This document shows, in pieces, positions 1 to 64,000 of a stretch of 64,000 bases of DNA. The DNA comes from Botryococcus braunii. Its lineage: Eukaryota; Chlorophyta; Trebouxiophyceae. The notes under the pieces are model-generated. The model had not been told where the DNA came from. It ran no database searches and worked only from the letters and a program-made list of their open reading frames with translations. The DNA is taken from contig KV908518.1 of NCBI GenBank assembly GCA_002005505.1, positions 189,465 through 253,464 of the forward strand, written 5' to 3'. The number at the start of each line of letters is the position of its first letter. Within the stretch, counting starts at the first letter, position 1. Made by a program: the position numbers and the translations under genes.

Positions 1-187
1 TCCCCTGACATGGCATACCCTGCTTTTAGATTATAGTAACCAATATAAAAAGAAACTAACAACCTTTGCTGGGCGAAACGACCCCAGACTACTTACTTTA
101 ATAATTTAGCACGTTTTCTCAAGAGGAATCATACCTTATTGAAGACAAGGCTTGTTCAGCTCGTATGATGGCTCACTAAAGAAGCCA

Positions 188-264
188 ATGCCTATCTTTG
201 TAGATTGAGTTTACAGGATGTACAGCTGTATATTTTGTGAACTCAGCATACAAAGATAGGCATG
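188..264. repeat. Hairpin with 15-bp perfect arms
   Basis: Arms 188-202 and 250-264 are perfect reverse complements (ATGCCTATCTTTGTA). Pairing continues imperfectly inward (203-211 against 241-249). The loop holds about 30 bases. It could be a small foldback element or a chance inverted repeat. Confidence 0.7.
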
Positions 265-581
265 AACCTGCAAGGTCTTTCTTGGAAAACCGGAAAGAAA
301 AAACCATGAAAGCTTTCCGACACGAGACGTTTCAATGCGTTTTTTAAAAGTTGAATGATGATAAGTTTGCTGGTCTGCTGATTCCGAGTTTGATTGTGCT
401 GGTGTTTTGAAATTGGATATTTAATATAATTGTTTTGTTAGTTTTAAGTCTTGAAGGGTTAAGATCTTATAAGATCTTATAAGTCTAGACTAAAACTTGG
501 ATCGTCTATGGATGGTTCTTTCAATGCTTACAATGCTTACTTTGTGTGTGATGATATCCTGGCATGATGTTAATAATTGAA

Positions 582-698
582 GGACAATTGCTTTCAGCTG
601 CAGGACACTTGCTTTTGTCTGTAGCTTCTCTGTGTTTGCTGTATATACAGGGAAGCTACAGACGAAAGCAAGTGTCCTGCAGCTGAAAGCAAGTGTCC
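582..698. repeat. Foldback, 51-bp arms with 3 mismatches
   Basis: Arms 582-632 and 648-698 are inverted copies that differ at three positions and enclose a 15-base spacer. The arm contains the motif CAGCTGCAGGACACTTGC. No coding sequence is present. It may be a miniature inverted-repeat element or the product of a template-switch inversion; no clear target duplication is seen around it. Confidence 0.8.
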
Positions 699-1727
699 AT
701 ATATGTTTGTCCAATCATTTGCTTTCTCAATGTGCGTTTTCCTTGTGTTTGACTGACTTACAGTTATGTCCCTCAATGCTTCAGCAGTTTTGAGCAGTAG
801 CTAAAACAAGACGTGCTAATTGGCAGTCAGAGGATGCTGGAGAAGCAAAAAACCCTTGCTTTGTCTCCAGAGAGGAAGTTGAGCAACAAATCTCGGAAGG
901 TATCCCACGATCACCTAAACAAGAAGGGAGTTAATATATTTGCAGAGACAATTTGTGTATGATGTAGATTATCTGTTGCGATGAGGTTAAAGTCGGTTTT
1001 GAAACCTTTTAAAAAATTGTACAGCAAATTTGCTGTATGATTTCAGTGGTGTCTTCGGTGGCCCTTGCCTTTTTTAATTGACCTGATTCCTGAAAGTGCC
1101 GCGTCGTATGATTACCTACAGATGTCCAGGCGGATCCAAACATTCTGTACAACGGGGCAATGTCAGAGGTATGATTTCACTCTTCAATCACTTGCTCGAC
1201 CACCAGTGGTACCAATCGGAATGTGGCAATTGAGCTACGGCTCTCATCCATCTTACCAAGGGCAACAAGACCTTTCGAAAGAATTCTCTGTAGGGTAGCT
1301 CACGGGAAAGGCGTATACGCCATTGTTCATCAAGTATAGAACTGCTAGGGGTATAGCAATTTGTGCTCAGTCGTGGTCATTGGTTTTCGTTCGAGTTCTG
1401 CACTGGTGTATATGCGAAGAACATATTTGGCATTATATTTATACTATATAGTTCAAGTACTAGTAGCTGTTGCATGGTAATAGCATTGCATCTCAATGTA
1501 GAAAGCGTTATGTCGCATGGACACCAGAGATTATTTTCAACTATTTTTTATATTGGATATCACGGAAGCCGACTGCTCAGTTTAATGGGACAAACGGGAG
1601 GGAACACCAAACCTTCACAATGCGTCGTTAACAAGCACGACAACGTTTTCATTGCAACACACTTGTTGCAACATGTAATCTATGACTATGCAAATGTGAT
1701 TCATTGTGCGGCTGCCCTTTCAAACAC

Positions 1728-2203
1728 TGTAGTAGAATGCACAAGTTAGAGAGAATTTCCAAGTTGTGAGAGAGAGAGAGACAAGGCCGGATGGCCGACA
1801 AGTTGGACGCTCTTTCCAATTACAAGTAACCCCCACCTCACGGAGCTTCCACTCCCTACTTGTGGTCTACTAAGCTTCCAAATTACCTGAGTGCGTGTCT
1901 TCCCGTGGCTTACGTCTCTATCCGTTCCTTCCCGTGGTTCGTGATCGTGTGTTCACGTTCCTCCAATGGTAGCGCACTAGTCCACCAAACCTCTACAATA
2001 GTATCTAGAAAATATCCTAGGATCCTACTATGAGAGTAACGTCCATAACTATCCAATGGAATTCGACGGCTAGGAAGCCAAGGCTAGACGCTAGGCACGT
2101 GCGTACTCGCGTTGCTCGTACGACATGTGCGCCACATGTGCGCCTAGGCTAGGGGGTAAGGGAAATGTCCAGAAATGCCGGGAAATCCCTACATTCCATC
2201 ACA
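1728..2203 (-). repeat. 3' LTR of element A
   Basis: It begins TGTAGTAGAATGC and ends TTCCATCACA on the plus strand, the usual TG...CA ends. It matches 8696-9171 in length and, as far as I can read, in sequence. It is flanked on the left by the target duplication AACAC. Confidence 0.95.
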
Positions 2204-2216
2204 TCATCCCCCCCTT
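2204..2216 (-). promoter_or_regulatory. Polypurine tract of element A
   Basis: On the minus strand AAGGGGGGGATGA sits directly against the 3' LTR. This is the expected primer site for plus-strand DNA synthesis. The same kind of tract flanks the 3' LTRs of C and E. Confidence 0.85.
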
Positions 2217-3175
2217 AATTCCTGCATGTCCTCATGCAGCCACATACACACATACAGTAGACCACAATTATAAGGGAATGGTCGTCACCGAACGGCCCAT
2301 CCACCAGCGCCGTTAGACCCTTGCCGAATGGGTTACATTAGGGTCCCCGCCTCCAAGTTATTCCCCTATCATCCCAAGCAATTGACTAAAGCGTTCAATT
2401 TTTTTTTGTTTTTTTTTTTAAATTTATTTATTAGGTGTGCTTTATTCCAGTCCTAAGTACAATACTGTACGATACGATACGATATGATACGATACGACAC
2501 GGTACGATAAATTACGATAAATTACGGCAAACTACGACGAACGTTCGCCTTATTCCTTTCGAACTATCCAAGTCCGCCTTTATTGACACATCCCTATTTA
2601 TTATTTATTAAAACAATACAATGCTTGTGACACAACCGATAAACAATCCGAACAAGATAAATATGACACAGGTGTAGCTCAGTCCACAATGCTTTCCTAA
2701 AGTGGCTATCCATACAACACAGTTTCTTTATGATACATTGTCCATACTGTACACATACTGTACACATAAGGTACACATATAGTACATAGAAAGAAATCCA
2801 TCCCAAGATGCCAAGTAGTCCATATCCAAGGGTTCCAAGTAGCCCATATCCAAGGGTTCCAAGTAGCCCATAGCCAAGGGTTCCAAGTCACTTCTGTACT
2901 TCAAGCCCACGTCCCAAGTGCTAGTTAAGCAGACTGCGGTTGCGCGCCATGTGTACTTCAATTCCCATCCCTGAATGCAGAACCCCGAGTTCAATGCATC
3001 GAAGCGGTATGAGGCCTCATGCCACACATACCGAGGTAGGCAACCTACCCCGTCCCTTGTCCCAAAGTACACAAGATATACAGTCCCTACCATAGGTCCC
3101 GTCCCATGTATTCCCAGACACCAGGTGGGAACTCCACAAGTGGAATGAGGGGGACAACCGTCCGGAGGGGCCCGT
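2217..3175 (-). other. Non-coding 3' region of element A
   Basis: About 960 bp between the pol stop codon and the polypurine tract, with no supported gene. It holds an ACGAT-like pentamer tract near 2465-2545, repeats of TGTACACATA near 2750-2790, and a 24-bp minisatellite at 2811-2882. The same region follows pol in element E (43908-44821) with small length changes. Confidence 0.8.
2811..2882. repeat. 24-bp tandem repeat, three units
   Basis: Units start at 2811, 2835 and 2859 and read close to CCAAGTAGCCCATATCCAAG plus GGTT. Element E has only two units at the matching place (44480-44527), so the array changes copy number between family members. Confidence 0.9.
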
Positions 3176-6100
3176 TCAAGGGAAGGTGTCGCGCAGCGCC
3201 ACCTGGTCCCAAATGGGCGGGGCGAGCCCCTGGAGTCTATGATAGGTATTAACCAGCCCGGGATGGGTCTCGAATGCCTCCTGAGATTCCCATGAGTCCT
3301 CTGTGGCCCCATGGCCTGCCCACTTTACAAGGTACTCGAGAAAGGGTGTGCCATCCTCAAAATGGTAGGAGAACCCATCCTTGTCGTGCAACAGCCGGTG
3401 ATCGACTAGTGCATCCACTACCCACTCCAGGTGAGTGGTGCCATCCGCTTTGGTGATGACTTTTGGGGGGCAGTATCCACGCGACTGCGCCTCCTCACGT
3501 GTCCAGTATGTCTTCAAATAGCAGACATTTATGCGGGGGTGGATGTCCAACCGGTCCGGAAGATCCAGTGTGACGAAGTTAACGTTGTCGGGCGTGACCG
3601 CCATGACCCTGAAGGGTCCCACGTGCCTGGGTTGCAGCTTGCTGAATCTGTTTGAAGTTAGCGTGGGGGCCGCACGGGTTGAAAGGAGGACATAGTCCCC
3701 TTCCTGGTAGATGGCCTCCCTCCTATGCCGGTTGGCATAGGCCGTCTGACGGTCTTGAGCTGCACGCAAACACTTCCTTGCAAGGGTGATTTTGTCTTGC
3801 ATTTTTCTCATGAAGAGATCAGCCCTATCCACCTTAGTGCCCTCCATGTGTCCCACCGCAAACGGTATATTTGGATCTTGCCCATATGTTAACCTGAAGG
3901 GTGTGGAGTTTAGGGAAGTTTGCCAAGAGTTGTTGTAGGCAAATTCCGCCACTGAAAGGTAATCCTCCCACTCCTTTGGGTTATCCTTGACATAGTGTTT
4001 CAGAAAATCTTCCAAGATCCTATTCACCCGTTCCGTTTGACCATCTGACTGAGGATGATATGCCGTAGTTCGAGCCGGCTTGCACCCCGTCAGACTTAGA
4101 AGTGTGTTCATGAAATTATTCACAAACCGAGGATCTCGGTCCGAAACAATTTCTTCAGGGAAACCGTGATACTTCCATACTTTATCCCTCATCAGAACAG
4201 CAACTTCATAAGCATCTGCATTGGTAGTGGTAGGGGCAAAGTGGGCACATTTGCTCAACCTGTCAACCACTACCGATATTGCGTTATGCCCGTGTTTGCT
4301 TTTAGGCAGTCCCGTGATGAAATCCATTGAGATGCTTTGCCATTTCCTTGTGGGGATTTGTAAAGGGTGTAAGAGTCCTGCGGGTAACTGGTTTGAGGCC
4401 TTCACCCGCTGGCATGAATCACAATACTTCACATACTCCCGCACATCCTCCGCCATTCCCGGCCACCACCAGTCCCGCTTCACTAGATCATACATCTTCG
4501 CAAAGCCTGGATGACCAACAGAAGGAGGTTCATGCAAAGCTTTCAATATGTCCTGCCGCAGATTCCTAGCAACTGGACCTTCCTTATCCCGGACTTCATA
4601 AAATGCAGGCACATATTTTCTTCCCTCCCTTCCAAATTCCCAAACCCCGTCCGTAAAGTGAACTTTTCTCCTATTTGCCCTTGTTCCCAACCACGAATCA
4701 TGTGCGTAAGCACCCTTCAACAATTCCAAGAAGGTGTCACACCCGTCAGACCCGAGGGTGATGGAGCCCGAGCGGGCCCTCTCGTCCCCATCCATCGAGG
4801 TTGCATTGATCCCCTTCCCGGGGTTGGGCTCCGTGGAGACGTTGCGCTGCTGTTGTCCCTGGAGCTGTCCCTGGAGGACTGGGTTCCTGGACAACGCATC
4901 CGCAACGTTAGTCTTTCCAGGCTCCCAAACCCAGAGAATGTTGAACTCCTGCAACTTCTCAGCCCACCGTGCCCTCCGAGGGCTTAAACCAACCTGTTGC
5001 TGAAGAAAAGTGTTACACTTATGGTCTGTGGTGACAGTGACTTGTTTCCCTAGGACATAACATCTCCATTCAGTCAAGGCATACACTACAGCAAGTAACT
5101 CCCTCTCAGTTGCAGAATAGTTCCTTTCTGCACTATTGAGCTTCTTACTGTAGTAAGCAATGACTCGACCTTCCTGCAATAGTACAGCGCCAACCCCAAA
5201 ATCACTCGCATCACAAATTACCTGGAAGGGTTTACGAAGGTCTGGCAGTGATAGTATGGGTGCCTGTATTAATGCATCCTTGAGAGCCGCAAGGGCCTCA
5301 TCTTGCTCCTTTCCCCAAGTCCAAGAACTTTTGCTACTGGACAGTTTAGTCAAAGGAGCAGCAAGTGAGCTGAACCCCTGAATAAATTTTCGAAAATAAT
5401 TTGCAAGCCCCAAAAATCTACGCACGTCGGTGACGTGTTGGGGTGTGGGCCAATCCTTGACTACCTCCACTTTTTGGGGGTCCACTTTCAATCCATCCTT
5501 GCGAATGATATGCCCGAGGTATTTGAGTTCTGAGCATAAGAATTCACATTTGGCAAGTTTTGCAAACAATTCCTTTTCCCGAAGGCGTTGGAACACCTTC
5601 CGAAGATGAGCATAATGCTCCTCTTCATCCCGACTGAAAATTAGAACATCGTCAAGGTACACTACCACAAACCCTTCCCTTATGAAATCATGAAAGATTT
5701 CATTCATTAGGCGTTGAAAGGTAGCGGGGGCGTTGGTGAGTCCAAAAGGAAGCACTAAGAACTCATACAGCCCAAAGGGTGTACGAAACGCTGTTTTAGG
5801 AATGTCTTCCTCCTTTAGCCTTACTTGATGATAACCACTGAGGAGGTCCAGACTTGAGAAAATCTTAGCACCTTTAAGTTTATCAAGCAAGTCGTCTATG
5901 CGAGGGAGAGGGTACCTATCATGAATGGTGATTTTATTTAATGCCCTGTAGTCTATAACCATTCGGTATGTGCCCTCCTTCTTCCTCACAAACAAGACCG
6001 GTGAAGCATATGGTGAACATGAGGGGCGTATGTGTCCCTTAGAAAGTAGTTCATCCACAGTTCGCTCACATTCCTCAGTTTCTTCCACGGACAAGCGGTA

Positions 6101-7336
6101 AGCAGGACGGTTTGGAGGAGTTATTCCTTCCTGCACATTAATAGTGTGATAGACTTGTCGGTGTGGGGGTAGTCCTGGTAGCCCATTTGGAAAAATGTCC
6201 TTGTACTCCCGGAGCAAGTGTGCTAGCCGCTCAGGCTTTTTAGCACAAATGTCCTCTAGAGGGTCCGAAGGCTTACCCGTGGTGACCTCGGATTCTCCCT
6301 CTTCCTCTTCCTTTTCCTCTTCCCTTTCCTCTTCCTCTTCCACTTCCTTCTCCACTTCTAGGCAACTCTCCATATCCGGGGCCGTGCCCGAGGTATCCCC
6401 CGGCGCAGAGTTGTGTAAGGAAGTCCCGGATGACTCCGTCGAGGGGTCGTCCATGTCCACCAAAGTTGGCATCTCTTCCTGTTCATCCCAACCAACATGT
6501 TCATCCTTGGCCATGACATTGAACAAGCAGGTTTTCCAATGATCCCGTTTCCCTTTCCTGGTGTTTCCTAATTTGATTCCCCATCCCAACTTCTTTCCCA
6601 AGCCTTTGCCATGTTTGTTTAACAAGACCCATTTGTTATTGTGTCTAATATGAGCCTTGCCAGCTCTCACATTAACATTAGCATGTCGTGGTGCTAGCCA
6701 ATCCTGTCCCAAAATAATGTCAATTCCTTCCATTATTGAGTCACACACAAGAAAGGAGTGTCTCGTAATGATAGATGGAGCAAACCGGACACTCAAATCC
6801 ACTTTCCCATTTGTGTGTGTTACTGTCCCATCAGCAAGTGTGACGGGTGAAGTCCTCTTGTTATACCTCAAACCTTGCAAAACTTTTTCCCGGACAAAAG
6901 AGTGTGTGGCCCCGGTGTCCATTAAAGCTTTACATTGTTGTCCCCTTGTCATGACAGGAAATGTGAGGTTAAGAGGTGCAGCACGTGACGTTGAACCCAA
7001 CTGACAAGATGCTTTGGGTGCTGCATAAGCTAAAACAAAGGAAAAAGGAAATGTACATTGCTGCCCTTGAAAAGAAAAGCATTCCCCTTTTGAGCCCCTA
7101 GCAAGAATTTTCAGGTTTGCGCGAGAGCGTAACCGCAAAAAGAAACTCCTACTTTTCCACACCTTCTGGCCTATCACAAAGCATGCACTGACTTGTGAAT
7201 TTTCTTTTCGTTCAGCAAGAAAAGATTCAATACAAGTCTCAGCTTTGTGTTTGCCAGGAACAATCAGAGGTGTATTCCAACTTCCCAAGGACTTCTGAAC
7301 AAGAAAAGTTAAATATGAAAAACAAATTTCATTCAT
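3176..7336 (-). CDS. Pol polyprotein of element A (PR-RT-RH-IN-chromodomain)
   Basis: Single frame of 1386 codons starting with ATG at 7336. Domains in order: aspartic protease with DTGA at residue 140; an acidic linker rich in Glu around residues 310-345; reverse transcriptase with YLDD in its catalytic core; RNase H (motifs CDASDFG and ATERELLAV); integrase zinc finger (HEPPSVGH ... CDSC); DDE catalytic core (SMDFITG, SDRDPRF, QTERVNR); a GPF motif; and a C-terminal chromodomain (LEYLVKWAG...SWES). This order and the chromodomain define a Ty3/gypsy chromovirus. All catalytic motifs look intact. The ATG lies 2 nt after the gag stop in another frame, so Pol may be made by termination-reinitiation. 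Confidence 0.95.
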   Translation of the reverse strand: MNEICFSYLTFLVQKSLGSWNTPLIVPGKHKAETCIESFLAERKENSQVSACFVIGQKVWKSRSFFLRLRSRANLKILARGSKGECFSFQGQQCTFPFSFVLAYAAPKASCQLGSTSRAAPLNLTFPVMTRGQQCKALMDTGATHSFVREKVLQGLRYNKRTSPVTLADGTVTHTNGKVDLSVRFAPSIITRHSFLVCDSIMEGIDIILGQDWLAPRHANVNVRAGKAHIRHNNKWVLLNKHGKGLGKKLGWGIKLGNTRKGKRDHWKTCLFNVMAKDEHVGWDEQEEMPTLVDMDDPSTESSGTSLHNSAPGDTSGTAPDMESCLEVEKEVEEEEEREEEKEEEEGESEVTTGKPSDPLEDICAKKPERLAHLLREYKDIFPNGLPGLPPHRQVYHTINVQEGITPPNRPAYRLSVEETEECERTVDELLSKGHIRPSCSPYASPVLFVRKKEGTYRMVIDYRALNKITIHDRYPLPRIDDLLDKLKGAKIFSSLDLLSGYHQVRLKEEDIPKTAFRTPFGLYEFLVLPFGLTNAPATFQRLMNEIFHDFIREGFVVVYLDDVLIFSRDEEEHYAHLRKVFQRLREKELFAKLAKCEFLCSELKYLGHIIRKDGLKVDPQKVEVVKDWPTPQHVTDVRRFLGLANYFRKFIQGFSSLAAPLTKLSSSKSSWTWGKEQDEALAALKDALIQAPILSLPDLRKPFQVICDASDFGVGAVLLQEGRVIAYYSKKLNSAERNYSATERELLAVVYALTEWRCYVLGKQVTVTTDHKCNTFLQQQVGLSPRRARWAEKLQEFNILWVWEPGKTNVADALSRNPVLQGQLQGQQQRNVSTEPNPGKGINATSMDGDERARSGSITLGSDGCDTFLELLKGAYAHDSWLGTRANRRKVHFTDGVWEFGREGRKYVPAFYEVRDKEGPVARNLRQDILKALHEPPSVGHPGFAKMYDLVKRDWWWPGMAEDVREYVKYCDSCQRVKASNQLPAGLLHPLQIPTRKWQSISMDFITGLPKSKHGHNAISVVVDRLSKCAHFAPTTTNADAYEVAVLMRDKVWKYHGFPEEIVSDRDPRFVNNFMNTLLSLTGCKPARTTAYHPQSDGQTERVNRILEDFLKHYVKDNPKEWEDYLSVAEFAYNNSWQTSLNSTPFRLTYGQDPNIPFAVGHMEGTKVDRADLFMRKMQDKITLARKCLRAAQDRQTAYANRHRREAIYQEGDYVLLSTRAAPTLTSNRFSKLQPRHVGPFRVMAVTPDNVNFVTLDLPDRLDIHPRINVCYLKTYWTREEAQSRGYCPPKVITKADGTTHLEWVVDALVDHRLLHDKDGFSYHFEDGTPFLEYLVKWAGHGATEDSWESQEAFETHPGLVNTYHRLQGLAPPIWDQVALRDTFP

Positions 7337-7338
7337 GA

Positions 7339-8577
7339 CTAATCTTGTTTAGGGCCCTTGCCCTTCCCTTTCCCTTTCCAATGTTTTCCCTTGTTAAATC
7401 CCTTAGGCCCAATGTGTGAGGGAGGTGAAACACCTTGCAGTGGTGCTGCCACTGGTTGATTGTTTCCTTGCCTTGGATAGAATCCAGGCTGAAAATTTGA
7501 TGGGGTGTGCCCACTAGCTTGAGCTTTGGCAGCTAGATATTGCTTTTTAGCAACACACTGCCATGACTCGTGGCCTAGTTTATGACAAAAATAGCATTCC
7601 CTATCCTTTGGAATAGAGGTTCTGGAATCAATTTTTCTCCCGGACCCAAAAGGGGGTGCTCCCACCAAACCCAAGGAAGGTGGTGCAGGGGGCTGTTGTT
7701 CCACCACTCCTGCTGCCACTTGAGGTGTCTGGGTGTAGACCCTCTTCCTCTTGGGTCCCTGTGCATCCACATATGTGCTTTTGAGACTTGCCTCATATTT
7801 AACAACATAAGTGCAAATGTCTTCCAGATCAGTGAAAGGACTGCCTGTTGCAGGGTTCACAGTGCATGCAAGTTTGAGAGGAGTATTAAGACCCTTGGTA
7901 AAAAGATGTAACTGGTCTTGCATGGCTATTTGATAGTCAACCTCTACATCTGCTAAGAGAGACATAAATCTTTCAATATATCTCTCGACAGTCTCATTTC
8001 CTTGAAAGACTTTGTCTAATTTTGCCCTGGCAATGGCCACTGTGTCTGTGGAATCATATCTTTTAACCATAAAAGTTTTAAAATCCTTCCATTCCAATGT
8101 ATGCTCATGTATCCCCTCCTTTTCTAGTTTCCTTACATGTGTGTCCCAAACTTTTGTAGGTCTTTCTTCCATCAATTGCACTCCCAAGGCCACCCACTTT
8201 CCTGCAGGCACATTGGTTAGTTTTGCATAGCCTTCCAACTTCCTTGCAAAATAGCAAAAAGATCCCCTCTTTCCCGAAAACAAAGAAGGAGGAGTTGCTC
8301 TTACTTGTCCACTAGGGCGAGGAGTCTCCTCCACCCCATCCCCTCCAACTTGCCTTTCGGCGAGAAGCTTTTCCTAAAATTCCAAACATAACTGCTCCAT
8401 TATTTTATTGGTTAACTTGATCTTTTTTGTCTTTGGTGTGGACGGAGCGGGCGACGGATCGCGAGATGCCCCCTCCATCAAGTCCTCTACCAGCTCCCCT
8501 GAGCTTTCCAACGCTTCCAAAAATTCTCTTTCTTCCGAAGAAAGGTTTTTAAACTTCCCAGAAGAGGGCGGTGACAT
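7339..8577 (-). pseudogene. Gag of element A with one in-frame stop
   Basis: Gag starts at 8577 and ends with TAG at 7339-7341. The N-terminal 67 codons (8374-8577) end at an in-frame TAG (8374-8376). The same frame then continues to the end, with the capsid-like region (motifs GKRGSF, ERPTKVW, ERYIERFMSLL) and a CCHC zinc knuckle (CYFCHKLGHESWQC), and a basic Gly/Lys-rich tail. The related Gag of element C has no stop at this place, so the TAG is most simply a nonsense mutation from a Gln codon. Gag forms the cytoplasmic particle that packages the element RNA. Confidence 0.85.
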
Positions 8578-8680
8578 CTACGGCCCACATATGAGAGTTA
8601 GGACCTTCCATCGAACGATCTCCCTCCTACGACTTTCCTCCTTCCACCACGCGAAAGACTTGCAGAGGACAATTCGGCAT

Positions 8681-8693
8681 CTCGCCGATACCA
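8681..8693 (-). promoter_or_regulatory. Primer-binding site of element A
   Basis: Minus-strand TGGTATCGGCGAG begins 2 nt inside the 5' LTR. It would pair with a tRNA 3' end reading CTCGCCGATACCA. The same 12-nt core recurs next to the LTRs of B, C, F, G and L and in the leader of D. Confidence 0.85.
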
Positions 8694-8695
8694 GA

Positions 8696-9171
8696 TGTAG
8701 TAGAATGCACAAGTTAGAGAGAATTTCCAAGTTGTGAGAGAGAGAGAGACAAGGCCGGATGGCCGACAAGTTGGACGCTCTTTCCAATTACAAGTAACCC
8801 CCACCTCACGGAGCTTCCACTCCCTACTTGTGGTCTACTAAGCTTCCAAATTACCTGAGTGCGTGTCTTCCCGTGGCTTACGTCTCTATCCGTTCCTTCC
8901 CGTGGTTCGTGATCGTGTGTTCACGTTCCTCCAATGGTAGCGCACTAGTCCACCAAACCTCTACAATAGTATCTAGAAAATATCCTAGGATCCTACTATG
9001 AGAGTAACGTCCATAACTATCCAATGGAATTCGACGGCTAGGAAGCCAAGGCTAGACGCTAGGCACGTGCGTACTCGCGTTGCTCGTACGACATGTGCGC
9101 CACATGTGCGCCTAGGCTAGGGGGTAAGGGAAATGTCCAGAAATGCCGGGAAATCCCTACATTCCATCACA
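8696..9171 (-). repeat. 5' LTR of element A
   Basis: 476-bp partner of 1728-2203 with TG...CA ends, followed by the target duplication AACAC (9172-9176). It should contain the promoter; I could not assign a TATA box with confidence. Confidence 0.95.
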
Positions 9172-9176
9172 AACAC

Positions 9177-9289
9177 TCCTTGCTCGCTCTTGATTTATGA
9201 CTGTATAAGCAGTCAACATATATGTGGACTATGTAGCAACAAAGCACGACATAAAAAGGACCGTAGAATTCCTGGGTTAAGATTCAACA
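9177..9289. other. Unassigned spacer
   Basis: Continuation of the DNA into which element A inserted. No gene, LTR or repeat is recognised before the minisatellite starts. Confidence 0.4.
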
Positions 9290-10390
9290 TTCCCGTTCGT
9301 CTCGGGCCCGTGAAAAGTCGACCAGAATGGGGCTCGTCAATTGCTGTTCCATCTAAGCCTGTCCCATCCAAGCCCTGTCCCATCCAAGCCTGTCCAAAAC
9401 TGACAGGAAATGTAGCCGTCCTATCCGGCCCATAGAACCTCGATAGAGATGGGGCTCGTCAATTCACATCCCATCCAAGGCGGCCCATAACTACCACAAA
9501 TTTACCCTACCAATCCGGCCCATAGAACCTCAACCGGGATGAGGCTCGTCAATTTGGGTCCCAACCGAGGTGGTCCAAAACTGACACACAGGTACCCGAC
9601 CAGTACGGCCCATGGGACCTCGACCGGGATGGGGCTCCTCAATTCAGGTCCCATCTGGGGCGGTCCAATATTGACACACATGTACCCGGCCAATACGGCC
9701 CATGGGACCTCGACCCGGATGGGGCTTCTTGGTCAGGTCCCATGCAAGGCAGTTTAAAATTGACACACACGTACCTGTCCAATACGGACCATGGAACCTC
9801 GACCCGAATGGGGCTCAACAGTTCAGGTCCCATCCAAGGCGGCCCATAATTGACACAAACGCACCCGACCAACCCGGCTGATGGGACCTCGACCGGGATG
9901 GGGCTCATCAGTTCAAGTCCCATCTGGGGCTGTCCAATATTGACACACATGTAGCCGACCCATACGGCCCATGGAACCTCGACCCGGATGGGGCTTCTTA
10001 GTTCTGGTCCCATGCAAGGCGGTCCAAAATTGACACACAGGAACCCGACCAATACGGCCCGAATGGGACTCATCAGTTCAGGTCCTATCCAAGGCGGCCC
10101 ATAATTGACACAAACGCACCCGACCAACCCGACCCATGGGACCTCGACCGGGATGGGGCTCCTCAGTTCAGGTCCCATCTAGAGCGGTCAAATATTGACA
10201 CACAGGTACCCGACCAATACGGCCCCATGGGACCTCGACCGGGATGGGGCTGGCCCATCTTTGTCACAATTTGGCGGCCAATACTTGACGGGGATGGGAC
10301 GAGCCGCATCCCTGTCGAGGTCCAATGGACCATATGGGACGGGGCCCCATCCCCGTCCCATACTGTCCCATTTCTTAACCCCAGACGGTA
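9290..10390. repeat. 90-bp minisatellite with three-unit higher-order pattern
   Basis: About eleven diverged units of roughly 90 bp, each with a core like ACCTCGACCGGGATGGGGCT, then GTCCCATC, then AATTGACACAC, then CGACCAATACGGCCCATGG. Unit types alternate A-B-C: starts near 9617, 9708, 9796, then 9887, 9977, 10063, then 10141. The unit length is a multiple of three, so long open frames with a 30-residue repeat arise on the minus strand; these are by-products. The array cuts off the pol gene of element B. Confidence 0.9.
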
Positions 10391-13300
10391 GTCACCCGGC
10401 GCAAACGACACATCGTTGCGACGCCTATTAGCATAGGCAGTTTGCCGGTCCTGGGCTGCAGCCAAAAACTTTTGTGCCCGTCGGATGACCAAACCCATCT
10501 TCCTCACAAACTCATCCGCACTCCCAACTCCAGTTTTTCTCAAGTGCCCATTTGCAAACAAGACGTTCGGATCTTGACCATATGTAAGCCTGAAGGGTGT
10601 TGTGTTGATAGAAGTTTGCCAAGAGTTATTGTACGCAAATTCGGCTTCGGGCAAATAACTATCCCAATCCCTTCCATGATCTGCAACATAATGTTTCAGA
10701 TAGTCTCCCAAAATGCGGTTTGTCCTTTCAGTTTGCCCATCTGTTTGAGGATGGAAGGCAGTTGAAAGGGCAGGCCGACATCCCGTAAGTTCATGTAACG
10801 CCTTCATAAACTTACTCACAAAGCGGGGGTCCCGATCAGAAACAATTTCCTCCGGATATCCATGATACATCCATACCCGTGTCCTTAGCAATTGTGCCAC
10901 CGTATAAGCATCCGCATTCATGGTTGTAGCTGCAAAATGAGCACACTTGCTAAGCCTATCCACGACAACCCAAATAGCGTCATTTCCATTGGGAGTCTTT
11001 GGCAAATTAGTAATGAAATCCATGGACAAACTTTGCCACTTCCTGACTGGTATTTGTAAAGGGTGAAGAAGACCAGCAGGCAAAGTATTCCGAGCCTTGA
11101 CCCGCTGGCAAGAGTCACAATGAGCAACATAGGCTTTGACATCCTCATACATTCCAGGCCAATACCATTCCCTTGTGAGAAGCTCATACATGCGAGTTAC
11201 TCCAGGGTGGCCAACATGAGGCGGGTCATGCAATGCTTCCAAAATTCCACGTCGCAGATTCTCAACAACAAGTTCCCCATTCTTCCTTTCCTCAAACAAT
11301 GCAGGAACATACTTCCGTCCATTCCTTTCCCAAAAGCCTCCCTTAAGACTAACCTTCCGACGATTCGCGCGCACTGCCAACCAAGGATCATATGTGTAAG
11401 CCTTCCCAAGTTTTCCAAGTAAGGTTTCGTACCCATCGGTATCGGGGGTGAGCTCACTTGGGCTGGCCAACCCAATTTGCTCCATCGTGCCGAGGGGGTC
11501 TTGGACCTCCTGAGCGGGCTCCGTGACTTTTCGAACCTTGCGGGACCGAGCTGCATCCAATCTGGAGGGGGTGAGGCAGTCCGGAGAGGGGCGCGTACGC
11601 TTGCGCCGGAGGGCAACCCCGGCCACTACTCCATTGTCCCTCCCCCCAGATCCAGGGTGATTATGTTGAGTGAAACACCTGGAGAGCGGGTCCGCAATGT
11701 TGGTCTTTCCTGGTTCCCATACCCATTCAATCTCAAACTCCTGCAGGCGCTCGGCCCACCGAGCCCTCCGAGGACTAAGCCCAACCTGTTGACCCAAGAA
11801 GGTATTACACTTGTGATCCGTTACCACTGTCACTGGCTTCCCCAAAAGATAACATCTCCATTCCGTGAGAGCATACACCACAGCCAATAATTCCCGTTCC
11901 GTGGCACTGTAGTTCCTCTCGCTTGCTCCCAACTTCTTGCTAAAATAAGCACAAACCTTCCCATCTTGAAACAACACAGCTCCCACGCCGTAATCGCATG
12001 CGTCGCACACCACCTTGAATGGCCGACGTACATCCGGGAGTGTCAGGATAGGGGCTCTTACCAATGCTTCCTTGATTTTGGTGAATGCTTCCTGTTGCTC
12101 CTGTCCCCACTTCCAAGGTGCCTTTGCTCCAGAGAGAGCGGTCAATGGGGTTACTAGGATACTATAGTTTTGGATGAATTTGCGAAAATAGTTAGACAAC
12201 CCCAAAAACCTTCTAACTTCCGTTACGTTTGTGGGTGAAGGCCACTCTTGCACCACCTTGACTTTATCCATATCCACTTCCAATCCATTTGCACCAATAA
12301 TGTGTCCCAAGTACTTCAATTGGTTCTCAAAGAAAGAACATTTAACAAGTTTTGCCAAGAGTTGATGTTCACGCAGACGGGTGAAAACTCTCTCCAACTG
12401 CCCCAAGTGTTCATCTTCCGTTTTGCTGTAAATGAGCACATCATCTAAATACACCACCACAAATCCTTCCCTTATAAAGTCATGAAAGACTTCATTCATC
12501 AACCTCTGAAATGTGGCGGGGGCATTTGTCAGACCAAAGGGGAGAACAAGAAATTCGTACAAACCAAAAGGGGTCCGAAAGGCAGTCTTTGGCACATCCT
12601 CCTTCCGAAGCCTGACCTGATGGTATCCAGACAGTAAGTCCAAGCTTGAAAACACTTTTGCTCCCTTAAGTTTATCTAACAGGTCATCAATTCTGGGTAG
12701 AGGGTATCTATCAGAGATGGTGATTTTGTTGAGGGGACGGTAATCTATAACCATCCGTAAACTTCCATCCTTCTTCCTAACGAACAAAACAGGTGAAGCA
12801 AAAGGGGAGCAACTTGGCCTGATCAATCCCAATTTCAACATCTCATCCACTGTTTTCTCGCACTCCGCAAGCTCACTTGGAGCTAGCCGGTACGCGGGCC
12901 TATTGGGAGGCCGATGTCCTTCCTCCAAATTTATTGTGTGAAATACTTCCCTTTCCGGAGGTAGCCCCGGGAGTTGCTTGGCAAACAAATCCTCATTAGC
13001 ACGTAACAACTCCTTCAATGCCTGCGGTTTTCCTTCCAACATATCATTTATTTGTTGAGTGAAAGTCATACCGGTACCACTGGTGGGTTTTGTGACGACG
13101 GGCGTGTCGTCCACAGATTGGTCGGTATCCGCCAGGTCGACCCCACTTGAGGCGTCCTCCCCGGTGATGTCCACCAACTCAGCCTGGTCATTCACAAGCA
13201 CAGTATACAAGCAAACTTTCCATACATCTTGCCCCTTCCATCCCCTTCCATTCCTGTCCTTCCTTCCCTCCTTCCAATCATGGCAGGGCTTACAATGAAG

Positions 13301-13884
13301 TTATGACGGGAGCTTACACCGGGCTTAAGCGTAAATGACACATCGACCGTTCCTTTCGTATCAGACACACTTCCATCCGCAAGAGTCACTGAGATACTCG
13401 AGGGTTTATAGCGCACCCCAAGTCCTTGCAAAGTATCACTTTTAATAAAGGAATGAGACGCCCCACTGTCAAACAACACTGAAAGGATTTTCCCCTTAAC
13501 ATTCGCAGGAAAGGTCATAGCGAGCGGAGAGTCAGTAGTAACACTTCCCATGGTGAGTGTGGGTCTTGGGGGAACCACACAACATATAAAAGAGAATGGG
13601 TATACACTAGTTTGACCATTCATGTCTACCGCCTGTCCCTTCCTTCCTGAACACACTTCCACAATCCTTCCTTGCATACGGTGAGCATAGAGACTCTTAC
13701 TTTTCCAAGCTTTCCTTCCCACAATGAAACAACAAGTGAGGGACGGGTTGCACCTTTGTTCCCCTAAAAACTTGGAAATCTCAGATTCAGCCTTCCTAAC
13801 ATTTGGCACCACAAGGTTCACCCCTTCCTTTCCCAATTTGGAGGCCACAAAAGAGTGCAATTCATGCAAGCAAGTGGCATCCAT
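10380..13884 (-). pseudogene. Pol of element B, frameshifted and 3'-truncated
   Basis: The N-terminal frame (13192-13884) holds the protease with DSGASHSF and ends in shifted sequence. Relative to F it lacks about 175 bp (matching F 51604-51778), which shifts the frame. The second frame (from 13210) carries the acidic spacer, reverse transcriptase (YLDDVLIYS), RNase H (CDACDYG, ATERELLAV), the integrase zinc finger (HDPPHVGH ... CDSC) and DDE core (SMDFITN, SDRDPRF, QTERTNR). Homology stops near 10380 just after the motif FAPGDY. The open frame continues to 10163, but that part translates minisatellite. Confidence 0.9.
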
Positions 13885-13895
13885 GGCTTCAGAAT

Positions 13896-15110
13896 TTACT
13901 TTTGAGGATTATGCCCCGGCCCTTTTCCCTTCCAATGTCCTCCCCGGCCACCACGGCCCTTCCACTGCCCACCTCGAGCTTGATTAGAGGGAAAAGGAGG
14001 AGGTGGGGGCAATTGACTGTCGCGCCTGCTCTTCCTTTGCAAGTAGTCCCGCTTGGCCTGACATTGCCATTGCTCGTGACCAAAGTTTTTGCAGAAGTAA
14101 CACTGGCGCTCGGAGGGGACGCTAGTCCGAGAATCTAACTTCCCACCAACGCTGTGGCCGACGGCTCCAAGCACAGGCCCCTGGGTGAATCCCGGAAAGT
14201 GTGCCGGCGTGCTTATGGGAGTCCTCTTCACAGCGTTGAGAACCTTCCTTCCTTCCTGTCCCCTCAGCATCCCCCCTGACTTTAAGTTACTTTCATATTG
14301 CACCACGTAAGTGCACAATACGTCGAGGTCTGAGAATCTAACACCAGTTTGTGGGTTTATCGTACAAGCAACTCTAATATGAGCATTCAAGCCTTTGAGA
14401 AACATGTATATTTTATCATTTTCGCATATCTCATACTCAGTTTCAACGTCACTCAAGAGCGTTATGAACCTTTCGATATATTTTTCAACACTTTCATGGC
14501 CTTGATAGACATGATCAAGCTTTTGGCGTGCGGCCATAACAAGGTCGGTTGAGTCATAGCGGTTCCCCATATAAGTCTTGAACTCCTCCCAAGTTGCCTC
14601 CATTTGATCCCCTTCCCGTTCCTTCCTTTTTAAGTGAGTTCCCCACACCTTTGTAGGTCGCTCCTCCATGCACTGGAGTGCGACTGCCACCCACTTGTCA
14701 CGTGCCACATTCGAGATGTCAGCATAAGATTCTACTTTGCTAGCAAAGAACTGGAAACTCCCCCGTTTGCCCGTGAACATTGCGGGTGTAGGCACACGCA
14801 CTACGTGATTTGAGGATGGCGTCCGCTGGGAAGCTCGTTGACCCTCCAAGGCCTCGATCCTTTTGAGTAGCTTAGCAATCAAAATTTGGGTTCTATCTTT
14901 CTTCAAGGGTTTCTTCAATGGTGCAAGCTTGGTTTTCCGTTTGGGTGTGGGTTTAGGCGGTGGAGCTGGTTCCGTTTCAAACTCCTCTTGCATGAGATCG
15001 TCCACTTCGACACCCTCCTTTTCAAGCCCTTCCAACAATTCCTTTTCCAACAAAGGGATACCAGCGTACTTGCTTCCTTTCCTGACGGACGCTATACTCG
15101 CAAGGGACAA
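13896..15110 (-). pseudogene. Gag of element B, start codon lost
   Basis: About 400 codons with an N-terminal Pro/Lys-rich region, the capsid-like domain (GKRGSFQFF, ERPTKVWGT, EKYIERFITLL), a CCHC knuckle (CYFCKNFGHEQWQC) and a Gly/Arg/Lys-rich tail. It is colinear with the Gag of F. The F initiator lies in ACATGATGGCG; the matching B sequence reads AGTATAGCG, so no ATG is present at the expected place and 15110 is only the start of the open frame. The stop is followed 11 nt later by the pol ATG, the same spacing as in F. Confidence 0.85.
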
Positions 15111-15160
15111 TCCGATGGAAACCTTCCTTACGTCTCCCTTCGAACCGAGGCTCTAACCGC

Positions 15161-15173
15161 CTCGCCGATACCA
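15161..15173 (-). promoter_or_regulatory. Primer-binding site of element B
   Basis: Minus-strand TGGTATCGGCGAG, 1 nt inside the 5' LTR. It is identical in core to the sites of the other gypsy elements in the window. Confidence 0.85.
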
Positions 15174-15174
15174 A

Positions 15175-15663
15175 TGAAACAAAGGGAGACGTGTATGCAA
15201 GTTTAATAATAAGAGATACTAGGGTTTAAGGAAGGGGTGACACCGCGAGACAGTAAACGTGACGCCGATTCCTCTTACAATACGCAGCTCCTCCTCACGC
15301 AGGCGATTCCGAGTCTCCAATAAACAATATGGCCAACGCCAATACAATATAATATGCAACAGATATATCCAGGCCCCAAAGATAAGTGTGTCTCTCGAAG
15401 TGTGAGTCCAACTTGTGGTGAACCCGGCTACATCGCCCTTCTATGTGATGCTCTCGCGAGCACCACGAGAAGGATGACGAGAGGGCATCCTTTTGGACAT
15501 TTCATGAACATCCTATATTGTGAAGCTTCTCGTAGTACGACGTGCGTGAAGACACATGCGCACACATGCAGGCGTGCACGTAATTCGAAAGACCTGCACA
15601 TAATTCGAAAGGCGAGCCGCATGAGGTACGCAGACGCGGCACCGCACGCGTCACCTCACTACA
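15175..15663 (-). repeat. 5' LTR of element B
   Basis: On the minus strand it starts TGTAGTGAGGTG and ends TTTCA, 489 bp. It is clearly related to the 450-bp LTR of F (49245-49694) at both ends but diverged in the middle. No partner LTR remains for B. Confidence 0.85.
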
Positions 15664-16189
15664 TACTGTGGGAGCATGCAGCAGTGACAGATCATTGACA
15701 AGATGGACTGACGGTCCACTGTCTACCAACCAGGACTGTTTGGATATTCTCCCCTTGCATGGTTTGAGAACATTATAGGATACCACGTGTGGCATACCTT
15801 CTGGCGGGGGAGAAGGTGGACCAGGTGGTGGATGCAGCAGTGGGAACGCTCCCGCTGCAGGGAAGACATGCTGGACTGTTGGTGGGGGCTGGGGTCCTCC
15901 AGGAAACTGACCTTGGGGCCACATGCCTGCCAGTTGCTGCACTGCTGCTACCACATTCCTCTGTGTTTATGCGTCCCTCTGTCTCTTGCGGCAGTCTCTC
16001 CAGAAGTGCCCCTTTTTGTGGCAGTAGTTGCACGTACCACGTACCTCCACCTTGGCCTCTGTGTCTAAAGGCTGTCTTGTCTGAGTCACAGCACATGCAG
16101 TAGGGGCAGGGACTGCTGCAGCCAGCATTGGCTGTGCTGTCATGACCGCTGCAGGCAGATCTGGGTCATCATTATAGCCCGTTGCTTCT
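15664..16189 (-). pseudogene. Fragment K: copia Gag zinc knuckle and protease
   Basis: Remnant of a Ty1/copia gag-pol gene related to that of element I. On the minus strand it shows an Ala-rich region, a CCHC knuckle (CNYCHKKGHFWRDC), a Pro-rich linker, and the start of the aspartic protease (SWLVDSGPSVHLVND). Two frames are needed (15967-16189 and 15664-15954), so a frameshift is present. The usual DSGA reads DSGP. It is cut on the left by the LTR of B and on the right by the LTR of I. No matching 5' part is found beyond the other end of I. Confidence 0.8.
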
Positions 16190-16888
16190 TGTAAAAGGTT
16201 ATGGGCAGTGGCGTATCCTGTAAGCAAGCAGACAGGTCGTAAGTTCGTGCCTCTCCAGCTACAGTCCTTGACGACTGTCTGCTCTTTTAGACACATGCAA
16301 CTGCATGAACAAGACTGGCATCCTTATGTGCCCAGTATCTTTCCAAACCAGTTCCGTTACATGTTGATCTGTCAATGAGCATCTACACACGGATAAGCTC
16401 CTGACGGCTGAAAGCAAGTACCTTCCTATACTCAATCAAGACTCCGTCCCTTAGCTGTTTGGGAGACTTGATTGTCCACTAAGATGGTTCACTTACAAAC
16501 AAGCAATCAAACATGAACACATTACCAATACACATCCTGCGTCACCGCACCTGTAAGCAAGCAGACAGGTCGTAAGTTCGTGCCTCTCCAGCTACAGTCC
16601 TTGACGACTGTCTGCTCTTTTAGACACAACTGCATGAACAAGACTAGCATCCTTATGTGCCCAGTATCTTTCCAAACCAGTTGCTCGACTATGCGGTGAT
16701 CGCAGCTTTAATAGTCCTTTCACGCTAACGCGTAATCTAAATCAGATTGTACCTTATGTTCGAAATAGACCTCATCCGAACGTGTCTTGAGGTACCTTAT
16801 GTGGATAGTGGACCCGTATCCTAATAATGTACATTTGAAGATCACCTAAAGCACAAGGCATTCTATAATGTATGTTCACAACTCAACA
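16190..16888 (-). repeat. 3' LTR of element I, internally duplicated
   Basis: Plus-strand ends TGTAAAAGG...CTCAACA (699 bp). On the minus strand the order is: U3, TATA box, a 132-bp segment (16551-16682), 197 bp of intervening DNA (16354-16550), the same segment again (136 bp, 16218-16353), and a short end. The first copy ends CTTACAG|GTGCGG and the second CTTACAG|GATACG. A polypurine tract (minus-strand GGCAAGGGGAAG, 16889-16900) abuts the LTR. Confidence 0.9.
16706..16713 (-). promoter_or_regulatory. TATA box of element I (3' LTR copy)
   Basis: Minus-strand TATTAAAG. Its first T is 31 nt before the start of the duplicated segment, the usual distance to an RNA start. In the other LTR the box reads TACTAAAG. 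Confidence 0.7.
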
Positions 16889-16908
16889 CTTCCCCTTGCC
16901 TGCATGCT

Positions 16909-17642
16909 TTATGTGTATCTTCTCAAACCTAGTGAATCACGATGACCAACAAACACGGGCTTAGCAAGTGGCTTGGTCATAATGTCAGCCACATTTCGAG
17001 CAGATTCTACATAGAGGATATCTACCTGATCAAGTGCCATAGCTTCCCTAGCATAGTGGAAGCTTACTGCAACATGCTTTGTGAATTTGGAATAAAGGGG
17101 GTTCCGTAAATTGGAAATGCATCCTTGGTTGTCACAGAAAATTTTGACTCTCCAAGGTGCAGCTCCAATCTCTTCCAAGAAGCCCCTAAGCCAGTTGGCT
17201 TCCTTCACAATATGGCCGGCTGCCATAAACTCGGCTTGCACAGTTGAGGTAGCAACTGAGCTCTGCTTCTTGCTTCCCCAAACCACGGCACTACCATAGA
17301 CTGATAGAACATAGCCAGTGGTGGAATACCTGTGGTCCAGGTCCCCAGCATAGTCGGCATCAACATAGCCTTCTAGCTCAGGCCCCTTTCCACCCAGAGT
17401 AAGAGCTAATTCTCTCGTATCTCTCAAGTACTTCAGCACTCGAATGGCCTCATTCCAGTGTGAGGTAGTGGGTGTCATTCTATACCTTGACAACACTCCA
17501 ACCGCTTGAGAAATGTCAGGCCGGGTCGTATTGGCAATATATAGCAACGATCCAATCAACTCACAGTACCGATGACCAGGTGGCAGTGGGGTACCTGCCC
17601 CATGTGACAAACCATCTGAGGACTCGGGTCTGCTGCTAGCCA
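16909..17642 (-). pseudogene. RNase H end of element I pol
   Basis: C-terminal part of a copia polyprotein. Visible motifs are CELIGSLLYIANTTRPDIS, the RNase H Asp-rich motif (GYVDADYAGD), STVQAEFMAAG, CDNQGCI, and the terminal VADIMTKPLAKP typical of copia. The frame ends at 16909, 20 bp before the polypurine tract. It is cut at 17642/17648 by element J, whose target duplication CGAAG lies at 17643-17647 and 25002-25006; the reverse transcriptase resumes at 25007. Confidence 0.9.
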
Positions 17643-18140
17643 CGAAGTGTTGTGTTTGAGAGAGGATAAGGTACGTATCCGGATGTACAGGATCACGTAT
17701 GTACGTGAGTACGTCTGCTCTCTCAAGTACACTTTGTGGTTTTAGGCACGTCACTTGACAAGCTTGAACAAACATTAGATGTGCTTTAGAAAACGCATGC
17801 ACCAGGACACAAAAGTTGCTGTTATATAACACTCCTAATGCATATATGTATTAGAAGACCTGGAGAGAGTGCCCTCCATGGGAGATAGAGGTTCATAGCC
17901 CATCATGCAAGTACAGGTCTCAGTCAATGAAGTTCAAGGAACTATGATAGAGATCCTATCGAGCGTGTACACGTGTAGGACAGGTGTACAGATATAGCAT
18001 AAGTCCGTACTTCGTGGGTGTGACAAGTGTACCTCACACAGTTAGGGTGTGGTGATAAAGTACACCATTCTGCGGTGACCTGTGATTGTGTGTAACGCGC
18101 GATCAAGCTAGGAGGGGCAGATCGGCAGTTCGTTCCTCAG

Positions 18141-18641
18141 ACAGTTGGAGCTTTCTATCGAAGTTGCCTGGAGTCCTATTCAGTGGGAATCGCTGAAGGA
18201 CCTGTCTGAGACCTGCCGGAGTATTGCTCTCACTGATATCATGCTATGCTTGTGCATGTGGGCTGCGTGAGAGAATATCGGTAAGGCCCGGTTAGAGCAT
18301 CGGTTGCGTTTAGTAAATGATAGTTCATAAGTGTTAATGAGTGCCATTTAGTTGAAAAGACTGAATAACATTCAGTACTGTGCAGGAGGTTGTTGTTTTC
18401 TGTCTGTTGAGACAGTGCGAGCTGCATAAGTGTAGTATGTACACGGGTGGGCAGCGGTAAGAACACCTCCGGATAAAAACTTGTACATTGATGGAAGCCA
18501 TTGTGTTGTTTAGTTACTGGTGTAAGTATGATACTGATAGAGAGCAATGTACGTGACTCGTACAGGTGGTCAGTTGCGAGGATGGCGTCGTAACTGATGT
18601 GAGTGCTTGAGTAAGTGACAGATACTTACGATTGCGAACAG
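18141..18641 (+). other. Intron-containing copy of a three-exon leader segment
   Basis: Inferred exons 18141-18280 (140 nt), 18386-18456 (71 nt) and 18566-18641 (76 nt). Inferred introns 18281-18385 (105 bp, GTAAGG...GTGCAG) and 18457-18565 (109 bp, GTAAGA...GTACAG). Plausible branch-site motifs CTGAA and CTGAT lie upstream of the 3' ends. The third exon is followed by GTAATA, which could be a further 5' splice site, with 27 nt (18642-18668) retained before the second copy starts. No long open frame spans the exons, so this is most likely an untranslated leader. Confidence 0.85.
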
Positions 18642-18668
18642 GTAATAAACAACACCATGTAAAAGAAG

Positions 18669-18955
18669 ACAGTTGGAGCTTTCTATCGAAGTTGCCTGGA
18701 GTCCTATTCAGTGGGAATCGCTGAAGGACCTGTCTGAGACCTGCCGGAGTATTGCTCTCACTGATATCATGCTATGCTTGTGCATGTGGGCTGCGTGAGA
18801 GAATATCGGAGGTTGTTGTTTTCTGTCTGTTGAGACAGTGCGAGCTGCATAAGTGTAGTATGTACACGGGTGGGCAGCGGTGGTCAGTTGCGAGGATGGC
18901 GTCGTAAGTGATGTGAGTGCTTGAGTAAGTGACAGATACTTACGATTGCGAACAG
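18669..18955 (+). other. Intronless copy of the same leader segment
   Basis: 287 nt equal to the sum of the three exons (140+71+76), with a single base difference seen in exon 3. The joins fall at 18808/18809 and 18879/18880, exactly where GT-AG splicing would put them. It is therefore a copy of spliced RNA. Confidence 0.9.
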
Positions 18956-19101
18956 GTGGCATAGATACACCTGGAAACACAAGTGGTTACTGGATTGTAA
19001 CCAAGAGTTCAGTGATTGAGTGAATCACTGGGATACAGAACGTTCCGTGGACGGAACTGGCGTGCGACGTTTCCTCTATTCTGCTCTTCTACACAACAAT
19101 A

Positions 19102-19117
19102 GGTTAATGGGCCCACC
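19102..19117 (+). promoter_or_regulatory. Half-tRNA primer-binding site of element J
   Basis: GGTTAATGGGCCCACC, 3 nt after the 5' LTR. Apart from one extra A it is complementary to the anticodon arm of initiator tRNA-Met (GGTGGGCCCATAACC). The copia element of Drosophila is known to prime from this internal region. Confidence 0.75.
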
Positions 19118-22100
19118 TCTCTGAGAGAGGACAACATCGCAAGTGCCAGGAACCATTCACTCTAAGTTGAGCAGCTGCGAAACAAGCGAGCGGGCTCGGA
19201 GTCTTGAGACGACAGGATGAAGCTACATCAACAAGTGGTCCCATCATACAACATCGGATACGGCTTTCATCTCACAGGCTTGTGCATTTGCCAATGGGAA
19301 TGCACCTTCTCGACAGATGTGGCTGAGCCAAGTGATGTGTCATTTGAAAGATGGGAATTTTTTTATATGTTTGCTTCGGGAATAGTCGTGGTGGAAATAT
19401 TGGTTGGCGCGAGAGAGCGCTATTTCAGTTGCATTTGACACCATTGAGGGGTGTTGATGTGGAGTTTCAGCCGGGGTGATCACCTATGATTACATCATGG
19501 TACATGGTGCATGGTCCAGATGTGCTTCAGAAGGGTGATTTGCTGATTGTGGGAAGATTTGGATGGTGGGAGATTGCATACAAGAGTAATGAGTGGCTCC
19601 TTGCAAGGATATTGAAACTATCATAATCATCCAAGGTATGGGATAACTGGATTTATTGGTATTTTGCTGATTGATGAATGAATACCAGGGTTCAAAACCC
19701 CTGGTGTATGTAATCAGTTAAATGGTGAGTTAGTCTGGCATTGTGATACAACGTGAGTGAAGAGAACATGACTGGTCTTCTAGAGCTGGCATAAGTAAAT
19801 GTTGGCATGAAACTAACTTTGAGTTGCATTGATTGAGGATGCAGGGGAAGAGGATGGCTGGTGGGCTGATTAAGTGCCTCAAGCAACTTCTGCTTTTGTA
19901 GCTGGAGTTGGCCTCTTGATGAGGATTCATCCGGGGCACATCCTCTCGGGCGGTCTACAGTTTTCTTCTGTAGGTTTGTCCTATTAATTTTAGGATTTGA
20001 GCCTCGACCAAGAAAAGTAAAAGTGGGGGGGGGGGGGCTCTAAGCAAGGGTCTGGGCTTGGTATTGAAGAAGTGCTTATGTGCATGTTGTGTATGTGCAT
20101 TGGCATGTTTGACAAGACTGGTCTACATGATATCGAATTGGGACGAGAGTTAGTGTGGATTGTCTTTTTGCACATTCATGTGTATGTGTGTGTTGTAAGA
20201 GGGTGCTGCACATGCAAATCTTAATCACCAAAGGGGCTTGTAGATCAACATAAGAGATCTATGCTTGAGTAAAGATGAAACTTGCATGGCAGCAACTAGA
20301 ATCCCAAAAATGTGTGAGCTGAGTATGCTTGCCAATTGTGGGAGTATTTGGACCGAAGCTGATGCAAAATTGAGTCATGAGAAGTTTCAAAGTTATCGTT
20401 GCGCAACGATAAATTTGATCGCATGCGCACACGCGTTTTGGTAGGGAAGTCTGGTACTGCACCAACTTCTTGATGATTTAACATGATGGCATAAGGTAAT
20501 GACAATTGTCTTCAAACCTTAAGCTCAGACTCATGGAAGAAGTAATCTGAGTGGTTAGCGCGGAACTTATGGAAATGAGTGTTTTTCAAGTTATCATTGC
20601 TCAAACGTATGGGAGATCGTGACCCAGATTTCTATCCGGAGGAGGGAGGAGATTTTGTGGAGATGCTAAGAAGTGTTTCTGGAGCTCAAGAATTGAGATG
20701 TGAGTGCCATCAAGTGTTGCACCATCAGTTTGGAAGTAATGAGGATGTCAAGTTGATTTTGGTAATGACTGGGGAAGAAGTGAGGAGTAGTAGTGTATTA
20801 GGTTGTGGGTCACAAAGGGTGAGATCTGCAATTGATGATAAACTTGGTTAGTGTGACAATGGTGTTGTATTTTCCAAAAGATTACATCAAGATACATCTT
20901 GGAGTGCTTGGATTTTGAAGCATTGATGGGCTGCAACAACGAAGGTGCTTTCCAATTCAACAAAGGAGCAATGTTGCCAAGATTGCTTGATGTATTCTTT
21001 TATGGAATGGCATTTTTTTTTTCATTTCTAGACTTTATAATTGGGAATCCAAGAAACCAAAGGATTGAGATGTTCTAGCTGTTGGTTTAAGTGTTTGGGC
21101 AAGTAGCTGATCAGGAGAGTCAGGTGAAGGACTCAAGAGGCTTGTGTACTTGCTCAAAACTATCTGGATACAGCATGTTGAGATCAACTCATATGTCATG
21201 AGGGATGTGGTTGTGTGTATGGTTCCAAGCACCATGATCTAAAGTTTTTTTCCTATGGTTGGATTGCCAGGTCATGCTTATGTCTATGTGTGCATTTGTA
21301 AAGGGGGGCATCTGTTCTTGTTGTGAGCAGTTCCTGCCTTAATGGTGAGTATTATTTTGGAATATTGGTGCAAGGGGACCATTCTGATGAGAGGCTGGTC
21401 ACTTCTTTGCTTCCTGTGACAATTTTCTAACATGAAAACCCTACCTCAATAATCCAATTGAGGTAGGGATGGGTCATGATGTGTGATGGTTGGGATACTC
21501 TTGTGTGTGACAGACAACCTTTTGAGGTGACATCTAGTTGAGGAGATACTGCCCATTGTTAAGGGCTGTAATTTTCCTCCAATGTAGTCAACTTAACTCT
21601 ACAGTCTTCTGTAGCGTTGTTAAGATTTTGGTTAAAACTGAAAGGGGCTGTGGCTGGTTAAGTGTTTTTCAGACGTCGTTGCGCTGGTGCGCAACGTGCA
21701 AGTTTGCCACTAGGTACACTTGGAAAGTGGTCTTTTAGTGTGGCATTGTATTTGAGATAATTTTAGAATTTGCTTAGACAATTTGGTGTGAACTGAGTGT
21801 TTTCCCTGGTCCTGGGAAGCACAGGGAGGCCTTGCAGCCCTCACTGCATAGAAAACGTGTTAGGTCTAGTTCTCACACGTTAGTGAGAGAGACTTCGCGT
21901 CGATGTCTGGTTTTACGGTTCGACTCGAGTGAGTTCGAGTGGTTATTACGCGCCTTCAGGATTGAAACTCCGTGTCGAATTATGAATTTTGTCGATCGGG
22001 GTACGGTTCGATACTCCGGACGATTCGTGCTTCGGATCTCCTGGTTGTTTTAACTTCATGATTTATCTAAGCCACAGTTATTGGCTGAGACCTTGCTGAG

Positions 22101-22867
22101 GATCATTTGTGTTTTGACCCTTGAACATTTGGTCACTATTTTGTGCCGTGCTTCTACCCAGGGTTTGAGGGGAGGCATTTGGATGCGCTTGTTATCGACG
22201 CTTGAGCTCTCTACTTTGTTAAATGAGTACAATGGTAGAACTCAGGAGTTTAAGTTCCGTGCAATTTGCTGCATGATATGTATGTTGTTTGGAGGTACTG
22301 GATTGTACCTGAACATTAAATAGCAGATTGAAAGTAGAAGTGTTGGTTGGGGACGGATGATTTGTAGTCCCGCACTTCTGGATATTCAAGTTTTGTGAAC
22401 TGAGGTGAGGCTATTGTGCCTGTGCTCTGGGCATATTACGTTTGTCGCGTAGTCCAAGCTGAGGATACACCATACTAGTCATGAATGAAGGCCCTCATGA
22501 GGCCCTGATCAGGTGTGAATGAACCAACTTTGGTGAGTTTAGTGTTTCACTCGGTCTGGATTTAAGGAGTGTTGTTGTCTGAGTTCAGAAGTTGTTCGGT
22601 CGATGGGCCATTAAGGACTCGGGACAATTGATGTTTTGAATGGTTGAGGAATTATTGAGTGAAAAAAAATATATAAGTACTGATTGGCGCTTCACGTTAA
22701 AGTGTTGGTCGTGTTGGTAGTGGGTAACGGTAACGGTAAGAGTGGTGGTGCCCTTCATTGAAGAGAAAGAGGGACAGCACGTTCCACGTGCATTAGTGGT
22801 GGTCACCACGATAGGCCTTGAGTTTAGAAACTACTGCTGTTAGTGCGTGTGTTTTTTGGAATTCACA
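19118..22867 (+). other. Non-coding interior of element J
   Basis: About 3.7 kb without a recognisable gene. Short open frames (for example 20579-20851, 21538-21738, 22081-22323) show no known motif. It contains a poly-G run near 20026-20038 and a perfect 12-bp hairpin at 21439-21468. It may be decayed gag-pol or captured DNA. Confidence 0.55.
21439..21468. repeat. Perfect 12-bp hairpin
   Basis: CCCTACCTCAAT and ATTGAGGTAGGG enclose a 6-nt loop (21451-21456). It lies in the interior of element J. Function unknown. Confidence 0.75.
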
Positions 22868-23204
22868 ACTGGGCTGAGTATGCTGTCCTGGGAAGCAAAG
22901 GAATGGGGAAGCAAACCCTGGAGGGGTGGGTTGATTCTGATTTTGCGGGAGACATGGACACAAGAAAATCCACGTTGGGATTTGTGTTCATGTTAAATGG
23001 AGGAGCAGCTTTTTGGTGAAGCAAGTAACAGCAGTTGGTTGGGACATCGACGGTCGAAACCCAGTACATTGCTGCGAATCATGCATTGTCGAAATATACC
23101 AAGCACATAAGTGTGTGCTATCATCAGGCTTGGGAGAAAGTAGTATGGGGTCAAATATTGCCGGAATATGTGAAAACTGACGAGAATGTGGCAGATCTGT
23201 TAAA
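22868..23204 (+). pseudogene. RNase H remnant of element J pol
   Basis: Plus-strand remnant of the copia RNase H. Motifs: GWVDSDFAGDMDTRKSTLGF, then an in-frame TGA after GGAAFW, then STVETQYIAA, then SKYTKHISVCYH and KTDENVADLL. A stretch of about 40 residues between STVETQYIAA and SKYTKHI is missing, including the usual DN motif. Where LTKPL would be expected, an AAT microsatellite takes over. The orientation shows that J is a plus-strand element. Confidence 0.8.
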
Positions 23205-23393
<189 letters not shown>

Positions 23394-23552
23394 CAACTGA
23401 ACAGTCCATTCTTTCTGAAGCATAGGGATACCTTGAAGAAGGGCATGGTGTAACGGTTAAGAGACAGAGAGTAGTGGGTGGATGTCAGGTTTGGAACTTA
23501 CAATGTGAACAGAGATTATTACACGCAAGCAAGTGCCTAAAAGGGGAAGTAT

Positions 23553-25001
23553 TGTTGTGTTTGAGAGAGGATAAGGTACGTATCCGGATGTACAGGATCA
23601 CGTATGTACGTGAGTACGTCTGCTCTCTCAAGTACACTTTGTGGTTTTAGGCACGTCACGACAAGCTTGAACAAACATTAGATGTGCTTTAGAAAACGCA
23701 TGCACCAGGACACAAAAGTTGCTGTTATATAACACTCCTAATGCATATATGTATTAGAAGACCTGGAGAGAGTGCCCTCCATGGGAGGTAGAGGTTCATA
23801 GCCCATCATGCAAGTACAGGTCTCAGTCAATGAAGTTCAAGGAACTATGATAGAGATCCTATCGAGCGTGTACACGTGTAGGACAGGTGTACAGATATAG
23901 CATAAGTCCGTACTTCGTGGGTGTGACAAGTGTACCTCACACAGTTAGGGTGTGGTGATAAAGTACACCTTTCTGCGGTGACCTGTGATTGTGTGTAACG
24001 CGCGATCAAGCTAGGAGGGGCAGATCGGCAGTTCGTTCCTCAGACAGTTGGAGCTTTCTATCGAAGTTGCCTGGAGTCCTATTCAGTGGGAATCGCTGAA
24101 AGACCTGTCTGAGACCTGCCGGAGTATTGCTCTCACTGATATCATGCTATGCTTGTGCATGTGGGCTGCGTGAGAGAATATCGGTAAGGCCCGGTTAGAG
24201 CATCGGTTGCGTTTAGTAAATGATAGTTCATAAGTGTTAATGAGTGCCATTTAGTTGAAAAGACTGAATAACATTCAGTACTGTGCAGGAGGTTGTTGTT
24301 TTCTGTCTGTTGAGACAGTGCGAGCTGCATAAGTGTAGTATGTACACGGGTGGGCAGCGGTAAGAACACCTCCGGATAAAAACTTGTACATTGATGGAAG
24401 CCATTGTGTTGTTTAGTTACTGGTGTAAGTATGATACTGATAGAGAGCAATGTACGTGACTCGTACAGGTGGTCAGTTGCGAGGATGGCGTCGTAACTGA
24501 TGTGAGTGCTTGAGTAAGTGACAGATACTTACGATTGCGAACAGGTAATAAACAACACCATGTAAAAGAAGACAGTTGGAGCTTTCTATCGAAGTTGCCT
24601 GGAGTCCTATTCAGTGGGAATCGCTGAAGGACCTGTCTGAGACCTGCCGGAGTATTGCTCTCACTGATATCATGCTATGCTTGTGCATGTGGGCTGCGTG
24701 AGAGAATATCGGAGGTTGTTGTTTTCTGTCTGTTGAGACAGTGCGAGCTGCATAAGTGTAGTATGTACACGGGTGGGCAGCGGTGGTCAGTTGCGAGGAT
24801 GGCGTCGTAAGTGATGTGAGTGCTTGAGTAAGTGACAGATACTTACGATTGCGAACAGGTGGCATAGATACACCTGGAAACACAAGTGGTTACTGGATTG
24901 TAACCAAGAGTTCAGTGATTGAGTGAATCACTGGGATACAGAACGTTCCGTGGACGGAACTGGCGTGCGACGTTTCCTCTATTCTGCTCTTCTACACAAC
25001 A
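23553..25001 (+). repeat. 3' LTR of element J
   Basis: 1449 bp partner of 17648-19098. The intron-bearing segment starts at 24044 (introns from 24184 and 24360), and the intronless copy starts at 24572. It is followed by CGAAG, the target duplication. Confidence 0.95.
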
Positions 25002-25006
25002 CGAAG

Positions 25007-26636
25007 TCCTTGGACATGGGGGTATCAACCACACGCCCATCATCAGCAACCCCAAACTTTTCCACAAGAGCATCAATCTTGGGAGTGCAACTCATGGAAA
25101 TAGTGCTCTGAACTCTATTGCGTAGGACCTGACACCCCAGGAAATCATTCACCTCTCCCAACTCATGGATGGTGAAGTCCTTCTTCAACAACTCTTTCCC
25201 CCACTCAATCTCTGCAACCAATCTGGCAACTATGAGAAGATCATCAACATAAACAAGAATAAAGGACAGGTTGCCATCAGGTGCCCTCCTGATGTATACA
25301 CCCGCATCACTCTTGCACACACTATACCCCATCACGCTCAACTTGTCGGTCAAGGTCTTGTGCCAAGCCCGTGGGGCTTGTTTTAGACCGTATAGTGCCT
25401 TCCTGAGCTTGCACACAACCCTCGTGTTGCCATTCTCAAATCCTGGTGGTTGGGTCACATAGACCTCTTCCTCCAACTCTCCATTGAGAAAAGCCGTCTT
25501 GATATCCACTTGGTGGATCTCAAGATTCTGTGTGGCAGCCACTGGCAGCACAGCCCTCCTTGCCCCATAGCTGCTGGTGGGTGCAAATACCTCCCCAACA
25601 TCTATCCCAGGGATCTGTCTACACCCTTGGGCAACTAACCTCGCTTTAAAGCGAGTAACATTCCCATGTGCATCAATTTTAGTGGAGAATATCCAATGGA
25701 CAGGAATAACTTTTTGTCCATGTGGTCTGTCCACATACTCTAGAACCTCATGGGTATCAAGGGAATCCATCTCTTCCCTCATTGCTTGTTGCCAAAAATC
25801 CCACTGAGGGGAGCATTGGGCTTCCCTCAGGTTAGATGGCACGTGAACCTTTCCCAGCTTGACATAAGGTACATTTTGTACCTTATGCTGAGACTCTGCA
25901 GTACTGTCAGCACTCCTGGGACTGTTGTCTTTTGTATTCCTCTGATCCTGGTTCCCAGAATAAGGTACATTTTGTACCTTATGTTGAGATCCTGCAGTAC
26001 AGCCAGAACTGCCAGAGCCCTCCCCAACTCTCTCTCTTGAACTGCCAGACTCATGCGCTCCACCATTACAATCTCTCACCTTTCTCAATGCAGGTGGAAG
26101 CATCAGCTCTCTCTCTCTCCTGGACTCACACCTAGGTACACTACTCTGACTTTCCTGAGCTGCGCCTACTGTGTCAGGCTGCACCCCATAAGCATGACTG
26201 GTTCCCAGCTCAACTTGGCTACGTGCTTCCCCTGCTGCTGGCACTTCTAGCCCACTACTCTTCTTGCTAACATCTTCTCCAAGCATAGCCTCCCCTGTCT
26301 CAACCTGCCTCTGCAAATCAGGGAGACCTACCGAGGGTGGCTCACTCACAAGTACCTGGCCTGAGCCAGGGTCATGCATGGGGACCCCTACTGAGTCCCT
26401 CCTAGCCTGGCGCTGTTCATAACGCTGATCCCTTGTGAGGGTGGTTCCTGGGGGAAGTCTATGTTGAGACTTCCCCTGGAACCTGACCCCCTCCTGCATC
26501 TTCTGCAGTTTGTCCAGCTGCGAGTGCGCTTCAGCACCCCCCGAGCTAAATTTTGAAGATGGCCCAGCACTGACCATGACTGCTGTGAGGTCTCTGAAGT
26601 GGCAGGGGAACCATCCTGGCTGCTGGGGGCTCCAGC
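25007..26636 (-). pseudogene. Reverse transcriptase part of element I pol
   Basis: Copia reverse transcriptase on the minus strand, open for most of its length (to 26577). A long Ser/Gln/Gly-rich linker comes first. The RT follows with motifs HWIFSTKIDAHG, RFKARLVAQG, VDIKTAFLNGELEEEVY, LYGLKQAPRAW, and the catalytic YVDDLL, then LGEVNDFLGCQV. It was one gene with 16909-17642 before J inserted and with 34130-35049 before C inserted. It is not functional in this state. Confidence 0.9.
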
Positions 26637-26641
26637 CACAG

Positions 26642-27119
26642 TGTAATAACTCAGCGGAATTTATAAGGAAGTAAGGCAGGAGGGGAGCAAGGAACGAGGC
26701 GCGACACGAGGTCCGTCACTTGGGGCAAGCAAGCGTTTACAAGAACCACCCCACCACACAGCTTACCCTTGTGGTTTCTCCAGTTCCGTCCTCTCGTGTT
26801 AATCTACTCGGCACGCGGGTTCCTAGCCAAGGGACGCCTATGATTCGGACTCGGCCCATGTACGACTTATGTCCCTCTATCCTTCGTGAGAGCCCTAGAT
26901 CGTCCACTCGCTGGCGTGCTAACGGTGACAACTATTGTCATCAAACACACGCAATGACGGAGTGCCAACTATGCATGGCGTAAGCAACCATCACCGACGG
27001 AAGGTGCTACTCTCGTTCGAGCGGCTAACCACGTGGCTCCCACGGGCGTGCAGTATGGCGCCAAAGGGCGTCTCCCGCAAATGTCCCGAAATGCTCGGAA
27101 ATCCTCGCATTCCGTTACA
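26642..27119 (-). repeat. 3' LTR of element C
   Basis: Plus-strand ends TGTAATAACTC...CCGTTACA. A polypurine tract (minus-strand AAGGGGGGGATAA, 27120-27132) lies against it. It differs from the 5' LTR by A/T and C/T changes in its first third. Confidence 0.95.
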
Positions 27120-27132
27120 TTATCCCCCCCTT

Positions 27133-28158
27133 AGTCCTTTGCATGTCCTCATGCAAACCCACTCGAGGATTTTACTGAGAAGAACAACCAGAGAAACCGG
27201 TAAACTGGACGGCCCAAACCTCCAACTGCCGTCTGACCCCTGCCGAATTGGTGGTTCATGGGGTCCCCACTTCCAATGTATAATATCTCCAAGTAAACAC
27301 TTCCTTGCCATTTATTTATTTTTTATGGCTTTTCTAGTACACTAGGTAGACTTGCGTCTAATCTTATTCGAAGAACAAACATGAAGAAATAAACGTTCAA
27401 ACATGAAAAACAAGTGTCCCATATCCCAAGTCCAAGAGAACATAAAAATCTAATCCAAAAACATACAACACAAAAGAATAATTAAAGTGCTTAAGTCCAA
27501 AAAGTAGGGAACTTCCATGGAGAAGTTCCATGCTCCCAATGAGTCCCGTTCCCGTAATGGATGATCCCAAGTCAACATACTGTACAAATCCGCATAAGGT
27601 ACATATTCCAGTTCATGCCGAACGACTCGGGTTGCGTTGGCTCTGAACCATGATCCAAAAGGAACAAACAAACAAACAAAGAAACAAACAAACAAAGTCC
27701 AACGTTCCCAAAAGTCCCAACAACACAAACTTTCAAGGTCCAAGATTTCAAGAGAGTCCAAGTCCCCCTATTGACATAGACAGTCCGAGACCTGCCAGTC
27801 ACATAGAAGAATCCCCAATCCCTCTCCAATTTCCAAGTCCCTTCTAGTCACATAGTCCACCAATCACCAGAAAAGTGCCCAGGATCCACAACTGATTGCT
27901 TGTGCTAGCAGGTGTACTCCCCCCCCACCTATCCAAAGCGTGCAGACTCCGGGCTGCAACATGCCATGGTGTGTGACATCTGTCCACCCACACCGGAGTG
28001 GGCGACCCACTCCCAATCCCATCCCGAGGGGGTGCACACATTTGCAATCCTACCACCGGCTTGTCTGTGCAGATCCTTGCGTACCCGACAAGGACTCCCT
28101 CCTAAAGAGAGCAAAGACAAGGTAACCGACCGGAGGAGCGGGCAGCAGGGGAAAGGCC
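27133..28158 (-). other. Non-coding 3' region of element C
   Basis: About 1 kb between the pol stop and the polypurine tract. It has A-rich stretches, including AAACAAAC repeats near 27660-27695. No gene is supported. Confidence 0.75.
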
Positions 28159-31100
28159 TCAAACGGCCGTCTCGCCCCACTTGGGCGGGCCCAACTCCTG
28201 GTGACGGTGGTAGGCGTTGATGGTGTCCTTTGCGTGGTCGAACATGTCCAAGGGCTCCCAGTCGTCTCCGACGTCGTAACCTGACCACAGTACCCAGTAC
28301 TGGTAGGCTGGGGTACCGTCCGGGAAGTGGAGGGCCCGGTTCCCCTTCATCAAGGGACGGTGACCGAGGATGCCGTCCACGACGTACTCGGCATTCTCCG
28401 TGCCGTCATCGCCCTTGACCATGCGTGGTCCCGGCTGGTATTTGTAAATGCTGAGGCGGTCTGGGTTACGTGGCCCCTTGTAGAGGTCCACATATTCCAC
28501 GTTTATGCGTGGGTGAAACTTCAGGGCGGCGGGGACGTCCAGCTCAACAGAGTTGGGATGGACGGCAGTGACCCGGAAGGGTCCTATCCGGCGCCTGGCA
28601 AGCTTTATGTACTTCTGCGACGTCAGGGCGGCTGGGAACTTCGTCCGAAGGAGAACAAGGTCCCCCTTTTTATAGATCACAGCCCGGCGGTGGCGGTTCG
28701 CATGGGCCGCCTGCCGCTCCTGAGCTGCAGCCAAAAACTTCCGTGCAAGAGTAAGGGAGTCTTGCATCTTCCGGAGGAAAAGATCTGCCCGATCTGCTTT
28801 CCCCCCCTCCATGTGTCCCATAGCAAATGGAATGTTTGGATCCTGTCCATATGTCAAGCGGAACGGTGTGGTGTTGATCGAGAGTTGCCATGTATTGTTA
28901 TAGGCAAACTCTGCAACAGCCAGATGGTTTTCCCATTCTTTAGGCTTATCCCAAACATAATGTTTGAGATAGTCCTCAAGAATCCTGTTAACCCGTTCCG
29001 TTTGTCCGTCAGATTGTGGGTGATAGGCTGTAGACCGTGCAGGTTTGCAGCCTGTTAAATTTAGGAGTATATCCATAAATTTACTCACAAACTTAGGATC
29101 CCTATCCGACACAAGTTCCTCTGGAAATCCGTGGTATCTCCAGACTTTATCCCTTAGCAAAACTGCTACATCATATGAGTCAGCTTTTGTGGTGGTGGGC
29201 ACAAAGTGAGCACACTTACTTAACCGGTCCACCACAACCCATATGGCATCATTCCCGTTTGCACTCCGTGGCAACCCCGTTATGAAATCCATGGAAATGC
29301 TTTGCCATTTCCTAGTCGGGATTTGCAAGGGGTGAAGGAGGCCTGCGGGCAACTTGTTTGAAGCTTTGACCCTTTGACAAGAATCACAGTAGGCAACATA
29401 TTCCCGCACGTCCTCTGTCATGCCCGGCCACCACCATTCCCGTTTCACCAGTTCATACATCTTGGCAAAACCAGGGTGTCCCACATACAAAGGTTCATGC
29501 AATGCCTTGAGTATATCTTGTCTTAGGTTTCTCCCCAGGACTCCTTCCCCATCCTTCACCTCATAATGCCCTGGGACATACTTTCGTCCCTCCTTCCCAT
29601 ATTCCCATATCCCATTCCTGAAATGCACCTTCCTTCTGTTCGACCTCTTTCCCAACCACTCATCATCCATGTAAGCCCTCTTTACTAACTCTAGGAAGGG
29701 TTCACACGTGTCAAGCTGCTGGGTGACTCCGCTCGGGCGGGCCCTCCCGCCGGAGTCCATTGCGACCCGGGGCTTGACACTCCTGAGCTCGGGCTCCGCT
29801 GGCTCGACGTTGCGTCGGAGCTGCCTGGCCGCGAGGATTGGGACCCTGGACAAGGCATCTGCGACGTTAGTCTTGCCTGGCTCCCAAACCCAGAGTATGT
29901 CAAACTCCTGCAATCGCTCAGCCCACCTAGCTCTTCTCGGGCTAAGTCCTGCCTGTTGTTGCAAAAAGGTATTACACTTATGGTCAGTGGTTACAGTGAC
30001 TGGTTTTCCTAACACATAACATCTCCATTCCTGTAGAGCATACACTACAGCCAGCAATTCCCTTTCCGTAGCAGAATAGTTACGCTCTGCACTATTCAAA
30101 TTTTTGCTATAGTATGCTACTACTTTCCCATCCTGCATGAGAACTGCTCCCACCCCAAAATCACTTGCATCACATGTCACTTGGAATGGTTTCCGAAGAT
30201 CAGGTAGTGATAAGATAGGGGCCTCTACCAAAGCAGTCTTCAATGCTGAAAAAGATTCCTCCTGTTCCAATTCCCATTCCCATGCCCTCTTGCTGCTTGA
30301 CAACTTTGTCAAGGGAGCAGCGATGGCACTAAAGTCCCTGATAAACTTCCTGAAGTAGTTTGCAAGGCCCAGAAACCTACGGACATCCGTGGTGTTTTTG
30401 GGTACGGGCCATTCCTTGACTACTTCCACCTTTTGTGGGTCCACCTTTAATCCATCCCTTCCAATGATATGCCCCAAGTATCGAAGTTCAGAACGCATGA
30501 ACTCACACTTGGGTAGCTTGGCAAAGAGTTGCTTCTCTCGCAAGCGAGCGAAGACTTTTTCCAAATGGACATAATGCATGTTTTCATCCTTGCTGAAAAT
30601 GAGCACATCATCCAAATAGACAACGACAAATCCCTCCCGAATGAAATCATGGAAGATTTCATTCATCAGCCGCTGAAAAGTGGCCGGAGCATTCGTTAAA
30701 CCAAAGGGGAGCACCAGAAACTCGTACAACCCGAATGGTGTTCTAAATGCTGTCTTTGGGATATCTTCTTCTTTAAGCCGGACCTGATGGTATCCGCTCA
30801 ATAAGTCCAGGCTTGAGAAGACCTTTGCTCCTTTGAGCCTATCAAGCAAATCATCAATCCGGGGCAAGGGGTACCTATCCGGAATGGTAATCTGGTTGAC
30901 AGCTCTATAATCAATTACCATCCTATAAGTTTCTTCCTTCTTTTTAACAAAAAGAACAGGAGATGCATAAGGTGAGTGACTGGGCCGGATGTGCCCTAAT
31001 GCGAGAAGCTCATCCACTGTTTTAGTACACTCTTCCATTTCTAGAGAAGATAAACGATAAGCAGGCTTATTAGGAGGTACAGAGCCAGGTTGTATCCTGA

Positions 31101-32265
31101 TGGTGTGATACACCTGTCTGTGCGGTGGCAATCCTGGCAAACCTTGAGGAAACAAATCACTGTACTCCCTAAGGAGCACCCCCAATTGTTCCGGTTTGCC
31201 CTTCAACACCTCCTCCAATCCCAAGGATCCCGTGAGCTTACCCGACGACGACGTTTGTTCCTCCTCCTCCTCCTCTATTATTCCCTCTTCCTCCCCCTCC
31301 ACTGGGGGGTCCGAGAATAATTCCGGGACCGGCCCGCCCTGGGTACCCGGTCCCGTGGAGTTGGTTGAGGAGATGTGAAATTCGTCGTCGGAGGGATCGA
31401 GCCCGTTTTCCTCCAGGGATGACTCCTGCTCATCCCATGCATACTCTTCAGGTCTCATGACAACATTCAACAGACAAAGTCTCCATTGATCTACTTTGTT
31501 CTTCCCCTTCCTCACTATGTTCATACCCCATTGCAACGTGCAGGGTAAGACTTTCCTGTGAGGGTCCAACGTTACCCACTTCCCTTGATGTTTTATTTGT
31601 GCCTTTCCAACCCCAACACTGACTGTGGCCTCCCTTAGAGACATCCAGTCTTGTCCCAGAATGAGGTCCACCCCCTCCATAATAAAATCACATACAAAGA
31701 AAGTATGGCGGGTGACTACCGAAGGGGTGAACCTAACACTAAGGTCAACCTTCCCCTTGGTTTCAGACAAGGATCCATCTGCAAGGACTACTGTTGTTGC
31801 TTCCTTGTGATACCTAAGCCCTTGTAGTACTTTGCCTCGGACAAAAGAATGGGTAGCCCCAGTGTCCATGAGTGCACGAAACTCCATGCCTCGAACAGTA
31901 ACGGCAAAAGTCAGGTTGAGTGGTGAGAGATTTCCCACATGCCCTACATGACAAGATGGTTGTGGCATGACACATGCAAGCACAAATGAAAAAGGAAATA
32001 TTCCTGCCTTGCCCGAGAACATGAATTGTTCTCCCCTACATCCCCGAGCAAGAACTTTTAGTTTGGCCTTTGTCCTGTACTCTAAGAAAAACCTCCTGCT
32101 TTTCCAGACTTTTTGGCTAATAACAAAGCAGGCACCAAGGCTGGGATCATGTTTTCTCTTTACAAAGAAATCATGCAAGCAAGCCTCTGCACAATTTTTC
32201 TTAGGTACTACCAACTCAAAGGGTTCAGAGAGTGAAGACAAATAGGCCAAACAATGGGGATCCAT
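28159..32265 (-). CDS. Pol polyprotein of element C
   Basis: Single frame of 1368 codons, ATG at 32265. Protease with DTGATHSFV near residue 137; acidic linker (EEEEEEQ) around residues 320-340; reverse transcriptase with YLDDVLIFS; RNase H (CDASDFG, ATERELLAV); integrase zinc finger (HEPLYVGH ... CDSC) and DDE core (SMDFITG, SDRDPKF, QTERVNR); GPF motif; C-terminal chromodomain (YQYWVLWSGYDVGDDWEP). It makes the cDNA in the particle, and integrase inserts it in the nucleus, with the chromodomain probably steering to marked chromatin. It starts 12 nt after the Gag stop and, unlike in A, in the same frame, so readthrough would also give a fusion. Confidence 0.95.
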   Translation of the reverse strand: MDPHCLAYLSSLSEPFELVVPKKNCAEACLHDFFVKRKHDPSLGACFVISQKVWKSRRFFLEYRTKAKLKVLARGCRGEQFMFSGKAGIFPFSFVLACVMPQPSCHVGHVGNLSPLNLTFAVTVRGMEFRALMDTGATHSFVRGKVLQGLRYHKEATTVVLADGSLSETKGKVDLSVRFTPSVVTRHTFFVCDFIMEGVDLILGQDWMSLREATVSVGVGKAQIKHQGKWVTLDPHRKVLPCTLQWGMNIVRKGKNKVDQWRLCLLNVVMRPEEYAWDEQESSLEENGLDPSDDEFHISSTNSTGPGTQGGPVPELFSDPPVEGEEEGIIEEEEEEQTSSSGKLTGSLGLEEVLKGKPEQLGVLLREYSDLFPQGLPGLPPHRQVYHTIRIQPGSVPPNKPAYRLSSLEMEECTKTVDELLALGHIRPSHSPYASPVLFVKKKEETYRMVIDYRAVNQITIPDRYPLPRIDDLLDRLKGAKVFSSLDLLSGYHQVRLKEEDIPKTAFRTPFGLYEFLVLPFGLTNAPATFQRLMNEIFHDFIREGFVVVYLDDVLIFSKDENMHYVHLEKVFARLREKQLFAKLPKCEFMRSELRYLGHIIGRDGLKVDPQKVEVVKEWPVPKNTTDVRRFLGLANYFRKFIRDFSAIAAPLTKLSSSKRAWEWELEQEESFSALKTALVEAPILSLPDLRKPFQVTCDASDFGVGAVLMQDGKVVAYYSKNLNSAERNYSATERELLAVVYALQEWRCYVLGKPVTVTTDHKCNTFLQQQAGLSPRRARWAERLQEFDILWVWEPGKTNVADALSRVPILAARQLRRNVEPAEPELRSVKPRVAMDSGGRARPSGVTQQLDTCEPFLELVKRAYMDDEWLGKRSNRRKVHFRNGIWEYGKEGRKYVPGHYEVKDGEGVLGRNLRQDILKALHEPLYVGHPGFAKMYELVKREWWWPGMTEDVREYVAYCDSCQRVKASNKLPAGLLHPLQIPTRKWQSISMDFITGLPRSANGNDAIWVVVDRLSKCAHFVPTTTKADSYDVAVLLRDKVWRYHGFPEELVSDRDPKFVSKFMDILLNLTGCKPARSTAYHPQSDGQTERVNRILEDYLKHYVWDKPKEWENHLAVAEFAYNNTWQLSINTTPFRLTYGQDPNIPFAMGHMEGGKADRADLFLRKMQDSLTLARKFLAAAQERQAAHANRHRRAVIYKKGDLVLLRTKFPAALTSQKYIKLARRRIGPFRVTAVHPNSVELDVPAALKFHPRINVEYVDLYKGPRNPDRLSIYKYQPGPRMVKGDDGTENAEYVVDGILGHRPLMKGNRALHFPDGTPAYQYWVLWSGYDVGDDWEPLDMFDHAKDTINAYHRHQELGPPKWGETAV

Positions 32266-32277
32266 GACCCTTGCGAG

Positions 32278-33540
32278 TCAAGTTTTGGGTTTCCCCTTCC
32301 CTTTCCCCTTCCACTTCCCTCTTCCCTTTCCTTTCCCTTGCCAATTACCTTGCCCTCCTTGAGGTGGTGGAAGCCCTCCTTGCACTGGTGCCACCACTGG
32401 TGGGGCCTGTGGTGCAGAGGGAAAGTAACCCGGTTGAAAGACTGGTGGTTGGAACCCTCCCGCTTTAGCTTTAGCAGCCAACCACTCCCTTTTCAACTGA
32501 CATTGCCATGCTTCATGGCCCAACTGTTTGCAAAAGTAACACTCCCTATTAGCGGGGATGACCTTCCGAGAGTCCAACTTTCCCTTCCCTGGTGCACCAG
32601 GGGGTCCTCCAACAGCTCCCCAGAAGGGTGGTGACCCTTGAACTTCCTCTGGGATATGAGCTGCACCAAGATTGGTGTGGAAGTTTGATAGTGTCCTCCT
32701 CTTGGGGGGACCTCCCTGTGCATCCCCATGGGCACTCTTGAAACCACCTTCATACTTGACCACAAAGGAGCACAAGTCATCCAGGTCTGTGAAGGGTTTC
32801 CCTGTCCCGGGGTTGATGGTACTGGCCAATCTTAACTGCACATTAAGACCCTTCATGAATAAGTGCAACTTATCCTGCTCTACCATTTCATATTCCACCT
32901 CAATATCCGAAAGCAAAGCAACAAATCTTTCAATGTACCTCTCCACACTTTCATTCCCTTGGTATACTTTGTCAAGCTTTTGTCTTGCTATTGCTACTGT
33001 GTCAGTGGCATCATATCTTTTGGACATAAAAGCTTTAAAGTCTTCCCACTTTATGGCATCTTCCTCTCCTCCCTCTTTTTCCCACTTACGCACAAAAGCA
33101 TCCCACACTTTAAGAGGTCTTTCTTCCAAGTGTTGAACTGCCAAAGCAACCCACTTAGCATCAGGCACGTTTGTGAGTTTAGTATATGATGCCAACTTCC
33201 GTGCAAAAAACATAAAACTTCCACGTTTTCCGTTAAAGAGAGAAGGAGGGGCAGCACGCACTTGCACCGGTTTTTGGATCGGTGCTTGAGCCTCGGCCTG
33301 CCGAGCCTCCAACTTTTCTTGAACCAAAGCGTCAACGTATTGTTCAATATCTTCCTTTGACAAGGGGCGTTTCTTCCTTTTGCCTTCCGATCCCTCGGTT
33401 GTAGGGGCGATCGGGTTCATGGAATCGACGTCCTCCTCTAACAAATCCGTAACCTCGAAGCCTTCCCGCAAAGAACCTTCCAAAAGGCTTCGGTCGTCCT
33501 CAGAAAGGTTTTTAAACCTATCTGATGTCACCGAGCTCAT
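32278..33540 (-). CDS. Gag of element C
   Basis: 420 codons, ATG at 33540, TGA at 32278-32280. An acidic N-terminal region, then a capsid-like domain (GKRGSFMFFARKL, ERPLKVWDAF, ERYIERFVALL), then a CCHC zinc knuckle (CYFCKQLGHEAWQC) and a tail rich in Gly and Lys that should bind RNA. No stop or frameshift is seen. It serves as reference for the broken Gag of element A. Confidence 0.92.
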   Translation of the reverse strand: MSSVTSDRFKNLSEDDRSLLEGSLREGFEVTDLLEEDVDSMNPIAPTTEGSEGKRKKRPLSKEDIEQYVDALVQEKLEARQAEAQAPIQKPVQVRAAPPSLFNGKRGSFMFFARKLASYTKLTNVPDAKWVALAVQHLEERPLKVWDAFVRKWEKEGGEEDAIKWEDFKAFMSKRYDATDTVAIARQKLDKVYQGNESVERYIERFVALLSDIEVEYEMVEQDKLHLFMKGLNVQLRLASTINPGTGKPFTDLDDLCSFVVKYEGGFKSAHGDAQGGPPKRRTLSNFHTNLGAAHIPEEVQGSPPFWGAVGGPPGAPGKGKLDSRKVIPANRECYFCKQLGHEAWQCQLKREWLAAKAKAGGFQPPVFQPGYFPSAPQAPPVVAPVQGGLPPPQGGQGNWQGKGKGRGKWKGKGKGKPKT

Positions 33541-33632
33541 CTACGAGGGGCATCCCAAAGTTAGATCCTTGCATCGGCATCTGCCAACTTCCAACAACTT
33601 GATCGAAAACCCCAAAGGATTGATAACGGCTT

Positions 33633-33644
33633 TCGCCGATACCA
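33633..33644 (-). promoter_or_regulatory. Primer-binding site of element C
   Basis: Minus-strand TGGTATCGGCGA, 2 nt inside the 5' LTR; same core as the other gypsy elements. Confidence 0.85.
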
Positions 33645-33646
33645 AA

Positions 33647-34124
33647 TGTAATAACTCAGCGGAATTTATAAGGAAGTAAGGCAGGAGGGGAGCAAGGAAC
33701 GAGGCGCGACACGAGGTCCGTCACTTGGGGCAAGCAAGCGTTTACAAGAACCACCCCACCTCACAGCTTACCCTTGTGGTTTCTCCAGTTCTGTCCTCTC
33801 GTGTTAATCTACTCGGCACGCGGGTTCCTAGCCAAGGGACGCCTATGATTCGGACTCGGCCCATGTACGACTTATGTCCCTCTATCCTTCGTGAGAGCCC
33901 TAGATCGTCCACTCGCTGGCGTGCTAACGGTGACAACTATTGTCATCAAACACACGCAATGACGGAGTGCCAACTATGCATGGCGTAAGCAACCATCACC
34001 GACGGAAGGTGCTACTCTCGTTCGAGCGGCTAACCACGTGGCTCCCACGGGCGTGCAGTATGGCGCCAAAGGGCGTCTCCCGCAAATGTCCCGAAATGCT
34101 CGGAAATCCTCGCATTCCGTTACA
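33647..34124 (-). repeat. 5' LTR of element C
   Basis: 478 bp, TG...CA ends, nearly identical to 26642-27119, followed by CACAG. It lies between the integrase and reverse transcriptase coding parts of element I. Confidence 0.95.
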
Positions 34125-34129
34125 CACAG

Positions 34130-35049
34130 GTCCGACTGAGCTCCTCAGCCTGCTGTGATCCTCTGGAGAGCTGGCAGTGGTAGCAGGAGATCCAGTGGGC
34201 TTGCACTCCACCACTGGGTCATCCCCTGCTTCCCAAAAATTCACGGGAATGGCTGTTGGTGAGCTGGGGACATTGGAATTGCCTCCCCTGCCCTGCAAGG
34301 ACGCTCCTGAGAGCCATTGAGAGGATCCAGGTTGCACCTTAGACATACCCACTCTCTCCCCTCCTCTCAAATGCTCAAGGAATGTAACATCCCCTGCTCT
34401 CTTTCCATACACCATTGCCTACGTACACTCTATAGGCCTTGGACTGTGGGCAATACCCAGTGAACATGCCTGGAATGGTCTTTGGTCCAAATACAGACCG
34501 CTGACCTGGGGGAATGTGAACATGTGCCACACAGCCCCATGTGCGCAAGGAAGCAACATCAGGCTTTACCCCATAGAACATCTCAGTAGGGGTCAGAGGC
34601 CTGCCTGTGGTGGGGCCCACGTTGTACAGCAGGGTGGCAGACTCCAGTGCCTCCTTCCACAAGGAAGGGTCTGCTGCAGCGTGCACCAACAGGGTCCTTG
34701 TGCGCTCCTTCAGAGTCCGATTCATGCGCTCAGCAAGTCCATTTTGCTGAGGCGTGGATGGAGCTGAGGTCTCCATTTTAGTGCCCTGCTGAGCACAAAA
34801 TTCTTTGAACTGCTGATTCAGAAATTCTGTCCCTCGATCAGATCTCACACACTTCACCACTTTCTCATGAAATGTCTGCCAGTACTTCAAGAGCTCAATG
34901 AGGGCCTTGGGAATGGCTTCTTTCGACTTCACTGCCAATGAGGCTATCAGATGGGATTTTTCATCAACAACAGTAACCCAAAAACGCTCTCCCGTGATTG
35001 CAGCTGGTGAAATGGGACCCACAGTGTCCACATGCACTCTATCTAACAC
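34130..35049 (-). pseudogene. Integrase core of element I pol
   Basis: Copia integrase: first Asp in VHVDTVGPIS, second in RSDRGTEF, catalytic Glu in QNGLAERMNRTLKERTRTLL, followed by the usual GVKPDVASLRTWGC region. The frame breaks near 34395, where four G replace an expected three, and continues in the next frame to 34130. It joins 35101-36981 in frame apart from one TAA at 35101-35103. It is separated from the reverse transcriptase by element C. Confidence 0.88.
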
Positions 35050-35100
35050 ACTCTCTGCAGGCCTAGAGGAAGCTGGAAAGGGGGGGCGAGAATGTTTCCC

Positions 35101-36981
35101 TTATATACATGACTCACACTGGGGAGAACACTCTGAGCATGGAGCAAGGGACACATTGATCCCAGTGACCAGGTCTTCGTTGTCCAACCTTGTCATACTC
35201 TTAACCCCAGGATGCCCCAACCTTGCATGCCACAGTAGTCGATCTGTACACACGTGCCCTTTCCTGGCATGATACGAGGCCACATGAGGACTGGACTGTG
35301 GCTGCGCATCATGCTGGCTCTTGACGGGACACACCCATTCTAAAAAAAACAGCCCTCGCTCTCTGGCTATCTTACCAGACCAGCCTGCTGGGCCTTTCAT
35401 GGTCGTGTACCCACCTGCACTGTCAGTGAGGAATGATGCTCCATCCTGAATGGCTCCTGTGACAGAAATCAGATTAGTGTGTGCAGTGGGCACACACTGC
35501 ACATTATGCAGCCAAAAAACCTCTTGTCTGGCATTGACCAGACACACAGACCCAGTTGCAACTATCCCTCCTTTGGCATCAGAAGTGGCCAAATGAAGAG
35601 GGAGGGGTTGAGCATGCATGACTGGGTTGTGTAGTAAAGACAGATCATTTACAAGGTGCACCGATGCACCACTATCTATCAGCCACGAGGTACTGCAAGC
35701 CCCATGAGATGTAGGGGTAAGCACATTCAACGAAACGAACATAGGCTCACCAGCACCTGGAGGAGGTGGTGGTGGGAGATGCCAGCCTGGGAAGAAGGCA
35801 AAGATAGTGGACACAGATCCAGGAGGATGTGAGGTTGACACGGGAGGGCCTCCTCTGGACTGGCCAGCATCCCACCAGCTGGCTTGTTGCTGAGGAGCTC
35901 CAGTGCCCCACCACGCAGCTGGGCCCGCACTTGCAGCTTGCATTGTGCCACGTAGAGCTTGCAGCCTCTTCAGTTCCAGGCAATCCCTCCAGAAATGTCC
36001 CGTCCCGTTGCAGAAGCGACACGCCAGTTCCTCCTTTGGCCTCCTGCCACGTCCAGACCCTCGCCCCCTGCCTCCAGCGTTGTGAGCAGAAGGGCCATAG
36101 GGGGCCTGACCATCAGCAGGTGCTCCAGCTCCCACTCCTGGTGCTGCTCCAGCGCCCGGTGCAGCTCCAGCGCCTTGGGGAGGCCCAGGGATTCCACCCT
36201 GAGCTGGCACGGCTGCTGCTGCTGCTGCCATAACTGCTGCAGCTGATGCTGTGACTTGCACTGACTCTGCCAGCGGGATATCCTGGTACTCCAAGTTCTC
36301 AATGGCAGTGAGGATCGTCTCCAGCATGTTGTAGGGGTCTGACTTGGCGGAGGTAATTGCCCAAGCGTCGTTCTGCAAGACTGCAGGTAGTCCCTTATAC
36401 ATATACCTGCAGATCTGGCGGTCGCTCAGCTGATGGTTATTGGCGGCAATACTGATGACTCGGTGGCACCATTCTTGCACTGTCTCTCCCTTTACCATGC
36501 CTTGTTTGAGCCCCTTGATCCACTTCTCGTTGATTTCCCTGTCCTTCCCTCCAGTGCAGCGGTCTGCCATCCACTGAATGAAGTCAAAAGCGCTCCCCCG
36601 CTGTTTGACTTCGTCGTGCCACATGGACGGGACAGACTGCAAAATGAAATGTTTTACTGCTGCGTTCTCTGCGGTCTTAGGCATAGCTGTCTCCAACGCT
36701 CCCATTGCTCCTTTTTGCATTGCGCAAGACTCCAGCTCTTCACGCCAGGCACTGAAATTAGTGCGATCAGCCTTCAGCTGTGTAGACATCTTGGGATTGG
36801 AGGAGTTCATCGTGTATGCATACGAGCTGGCTGCAGTGCCTCCAGTGGTCTGTCCTGACTGTCCAGCTCCTGAGGAGGCCGTGCTGCCTCCTGCTGGTGT
36901 TGCCATAGTCTCTGTACTGCTGGGATTACTTTCAGAAACCTTGATTTGGGAACGAGTTTGAGGTCTGGTCATACACTTCAC
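35101..36981 (-). pseudogene. Gag, protease and integrase zinc finger of element I
   Basis: 626 codons. Gag begins near 36981 or at a later Met and holds a capsid-like domain, an Ala/Gly/Pro-rich stretch encoded partly by GCTGCT repeats, and a CCHC knuckle (CRFCNGTGHFWRDC, about residue 325). The protease follows (SWLIDSGASVHLVND, about residue 440) and then the integrase HHCC finger (HARLGHPG ... CSECSPQCESC). TAA at 35101-35103 interrupts the copia polyprotein just after the finger; the same frame stays open beyond it, so a single nonsense mutation explains it. Confidence 0.88.
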
Positions 36982-37359
36982 TTGCTCTCACAGCGTTCAG
37001 CCTGACACAGCTGGTTTAAGTATACCCTTCCGGCGTGCACCACAGCACTTTCAAGTATTCCACCCTTTCGAGGTCTAGCATGTACCCTTAATATGCAAGA
37101 TATGCAAAATATTCTGCAGCAATTCAATTGCTTGACCACCCGGACCTACTGACGGTCTCACGACAACGACGACGGGTGATAATCTCAGGTCACTTCACGG
37201 AAAAAAAAAAAAACTTCCCAAGATATTGAAGACTCTGTCCGTAGGCCTTCTGAGTGAATATCCAGTTGTTCCTTTTTTTACTTCTTCTTGCCGTCAGGCG
37301 AGTCCGTGGAAAACCCAGTACAGATGCATCCGATGATGCCATGCACTCCTGTCTGCCCT

Positions 37360-37391
37360 TGGCTCAGCTGGAAGGGCGTGGGCCCATAACC
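37360..37391 (-). promoter_or_regulatory. Extended half-tRNA primer-binding site of element I
   Basis: Directly against the 5' LTR, minus-strand GGTTATGGGCCCAC (37391-37378) is complementary to the anticodon arm of initiator tRNA-Met. The match continues: the plus strand from 37360 reads like tRNA nucleotides 8-40, with a D arm (TGGCTCAGCTGGAAG, stem GCTC with GGGC) and the anticodon loop CCCATAA. The LTR end carries the complement of the site, so an 11-bp hairpin with a 5-nt loop can form across the LTR border (37382-37408). Confidence 0.75.
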
Positions 37392-38094
37392 TGTAAAAGG
37401 TTATGGGCAGTGGCGTATCCTGTAAGCAAGCAGACAGGTCGTAAGTTCGTGCCTCTCCAGCTACAGTCCTTGACGACTGTCTGCACTTTTAGACACATGC
37501 AACTGCATGAACAAGACTGGCATCCTTATGTGCCCAGTATCTTTCCAAACCAGTTCCGTTACATGTTGATCTGTCAATGAGCATCTACACACGGATAAGC
37601 TCCTGACGGCTGAAAGCAAGTACCTTCCTATACTCAATCAAGACTCCGTCCCTTAGCTGTTTGGGAGACTTGATTGTCCACTAAGATGGTTCACTTACAA
37701 ACAAGCAATCAAACATGAACACATTACCAATACACATCCTGCGTCACCGCACCTGTAAGCAAGCAGACAGGTCGTAAGTTCGTGCCTCTCCAGCTACAGT
37801 CCTTGACGACTGTCTGCTCTTTTAGACACATGCAACTGCATGAACAAGACTGGCATCCTTATGTGCCCAGTATCTTTCCAAACCAGTTGCTCGACTATGC
37901 GGTGATCGCAGCTTTAGTAGTCCTTTCACGCTAACGCGTAATCTAAATCAGATTGTACCTTATGTTCGAAATAGACCTCATCCGAACGTGTCTTGAGGTA
38001 CCTTATGTGGATAGTGGACCCGTATCCTAATAATGTACATTTGAAGATCACCTAAAGGACAAGGCATTCTATAATGTATGTTCACAACTCAACA
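37392..38094 (-). repeat. 5' LTR of element I
   Basis: 703 bp partner of 16190-16888 with the same internal duplication. The TATA box of this copy, which would drive transcription, reads TACTAAAG rather than TATTAAAG. It is followed on the right by unassigned DNA without a matching target duplication. Confidence 0.9.
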
Positions 38095-38941
38095 ATAACC
38101 TTTCACAAAAGACAAAAGTCTTTCGCCTATATGGAGGCGAAACTGGGCGAAGGAAGTTTCGCATCCAGGGGGGTGGGCGAAGGGGCGAAAGGCAAGACGT
38201 GTAAGAGTCAATTCAGTGTGTCAAACGACGTGTTTCACGTGATTTTCATGTTATAAAATGGGGATCATCAGGTGTACTTGGGAAAATTTCACTGCACATC
38301 TGATGAGATTCCCCTACATTGATTTGCATGTTTGAAGAGGCCAAATAAGGTACAGCTGCATAAGGTACAGGTGTACTGCATGATATGTTGGAGATATACT
38401 TGGTGTATAGAATAAATGTATAAGTATATTGACTGATGAAAGACATTTGAGACCTGCTCATAAGCATTGAAATAAAGTTAAAGGGCCTGTAGACTTGATC
38501 CTGGAGTGTACAGGGTGTTACGGACTTACAGTAGAAGTTCCGGGGTGCAATTACGGTACTTATCGTGAGATTCGAGTAAGTTAGACGTAAATGCGCCATC
38601 TCCGAGTGGTTTAAAGGTCTCAGGAACTAACTCGATGATCGAATCGAGATCCGAACGGGTTCACGGAGCTCATATCTTCTCGTCGAGTCATTTCACGGAG
38701 CGTGCGTTTGGCTCCGAGGCTCTGGATCGAAACTCTTGTGGATAGATCTTGTCGTTTATACGGGCTAAGATGTTTTCGGGTCGAGTTCGAGAATAAACCG
38801 GTAGGACTGAACGGCAAGTGTACGGTTCTACGAATTCACGCATAGTACGGAGCCGCAGATCAGCTCTCCGTAGTGTTAGAGTGACAAAGACAAGCAAATG
38901 CAGAGGAGGCAATGATGTCAGACCTCCTGAGGTACCGTAGG
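38095..38941. other. Unassigned DNA, probably including the U3 of element D
   Basis: No gene recognised. GGGCGAA motifs recur near 38125-38185. The right-hand part must contain the upstream promoter region of element D, but its left LTR border cannot be fixed because no second LTR is in the window. A stretch near 38592-38670 has weak tRNA-like boxes that I do not accept. Confidence 0.45.
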
Positions 38942-38949
38942 TATTTAAG
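38942..38949 (+). promoter_or_regulatory. TATA box of element D
   Basis: TATTTAAG. Its first T lies 31 nt before 38973, where the duplicated leader unit starts, and TCAGTT there resembles an initiator. Confidence 0.7.
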
Positions 38950-38972
38950 GGATGAAGGCAGAGGGTACTGGT

Positions 38973-39236
38973 CAGTTCATGCGTTGTCGAACTCCAGTTT
39001 GTGAAGCCCGTCAAGTGGATAGGGCTGTCCAACTGTCTTTTGTGAGCATTGCTGATGATTGCAATACCTCGCAGGTATCCCTGAATGTTATGCTTAGCTT
39101 AGTGAGTCACATCAACACACAACACACATTGTAACAGTTCATGCGTTGTCGAACTCCAGTTTGTGAAGCCCGTCAAGTGGATAGGGCTGTCCAACTGTCT
39201 TTTGTGAGCATTGCTGATGATTGCAATACCTCGCAG
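38973..39236 (+). repeat. Direct duplication of a 102-bp leader segment
   Basis: Copies 38973-39074 and 39135-39236 look identical. The first is followed by GTATCC and 60 nt of intervening DNA (39075-39134), the second by GGTGTC. Both copies end CTCGCAG. The plan is the same as in the LTR of I. Confidence 0.9.
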
Positions 39237-39285
39237 GGTGTCTTAAATGTGTGTAGGTCGACGCTAACCATGCCATTCACGAAAA

Positions 39286-39300
39286 TGGTATCGGCGATGC
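39286..39300 (+). promoter_or_regulatory. Primer-binding site of element D
   Basis: TGGTATCGGCGATGC. The core equals that of the gypsy elements, so this copia element uses the 3' end of the same tRNA. The LTR must end shortly upstream. Confidence 0.75.
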
Positions 39301-39794
39301 TCGATGACACGGTCGGCGTGGTGATCTACCTCGTCTAGTGTGGGCAATACGCCTTGTCCACACGGTTCTTTGCAATCCAAAGGTAGATAGGTGTTGCCTC
39401 TCTGTTTGTAGATCCAATTTATTGGGTTTACTTCAGAGAATCGACCCTAAATACCTGTTGCGGGCACTTTTGGTCGAAGGGCTTCTCGGCTGCTTTGACG
39501 ATTAAGTCAAAGTGGTGGTGAGAGAGGCACGGTAAGTTGGGAGGAGGTTTTCTGGTACAGAAAATCGGGGTTGGTGAACCACTTCTTTCTCTACTTGGTG
39601 AAACATGGTCACGATCGGCCATCCTAGACGTGTAGGATCGGTGATTTAACAAACTTTGGCTTCTCTTTGTTGTATAAGACAAGCTGTTTACAGACCTTGA
39701 GGTATAGGATCTGTGGTTGACTACATCACTTGCCTTTGTCGATTAAGTGCTAGTGCTTGCAGTTGGGCTATCCTTGTGGTATAGGATAGCTGTC

Positions 39795-41260
39795 ATGAGT
39801 GCTACATACACACTATCAGAGATAGTAGAGGAGCCATATGAAGTTCCTGTCTCAATAGAAGGTGTATACAACTCAGTTTATGAGGAAGATGTGTATTCTC
39901 CCTCTGACTTAAATGCCTTGAATGTGAATCCTGGCTTGCAAAACTCCAGCAGTGAAAACGAAAGTCAAATGTCTGAGAGTCAAGATACAGAGGAAGTAAG
40001 TGACAGCCAATTGCCTGGCTCATACCTTAACCAAGGTGGTCTAACTGAATCTGCTAAGATGCACTCAGGTGGTCCTTCAAATCTGCATGGGAGTGAAGCA
40101 CCAGGTACAAGGCAGGTATACGGGTTTAGTCCCGGGGTAATGGCTGGTAGGACACTTAGGTCAAGAAGTGTTCCTTTGTCCAGTGGTCTTGCTGTGTCTC
40201 GTGGAAACTTCCAACCTGCATTTACTTTGCCTAGGACAAATGTCAGAACTGCTGCTGTGCAGATAAGTCAGTCACATGTTACGCATACTGCATCTGTTCC
40301 GTTGGCTAATAATGTTGGTGTGAGTATTCCTCAGAACACAGAGTCAGATGGTACACAGTTAGTGTATATTCCACTTGCTAGTGGAGGTATGTTACCAGTA
40401 AGTGTAGCTACAACAACTCTAAACAGTATTAACCCCACGCTTGTTCACAACACCCCACAGGTACCTCAAACACGGGCTGCTGCAGCTGTCAAAATGGCGC
40501 CTCCAGGAGCTGGTCCTCCTGGTGGAGGTCCTCCATACAGTGGGGGCCCTCCTGTTGGCCCAGCAGGAGCTGTACAGCAACCCAGAACAGCACCAAGAGC
40601 TACTTTTTATGGTGGTATTCCTATTTTTGGTGCTGCTGGGGGTGGTCCTGGTGGTGGTGGCCCCAGTGGTAGAAATCTTGGTGGTGGTGGGCCTGGTGGT
40701 GGTGGTGGGCCTGTCGGGCCTGGAGGGCCTGGTGGCCCTGGTGGGCCTGGTGGTGGTGGGGATCCCCCTTTCAGTGGTGGTCCTCCCACAGGAGGGTTTC
40801 CTCCTGGTGGCGGAAGACATGCTCCTTTTACGTCTGCAGGTTTTCCTGGTGTCATTTACCCCACTGGCCCTATGCCATATACACATCAAAAGCTCACACC
40901 TAAGCTAGAACCCATAAAGTTGAACGATAATAATTGGGTGATGTGGAGCAAACATGTGTATACCATGTTAATGGAAATGGGAGTTGCCTATTGTGTGCAT
41001 GATGACTGTGAGGGCACATTGGATGATTTCAAAGCTCAGACACTGATCACACAGTCTTGCACTGAAGAATATTTGGTACAAATCTCAGACCACTATTCAG
41101 CATATGAAATGTGGCATATCCTATTAGATGTATTCAGAGTGAGGGCACAAGGCAAGTTAATCAGTTTGCACAATGAGGCTAGAACCTTGACTATGTTCCC
41201 TGGTGAGAAACCATCTGCATATACTCTAAGGGGAAGGAAAATTGCAAACACGATTAAAGT
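39795..41260 (+). pseudogene. Gag N-terminal part of element D
   Basis: ATG at 39795. An acidic, Ser-rich N-terminus is followed by a long Gly/Pro-rich collagen-like stretch (about 40500-40850) and a copia-type capsid region (KLNDNNWVMWSKHV, then DVFRVRAQGKL). The frame that belongs with the C-terminal part begins at TTGGGTGAG (41261), a -1 shift from this frame, so a 1-nt indel lies near 41258. Past that point the first frame translates nonsense to 41570. Confidence 0.85.
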
Positions 41261-43415
41261 TTGGGTGAGTTTTATTCTGACCTCACATTATGTGCCATGT
41301 TACTGGCAGGTCTATCAGATGAGTATGAGGCTGACAGACAATATCAAACTTTTGTATGCTATGACAAAGCAGACATACATAAGTTGCAACATGTTCTTGA
41401 ACTCACATATAATAAGTTGCAGAACAAGAAAGCAATTACTCCAGCACCTAAGCCCTATGTTAGAAACGTTACAAATCCAACATATGGGAATAGAGGTGGG
41501 AACAAGAACAATGCTGGAAGACCATCTGCTCACAATGTTGAAGTACCGAGAGAGACTAATCAAATTGTGAACGATGCTCAGGCAGGCAGACAGGCCTTCC
41601 AACAACTAAGGAGGTCAACTCTGCTATGTTACCACGGCAAGGAGCCAGGCCATGTGAAGAGGAACTGCCCCAAGTTGGAGCAGCACTCAAGGGAGGTATC
41701 TAGTAACTGTGTAAGAAGGGAATCAGTAAATTCAACTCCCTCCATGCCTGCTTGGCTGATAGATAGTGGTTCAACTGATCATATTTCCCCCAGCAAAGAG
41801 AATATGATAGACTATGTTGAGTACAAGGACCCTGAATACCTTGTAGTTGCTAATGGGAAGAGGGAAGCTATACTTGGGGAGGGTAACATGAAAGTGTTTA
41901 CAGAGTTTGGAACTTCCTTTGTTCTTTACAATGTCAAATATGTCCCTACCTCCAAGAAATACTTGCTGTCTGTGGGAAAAGCATATCTTGATGGCCTAAA
42001 TGTGAATATTCTAGGCATTGAATGTTTCATTACAGACTCAAATGGAACAAATTTAGGATATGCAGAACACTGCTTCCCTTATCAATGGTTTATTGATTTG
42101 TCAATCACTGAAAAACATGTGACTTTCAGTAAGGAGATAAACCATGTGGAAGCCTGCATAGCACAAATAGACATTGAAAAGGTGGACCTGTGGCACAAAC
42201 GTTTAGGTCACCTTTCTCCTCAAAATATGTCTAGAATGAAGAAGGAAGAAATGGTAAAAGGGATGTCTCTTCCATCTATTGACTTAACAAAGCACATTGG
42301 CAACCATGGAGTGTGTGAACCATGTATGCTAGGGAAGATGACCACACAACCCTTTAAACCGACAGGCACCAAATGTACTAGAAAACTTGAAGTATTGCAT
42401 ATGGATGTGATAGGACCAGTCAGTCCTGAGTCAAATGATGGTGAAAAATATGCATTAACTGTCATAGATGAATTCACTGAATTCTCTAAAGTCATCTTGC
42501 TGAAATCTAAATCCGATGCAGTGAAAGAGGCTACACTTCTTCTCACTACATGGCAAAACCAGTGTGAATGTAGAGTCAAGTACATACGTACTGACAATGG
42601 CACTGAATTCATGGGGTTGGATAAATTCTGTAGGAAGTATGGAGTAGTCCATCAGAAGATTGCTCCCTACGCACATCAGCAGAATGGCAAGATTGAGAGA
42701 CTGAATAGGACACTCCAAGAGAGGGCGAGGGCCATGCTGGCAGCCACAGAACTTCCAACCGAATACTGGGGTGATGCTCTGCTTACTGCAAATTACCTCA
42801 GGAATATGTGTGCTGTAGCAAACTTGAGTATTACTCCCTTTGAAGCATGGTTTGGTCATAAGCCTAATCTCAGCCACTTGCGTGTGTTTGGTTGCAAATG
42901 TTTTGCATTGATCATCAAGTCCAAGAGGGCAGGAAAATTCGACTGTGTAAGCTCTGAAGGCATTTTTCTTGGGTATGATGACCTTAGTCAAAATTACAGA
43001 GTGCTTATTGATGGCAAAGTCGATGTCTATCCTAGGGAATTTGTCAGGTGTGAGGAGGTCACTGCAGACGTGTGTGACAGTGGTCATGCAGGTGCAGTAA
43101 ATGTTGATCTTACAGACTTGCCAGACTTAGTAGAGTCTGACAGCGCTTTTGATTATACTACAGATGAGGATGGTCCCACTGACCCCCTCACTGATATTCC
43201 TGCAAGCATGCCTGATGTCTCTCTGGCCCCCTTGGGCAATTTAGAGGTAGCTAGTCCAGGTGCGCAGGTGCACGCAGGTGAGCAGCTGAGCGCAGGAATG
43301 GCAGGGGAGCCAGGGGAGGTATTGGCTCAGCAGGAGCCAGTACCAATGGAGACTAGGGGTGGTCAGAAAGGGCTCGCGGGTAATCTGGACATGGTAGAGC
43401 CAGATACCTGTTCCA
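41261..43415 (+). pseudogene. Gag end, protease and integrase of element D, cut by element E
   Basis: Continues Gag (LCAMLLAGLSDEYE), then a zinc knuckle reading CYHGKEPGHVKRNC in which the second Cys is Gly. The protease has WLIDSGSTDHIS. The integrase finger (HKRLGHLSPQNM ... CEPC) and DDE core (HMDVIGPVSP, RTDNGTEF, QNGKIERLNRTLQERARAML) look intact, followed by HLRVFGCKCFA and an acidic tail. Homology stops at 43415 where the LTR of E starts; the frame closes at 43423 inside that LTR. Confidence 0.9.
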
Positions 43416-43894
43416 TGTCGTAGAATGCACAAAGTTAGAGAGAATTTCCAAGTTGTGGGAGAGAGAGAGAGACAAGGCCGGATGGCCGACAAGTTGGACG
43501 CTCTTTCCAATTACGAGTAACCCCCACCTCACGGAGCTTCCACTCCCTACTTGTGGTCTACTAAGCTTCCAAATTACCTGAGTGCGTGTCTTCCCGTGGC
43601 TTACGTCTCTATCCGTTCCTTCCCGTGGTTCGCGATCGTGTGTTCACGTTCCTCCAATGGTAGCGCACTAGTCCACCAAACCTCTACAATAGTATCTAGA
43701 AAATATCCTAGAATCCTACTATGAGAGTAACGTCCATAACTATCCAATGGAATTCGACGGCTAGGAAGCCAAGGCTAGACGCTAGGCACGTGCGTACTCG
43801 CGTTGCTCGTACGACATGTGCGCCACATGTGCGCCTAGGCTAGGGGGTAAGGGAAATGTCCAGAAATGCCGGGAAATCCCTACATTCCATTACA
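43416..43894 (-). repeat. 3' LTR of element E
   Basis: 479 bp, close to the LTRs of A but with a few substitutions and small indels. No partner in the window. Confidence 0.9.
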
Positions 43895-44821
43895 TCATCC
43901 CCCCCTTAATTCCTGCATGTCCTCATGCAGCCACATACACACATACAGTAGACCACAATTAGAAGGGAATGGTCGTCACCGAACGGCCCATCCACCAGCG
44001 CCGTTAGACCCTTGCCGAATGGGTTACATTAGGGTCCCCGCCTCCAAGTTATTCCTCTATCATCCCAAGCAATTGACTAAAGCGTCCATTTTTTTTTTTG
44101 TTTTTAATTTATTTATTAGGTGTGCTTTATTTTAGTCCTAAGTACAATACTGTACGATACGATACGACACGGTACGATAATTACGATAAATTACGGCGAA
44201 CTACGACGAACGTTCGCCTTATTCCTTTCGAACTATCCAAGTCCGCCTTTATTGACACATCCCTATTTATTATTTATTAAAACAATACAATGCTTGTGAC
44301 ACAACCGATAAACAATCCGAACAAGATAAATATGACACAGGTGTAGCTCAGTCCACAATGCTTTCCTAAAGTGGCTATCCATACAACACAGTTTCTTTAT
44401 GATACATTGTCCATACTGTACACATACTGTACACATAAGGTACACATATAGTACATAGAAAGAAATCCATCCCAAGATGCCAAGTAGTCCATATCCAAGG
44501 GTTCCAAGTAGCCCATAGCCAAGGGTTCCAAGTCACTTCTGTACTTCAAGCCCACGTCCCAAATTGCTAGTTAAGCAGACTGCGGTTGCGCGCCATGTGT
44601 ACTTCAATTCCCATCCCTGAATGCAGAACCCCGAGTTCAATGCATCGAAGCGGTATGAGGCCTCATGCCACACATACCGAGGTAGGCAACCTACCCCGTC
44701 CCTTGTCCCAAAGTACACAAGATATACAGTCCCTACCATAGGTCCCGTCCCATGTATTCCCAGACACCAGGTGGGAACTCCACAAGTGGAATGAGGGGGA
44801 CAACCGTCCGGAGGGGCCCGT

Positions 44822-47800
44822 TCAAGGGAAGGTGTCGCGCAGCGCCACCTGGTCCCAAATGGGCGGGGCGAGCCCCTGGAGTCTATGATAGGTATTAACC
44901 AGCCCGGGATGGGTCTCGAATGCCTCCTGAGATTCCCATGAGTCCTCTGTGGCCCCATGGCCTGCCCACTTTACAAGGTACTCGAGAAAGGGTGTGCCAT
45001 CCTCAAAATGGTAGGAGTACCCATCCTTGTCGTGCAACAGCCGGTGATCGACTAGTGCATCCACTACCCACTCCAGGTGAGTGGTGCCATCCGCTTTGGT
45101 GATGACTTTTGGGGGGCAGTATCCACGCGACTGCGCCTCCTCACGTGTCCAGTATGGCTTCAAATAGCAGACATTTATGCGGGGGTGGATGTCCAGCCGG
45201 TCCGGAAGATCCAGTGTGACGAAGTTAACGTTGTCGGGCGTGACCGCCATGACCCTGAAGGGTCCCACGTGCCTGGGCTGCAGCTTGCTGAATCTGTTTG
45301 AAGTTAGCGTGGGGGCCGCACGGGTTGAAAGGAGGACATAGTCCCCTTCCTGGTAGATGGCCTCCCTCCTATGCCGGTTGGCATAGGCCGTCTGACGGTC
45401 TTGAGCTGCACGCAAACACTTCCTTGCAAGGGTGATTTTGTCTTGCATTTTTCTCATGAAGAGATCAGCCCTATCCACCTTAGTGCCCTCCATGTGTCCC
45501 ACCGCAAACGGTATATTTGGATCTTGCCCATATGTTAACCTGAAGGGTGTGGAGTTTAGGGAAGTTTGCCAAGAGTTGTTGTAGGCAAATTCCGCCACTG
45601 AAAGGTAATCCTCCCACTCCTTTGGGTTATCCTTGACATAGTGTTTCAGAAAATCTTCCAAGATCCTATTCACCCGTTCCGTTTGACCATCTGACTGAGG
45701 ATGATATGCCGTAGTTCGAGCCGGCTTGCACCCCGTCAGACTTAGAAGTGTGTTCATGAAATTATTCACAAACCGAGGATCTCGGTCCGAAACAATTTCC
45801 TCAGGGAACCCGTGATACTTCCATACTTTATCCCTCATCAGAACAGCAACTTCATAAGCATCTGCATTGGTAGTGGTAGGGGCAAAGTGGGCACATTTGC
45901 TCAACCTGTCAAGCACTACCCATATTGCGTTATGCCCGTGTTTGCTTTTAGGCAGTCCCGTGATGAAATCCATTGAGATGCTTTGCCATTTCCTTGTGGG
46001 GATTTGTAAAGGGTGTAAGAGTCCTGCGGGTAACTGGTTTGAGGCCTTCACCCGCTGGCATGAATCACAATACTTCACATACTCCCGCACATCCTCCGCC
46101 ATTCCCGGCCACCACCAGTCCCGCTTCACTAGAAGGAGGTTCATGCAAAGCTTTTTTTTTTCCTCAGGGAACCCGTGATACTTCCATACTTTATCCCTCA
46201 TCAGAACAGCAACTTCATAAGCATCTGCATTGGTAGTGGTAGGGGCAAAGTGGGCACATTTGCTCAACCTGTCAACCACTACCCATATTGCGTTATGCCC
46301 GTGTTTGCTTTTAGGCAGTCCCGTGATGAAATCCATTGAGATGCTTTGCCATTTCCTTGTGGGGATTTGTAAAGGGTGTAAGAGTCCTGCGGGTAACTGG
46401 TTTGAGGCCTTCACCCGCTGGCATGAATCACAATACTTCACATACTCCCGCACATCCTCCGCCATTCCCGGCCACCACCAGTCCCGCTTCACTAGAAGGA
46501 GGTTCATGCAAAGCTTTCAATATGTCCTGCCGCAGATTCCTAGCAACTGGACCTTCCTTATCCCGGACTTCATAAAATGCAGGCACATATTTTCTTCCCT
46601 CCCTTCCAAATTCCCAAACCCCGTCCGTAAAGTGAACTTTTCTCCTATTTGCCCTTGTTCCCAACCACGAATCATGTGCGTAAGCACCCTTCAACAATTC
46701 CAAGAAGGTGTCACACCCGTCAGACCCGAGGGTGATGGAGCCCGAGCGGGCCCTCCCGTCCCCATCCATCGAGGTTGCATTGATCCCCTTCCCGGGGTTG
46801 GGCTCCGTGGAGACGTTGCGCTGCTGTTGTCCCTGGAGCTGTCCCTGGAGGACTGGGTTCCTGGACAACGCATCCGCAACGTTAGTCTTTCCAGGCTCCC
46901 AAACCCAAAGAATGTTGAACTCCTGCAACTTCTCAGCCCACCGTGCCCTCCGAGGGCTTAAACCAACCTGTTGCTGAAGAAAAGTGTTACACTTATGGTC
47001 TGTGGTGACAGTGACTTGTTTCCCTAGGACATAACATCTCCATTCAGTCAAGGCATACACTACAGCAAGTAACTCCCTCTCAGTTGCAGAATAGTTCCTT
47101 TCTGCACTATTGAGCTTCTTACTGTAATAAGCAATGACTCGACCTTCCTGCAATAGTACAGCGCCAACCCCAAAATCACTCGCATCACAAATTACCTGGA
47201 AGGGTTTACGAAGGTCTGGCAGTGATAGTATGGGTGCATGTATTAATGCATCCTTGAGAGCCGCAAGGGCCTCATCTTGCTCCTTTCCCCAAGTCCAAGA
47301 ACTTTTGCTACTGGACAGTTTAGTCAAAGGAGCAGCAAGTGAGCTGAACCCCTGAATAAATTTTCGAAAATAATTTGCAAGCCCCAAAAATCTACGCACG
47401 TCGGTGACGTTTTGGGGTGTGGGCCAATCCTTGACTACCTCCACCTTTTGGGGGTCCACTTTCAGTCCATCCTTGCCAATGATATGCCCGAGGTATTTGA
47501 GTTCTGAGCATAAGAATTCACATTTGGCAAGTTTTGCAAACAATTCCTTTTCCCGAAGGCGTTGGAACACCTTCCGAAGATGAGCATAATGCTCCTCTTC
47601 ATCCCGACTGAAAATTAGAACATCGTCAAGGTACACTACCACAAACCCTTCCCTTATGAAATCATGAAAGATTTCATTCATTAGGCGTTGAAAGGTAGCG
47701 GGGGCGTTGGTGAGTCCAAAAGGAAGCACTAAGAACTCATACAGCCCAAAGGGTGTACGAAACGCTGTTTTAGGAATGTCTTCCTCCTTTAGCCTTACTT

Positions 47801-49244
47801 GATGATAACCACTGAGGAGGTCCAGACTAGAGAAAATCTTAGCACCTTTAAGTTTATCAAGCAAGTCGTCTATGCGAGGGAGAGGGTACCTATCATGAAT
47901 GGTGATTTTATTTAATGCCCTGTAGTCTATAACCATTCGGTATGTGCCCTCCTTCTTCCTCACAAACAAGACCGGTGAAGCATATGGTGAACATGAGGGG
48001 CGTATGTGTCCCTTAGAAAGTAGTTCATCCACAGTTCGCTCACATTCCTCAGTTTCTTCCACGGACAAGCGGTAAGCAGGACGGTTTGGAGGAGTTATTC
48101 CTTCCTGCACATTAATAGTGTGATAGACTTGTCGGTGTGGGGGTAGTCCTGGTAGCCCATTTGGAAAAATGTCCTTGTACTCCCGGAGCAAGTGTGCTAG
48201 CCGCTCAGGCTTTTTAGCACAAATTTCCTCTAGAGGGTCCGAAGGCTTACCCGTGGTGACCTCGGATTCTCCCTCTTCCTCTTCCTTTTCCTCTTCCCTT
48301 TCCTCTTCCTCTTCCACTTCCTTCTCCACTTCTAGGCAACTCTCCATATCCGGGGCCGTGCCCGAGGTATCCCCCGGCGCAGAGTTGTGTAAGGAAGTCC
48401 CGGATGACTCCGTCGAGGGGTCGTCCATATCCACCAAAGGTGGCATCTCTTCCTGTTCATCCCAACCAACATGTTCATCCTTGGCCATGACATTGAACAA
48501 GCAGGTTTTCCAATGATCCCGTTTCCCTTTCCTGGTATTTCCTAATTTGATTCCCCATCCCAACTTCTTTCCCAAGCCTTTGCCATGTTTGTTTAACAAG
48601 ACCCATTTGTTATTGTGTCTAATATGAGCCTTGCCAGCTCTCACATTAACATTAGCATGTCGTGGTGCTAGCCAATCCTGTCCCAAAATAATGTCAATTC
48701 CTTCCATTATTGAGTCACACAAAAGAAAGGAGTGTCTCGTAATGATAGATGGAGCAAACCGGACACTCAAATCCACTTTCCCATTTGTGTGTGTTACTGT
48801 CCCATCAGCAAGTGTGACGGGTGAAGTCCTCTTGTTATACCTCAAACCTTGCAAAACTTTTTCCTGGACAAAAGAGTGTGTGGCCCCGGTGTCCATTAAA
48901 GCTTTACATTGTTGTCCCCTTGCCATGACAGGAAATGTGAGGTTAAGAGGTGCAGCACTTGACGTTGAACCCAACTGACAAGATGCTTTGGGTGCTGCAT
49001 AAGCTAAAACAAAGGAAAAAGGAAATGTACATTGCTGTCCTTGAAAAGAAAAGCATTCCCCTTTTGAGCCCCTAGCAAGAATTTTCAGGTTTGCGCGAGA
49101 GCGTAACCGCAAAAAGAAACTCCTACTTTTCCACACCTTCTGGCCTATCACAAAGCATGCACTGACTTGTGGATTTTCTTTTCGTTCAGCAAGAAAAGAT
49201 TCAATACAAGTCTCAGCTTTGTGTTTGCCAGGAACAATCAGAGG
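44822..49244 (-). pseudogene. Pol of element E, truncated and rearranged
   Basis: Nearly identical to pol of A. The first frame (to 46428) has the protease (DTGATHSFV), acidic linker, reverse transcriptase (YLDDVLIF) and RNase H. It loses homology in the integrase finger, where 35 bp (as at A 4490-4524) are missing between two AGA triplets, which shifts the frame. A second frame (44822-46507) holds integrase and chromodomain but repeats 121 codons around the finger and the first catalytic Asp. The N-terminal 20 or so codons are lost at the border with F. Confidence 0.9.
45796..46517 (-). repeat. 363-bp tandem duplication inside pol of E
   Basis: Two copies (about 45796-46158 and 46159-46517) of integrase-coding DNA with a run of ten T at the junction (46152-46161). 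Both copies carry the 35-bp deletion, so the deletion came first. The period is a multiple of three and the local frame stays open across both copies. Confidence 0.9.
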
Positions 49245-49694
49245 TGTAGTGAGGTGCCGCGTCAGCGCGACGCGTCTCACGTAGGATGTGCGCGTAGTTC
49301 ATGTTTCTTCGTGCCCTTTGGGATACGAGTAGATCTCGTTGTCCTTGTGTGTAGGAAAATGACTGTAATATCCTAGTGGGTCTCCTCTCGTCATCCATAT
49401 CGCTATGCTCGCGAGAGCATCTCGTAGAGGGACGACGTAGCCGGATCCGCGCATAGGTGGACTAGGAACTCGGGTGGTTATCATTGTCTTTGGGTTTGCT
49501 GCTACGAGTGAGACATCTAGCATTCTCTACATTGTTCATTATATATTGTTCTTTGGAGACTCGGACGACCTGCGTGAGGAGGGCTGCGAACTTGTAACGG
49601 ATTGGAACTTCGATTCCTACGTTCGGTGTCACCCTTGCCTGAAACCCTTGCTTAGCTTATCATAAATCTTAGTTACACGTCTCACTTCGTTAAA
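49245..49694 (+). repeat. 5' LTR of element F
   Basis: Starts TGTAGTGAGGTGCCGCG and ends near GTTAAA before the primer-binding site; about 450 bp. It resembles the LTR of B at both ends. Confidence 0.8.
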
Positions 49695-49695
49695 T

Positions 49696-49708
49696 TGGTA
49701 TCGGCGAG
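49696..49708 (+). promoter_or_regulatory. Primer-binding site of element F
   Basis: TGGTATCGGCGAG, one base after the LTR, as in B. Confidence 0.85.
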
Positions 49709-49773
49709 GCGGTTAGAGCCTCGAACCGAAGGGAGACGTAGGGAAGGTTGTAATTGCATTGTTCCATTGCAAC

Positions 49774-50982
49774 ATGATGGCGGTTAAACGGAAAGGAAAC
49801 AAGTACTCCGGTCTCCCCCTTAAAGAGAAAGAAATTTTGGAAGGTTTGGAAAAGGAAGGTATTGAAGTCGATGATCTTTTGGAAGAGTCCGAAACGGAAT
49901 TGCATCTGGCCCCATCGCCCAAACCGACCACACCCAAAACGAAACCCAAACCCACTCCTTTGAAGACACCCTTGAAGAAAAATAAGACTAAATCCCTAAT
50001 TCTACGGTTATTGAAGCGGATTGAGGCCTTGGAGGGAGAACGAGAATCCACGCGGACGTCATCCACCACTAACGTCGTGCGTGTGCCTACACCAGCCATG
50101 TTTACAGGAAAAAGAGGAAGCTTCCAATTCTTTGCTAGTAAGGTGGAATCATATGTGAACATTTCAAATGTGTCAAGGGACAAGTGGGTGGCAGTCGCGC
50201 TGCAATGTATGGAGGAGCGACCTACAAAGGTTTGGGGGACATACCTCAAAAGGAAGGAAAGGGAAGGAGGTCAAACAGAGCCAACATGGGAAGACTTTAA
50301 AAATTTTATGGGAAATCGATACGACTCTACAGATTTGGTTATGGCTGCCCGGCAAAAATTAGACCATGTTTATCAAGGGCAAGAAAGCGTTGAAAGATAC
50401 ATAGAAAGGTTTATTTCCTTGTTGAGTGATGTAGAAACCGAATATGACATCTGCGAAAATGATAAAATATATATGTTCCTCAAAGGCCTGAATGCTCCTA
50501 TTAGAGTTGCTTGCACAGTTAACCCTCAAACTGGTGTCAGGTTCACAAGCCTCGACTCAATGTGCACTTATGTGGTGCAATATGAAAGCAACTTAAAATC
50601 AGGGGGGATGCTGAGGGGACAGGAAGGAAGGAAGGTTCTCAACGTTGTGAAGAGGACTCCAACAAGCACGCCGGCATACTTTCCGGGATTCACCCAGGGG
50701 CCTGTGCTTGGAGCCGTCGGACACAACGTTGGTGGGAAGTTAGATTCTCGGACAAGCGTCCCCTCCGAGCGCCAGTGTTATTTCTGCAAAAACTTTGGTC
50801 ACGAGCAATGGCAATGTCAGGCCAAGCGGGACTACTTGCAAAGGAAGAGCAGGCGCGACAGTCAATTGCCCCCACCTCCTCCTTTCCCCTCTAATCAAGC
50901 TCGAGGTGGGCAGTGGAAGGGCCGTGGTGGCCGGGGAGCACATTGGAAGGGGAAAGGGCCGGGGCATAATCCTCAAAAGTAA
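49774..50982 (+). CDS. Gag of element F
   Basis: ATG at 49774 (a second one at 49777 in another frame). About 402 codons: Pro/Lys-rich N-terminus, capsid-like domain (GKRGSFQFFASKV, ERPTKVWGTYL, ERYIERFISLLSDV), CCHC zinc knuckle (CYFCKNFGHEQWQC), basic Gly-rich tail. The stop is followed by the pol ATG 11 nt later in a different frame. No defect is seen. Confidence 0.9.
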   Translation: MMAVKRKGNKYSGLPLKEKEILEGLEKEGIEVDDLLEESETELHLAPSPKPTTPKTKPKPTPLKTPLKKNKTKSLILRLLKRIEALEGERESTRTSSTTNVVRVPTPAMFTGKRGSFQFFASKVESYVNISNVSRDKWVAVALQCMEERPTKVWGTYLKRKEREGGQTEPTWEDFKNFMGNRYDSTDLVMAARQKLDHVYQGQESVERYIERFISLLSDVETEYDICENDKIYMFLKGLNAPIRVACTVNPQTGVRFTSLDSMCTYVVQYESNLKSGGMLRGQEGRKVLNVVKRTPTSTPAYFPGFTQGPVLGAVGHNVGGKLDSRTSVPSERQCYFCKNFGHEQWQCQAKRDYLQRKSRRDSQLPPPPPFPSNQARGGQWKGRGGRGAHWKGKGPGHNPQK

Positions 50983-50993
50983 ATTCTGAAGCC

Positions 50994-53900
50994 ATGGATG
51001 CCACTTGCTTGCATGTTTTGCACTCTCTTGTGGCCTCCAATTTGGGAAAGGAAGGGGTGAACCTTGTGGTGCCAAATGTTAGGAAGGCTGAATCTGAGAT
51101 TTCCAAGTTTTTATGGGAACAAAGGTGCAACCCGTCCCTCACTTGTTGTTTCATTGTGGGAAGGAAAACTTGGAAAAGTAAGAGTCTCTATGCTCACCGT
51201 ATGCAAGGAAGGATTGTGGAAGTGTGTTCAGGAAGGAAGGGACAGGCGGTGGACATGAATGGTCAAACTAGTGTATACCCATTCTCTTTTGTATGTTGTG
51301 TGGTTCCCCCAAGACCCACACTCACCATGGGAAGTGTTACTACTGACTCTCCGCTAGCTATGACCTTTCCGGCGAATGTTAAGGGGAAAATCCTTTCAGT
51401 GTTGTTTGATAGTGGGGCATCTCATTCGTTTATTAAAAGTGATACTTTGCAAGGGCTAGGGGTGCGATACAAACCCGCATGCATATCCGTGACTCTTGCT
51501 GATGGAAGTGTGTCCGATACGAAAGGAACGGTAGATGTGTCGTTTACATTCAAGCCTGGTATAACCTCCCGTCACAACTTCATTGTAAGCCCTGCCATGA
51601 TTGATGGGGTAGACATGATTTTGGGGCAGGACTGGATGGAAGAAAGAGGAGTCTCAATTGATTTTTGTGTGAAGGCTGCTCAATTTAAACATCATGGGAA
51701 GTGGGTCACCCTAAAACACGCAAATTCATCGTTGCCACTGGGGCCAAAACTTGTTTGGGGTTTACAAGCACAAGAGAGGAAGGAAGGAAGGAAGGATAGG
51801 AATGGAAAAGGATGGAAGGGTCAAGATGTTTGGAAGGTTTGTTTGTATACTGTGCTTGTGAATGAGCAGGCTGAACTGGTGGACATCACCGGGGAGGACG
51901 CCTCAAGTGAGGCCGACCTGGCGGACACCGACAAATCTATGGACGACACCCCCGTCGTCACAAAACCCCCCAGTAGTACCGGTATGACTTTCACTCATCA
52001 AATAAATGACATGTTGGAAGGCAAGCCACAGGCCCTGAAAGACTTGTTACTTGCAAATGAGGACTTGTTTGCAAAACAACTCCCGGGGTTACCCCCGGAG
52101 CGGGAAGTGTTTCACACAATAAATTTGGAAGAAGGACATCGGCCCCCCAATAGGCCCGCGTACCGTCTTGCTCCAAGTGAGCTTGCGGAATGCGAAAAAA
52201 CGGTTGATGAGTTGTTAAAATTGGGATTGATCAGGCCAAGTTGCTCACCATTTGCATCACCTGTTTTGTTTGTTAGAAAGAAGGATGGCGGTTTGCGTAT
52301 GGTAATAGACTACCGTCCCCTGAATAAAATTACCATCTCGGATAGGTACCCTCTCCCCAGAATTGACGATCTGTTGGATAGACTTAAGGGAGCCAAGGTG
52401 TTTTCGAGCTTGGACTTGTTGTCTGGGTACCATCAAGTGCGACTTCGCACGGAGGATGTGCCTAAAACTGCCTTCAGGACCCCTTTTGGCTTGTACGAAT
52501 TTCTTGTACTTCCCTTTGGTTTGACCAACGCGCCCGCGACATTTCAAAGGCTTATGAATGAGGTTTTTCACGACTTTATAAGGGAAGGCTTTGTGGTTGT
52601 ATACTTGGATGATGTGCTCATTTATAGCAAAACGGAAGAGGAACACCTTCTGCAGTTGGACAGAGTTTTCACCCGTCTACGCGAACATCAACTCCTGGCA
52701 AAACTTGTCAAATGCTCTTTCTTTGAGAAACAATTGAAATACTTGGGACACATCATTGGGGAAAATGGGTTGGAAGTGGATATGGATAAAGTCAAGGTGG
52801 TGCAGGAGTGGCCTACGCCCACAAACGTAACGGAAGTTAGGAGGTTTCTTGGGTTGTCAAATTACTTTCGAAAGTTTATTCAGAACTACAGTATCCTGGC
52901 AACCCCATTGACAGCTCTCTCTGGGGCAAAAGCACCTTGGAAGTGGGGACAGGAACAACAGGAAGCATTTGACAACATAAAGGAAGCTTTGGTAAGTGCC
53001 CCTATCTTAACACTCCCGGACGTACGTCGGCCATTTAAGGTAGTGTGCGATGCATGCGATTACGGCGTGGGAGCTGTGCTATTTCAAGATGGGAAGGTTT
53101 GTGCGTATTTCAGTAAAAAGTTGGGAGCAAGCGAGAGGAACTACAGTGCCACGGAACGGGAGTTATTGGCTGTAGTGTATGCTCTCACGGAATGGAGATG
53201 TTATTTGTTAGGTAAGCCAGTAACGGTGGTGACGGATCACAAGTGCAACACCTTCTTGGGTCAACAGGTGGGGCTTAGTCCTCGGAGGGCTCGGTGGGCC
53301 GAGCGCCTGCAGGAGTTTGAGATTGAATGGGTATGGGAACCGGGCAAGACCAACATTGCGGATCCGCTCTCCAGGTGTCACTTCACTCAACACCCTGGAC
53401 CTGGGGGGAGGGACAATGGGGCTGCTGTGGCCGGGGCTGCCCTCCGGCGCAAGCGTCGGCGCACCAGTCCGGACTCCCTCACCCCCTCCAGCCGGGATGT
53501 CGAGGGTACCCTCACAGCTCGGGTCCGCAAGGTCCCCAAGGTCACGCTCCCGGGGCCCGCTCACGAGACCCCAAGCTCCCTCGGCACGATGGAGCAAATC
53601 GGGTTGGCCAGCCCGAGTGAGCTTACCCGCGAGACCGATGGGTACGAATCCCTACTTGGCAAACTTGAGAAGGCTTACACATACGATCCGTGGTTGGCAG
53701 TGCGTGCGAATAGAAGGAAGGTTAGTCTAAAGGGAGGCTTTTGGGAGAGGAATGGACGGAAATATGTTCCTGCATTGTTTGAGGAAAGGAAAGATGGGGA
53801 ACTTGTCGTGGAGAACCTACGACGTGGAATTTTGGAAGCTTTACATGATCCACCTCATGTTGGTCACCCTGGAGTAACTCGCATGTACGAGCTTGTAACA

Positions 53901-55127
53901 AGGGAATGGTATTGGCCGGGAATGTATGAGGATGTCAAAGCCTATGTTGCTCATTGTGACTCTTGTCAACGAGTCAAGGCTCGGAATACTTTGCCTGCTG
54001 GTCTTCTTCACCCCTTACAAATACCGGCAAGGAAGTGGCAAAGTGTGTCTATGGACTTTATTACTAACCTCCCAAAGACCCCAAGTGGACATGATGCGAT
54101 TTGGGTTGTTGTGGATAGGCTTAGCAAGTGTGCTCATTTTGCTGCTACAACCATGAATGCTGATGCTTATACTGTAGCACAATTGCTAAGGACACGGGTG
54201 TGGATGTATCATGGGTATCCGGAGGAAATTGTTTCTGATCGGGATCCCCGCTTTGTGAGTAAGTTTATGAAGGCATTACATGAACTTACGGGATGTCGAC
54301 CTGCCCTTTCAACTGCTTTCCATCCTCAAACGGATGGTCAAACCGAAAGGACAAACCGCATCTTGGGAGATTATCTGAAACACTATGTGGCGGATCATGG
54401 GAAGGACTGGGATAGTTACTTGCCTGAAGCAGAATTCGCATATAACAACGCATGGCAAACCTCAATAAACACCACACCCTTTCGGCTCACGTATGGCCAA
54501 GATCCAAACGTGCCGTTTGCGAATGGCCACTTGGGCAAAACTGGAATTGGGAATGCGGATGACTTTGTGCGGAAGATGGGCTCAGACATCCGACGGGCAC
54601 AAAAGTTTTTGGCTGCAGCCCAAGACCGTCAGGCCGCCTATGCGAATAGGCGCCGTAGCAATGTCACCTTCGCCACCGGTGACTTCGTGCTGGTGGACCG
54701 GGACTTCTTTGCAGTGCACCGCAAACTTCCACACAAGTTTGCGCCTCGCCGCGTGGGGCCCTTCAAGGTCCTTGACTCTCCCGGTCCCAATGCTTACCGT
54801 CTGGACTTCCCCGACGGCTACGACCACTACCACCCCGTAGTCAATGTGAATTTCCTCACCCTCTACCGCACTGCAGAGGGCGCCCGCGTGCGCACGCCGC
54901 CGCCACCCCCGCACCTCGTCAACAATCACATTGAGTATGAGGTTGAGACCATTCTGGATCACAAGCCGCGCACCGATGACCGCGGCCGTGCTCTGTACGA
55001 CCCGGACGGGTCCCCTCATCTGCAATATCTCGTCCGCTGGAAGGGCCACGATCCCAGCGAGGTGTGGAGGATGCCCAAGTTTGGGCGTGGCCCGTCTGTT
55101 CTATCCGTGTCTCATATTGCTCGGTGA
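50994..55127 (+). CDS. Pol of element F with hybrid C-terminus
   Basis: 1377 codons. Protease [11 protein letters not shown] near residue 140; reverse transcriptase YLDDVLIYS; RNase H CDACDYG and ATERELLAV; integrase finger (HDPPHVGH ... CDSC) and DDE core (SMDFITN, SDRDPRF, QTERTNR); GPF motif; then a chromodomain start (QYLVRWKGHDPSE). From about codon 1357 (55064) the frame enters sequence that also precedes the second LTR of G (57190), so the chromodomain is cut short and replaced by about 20 unrelated residues. Enzymatic parts look intact; chromatin targeting is probably lost. Confidence 0.88.
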   Translation: MDATCLHVLHSLVASNLGKEGVNLVVPNVRKAESEISKFLWEQRCNPSLTCCFIVGRKTWKSKSLYAHRMQGRIVEVCSGRKGQAVDMNGQTSVYPFSFVCCVVPPRPTLTMGSVTTDSPLAMTFPANVKGKILSVLFDSGASHSFIKSDTLQGLGVRYKPACISVTLADGSVSDTKGTVDVSFTFKPGITSRHNFIVSPAMIDGVDMILGQDWMEERGVSIDFCVKAAQFKHHGKWVTLKHANSSLPLGPKLVWGLQAQERKEGRKDRNGKGWKGQDVWKVCLYTVLVNEQAELVDITGEDASSEADLADTDKSMDDTPVVTKPPSSTGMTFTHQINDMLEGKPQALKDLLLANEDLFAKQLPGLPPEREVFHTINLEEGHRPPNRPAYRLAPSELAECEKTVDELLKLGLIRPSCSPFASPVLFVRKKDGGLRMVIDYRPLNKITISDRYPLPRIDDLLDRLKGAKVFSSLDLLSGYHQVRLRTEDVPKTAFRTPFGLYEFLVLPFGLTNAPATFQRLMNEVFHDFIREGFVVVYLDDVLIYSKTEEEHLLQLDRVFTRLREHQLLAKLVKCSFFEKQLKYLGHIIGENGLEVDMDKVKVVQEWPTPTNVTEVRRFLGLSNYFRKFIQNYSILATPLTALSGAKAPWKWGQEQQEAFDNIKEALVSAPILTLPDVRRPFKVVCDACDYGVGAVLFQDGKVCAYFSKKLGASERNYSATERELLAVVYALTEWRCYLLGKPVTVVTDHKCNTFLGQQVGLSPRRARWAERLQEFEIEWVWEPGKTNIADPLSRCHFTQHPGPGGRDNGAAVAGAALRRKRRRTSPDSLTPSSRDVEGTLTARVRKVPKVTLPGPAHETPSSLGTMEQIGLASPSELTRETDGYESLLGKLEKAYTYDPWLAVRANRRKVSLKGGFWERNGRKYVPALFEERKDGELVVENLRRGILEALHDPPHVGHPGVTRMYELVTREWYWPGMYEDVKAYVAHCDSCQRVKARNTLPAGLLHPLQIPARKWQSVSMDFITNLPKTPSGHDAIWVVVDRLSKCAHFAATTMNADAYTVAQLLRTRVWMYHGYPEEIVSDRDPRFVSKFMKALHELTGCRPALSTAFHPQTDGQTERTNRILGDYLKHYVADHGKDWDSYLPEAEFAYNNAWQTSINTTPFRLTYGQDPNVPFANGHLGKTGIGNADDFVRKMGSDIRRAQKFLAAAQDRQAAYANRRRSNVTFATGDFVLVDRDFFAVHRKLPHKFAPRRVGPFKVLDSPGPNAYRLDFPDGYDHYHPVVNVNFLTLYRTAEGARVRTPPPPPHLVNNHIEYEVETILDHKPRTDDRGRALYDPDGSPHLQYLVRWKGHDPSEVWRMPKFGRGPSVLSVSHIAR

Positions 55128-55157
55128 GCGAGGACGCTCACAATAAGGGGGGGAGGA

Positions 55158-55361
55158 TGTAATAGGTGTTTTGGTCCCTAGCGGTTTGGTAGCGCGTGTA
55201 CGCGTTGTAGGTGTCTCGAATGTGCCCCTAATGTCGCGAGCATAAGGAACGAAAAGAAGACACAAGAGAGGATAGAGCATGAGGTGGATGCCGTCTGTTT
55301 GTAACAGACTATTATTGCTATTTCTTGGTCTCCGTGCCATTGTGTGATTTTCCCTGTTACA
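55158..55361 (+). repeat. First LTR of element G
   Basis: 204 bp, TGTAATAGG...CCTGTTACA. Preceded by the purine tract AATAAGGGGGGGAGGA (55143-55157 region), followed after 4 nt by the primer-binding site TGGTATCGGCGA (55366). Confidence 0.85.
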
Positions 55362-55442
55362 TTTCTGGTATCGGCGACTGGTTGCCGATCGTCGGATTGT
55401 AGTCGACCTTTGTGCGTTTTGTTTTGTCTTTCCGTTTCAATC

Positions 55443-56186
55443 ATGGGTAAACTTCGTATTTTTGAGCCTTCGTTGATGACTTTTCACCATTGGGTTGGGG
55501 TTGCTGAGTCGTATTTCACGCTCAACAAAACCGCGGAGGAAAACAAGGTTCATACGGCGGTTCAGCGGCTTAGTGCCGGGCCGACCAAAGCATGGTTATC
55601 TTTTGCAATGTCTATGGAACCTGCAGACCGAGTTTCGTGGCCTCATTTTAAGCGAACCATGGCAATGGTGTACGACTCCGCTGATCATGCACGCACTGCA
55701 CGGCATAAGCTAGATTCTGCGTCAATGGCGGGTACCCTTGAGGAGTACACGCAGGAATTCATGTCTTTGGTAGGGGATGTTTCGACGGAGTACACTATCT
55801 CGGCTCAAGACCAGGTCCACCTCTTCAAAAAGGGGCTGGCCCCCTACCTGAAGAGTGCAGTCACCCTTAACCCGGCCACAGGAGAAGACTTTCAGAATTT
55901 GGCAGCTCTTCTTCAGTATACAGCTCGGTATGACGCAGGGGTATCAGCTGAAGTGAAGACACAGCACATTGCAGACAAGAAAAATGTAGAGACGCTTGTC
56001 GTGACGCCTCCCGTCGTCGATGTGTCAGATTTAGCAGTGGCAGCGGTAAACTTCAAGCGCCGAGCAGACACAGAGCTACCTTATGTGCTGCGTTGTCATA
56101 AGTGTACTGGCTTTGGGCATAAGCAGAGTGTCTGCCCCTCAAAAGATTACTTTGATCAGACTGGCCTCAAGAAGAAGCGTTGGTAA
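55443..56186 (+). CDS. Gag of element G (first unit)
   Basis: 247 codons from ATG at 55443. A capsid-like region (FHHWVGVAESYF, AGPTKAWLSF, LEEYTQEFMSLVGDV) is followed by a CCHC zinc knuckle (CHKCTGFGHKQSVC) and a short basic tail. It is shorter than the Gag of the other families. No protease or polymerase follows. The stop is followed within a few bases by GTAAGT, a good 5' splice-site match. Confidence 0.85.
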   Translation: MGKLRIFEPSLMTFHHWVGVAESYFTLNKTAEENKVHTAVQRLSAGPTKAWLSFAMSMEPADRVSWPHFKRTMAMVYDSADHARTARHKLDSASMAGTLEEYTQEFMSLVGDVSTEYTISAQDQVHLFKKGLAPYLKSAVTLNPATGEDFQNLAALLQYTARYDAGVSAEVKTQHIADKKNVETLVVTPPVVDVSDLAVAAVNFKRRADTELPYVLRCHKCTGFGHKQSVCPSKDYFDQTGLKKKRW

Positions 56187-57189
56187 TATGGTAAGTATTT
56201 GTTTTGATATTGCTCTGTGTTGATTCATGCACTTGTCAGCATGGTCTGAGCGAATGGGAGCTCAGGGTTGCCTTGCTTGTGATTGCTGCATGCTGACCTG
56301 TGCATAAGGAGGCCGGACCCGTGTCGAACGGTAGGCCTTGGCACGTCCCGTAGGATTTAGGGGCCTGAAGCATCGACGAGGACAGAGTTAGTTTTATCCC
56401 TAGACTAGAGGAGTCTCTCTCTCATACTTTTTCTTAACCCTTACTTCACTGAGCAAGTACGCAGGGGCGGAGTCTAGCCATACTGACAAAGGGTGTTTTG
56501 CACCCTCACAGGTGCCTGCTAAAATGCCAACTGCACTGCGGTGGCAGGAGGGGTTCTGCGTGCTCGTCATTCAGTTCTCCTTCAGCAGGTACCCGGGGAG
56601 TTTCTCTCCGTGTCAGGGCTTTACGATGCACTGGGAGTAGGGGCCCCTGCTACTCGGTGACCCTTGTGGTTTTGTTCAGTGGGGTACCAAACAAGCTTAA
56701 CACTAGTTACGCATGCGTACGTCGATGTTCTAAGGGGGCTAGTGGGGCTCCTGGGGTTAAACCACAAGTCCTTACGGGAGGGGCTTGGCAGGTCGGGTGG
56801 GCCCTCTGGCATCCCTTAGTCACTGGGGGAAGGCTCTATGTGTGCCAACGGAGTCGCCGAAGAGGGGTTCTCCAGGAGTTAAGACTCCCGAAGACGAATG
56901 GAAGGGGGCTGGGCCAACGAGGGAGTCGCCCCTAGTCTGTGCATGCCTAGTGGATGAGATGAATGTGCCCCAGCAGTGACAATGGGATCCATCCAGGAGG
57001 ATAATTAATGCTTGATTGAACCGGTTAAGATATTTTATGCTTGTCATGTCATGGAGTTGTTTGTGTAAGTTGGACTTGGACTCGGACTTGGACGGGACTT
57101 GCTTGCATGTGTGCCTGCCTTGTTTGTCTGTATTGTTGTTATATGGTGGGGACCCCGAATAGACGGCAGAAGGCCGGGGTCTGACGGGA
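56187..57189 (+). other. Non-coding tail of element G
   Basis: About 1 kb with no supported gene. Open frames such as 56498-56935 show no known motif. It includes the GTAAGT noted above at about 56192 and a pyrimidine-rich stretch near 56425-56450 that could be a 3' splice region. Short TGGACT-like repeats occur near 57070-57100. Confidence 0.55.
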
Positions 57190-57283
57190 GTGGAGGATGC
57201 CCAAGTTTGGGCGTGGCCCGTCTGTTCTATCCGTGTCTCATATTGCTCGGTGAGCGAGGACGCTCACAATAAGGGGGGGAGGA

Positions 57284-57487
57284 TGTAATAGGTGTTTTGG
57301 TCCCTAGCGGTTTGGTAGCGCGTGTACGCGTTGTAGGTGTCTCGAATGTGCCCCTAATGTCGCGAGCATAAGGAACGAAAAGAAGACACAAGAGAAGATA
57401 GAGCATGAGGTGGATGCCGTCTGTTTGTAACAGACTATTATTGCTATTTCTTGGTCTCCGTGCCATTGTGTGATTTTCCCTGTTACA
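57284..57487 (+). repeat. Second LTR of element G
   Basis: 204 bp, one substitution from 55158-55361. The primer-binding site TGGTATCGGCGA starts at 57492, so this LTR serves as 3' LTR of the first unit and 5' LTR of the second. Confidence 0.88.
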
Positions 57488-57568
57488 TTTCTGGTATCGG
57501 CGACTGGTTGCCGATCGTCGGATTGTAGTCGACCTTTGTGCGTTTTGTTTTGTCTTTCCGTTTCAATC

Positions 57569-58195
57569 ATGGGTAAACTTCGTATTTTTGAGCCTTCGTT
57601 GATGACTTTTCACCATTGGGTTGGGGTTGCTGAGTCGTATTTCACGCTCAACAAAACCGCGGAGGAAAACAAGGTTCATACGGCGGTTCAGCGGCTTAGT
57701 GCCGGGCCGACCAAAGCATGGTTATCTTTTGCAATGTCTATGGAACCTGCAGACCGAGTTTCGTGGCCTCATTTTAAGCGAACCATGGCAATGGTGTACG
57801 ACTCCGCTGATCATGCACGCACTGCACGGCATAAGCTAGATTCTGCGTCAATGGCGGGTACCCTTGAGGAGTACACGCAGGAATTCATGTCTTTGGTAGG
57901 GGATGTTTCGACGGAGTACACTATCTCGGCTCAAGACCAGGTCCACCTCTTCAAAAAGGGGCTGGCCCCCTACCTGAAGAGTGCAGTCACCCTTAACCCG
58001 GCCACAGGAGAAGACTTTCAGAATTTGGCAGCTCTTCTTCAGTATACAGCTCGGTATGACGCAGGGGTATCAGCTGAAGTGAAGACACAGCACATTGCAG
58101 ACAAGAAAAATGTAGAGACGCTTGTCGTGACGCCTCCCGTCGTCGATGTGTCAGATTCAGCAGTGACAATGGGATCCATCCAGGAGGATAATTAA
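57569..58195 (+). pseudogene. Gag of element G (second unit), 3' deleted
   Basis: Identical in appearance to the first unit up to 58156 (motif VVDVSDS); a 939-bp deletion then joins it to the non-coding tail. The zinc knuckle is lost, and the frame closes after about ten foreign residues. Confidence 0.88.
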
Positions 58196-58243
58196 TGCTT
58201 GATTGAACCGGTTAAGATATTTTATGCTTGTCATGTCATGGAG

Positions 58244-58300
58244 AGTGGAATCGCCTCGGGTATGAGCGCGAGTATGAGGTGGGCCCATAACCCACAGGTC
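58244..58300 (+). other. 57-nt bridge with initiator tRNA-Met sequence
   Basis: Lies between G (homology ends at 58243) and H (homology starts at 58301) and matches neither family. 58279-58300 reads as the anticodon arm and variable loop of plant initiator tRNA-Met: stem GTGGG, loop CCCATAA, stem CCCAC, then AGGTC. AGAGTGG just upstream (58242-58248) also occurs in the tRNA 5' end, but the D arm is absent. It is not a functional tRNA gene. Confidence 0.75.
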
Positions 58301-60342
58301 AGAGGACTCCAACAAGCACGCCGGCATACTTTCCGGGATTCACCCAGGGGCCTGTGCTTGGAGCCGTCGGACACAACGTTGGTGGGAAGTTAGATTCTCG
58401 GACAAGCGTCCCCTCCGAGCGCCAGTGTTATTTCTGCAAAAACTTTGGTCACGAGCAATGGCAATGTCAGGCCAAGCGGGACTACTTGCAAAGGAAGAGC
58501 AGGCGCGACAGTCAATTGCCTCCACCTCCTCCTTTCCCCTCTAATCAAGCTCGAGGTGGGCAGTGGAAGGGCCGTGGTGGCCGGGGAGCACATTGGAAGG
58601 GAAAAGGGCCGGGGCATAATCCTCAAAAGTAAATTCTGAAGCCATGGATGCCACTTGCTTGCATGTTTTGCACTCTCTTGTGGCCTCCAATTTGGGAAAG
58701 GAAGGGGTGAACCTTGTGGTGCCAAATGTCAGGAAGGCTGAATCTGAGATTTCCAAGTTTTTATGGGAACAAAGGTGCAACCCGTCCCTCACTTGTTGTT
58801 TCATTGTGGGAAGGAAAACTTGGAAAAGTAAGAGTCTCTATGCTCACCGTATGCGAGGAAGGATTGTAGAAGTGTGTTCAGGAAGGAAGGGACAGGCGGT
58901 GGACATGAATGGTCAAACTAGTGTATACCCATTCTCTTTTGTATGTTGTGTGGTTCCCCCAAGACCCACACTCACCATGGGAAGTGTTACTACTGACTCT
59001 CCGCTAGCTATGACCTTTCCGGCGAATGTTAAGGGGAAAATCCTTTCAGTGTTGTTTGATAGTGGGGCATCTCATTCGTTTATTAAAAGTGATACTTTGC
59101 AAGGGCTAGGGGTGCGATACAAACCCGCATGCATATCCGTGACTCTTGCTGATGGAAGTGTGTCCGATACGAAAGGAACGGTAGATGTGTCGTTTACACT
59201 CAAGCCTGGTATAACTTCCCGTCACAACTTCATTGTAAGCCCTGCCATGATTGATGGGTTAGACATGATTTTGGGGCAGGACTGGATGGAAGAAAGAGGA
59301 GTCTCAATTGATTTTTGTGTGAAGGCTGCTCAATTTAGACATAATGGGAAGTGGGTCACCCTAAAACACGCAAATTCATCGTTGCCAGTGGGGCCAAAAG
59401 TTGTCTGGGGTTTACAAGCACAAGAGAGGAAGGAAGGAAGGAGGGATAGGAATGGAAAAGGATGGAAGGGTCAAGATGTTTGGAAGGTTTGTTTGTATAC
59501 TGTGCTTTTGAATGAGCAGGCTGAACTGGTGGACATCACCGGGGAGGACGCCTCAAGTGAGGCCGACCTGGCGGACACCGACAAATCTATGGACGACACC
59601 CCCGTCGTCACAAAACCCCCCAGTAGTACCGGTATGACTTTCACTCATCAAATAAATGACATGTTGGAAGGCAAGCCACAGGCCCTGAAAGACTTGTTAC
59701 TTGCAAATGAGGACTTGTTTGCAAAACAACTCCCGGGGTTACCCCCGGAGCGGGAAGTGTTTCACACAATAAATTTGGAAGAAGGACATCGGCCCCCCAA
59801 TAGGCCCGCGTACCGTCTTGCTCCAAGTGAGCTTGCGGAATGCGAAAAAACGGTTGATGAGTTGTTAAAATTGGGATTGATCAGGCCAAGTTGCTCACCA
59901 TTTGCATCACCTGTTTTGTTTGTTAGAAAGAAGGATGGAAGTTTGCGTATGGTAATAGACTACCGTCCCCTGAATAAAATTACCATCTCGGATAGGTACC
60001 CTCTCCCCAGAATTGACGATCTGTTGGATAGGCTTAAGGGAGCCAAGGTGTTTTCGAGCTTGGACTTGTTGTCTGGGTACCATCAAGTGCGACTTCGCAA
60101 GGAGGATGTGCCTAAAACTGCCTTCAGGACCCCTTTTGGCTTGTACGAATTTCTTGTACTTCCCTTTGGTTTGACCAACGCGCCCGCGACATTTCAACGG
60201 CTTATGAATGAGGTTTTTCACGACTTTATAAGGGAAGGCTTTTTGGTTGTATACTTGGATGATGTGCTCATTTATAGCAAAACGGAAGAGGAACACCTTC
60301 TGCAGTTGGACAGAGTTTTCACCCGTCTACGCGAACATCAAC
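58301..60342 (+). pseudogene. Element H: gag end and pol start of the B family
   Basis: Colinear with F 50651-52692 over 2042 bp with no indel. It contains the Gag C-terminus with CCHC knuckle (to 58632), then pol from ATG 58644: protease DSGASHSF and the reverse transcriptase up to YLDDVLIYS and beyond. Pol is cut at 60342 by the LTR of element L. There is no 5' LTR or Gag N-terminus; the left end is the tRNA-bearing bridge. Confidence 0.9.
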
Positions 60343-60640
60343 TGTAACAGGAAAAGTCGCGTGTTATAGGAAAATGACCGGACCACGAGGATTTGGACCT
60401 CCATAAAGGTCCCTTCGTGAGTTATGTTCCTCCACGCCAAGAAGTGGCTACTTCACGCGCCAAGGGAGTGACCCTTACTTGACAAGGCGCATTGGCGATG
60501 GAGACAGGGACACACTTAGAACAGGATAGAATAAGGCTTTGGCAGAGGAAGGACCGGGCCGGACTGGACGGGTACTGAGGTGGAGCCCAAACAACTTGTA
60601 ACCATTGTTTTCGCATCCTTTGGCCGTTTCTACTGTATCA
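60343..60640 (+). repeat. 5' LTR of element L
   Basis: About 298 bp from TGTAACAGG to TGTATCA. Borders are inferred from the break in H and from the primer-binding site one base downstream. Confidence 0.75.
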
Positions 60641-60641
60641 C

Positions 60642-60653
60642 TGGTATCGGCGA
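60642..60653 (+). promoter_or_regulatory. Primer-binding site of element L
   Basis: TGGTATCGGCGA, the core shared with the other elements. Confidence 0.85.
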
Positions 60654-60856
60654 GAGGGGCCAAATTTTGAGCTCCTCTCGTTGAAAAAATTTCCCAAAGA
60701 AGTTTTTCAGAGAATTCTATAGATTCGGATTGGGTTAGTTGTGGTGTGTGTGGCGCTTTTAGGGGCCTACGACTCGGGTCACCGAGTTTAGGGCCCCCAC
60801 CCGGACTTTCTCGATTTCCTGTGTCACCGAGCCTCGCCAGCACCGACAGCTCAGAA

Positions 60857-61639
60857 ATGGCTAGACGACAAGTCGAAGAGCTGCAGGCTGCTTTGGCCGA
60901 GGCCGAGGGGCGTGAAGCGGCAATGGCTGCCGAACTGGCTGAGTTACGACAACAGGCAGAAAACGCTGAAGTTGCGGCTCAAAACCCCGCGAACCCACAG
61001 GCAAAGAGACTGAGAACCGGCCCCGGGGCCCCTAACTCAAGCATTGCAACCGCCACCGTTGGCCCAGCACCGCACGTTGCTGGCGTCGGACAGGACTGGA
61101 CAATCCCCTACTACAGTCATGAATTTGGGATGATGGCAGCTGCACCGATGGTGGCAGCGCCAATCCAGATGGCCCATGGTTACCCTGCGCCGCTCGCCAC
61201 GGTCGCCGCGATCCAAGGCGCGACTCCTTATCCCCGCAGGGATGGTTTACCTCCCGAGTATCGGAGGGACACTAGAGTTGCCTTTCCCCTCAACAGAAGC
61301 TGTTACGCGTGCAATACCCCTGGCCATGAATCTTGGTTTTGCCCACTCAAAAAACTTAGAGAGGACCCTAACGCCTATCTTAATCAACAACAGTGGGACA
61401 TCTTGCAACACATTGTGAAGGCCAGACAGGAGGTAAACCAGCCTGCTCCACCAATTCCAGGTCTGGCTGGTGATTTGCTGCGGCGACGGGTAGGAGGGGG
61501 CCACAACAACTTTAGGTCCCTCGGTGTGGGAGCAGCCCCTATGCAAGGGTGGACAGCTCAGGGTGGGGCCGGACGGGGACGGAGAATCAGAGGACGGGGC
61601 CGTGGACGGGGCCGGGCAAGGGGACGCGGTAGGCCATGA
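60857..61639 (+). CDS. Short Gag of element L
   Basis: 260 codons from ATG 60857. An N-terminal coiled-coil-like helix rich in Ala, Glu and Gln (residues 1-45), a Pro/Ala-rich middle, a CCHC zinc knuckle (CYACNTPGHESWFC, about residue 150) and a very basic Gly/Arg tail. The capsid-like domain seen in the other gypsy Gags here is not recognisable, so this may be an internally deleted or divergent Gag. The tail-coding DNA is repeated in inverted form just downstream. Confidence 0.8.
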   Translation: MARRQVEELQAALAEAEGREAAMAAELAELRQQAENAEVAAQNPANPQAKRLRTGPGAPNSSIATATVGPAPHVAGVGQDWTIPYYSHEFGMMAAAPMVAAPIQMAHGYPAPLATVAAIQGATPYPRRDGLPPEYRRDTRVAFPLNRSCYACNTPGHESWFCPLKKLREDPNAYLNQQQWDILQHIVKARQEVNQPAPPIPGLAGDLLRRRVGGGHNNFRSLGVGAAPMQGWTAQGGAGRGRRIRGRGRGRGRARGRGRP

Positions 61640-61689
61640 GTGGAGTTAGAGAAGGAAACCTCCACACTTTTGTTCCTTGGGAATCTTTT

Positions 61690-62728
61690 CCTTCTCTAAC
61701 TCCACTCATGGCCTACCGCGTCCCCTTGCCCGGCCCCGTCCACGGCCCCGTCCTCTGATTCTCCGTCCCCGTCCGGCCCCACCCTGAGCTGTCCACTCCT
61801 TGCCTCTCGCACAACCCCCCAAAACCCTGGACAACCCTTTCGCATAGCCCGCCTAGCTTGACCCTCACTTATAACATTTACTTTTTGCGCCGGTAAGGTA
61901 CCTCTTTCACTAGGGGGCAGCGGGTTGAGGAGTGTAATGTAGTGTGAGGAATGAGGCGGTTTAAGATGAACTGCGCCATGATTGTAGTCAATTAACGCTT
62001 TTCTTTCTTTCAGAAAATCCTCACCAAGGATTAAGTCCACCCCATCCAACAGAGTTTCGCAGACAATGAAATCCCTCTGTTCCACATATGTTTGAGATAA
62101 GTGCACCCTGAGCTTAGCTGTCCCCGCCGAGCGCATGGTCTGCCCATCTGCAAGCTGGACATCCACACACTTCTTTGACAGCCTCACTCCGAGAGTAGCT
62201 AGGAAGTCATGTCTGACGAACGAGTGCGTCGCCCCGGTATCGACTAAAGCGACGCCCTTCACACCAGTACAGTTAACATGAAAAAGCATTGCTAAATGCC
62301 TATTTGAAAAAGCTTGAGCAAAAGATACGCTAAATTTGGGTCCGGCATGGTAAACTACATAGGAGTAGGGGACATCAGGTCCCTTGGTACCTTGCAGGAT
62401 AACTCTCATGCCTTTTAGCCATGGGTACACTGCCTTGGATTTCGCCACTTTACTACCCATTAGAAAACAAGCACTTAAATGTTTATTTGCTTGTTGCTCA
62501 CGAGCGAAAGTGGATAAGGTGTCCTCCGCTTTACCTATAGGTACTGCAACAAATGTCGGTTTAGACGTTCCATCGGGTAGGGTATTGTCAAAGGGGCCTC
62601 TAGAAAAAGAACAATGCAAAAACTCAGAACAACGTTGCTCGATAGAAGAATGAAAAGATTCCCAAGGAACAAAAGTGTGGAGGTTTCCTTCTCTAACTCC
62701 ACTCATGGCCTACCGCGTCCCCTTGCCC
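61690..62728 (-). repeat. Inverted block flanked by copies of the gag-pol border
   Basis: The gag end and pol start occur on the plus strand at 61551-61689, again inverted at about 61688-61797, and a third time inverted at about 62669-62728. Between the inverted copies lies the protease-coding DNA, reversed relative to gag and reverse transcriptase. Confidence 0.88.
61696..62706 (-). pseudogene. Protease-coding start of element L pol, inverted
   Basis: Minus-strand frame of 336 codons from ATG at 62706. It resembles the pol N-termini of A, C and F: a leader region (SACFLMGSKVAKSKAVY), protease with VALVDTGATHSFVRHDF, LADGQ, and LLDGVDLILGEDFL. After the motif REARSGQ the last 31 codons translate the inverted end of gag in another frame and are not protease. 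Being reversed, it cannot be expressed with the rest of pol. Confidence 0.88.
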
Positions 62729-64000
62729 AGAGCACTAAGGAGTGGACAGGACTCAGTTTGTGCAACACACTATCTCCATAGGGTTGCAGTGGCAACTACA
62801 GAGGGGGATAATCCTTGGGACGAAGACAGCGGAGCCACCGGCCTAGATTTAAACGAAAACTCCCGGCGTGTTATTGAGGGTATGACTGACAAGCCACAAG
62901 ACTTGAAGCAATTGTTGTTAGAGTTTTTGGATGTTTTTCCAGAGAAATTGCCAGATTTACCTCCAGACAGGGGCATCTTGCACACTATACCTATGACACC
63001 CGGCCATACGCCGCCCTGTCGCCCCACTTATAGGTTGGCTGAACCAGAAGTGGCGGAGTGTCGGAGGCAGGTTGAGGAATTACTAGCACAGGGTTTCATC
63101 AGGCCGAGTGCATCACCGTATGGTAGCCCCATATTGTTTGTGAGAAAGAAAGACGGAACATTCCGAATGGTTATAGATTACAGGGCAGTTAATAACTTAA
63201 CAAGGAAGGACAAATATCCGTTGCCACGGATAGACGATCTTCTGGACAAGCTGCAGGGTTCAAAGTTCTTTACCTCTTTTGATCTCTTGTCAGGTTACCA
63301 TCAAGTGCGATTACATGAATCCGATGTTCCCAAAACCGCCTTTAGAACACCCTTAGGTTCATTTGAATTTTTGGTGCTTCCTTTTGGTCTCACGAATGCT
63401 CCCTCCACGTTTCAGAGACTGATGAACAGTGTGTTTCATGATTTTATTCGAGAGGGTTTTGTTGTGGTTTACCTAGATGATTTGTTGGTATACAGCAAGT
63501 CCAGGGAACAGCACTTAGAGCACTTAACTCGCATCCTTACTCGGCTGAGAGAGGAAAAACTTTATGCAAAATTATCCAAGTGTGAGTTTTTTGCTGACGA
63601 GTTGCGGTATTTGGGACATGTCGTGGGGCGCGACGGCATCAAAGTTGACCCTGCCAAAGTTCGGACTATTGTGGACTGGCCAACACCCACGGGGAGCACG
63701 CACGTACGACAATTCTTGGGACTAGCCAACTACTTCCGCAAGTTCGTCCCGGGTTACAGTACGCTTGCGGCCCCCTTAACCCGGCTCACTGGCAAAGTTC
63801 CTTGGACGTGGGGAGAAGCTGAAGAGCACGCGTTTCAAAGTTTAAAAGAAACTTTGTCCAATGCTCCTGTACTAGCACTCCCAGACAGTAGCAAGCCTTT
63901 CAAAGTGATCTCAGATGCCAGTGACTATGGGGTGGGTGCAGTACTATTGCAAGAAGGTAGACCTGTAGCATACTTCAGTAAAAAGCTTAGTAATGCCGAA
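62705..64000 (+). pseudogene. Reverse transcriptase and RNase H start of element L
   Basis: Open for 432 codons to the window end. Motifs: [61 protein letters not shown], catalytic YLDDLLVYS, then LGLANYFRKFVPGYS and the RNase H start (SDASDYGVGAVLLQ). The ATG at 62705 is created by the inversion and is followed by about a dozen codons of reversed gag-pol border. The true N-terminus is the inverted frame 61696-62706. Confidence 0.85.

Follow-up and report, generated by a model that had tools for sequence, protein, structure and literature searches.

A putative Copia-type LTR retrotransposon of Botryococcus braunii that probably rewrites a spliced copy of its leader inside its own LTR

How does a long terminal repeat (LTR) come to hold an intron-bearing segment and, directly beyond it, the same segment with its introns removed? 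The question is raised by a retrotransposon in a 64,000-nucleotide stretch of Botryococcus braunii contig KV908518.1, which is the whole stretch of DNA that we analyzed and which we call the window. A preliminary description had reported the two segments, here called A and B, in both LTRs of this element, with GTAATA following the first copy and GTGGCA the second. We found this layout in the 5' and the 3' LTR, with the two hexamers in the places described: positions 18141 to 18641 minus both introns leave 287 nt, which match 18669 to 18955 at 286 of 287 positions, the sole mismatch being C18594 against G18908. The copies and the introns therefore stand as described, while the start of the segments and the 27-bp gap between them need correction. 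Identity begins two bases earlier, A at 18139 and B at 18667, both at AGACAG, which gives a spliced unit of 289 nt and a linker of 25 nt (Table 1). By eye the linker resembles the start of U5, and the aligner also ran on into the linker in several LTRs.

Table 1. Features of the retrotransposon in the window
Feature	Positions	Strand	Remarks
U3 part of 5' LTR, upstream of segment A	17648..18138	+	LTR pair, target-site duplication CGAAG
Segment A exon 1, 142 nt, opens AGACAG (inferred RNA 5' end)	18139..18280	+	
Intron 1, GTAAGG..CAG, 105 bp	18281..18385	+	Missing from B
Segment A exon 2, 71 nt	18386..18456	+	
Intron 2, GTAAGA..CAG, 109 bp	18457..18565	+	Missing from B
Segment A exon 3, 76 nt; terminal CAG is the alternative acceptor in L030	18566..18641	+	
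Linker, 25 nt: GTAATA, TGTAA, then hypervariable junction bases 18665-18666	18642..18666	+	
Segment B, 289 nt, spliced exons 1 to 3	18667..18955	+	Concerted with A
U5 part of 5' LTR, opens GTGGCA	18956..19098	+	
Internal region	19099..23552	+	Longest listed ORF 152 aa, degenerate RNase H-like stretch
3' LTR segment A, three exons and two introns	24042..24544	+	
3' LTR linker, junction bases identical to those of the 5' LTR	24545..24569	+	
3' LTR segment B, spliced copy	24570..24858	+	

The element extends from 17648 to 25001, and its LTRs (17648 to 19098 and 23553 to 25001) are 99.66% identical in the LTR-pair comparison. Because the LTRs run from TG to CA and the identical 5 bp, CGAAG, lie at each side as a target-site duplication, the element is a genuine insertion, and it has the near-identical LTR pair, the terminal dinucleotides, and the short target duplication of an LTR retrotransposon. 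The sequence ATAGGTTA(A)TGGGCCC directly follows the LTR in the position of a primer site, and this candidate site may resemble the initiator-tRNA anticodon arm used by copia. With an interior of 4,454 bp and no ORF longer than 152 aa, the window copy, and this copy only, is classed as non-autonomous (LARD-like). A degenerate stretch near 22880 to 23200, interrupted by stops in the window copy, is presumably Copia RNase H-like, and we likewise assume that the RNase H-like coding end, which is open in a related element on contig C20, is of Copia type. The internal region also includes a pure TAA repeat of ~190 bp at 23201 to 23393. An RVT_2 (Copia-type) ORF on the opposite strand, at 24982 to 26577 (-), adjoins the element, which probably inserted into another Copia element. 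Elsewhere in the window, self-BLAST revealed a tandem array at 9377 to 10251 with units of roughly 90 bp and ~75 to 81% identity. A chlorophyll-binding family search, with a PDB comparison for one fragment, found light-harvesting genes of plant/green-algal type in the host. This places the host among green algae or plants and, since the PDB entry 6zzx derives from Chlorella, perhaps among the trebouxiophytes.

A genome search of the 176-Mb assembly with 18141 to 18955 as the query returned at least 41 matches (40 of 95 candidates scored), and 37 of these span the query completely or minus one base. Searches with U3 and U5 as queries covered 40 of 118 and 40 of 48 candidates, respectively; given these three scoring fractions, the family size is a lower bound. 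From the U3 and U5 queries and the stretches that we fetched, we parsed 47 LTRs having at least two copies of exon 1, and the layout of A, linker, and B in these LTRs, which fall into four subfamilies, establishes that the window element is not a one-off. Subfamily J1 is window-like; segment A differs from that of J1 by ~7% in J2 (about L032 to L041), by ~15% in J3 (L056 to L060), and by ~21% in J4 (L049 and L050). Several family members are solo LTRs or pairs with matching 5-bp duplications. We dropped L009 from independent counts, taking it as a haplotig since it has the downstream flank and the A-B differences of the window 3' LTR, and we counted L042 to L044 as one locus. Outside the 47 are L047 (run of N), L048, L051, and L053 (truncated), L052 (inverted), L065, and L066. 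Whole-LTR distances were set aside for pairs whose LTRs have other lengths; these values include flank. At L010 (contig C764) and L017 (C14), neighboring LTRs differ at 10 to 11 of 1,426 positions and LTRs across the two contigs are nearly identical, a pattern that reflects either ectopic recombination or a mis-join.

When B was set against A, an intron-aware aligner recovered two GT-AG deletions, neither more nor fewer, in 43 of the 47 LTRs, which excludes chance; this exact loss of introns at GT-AG boundaries is the mark of a processed copy made by reverse transcription of spliced RNA. The 43 include L030, which uses a different acceptor for the second intron. The four exceptions are both L029 LTRs, where B is without exon 3, L049, where the second donor has decayed, and L059, where B is broken. 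Introns 1 and 2 can be aligned across J1, J2, and J3 and, by eye, in J4. The linker is common to all subfamilies, so the layout itself arose once. Other parts of the LTR have been exchanged: L024 and L025 combine J1-like exons with J2-like U3 and U5, and L032 and L033 combine J2-like exons with J1-like U5. In L024/L025 and L034 to L041 (J2), a shorter and different U5 (GTGCTTATTC...) starts precisely at the end of exon 3, which implies that U5 modules were swapped at the splice boundary.

Although the layout is shared, the sequence of B follows that of its own A. At 18 diagnostic columns between J1 and J2, scored in 23 LTRs, B carries the base of its own subfamily in 411 of 414 cells, and a clade consisting of A segments only was rejected by the AU test (21 LTRs, difference in log likelihood of 642.8, p 2.1e-55). 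The mean divergence between A and B within an LTR is 0.6% in J1, 0.9% in J2, 6.9% in J3, and 8.0% in J4, compared to 7 to 21% between subfamilies; in J4 this value is hardly below the A-A divergence of 8.8%. Many J1 forks in the A/B tree are without resolution, and L056_A groups with L057_A (92/89), not with its own B. The grouping of these two A segments, like the linker common to all subfamilies, would fit a single duplication by reverse transcription followed by ordinary inheritance of A and B, but the rejection of the A-only clade and the diagnostic cells make such a history very improbable.

The differences between A and B have a narrow distribution: across 38 LTRs, all but three columns show differences confined to a single LTR or to LTRs that belong to the same insertion. 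One of the three columns is common to L010_1508 and L017_5907, which differ at only 1 of 1,426 positions, and the other two involve L031, a chimera described below. Ten LTR pairs have 34 A-B differences over 20 comparisons, versus 20 A-A plus B-B differences over 20, and part of this excess consists of differences that were present on arrival and are common to both LTRs of a pair. Together with the low divergence within an LTR, these mostly private differences suggest that each insertion begins with a B that copies spliced A almost perfectly. These comparisons lend good support to the view that B is remade repeatedly from A and has almost no history of its own. We also considered a conventional RNA start at B alone and rejected it, since in that case B should have retained a separate history.

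The bases just before B vary more than any others that we compared. In 20 J1 LTRs, positions 18666 and 18665 were the most variable of 833 columns, with entropies of 1.49 and 1.19 and a mean of 0.043; this count uses one LTR per presumed insertion and excludes L031, and L017_161 and L014 (1 difference in 1,426 positions) may be sisters within it. Across subfamilies, the bases between ATGTAAA and AGACAG include none, T, G, C, GA, AGA, AGG, AGT, ATG, AATG, and GCC. Within insertions, the two LTRs of a pair have the same eight bases before B in 8 of 10 cases, and the remaining 2 pairs each show a single-base difference. The motif AGACAG also opens the extra unit of L030, the foreign B-U5 of L031, and the inverted copy L052. 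On this reading of the genomic junctions, the join before B is freshly made, and we infer that its variable bases are untemplated additions made where the enzyme reached the 5' end of the RNA. The junction bases are unchanged in two nearly identical LTR pairs (L010_1508/L017_5907 and L017_161/L014), each of which may represent one insertion or a cycle without renewal.

Further copies differ in which introns and segments they retain. L030 has an extra unit consisting of exons 1 and 2 and the linker, in which a 186-nt intron (GTAAGA..CAG) from the exon 2 donor to the end of exon 3 is missing, with 0 differences in 238 nt; the junction of exon 2 and linker was found once in the genome (2 or fewer mismatches). 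In both LTRs of L029, B consists of exons 1 and 2 joined to U5, an arrangement that a deletion between GTGG repeats might also have produced. The preliminary description had proposed a genome search for copies with a single segment only, and the search yielded unspliced, partly spliced, and fully spliced ones. Intronless single-segment LTRs occur on C370 and C236 and as both LTRs of the C20 element (target-site duplication GTGGA), one locus represented on three contigs retains intron 1 only, and C68 has both introns, with the donor of the second altered. In all of these the single segment joins U5 directly. Over 289 nt, the exons on C20 match the spliced A of the J2 copy L040 without a single difference, which places the intronless C20 element inside the intron-bearing J2. 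Single-segment LTRs of these kinds would be the expected leftovers if leader cDNA, whether spliced, partly spliced, or unspliced, transferred to exon 1 of A.

We found 73 spliced exon 2/exon 3 junctions, 22 of them without an upstream linker match; our inspection covered these 22 except for C30, C20:368938, C63, C66:341787, C159:328193, and C260. The boundary between intron 2 and exon 3 lies at the expected distance before the linker at 53 of 55 linker sites, and spliced A was found before the linker at 0 of the 55 (2 or fewer mismatches, a threshold that misses diverged copies). A genome search for exon 1 joined directly to exon 3 gave one match with 2 mismatches, which is a chance match by its context.

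These copies bear on two explanations that do not involve repeated reverse transcription. The first is a plain tandem duplication of a short segment, with the two introns inserted into one copy later; the preliminary description had named such an order, with the short segment ancestral, as the case that would speak against its proposal. Intronless single-segment LTRs do occur, as this order would have it, but the introns are alignable across J1 to J3, the intronless C20 element is nested within J2, and the alternative acceptor of L030 is exact, so we regard later insertion as hardly credible. Intron gain of the introner type was rejected on the alignable introns and the nested intronless form. 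The second explanation is that a single ancient reverse transcription event made B and that gene conversion between DNA copies has since kept the exons of A and B alike. Concerted evolution alone would fit this, yet gene conversion should at times move introns into B or out of an A that precedes a linker, for which we found 0 cases in the 47 parsed LTRs and 0 at the 55 linker sites. It also leaves the variable join, the L030 isoform, and the intronless single LTRs unexplained, and we reject it as improbable.

Transfer between RNAs of different subfamilies may be read in L031. Its segment A is 4 substitutions from J1, its B is 0 to 1 substitutions from the J2 copies L037, L040, and L036, and its U5 is of the J2 type, with the switch from J1 to J2 falling exactly at the start of B. 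This is as expected if the strong-stop cDNA of one RNA had landed on the RNA of another subfamily. The apparent 5' partner of L031, L052, is rearranged. L052 (C598:29900-31100) lies upstream of the chimera on the same contig and consists of two inverted B-U5 units that abut precisely at AGACAG, one side carrying the primer site of the element; it looks like a snap-back of strong-stop cDNA. Two other rearrangements were seen: L065 (C38:92500-94300), where a J2-type A and linker precede a partial B and an inverted exon 3, and the U3 of L050 (C551), where a palindrome holds an inverted second copy of part of U3.

The preliminary description had proposed splicing inside the LTR transcript and copying of the spliced RNA back into the LTR beside its unspliced template. 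Exact splicing, concerted evolution, and the fresh join all support this proposal, and the chimera and the by-products are visible in the same genome; together, the comparisons indicate that the copying back is recurrent, a point beyond the earlier description. We consider it quite probable that the element, an LTR retrotransposon apparently of Copia type, has in its LTR a three-exon leader, A, and a spliced copy, B, that is rewritten by reverse transcription.

The linker contains motifs that suggest how this rewriting may proceed. TGTAA occurs 6 to 11 nt before B in 44 of the 47 LTRs (all but L027_7234, L058, and L059), and in chlorophytes UGUAA is most frequent at -17 relative to the point of cleavage and ranges between -10 and -30 (PMC1868727), making the linker TGTAA a candidate chlorophyte poly(A) signal. 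At that spacing, RNA cleavage would fall at about base 8 of B, so a short repeat like AGACAGTTGG would be present at both RNA ends; among the copies listed, those of J1 and J2 have AGACAGTTGG at the start of both A and B, and single J3 and J4 copies deviate. Approximately 14 nt before TGTAA, the linker also has GTAATA. We consider this a putative third 5' splice site because removing the linker and the old B from the leader gives exactly B-U5 and because L030 uses the end of exon 3 as an acceptor.

In the cycle that we propose, with its inferred start site, poly(A) site, short R, splicing in vivo, and untemplated bases, transcription would start at AGACAG of A in the 5' LTR. The leader would lose introns 1 and 2 and a third intron, which would open at GTAATA in the linker, span B, and close at the terminal CAG of B, and the product would be exons 1 to 3 joined to U5 and the primer site. 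Removal of intron 3 would thus take the linker's poly(A) signal away from the 5' end of the RNA. In the 3' LTR, where A would be unspliced, the RNA would end shortly past the linker TGTAA, within the first bases of B, leaving a short repeat of about AGACAGTTGG at both ends. The minus strong-stop cDNA of the spliced leader, carrying one or a few untemplated terminal bases, would anneal to this short repeat and be extended through linker, A, and U3. The new LTR would then read U3, A, linker, B, U5, with B freshly made from spliced A, and a strong-stop cDNA that landed on exon 1 of A instead would produce single-segment spliced LTRs.

We hold with about even confidence that splicing of the 5' leader is obligatory, with intron 3 deleting the upstream poly(A) signal and the old B, the strong-stop cDNA supplying the new B, and the start of B serving as the next short R. 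This model requires that the 3' A stay unspliced despite splice sites identical to those of the 5' A; no rule that would keep it so is visible in the sequence at the 55 linker sites, where 0 have a spliced exon 2/exon 3 junction. Our guess is that the introns have been selected as an enhancer or for poly(A) choice.

A different landing of the strong-stop cDNA is possible, if rather doubtful. B would still be made by reverse transcription of a spliced leader, but either the RNA would run past B into U5 and the strong-stop cDNA anneal along all of B, or the cDNA would make an end-to-end jump without homology onto the 3' end of the RNA at the linker. J1 has a second TGTAA in U5, so J1 RNA may end after B; AATAAA also occurs in the linker, and the junction changes mostly by single-base substitution, which would suit annealing along B. 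However, TGTAA is missing from the U5 side (160 nt scanned) in most J2 and J3 LTRs, though it is kept in the linker, and a longer run of A would be expected after an end-to-end jump onto a poly(A) tail.

It is already known that LTR elements can have introns in their interiors, that spliced retroviral RNA can be reverse transcribed, and that the foamy virus LTR contains a splice donor. Plant LTR elements are generally intron-free, with Ogre and EVADE as exceptions (PMC12786077), and the sections of that article drawn on here make no mention of introns located in the LTR. This family is like Ty1/copia in its TG..CA LTRs and 5-bp target duplication but differs in that its LTR contains introns together with a spliced copy that is renewed. 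Foamy virus has an LTR donor in R, upstream of the poly(A) signal, and U1 snRNP bound to this donor suppresses 5' polyadenylation (PMC3694450). The algal sequence shows a comparable arrangement, with a candidate donor within the LTR and upstream of a candidate poly(A) signal. Unlike in foamy virus, its acceptors also lie within the LTR, so splicing alters the strong-stop template itself; we claim no relation of descent. Spliced HIV-1 RNA is packaged and reverse transcribed (PMC1868081), but the major HIV-1 donor is downstream of the primer site, which leaves R-U5 intact, whereas in the algal element the intron loss lies within the strong-stop cDNA and is fixed in the LTR. For the R2 enzyme, untemplated bases at the template end accompany template jumping (PMC8857657); R2 is a non-LTR enzyme studied in vitro, while base addition in the algal element is deduced from genomic junctions. 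In the open-licence literature that we searched, we found no account of an LTR whose introns are accompanied by a renewed spliced copy.

Whenever a spliced leader is reverse transcribed, any introns in the transcribed portion of the LTR should vanish. Here two of them have been kept across subfamilies that differ by up to ~21%, and the apparent reason is that the spliced cDNA arrives at a copy dedicated to the spliced form. RNA splicing thus appears to be built into the way in which this element copies itself, an unusual case of a DNA segment that is repeatedly re-derived from spliced RNA. If leader splicing is indeed obligatory, each generation would derive part of the LTR anew by way of spliced RNA instead of inheriting it from the counterpart LTR, and each join would record the untemplated bases added by the reverse transcriptase at the 5' end of the RNA. 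In its successive insertions the genome preserves a natural record of first-strand transfer, of alternative splicing, of transfer between RNAs of different subfamilies, and of base addition at RNA 5' ends. How splicing, poly(A) choice, and reverse transcription are coupled can thereby be tested directly.
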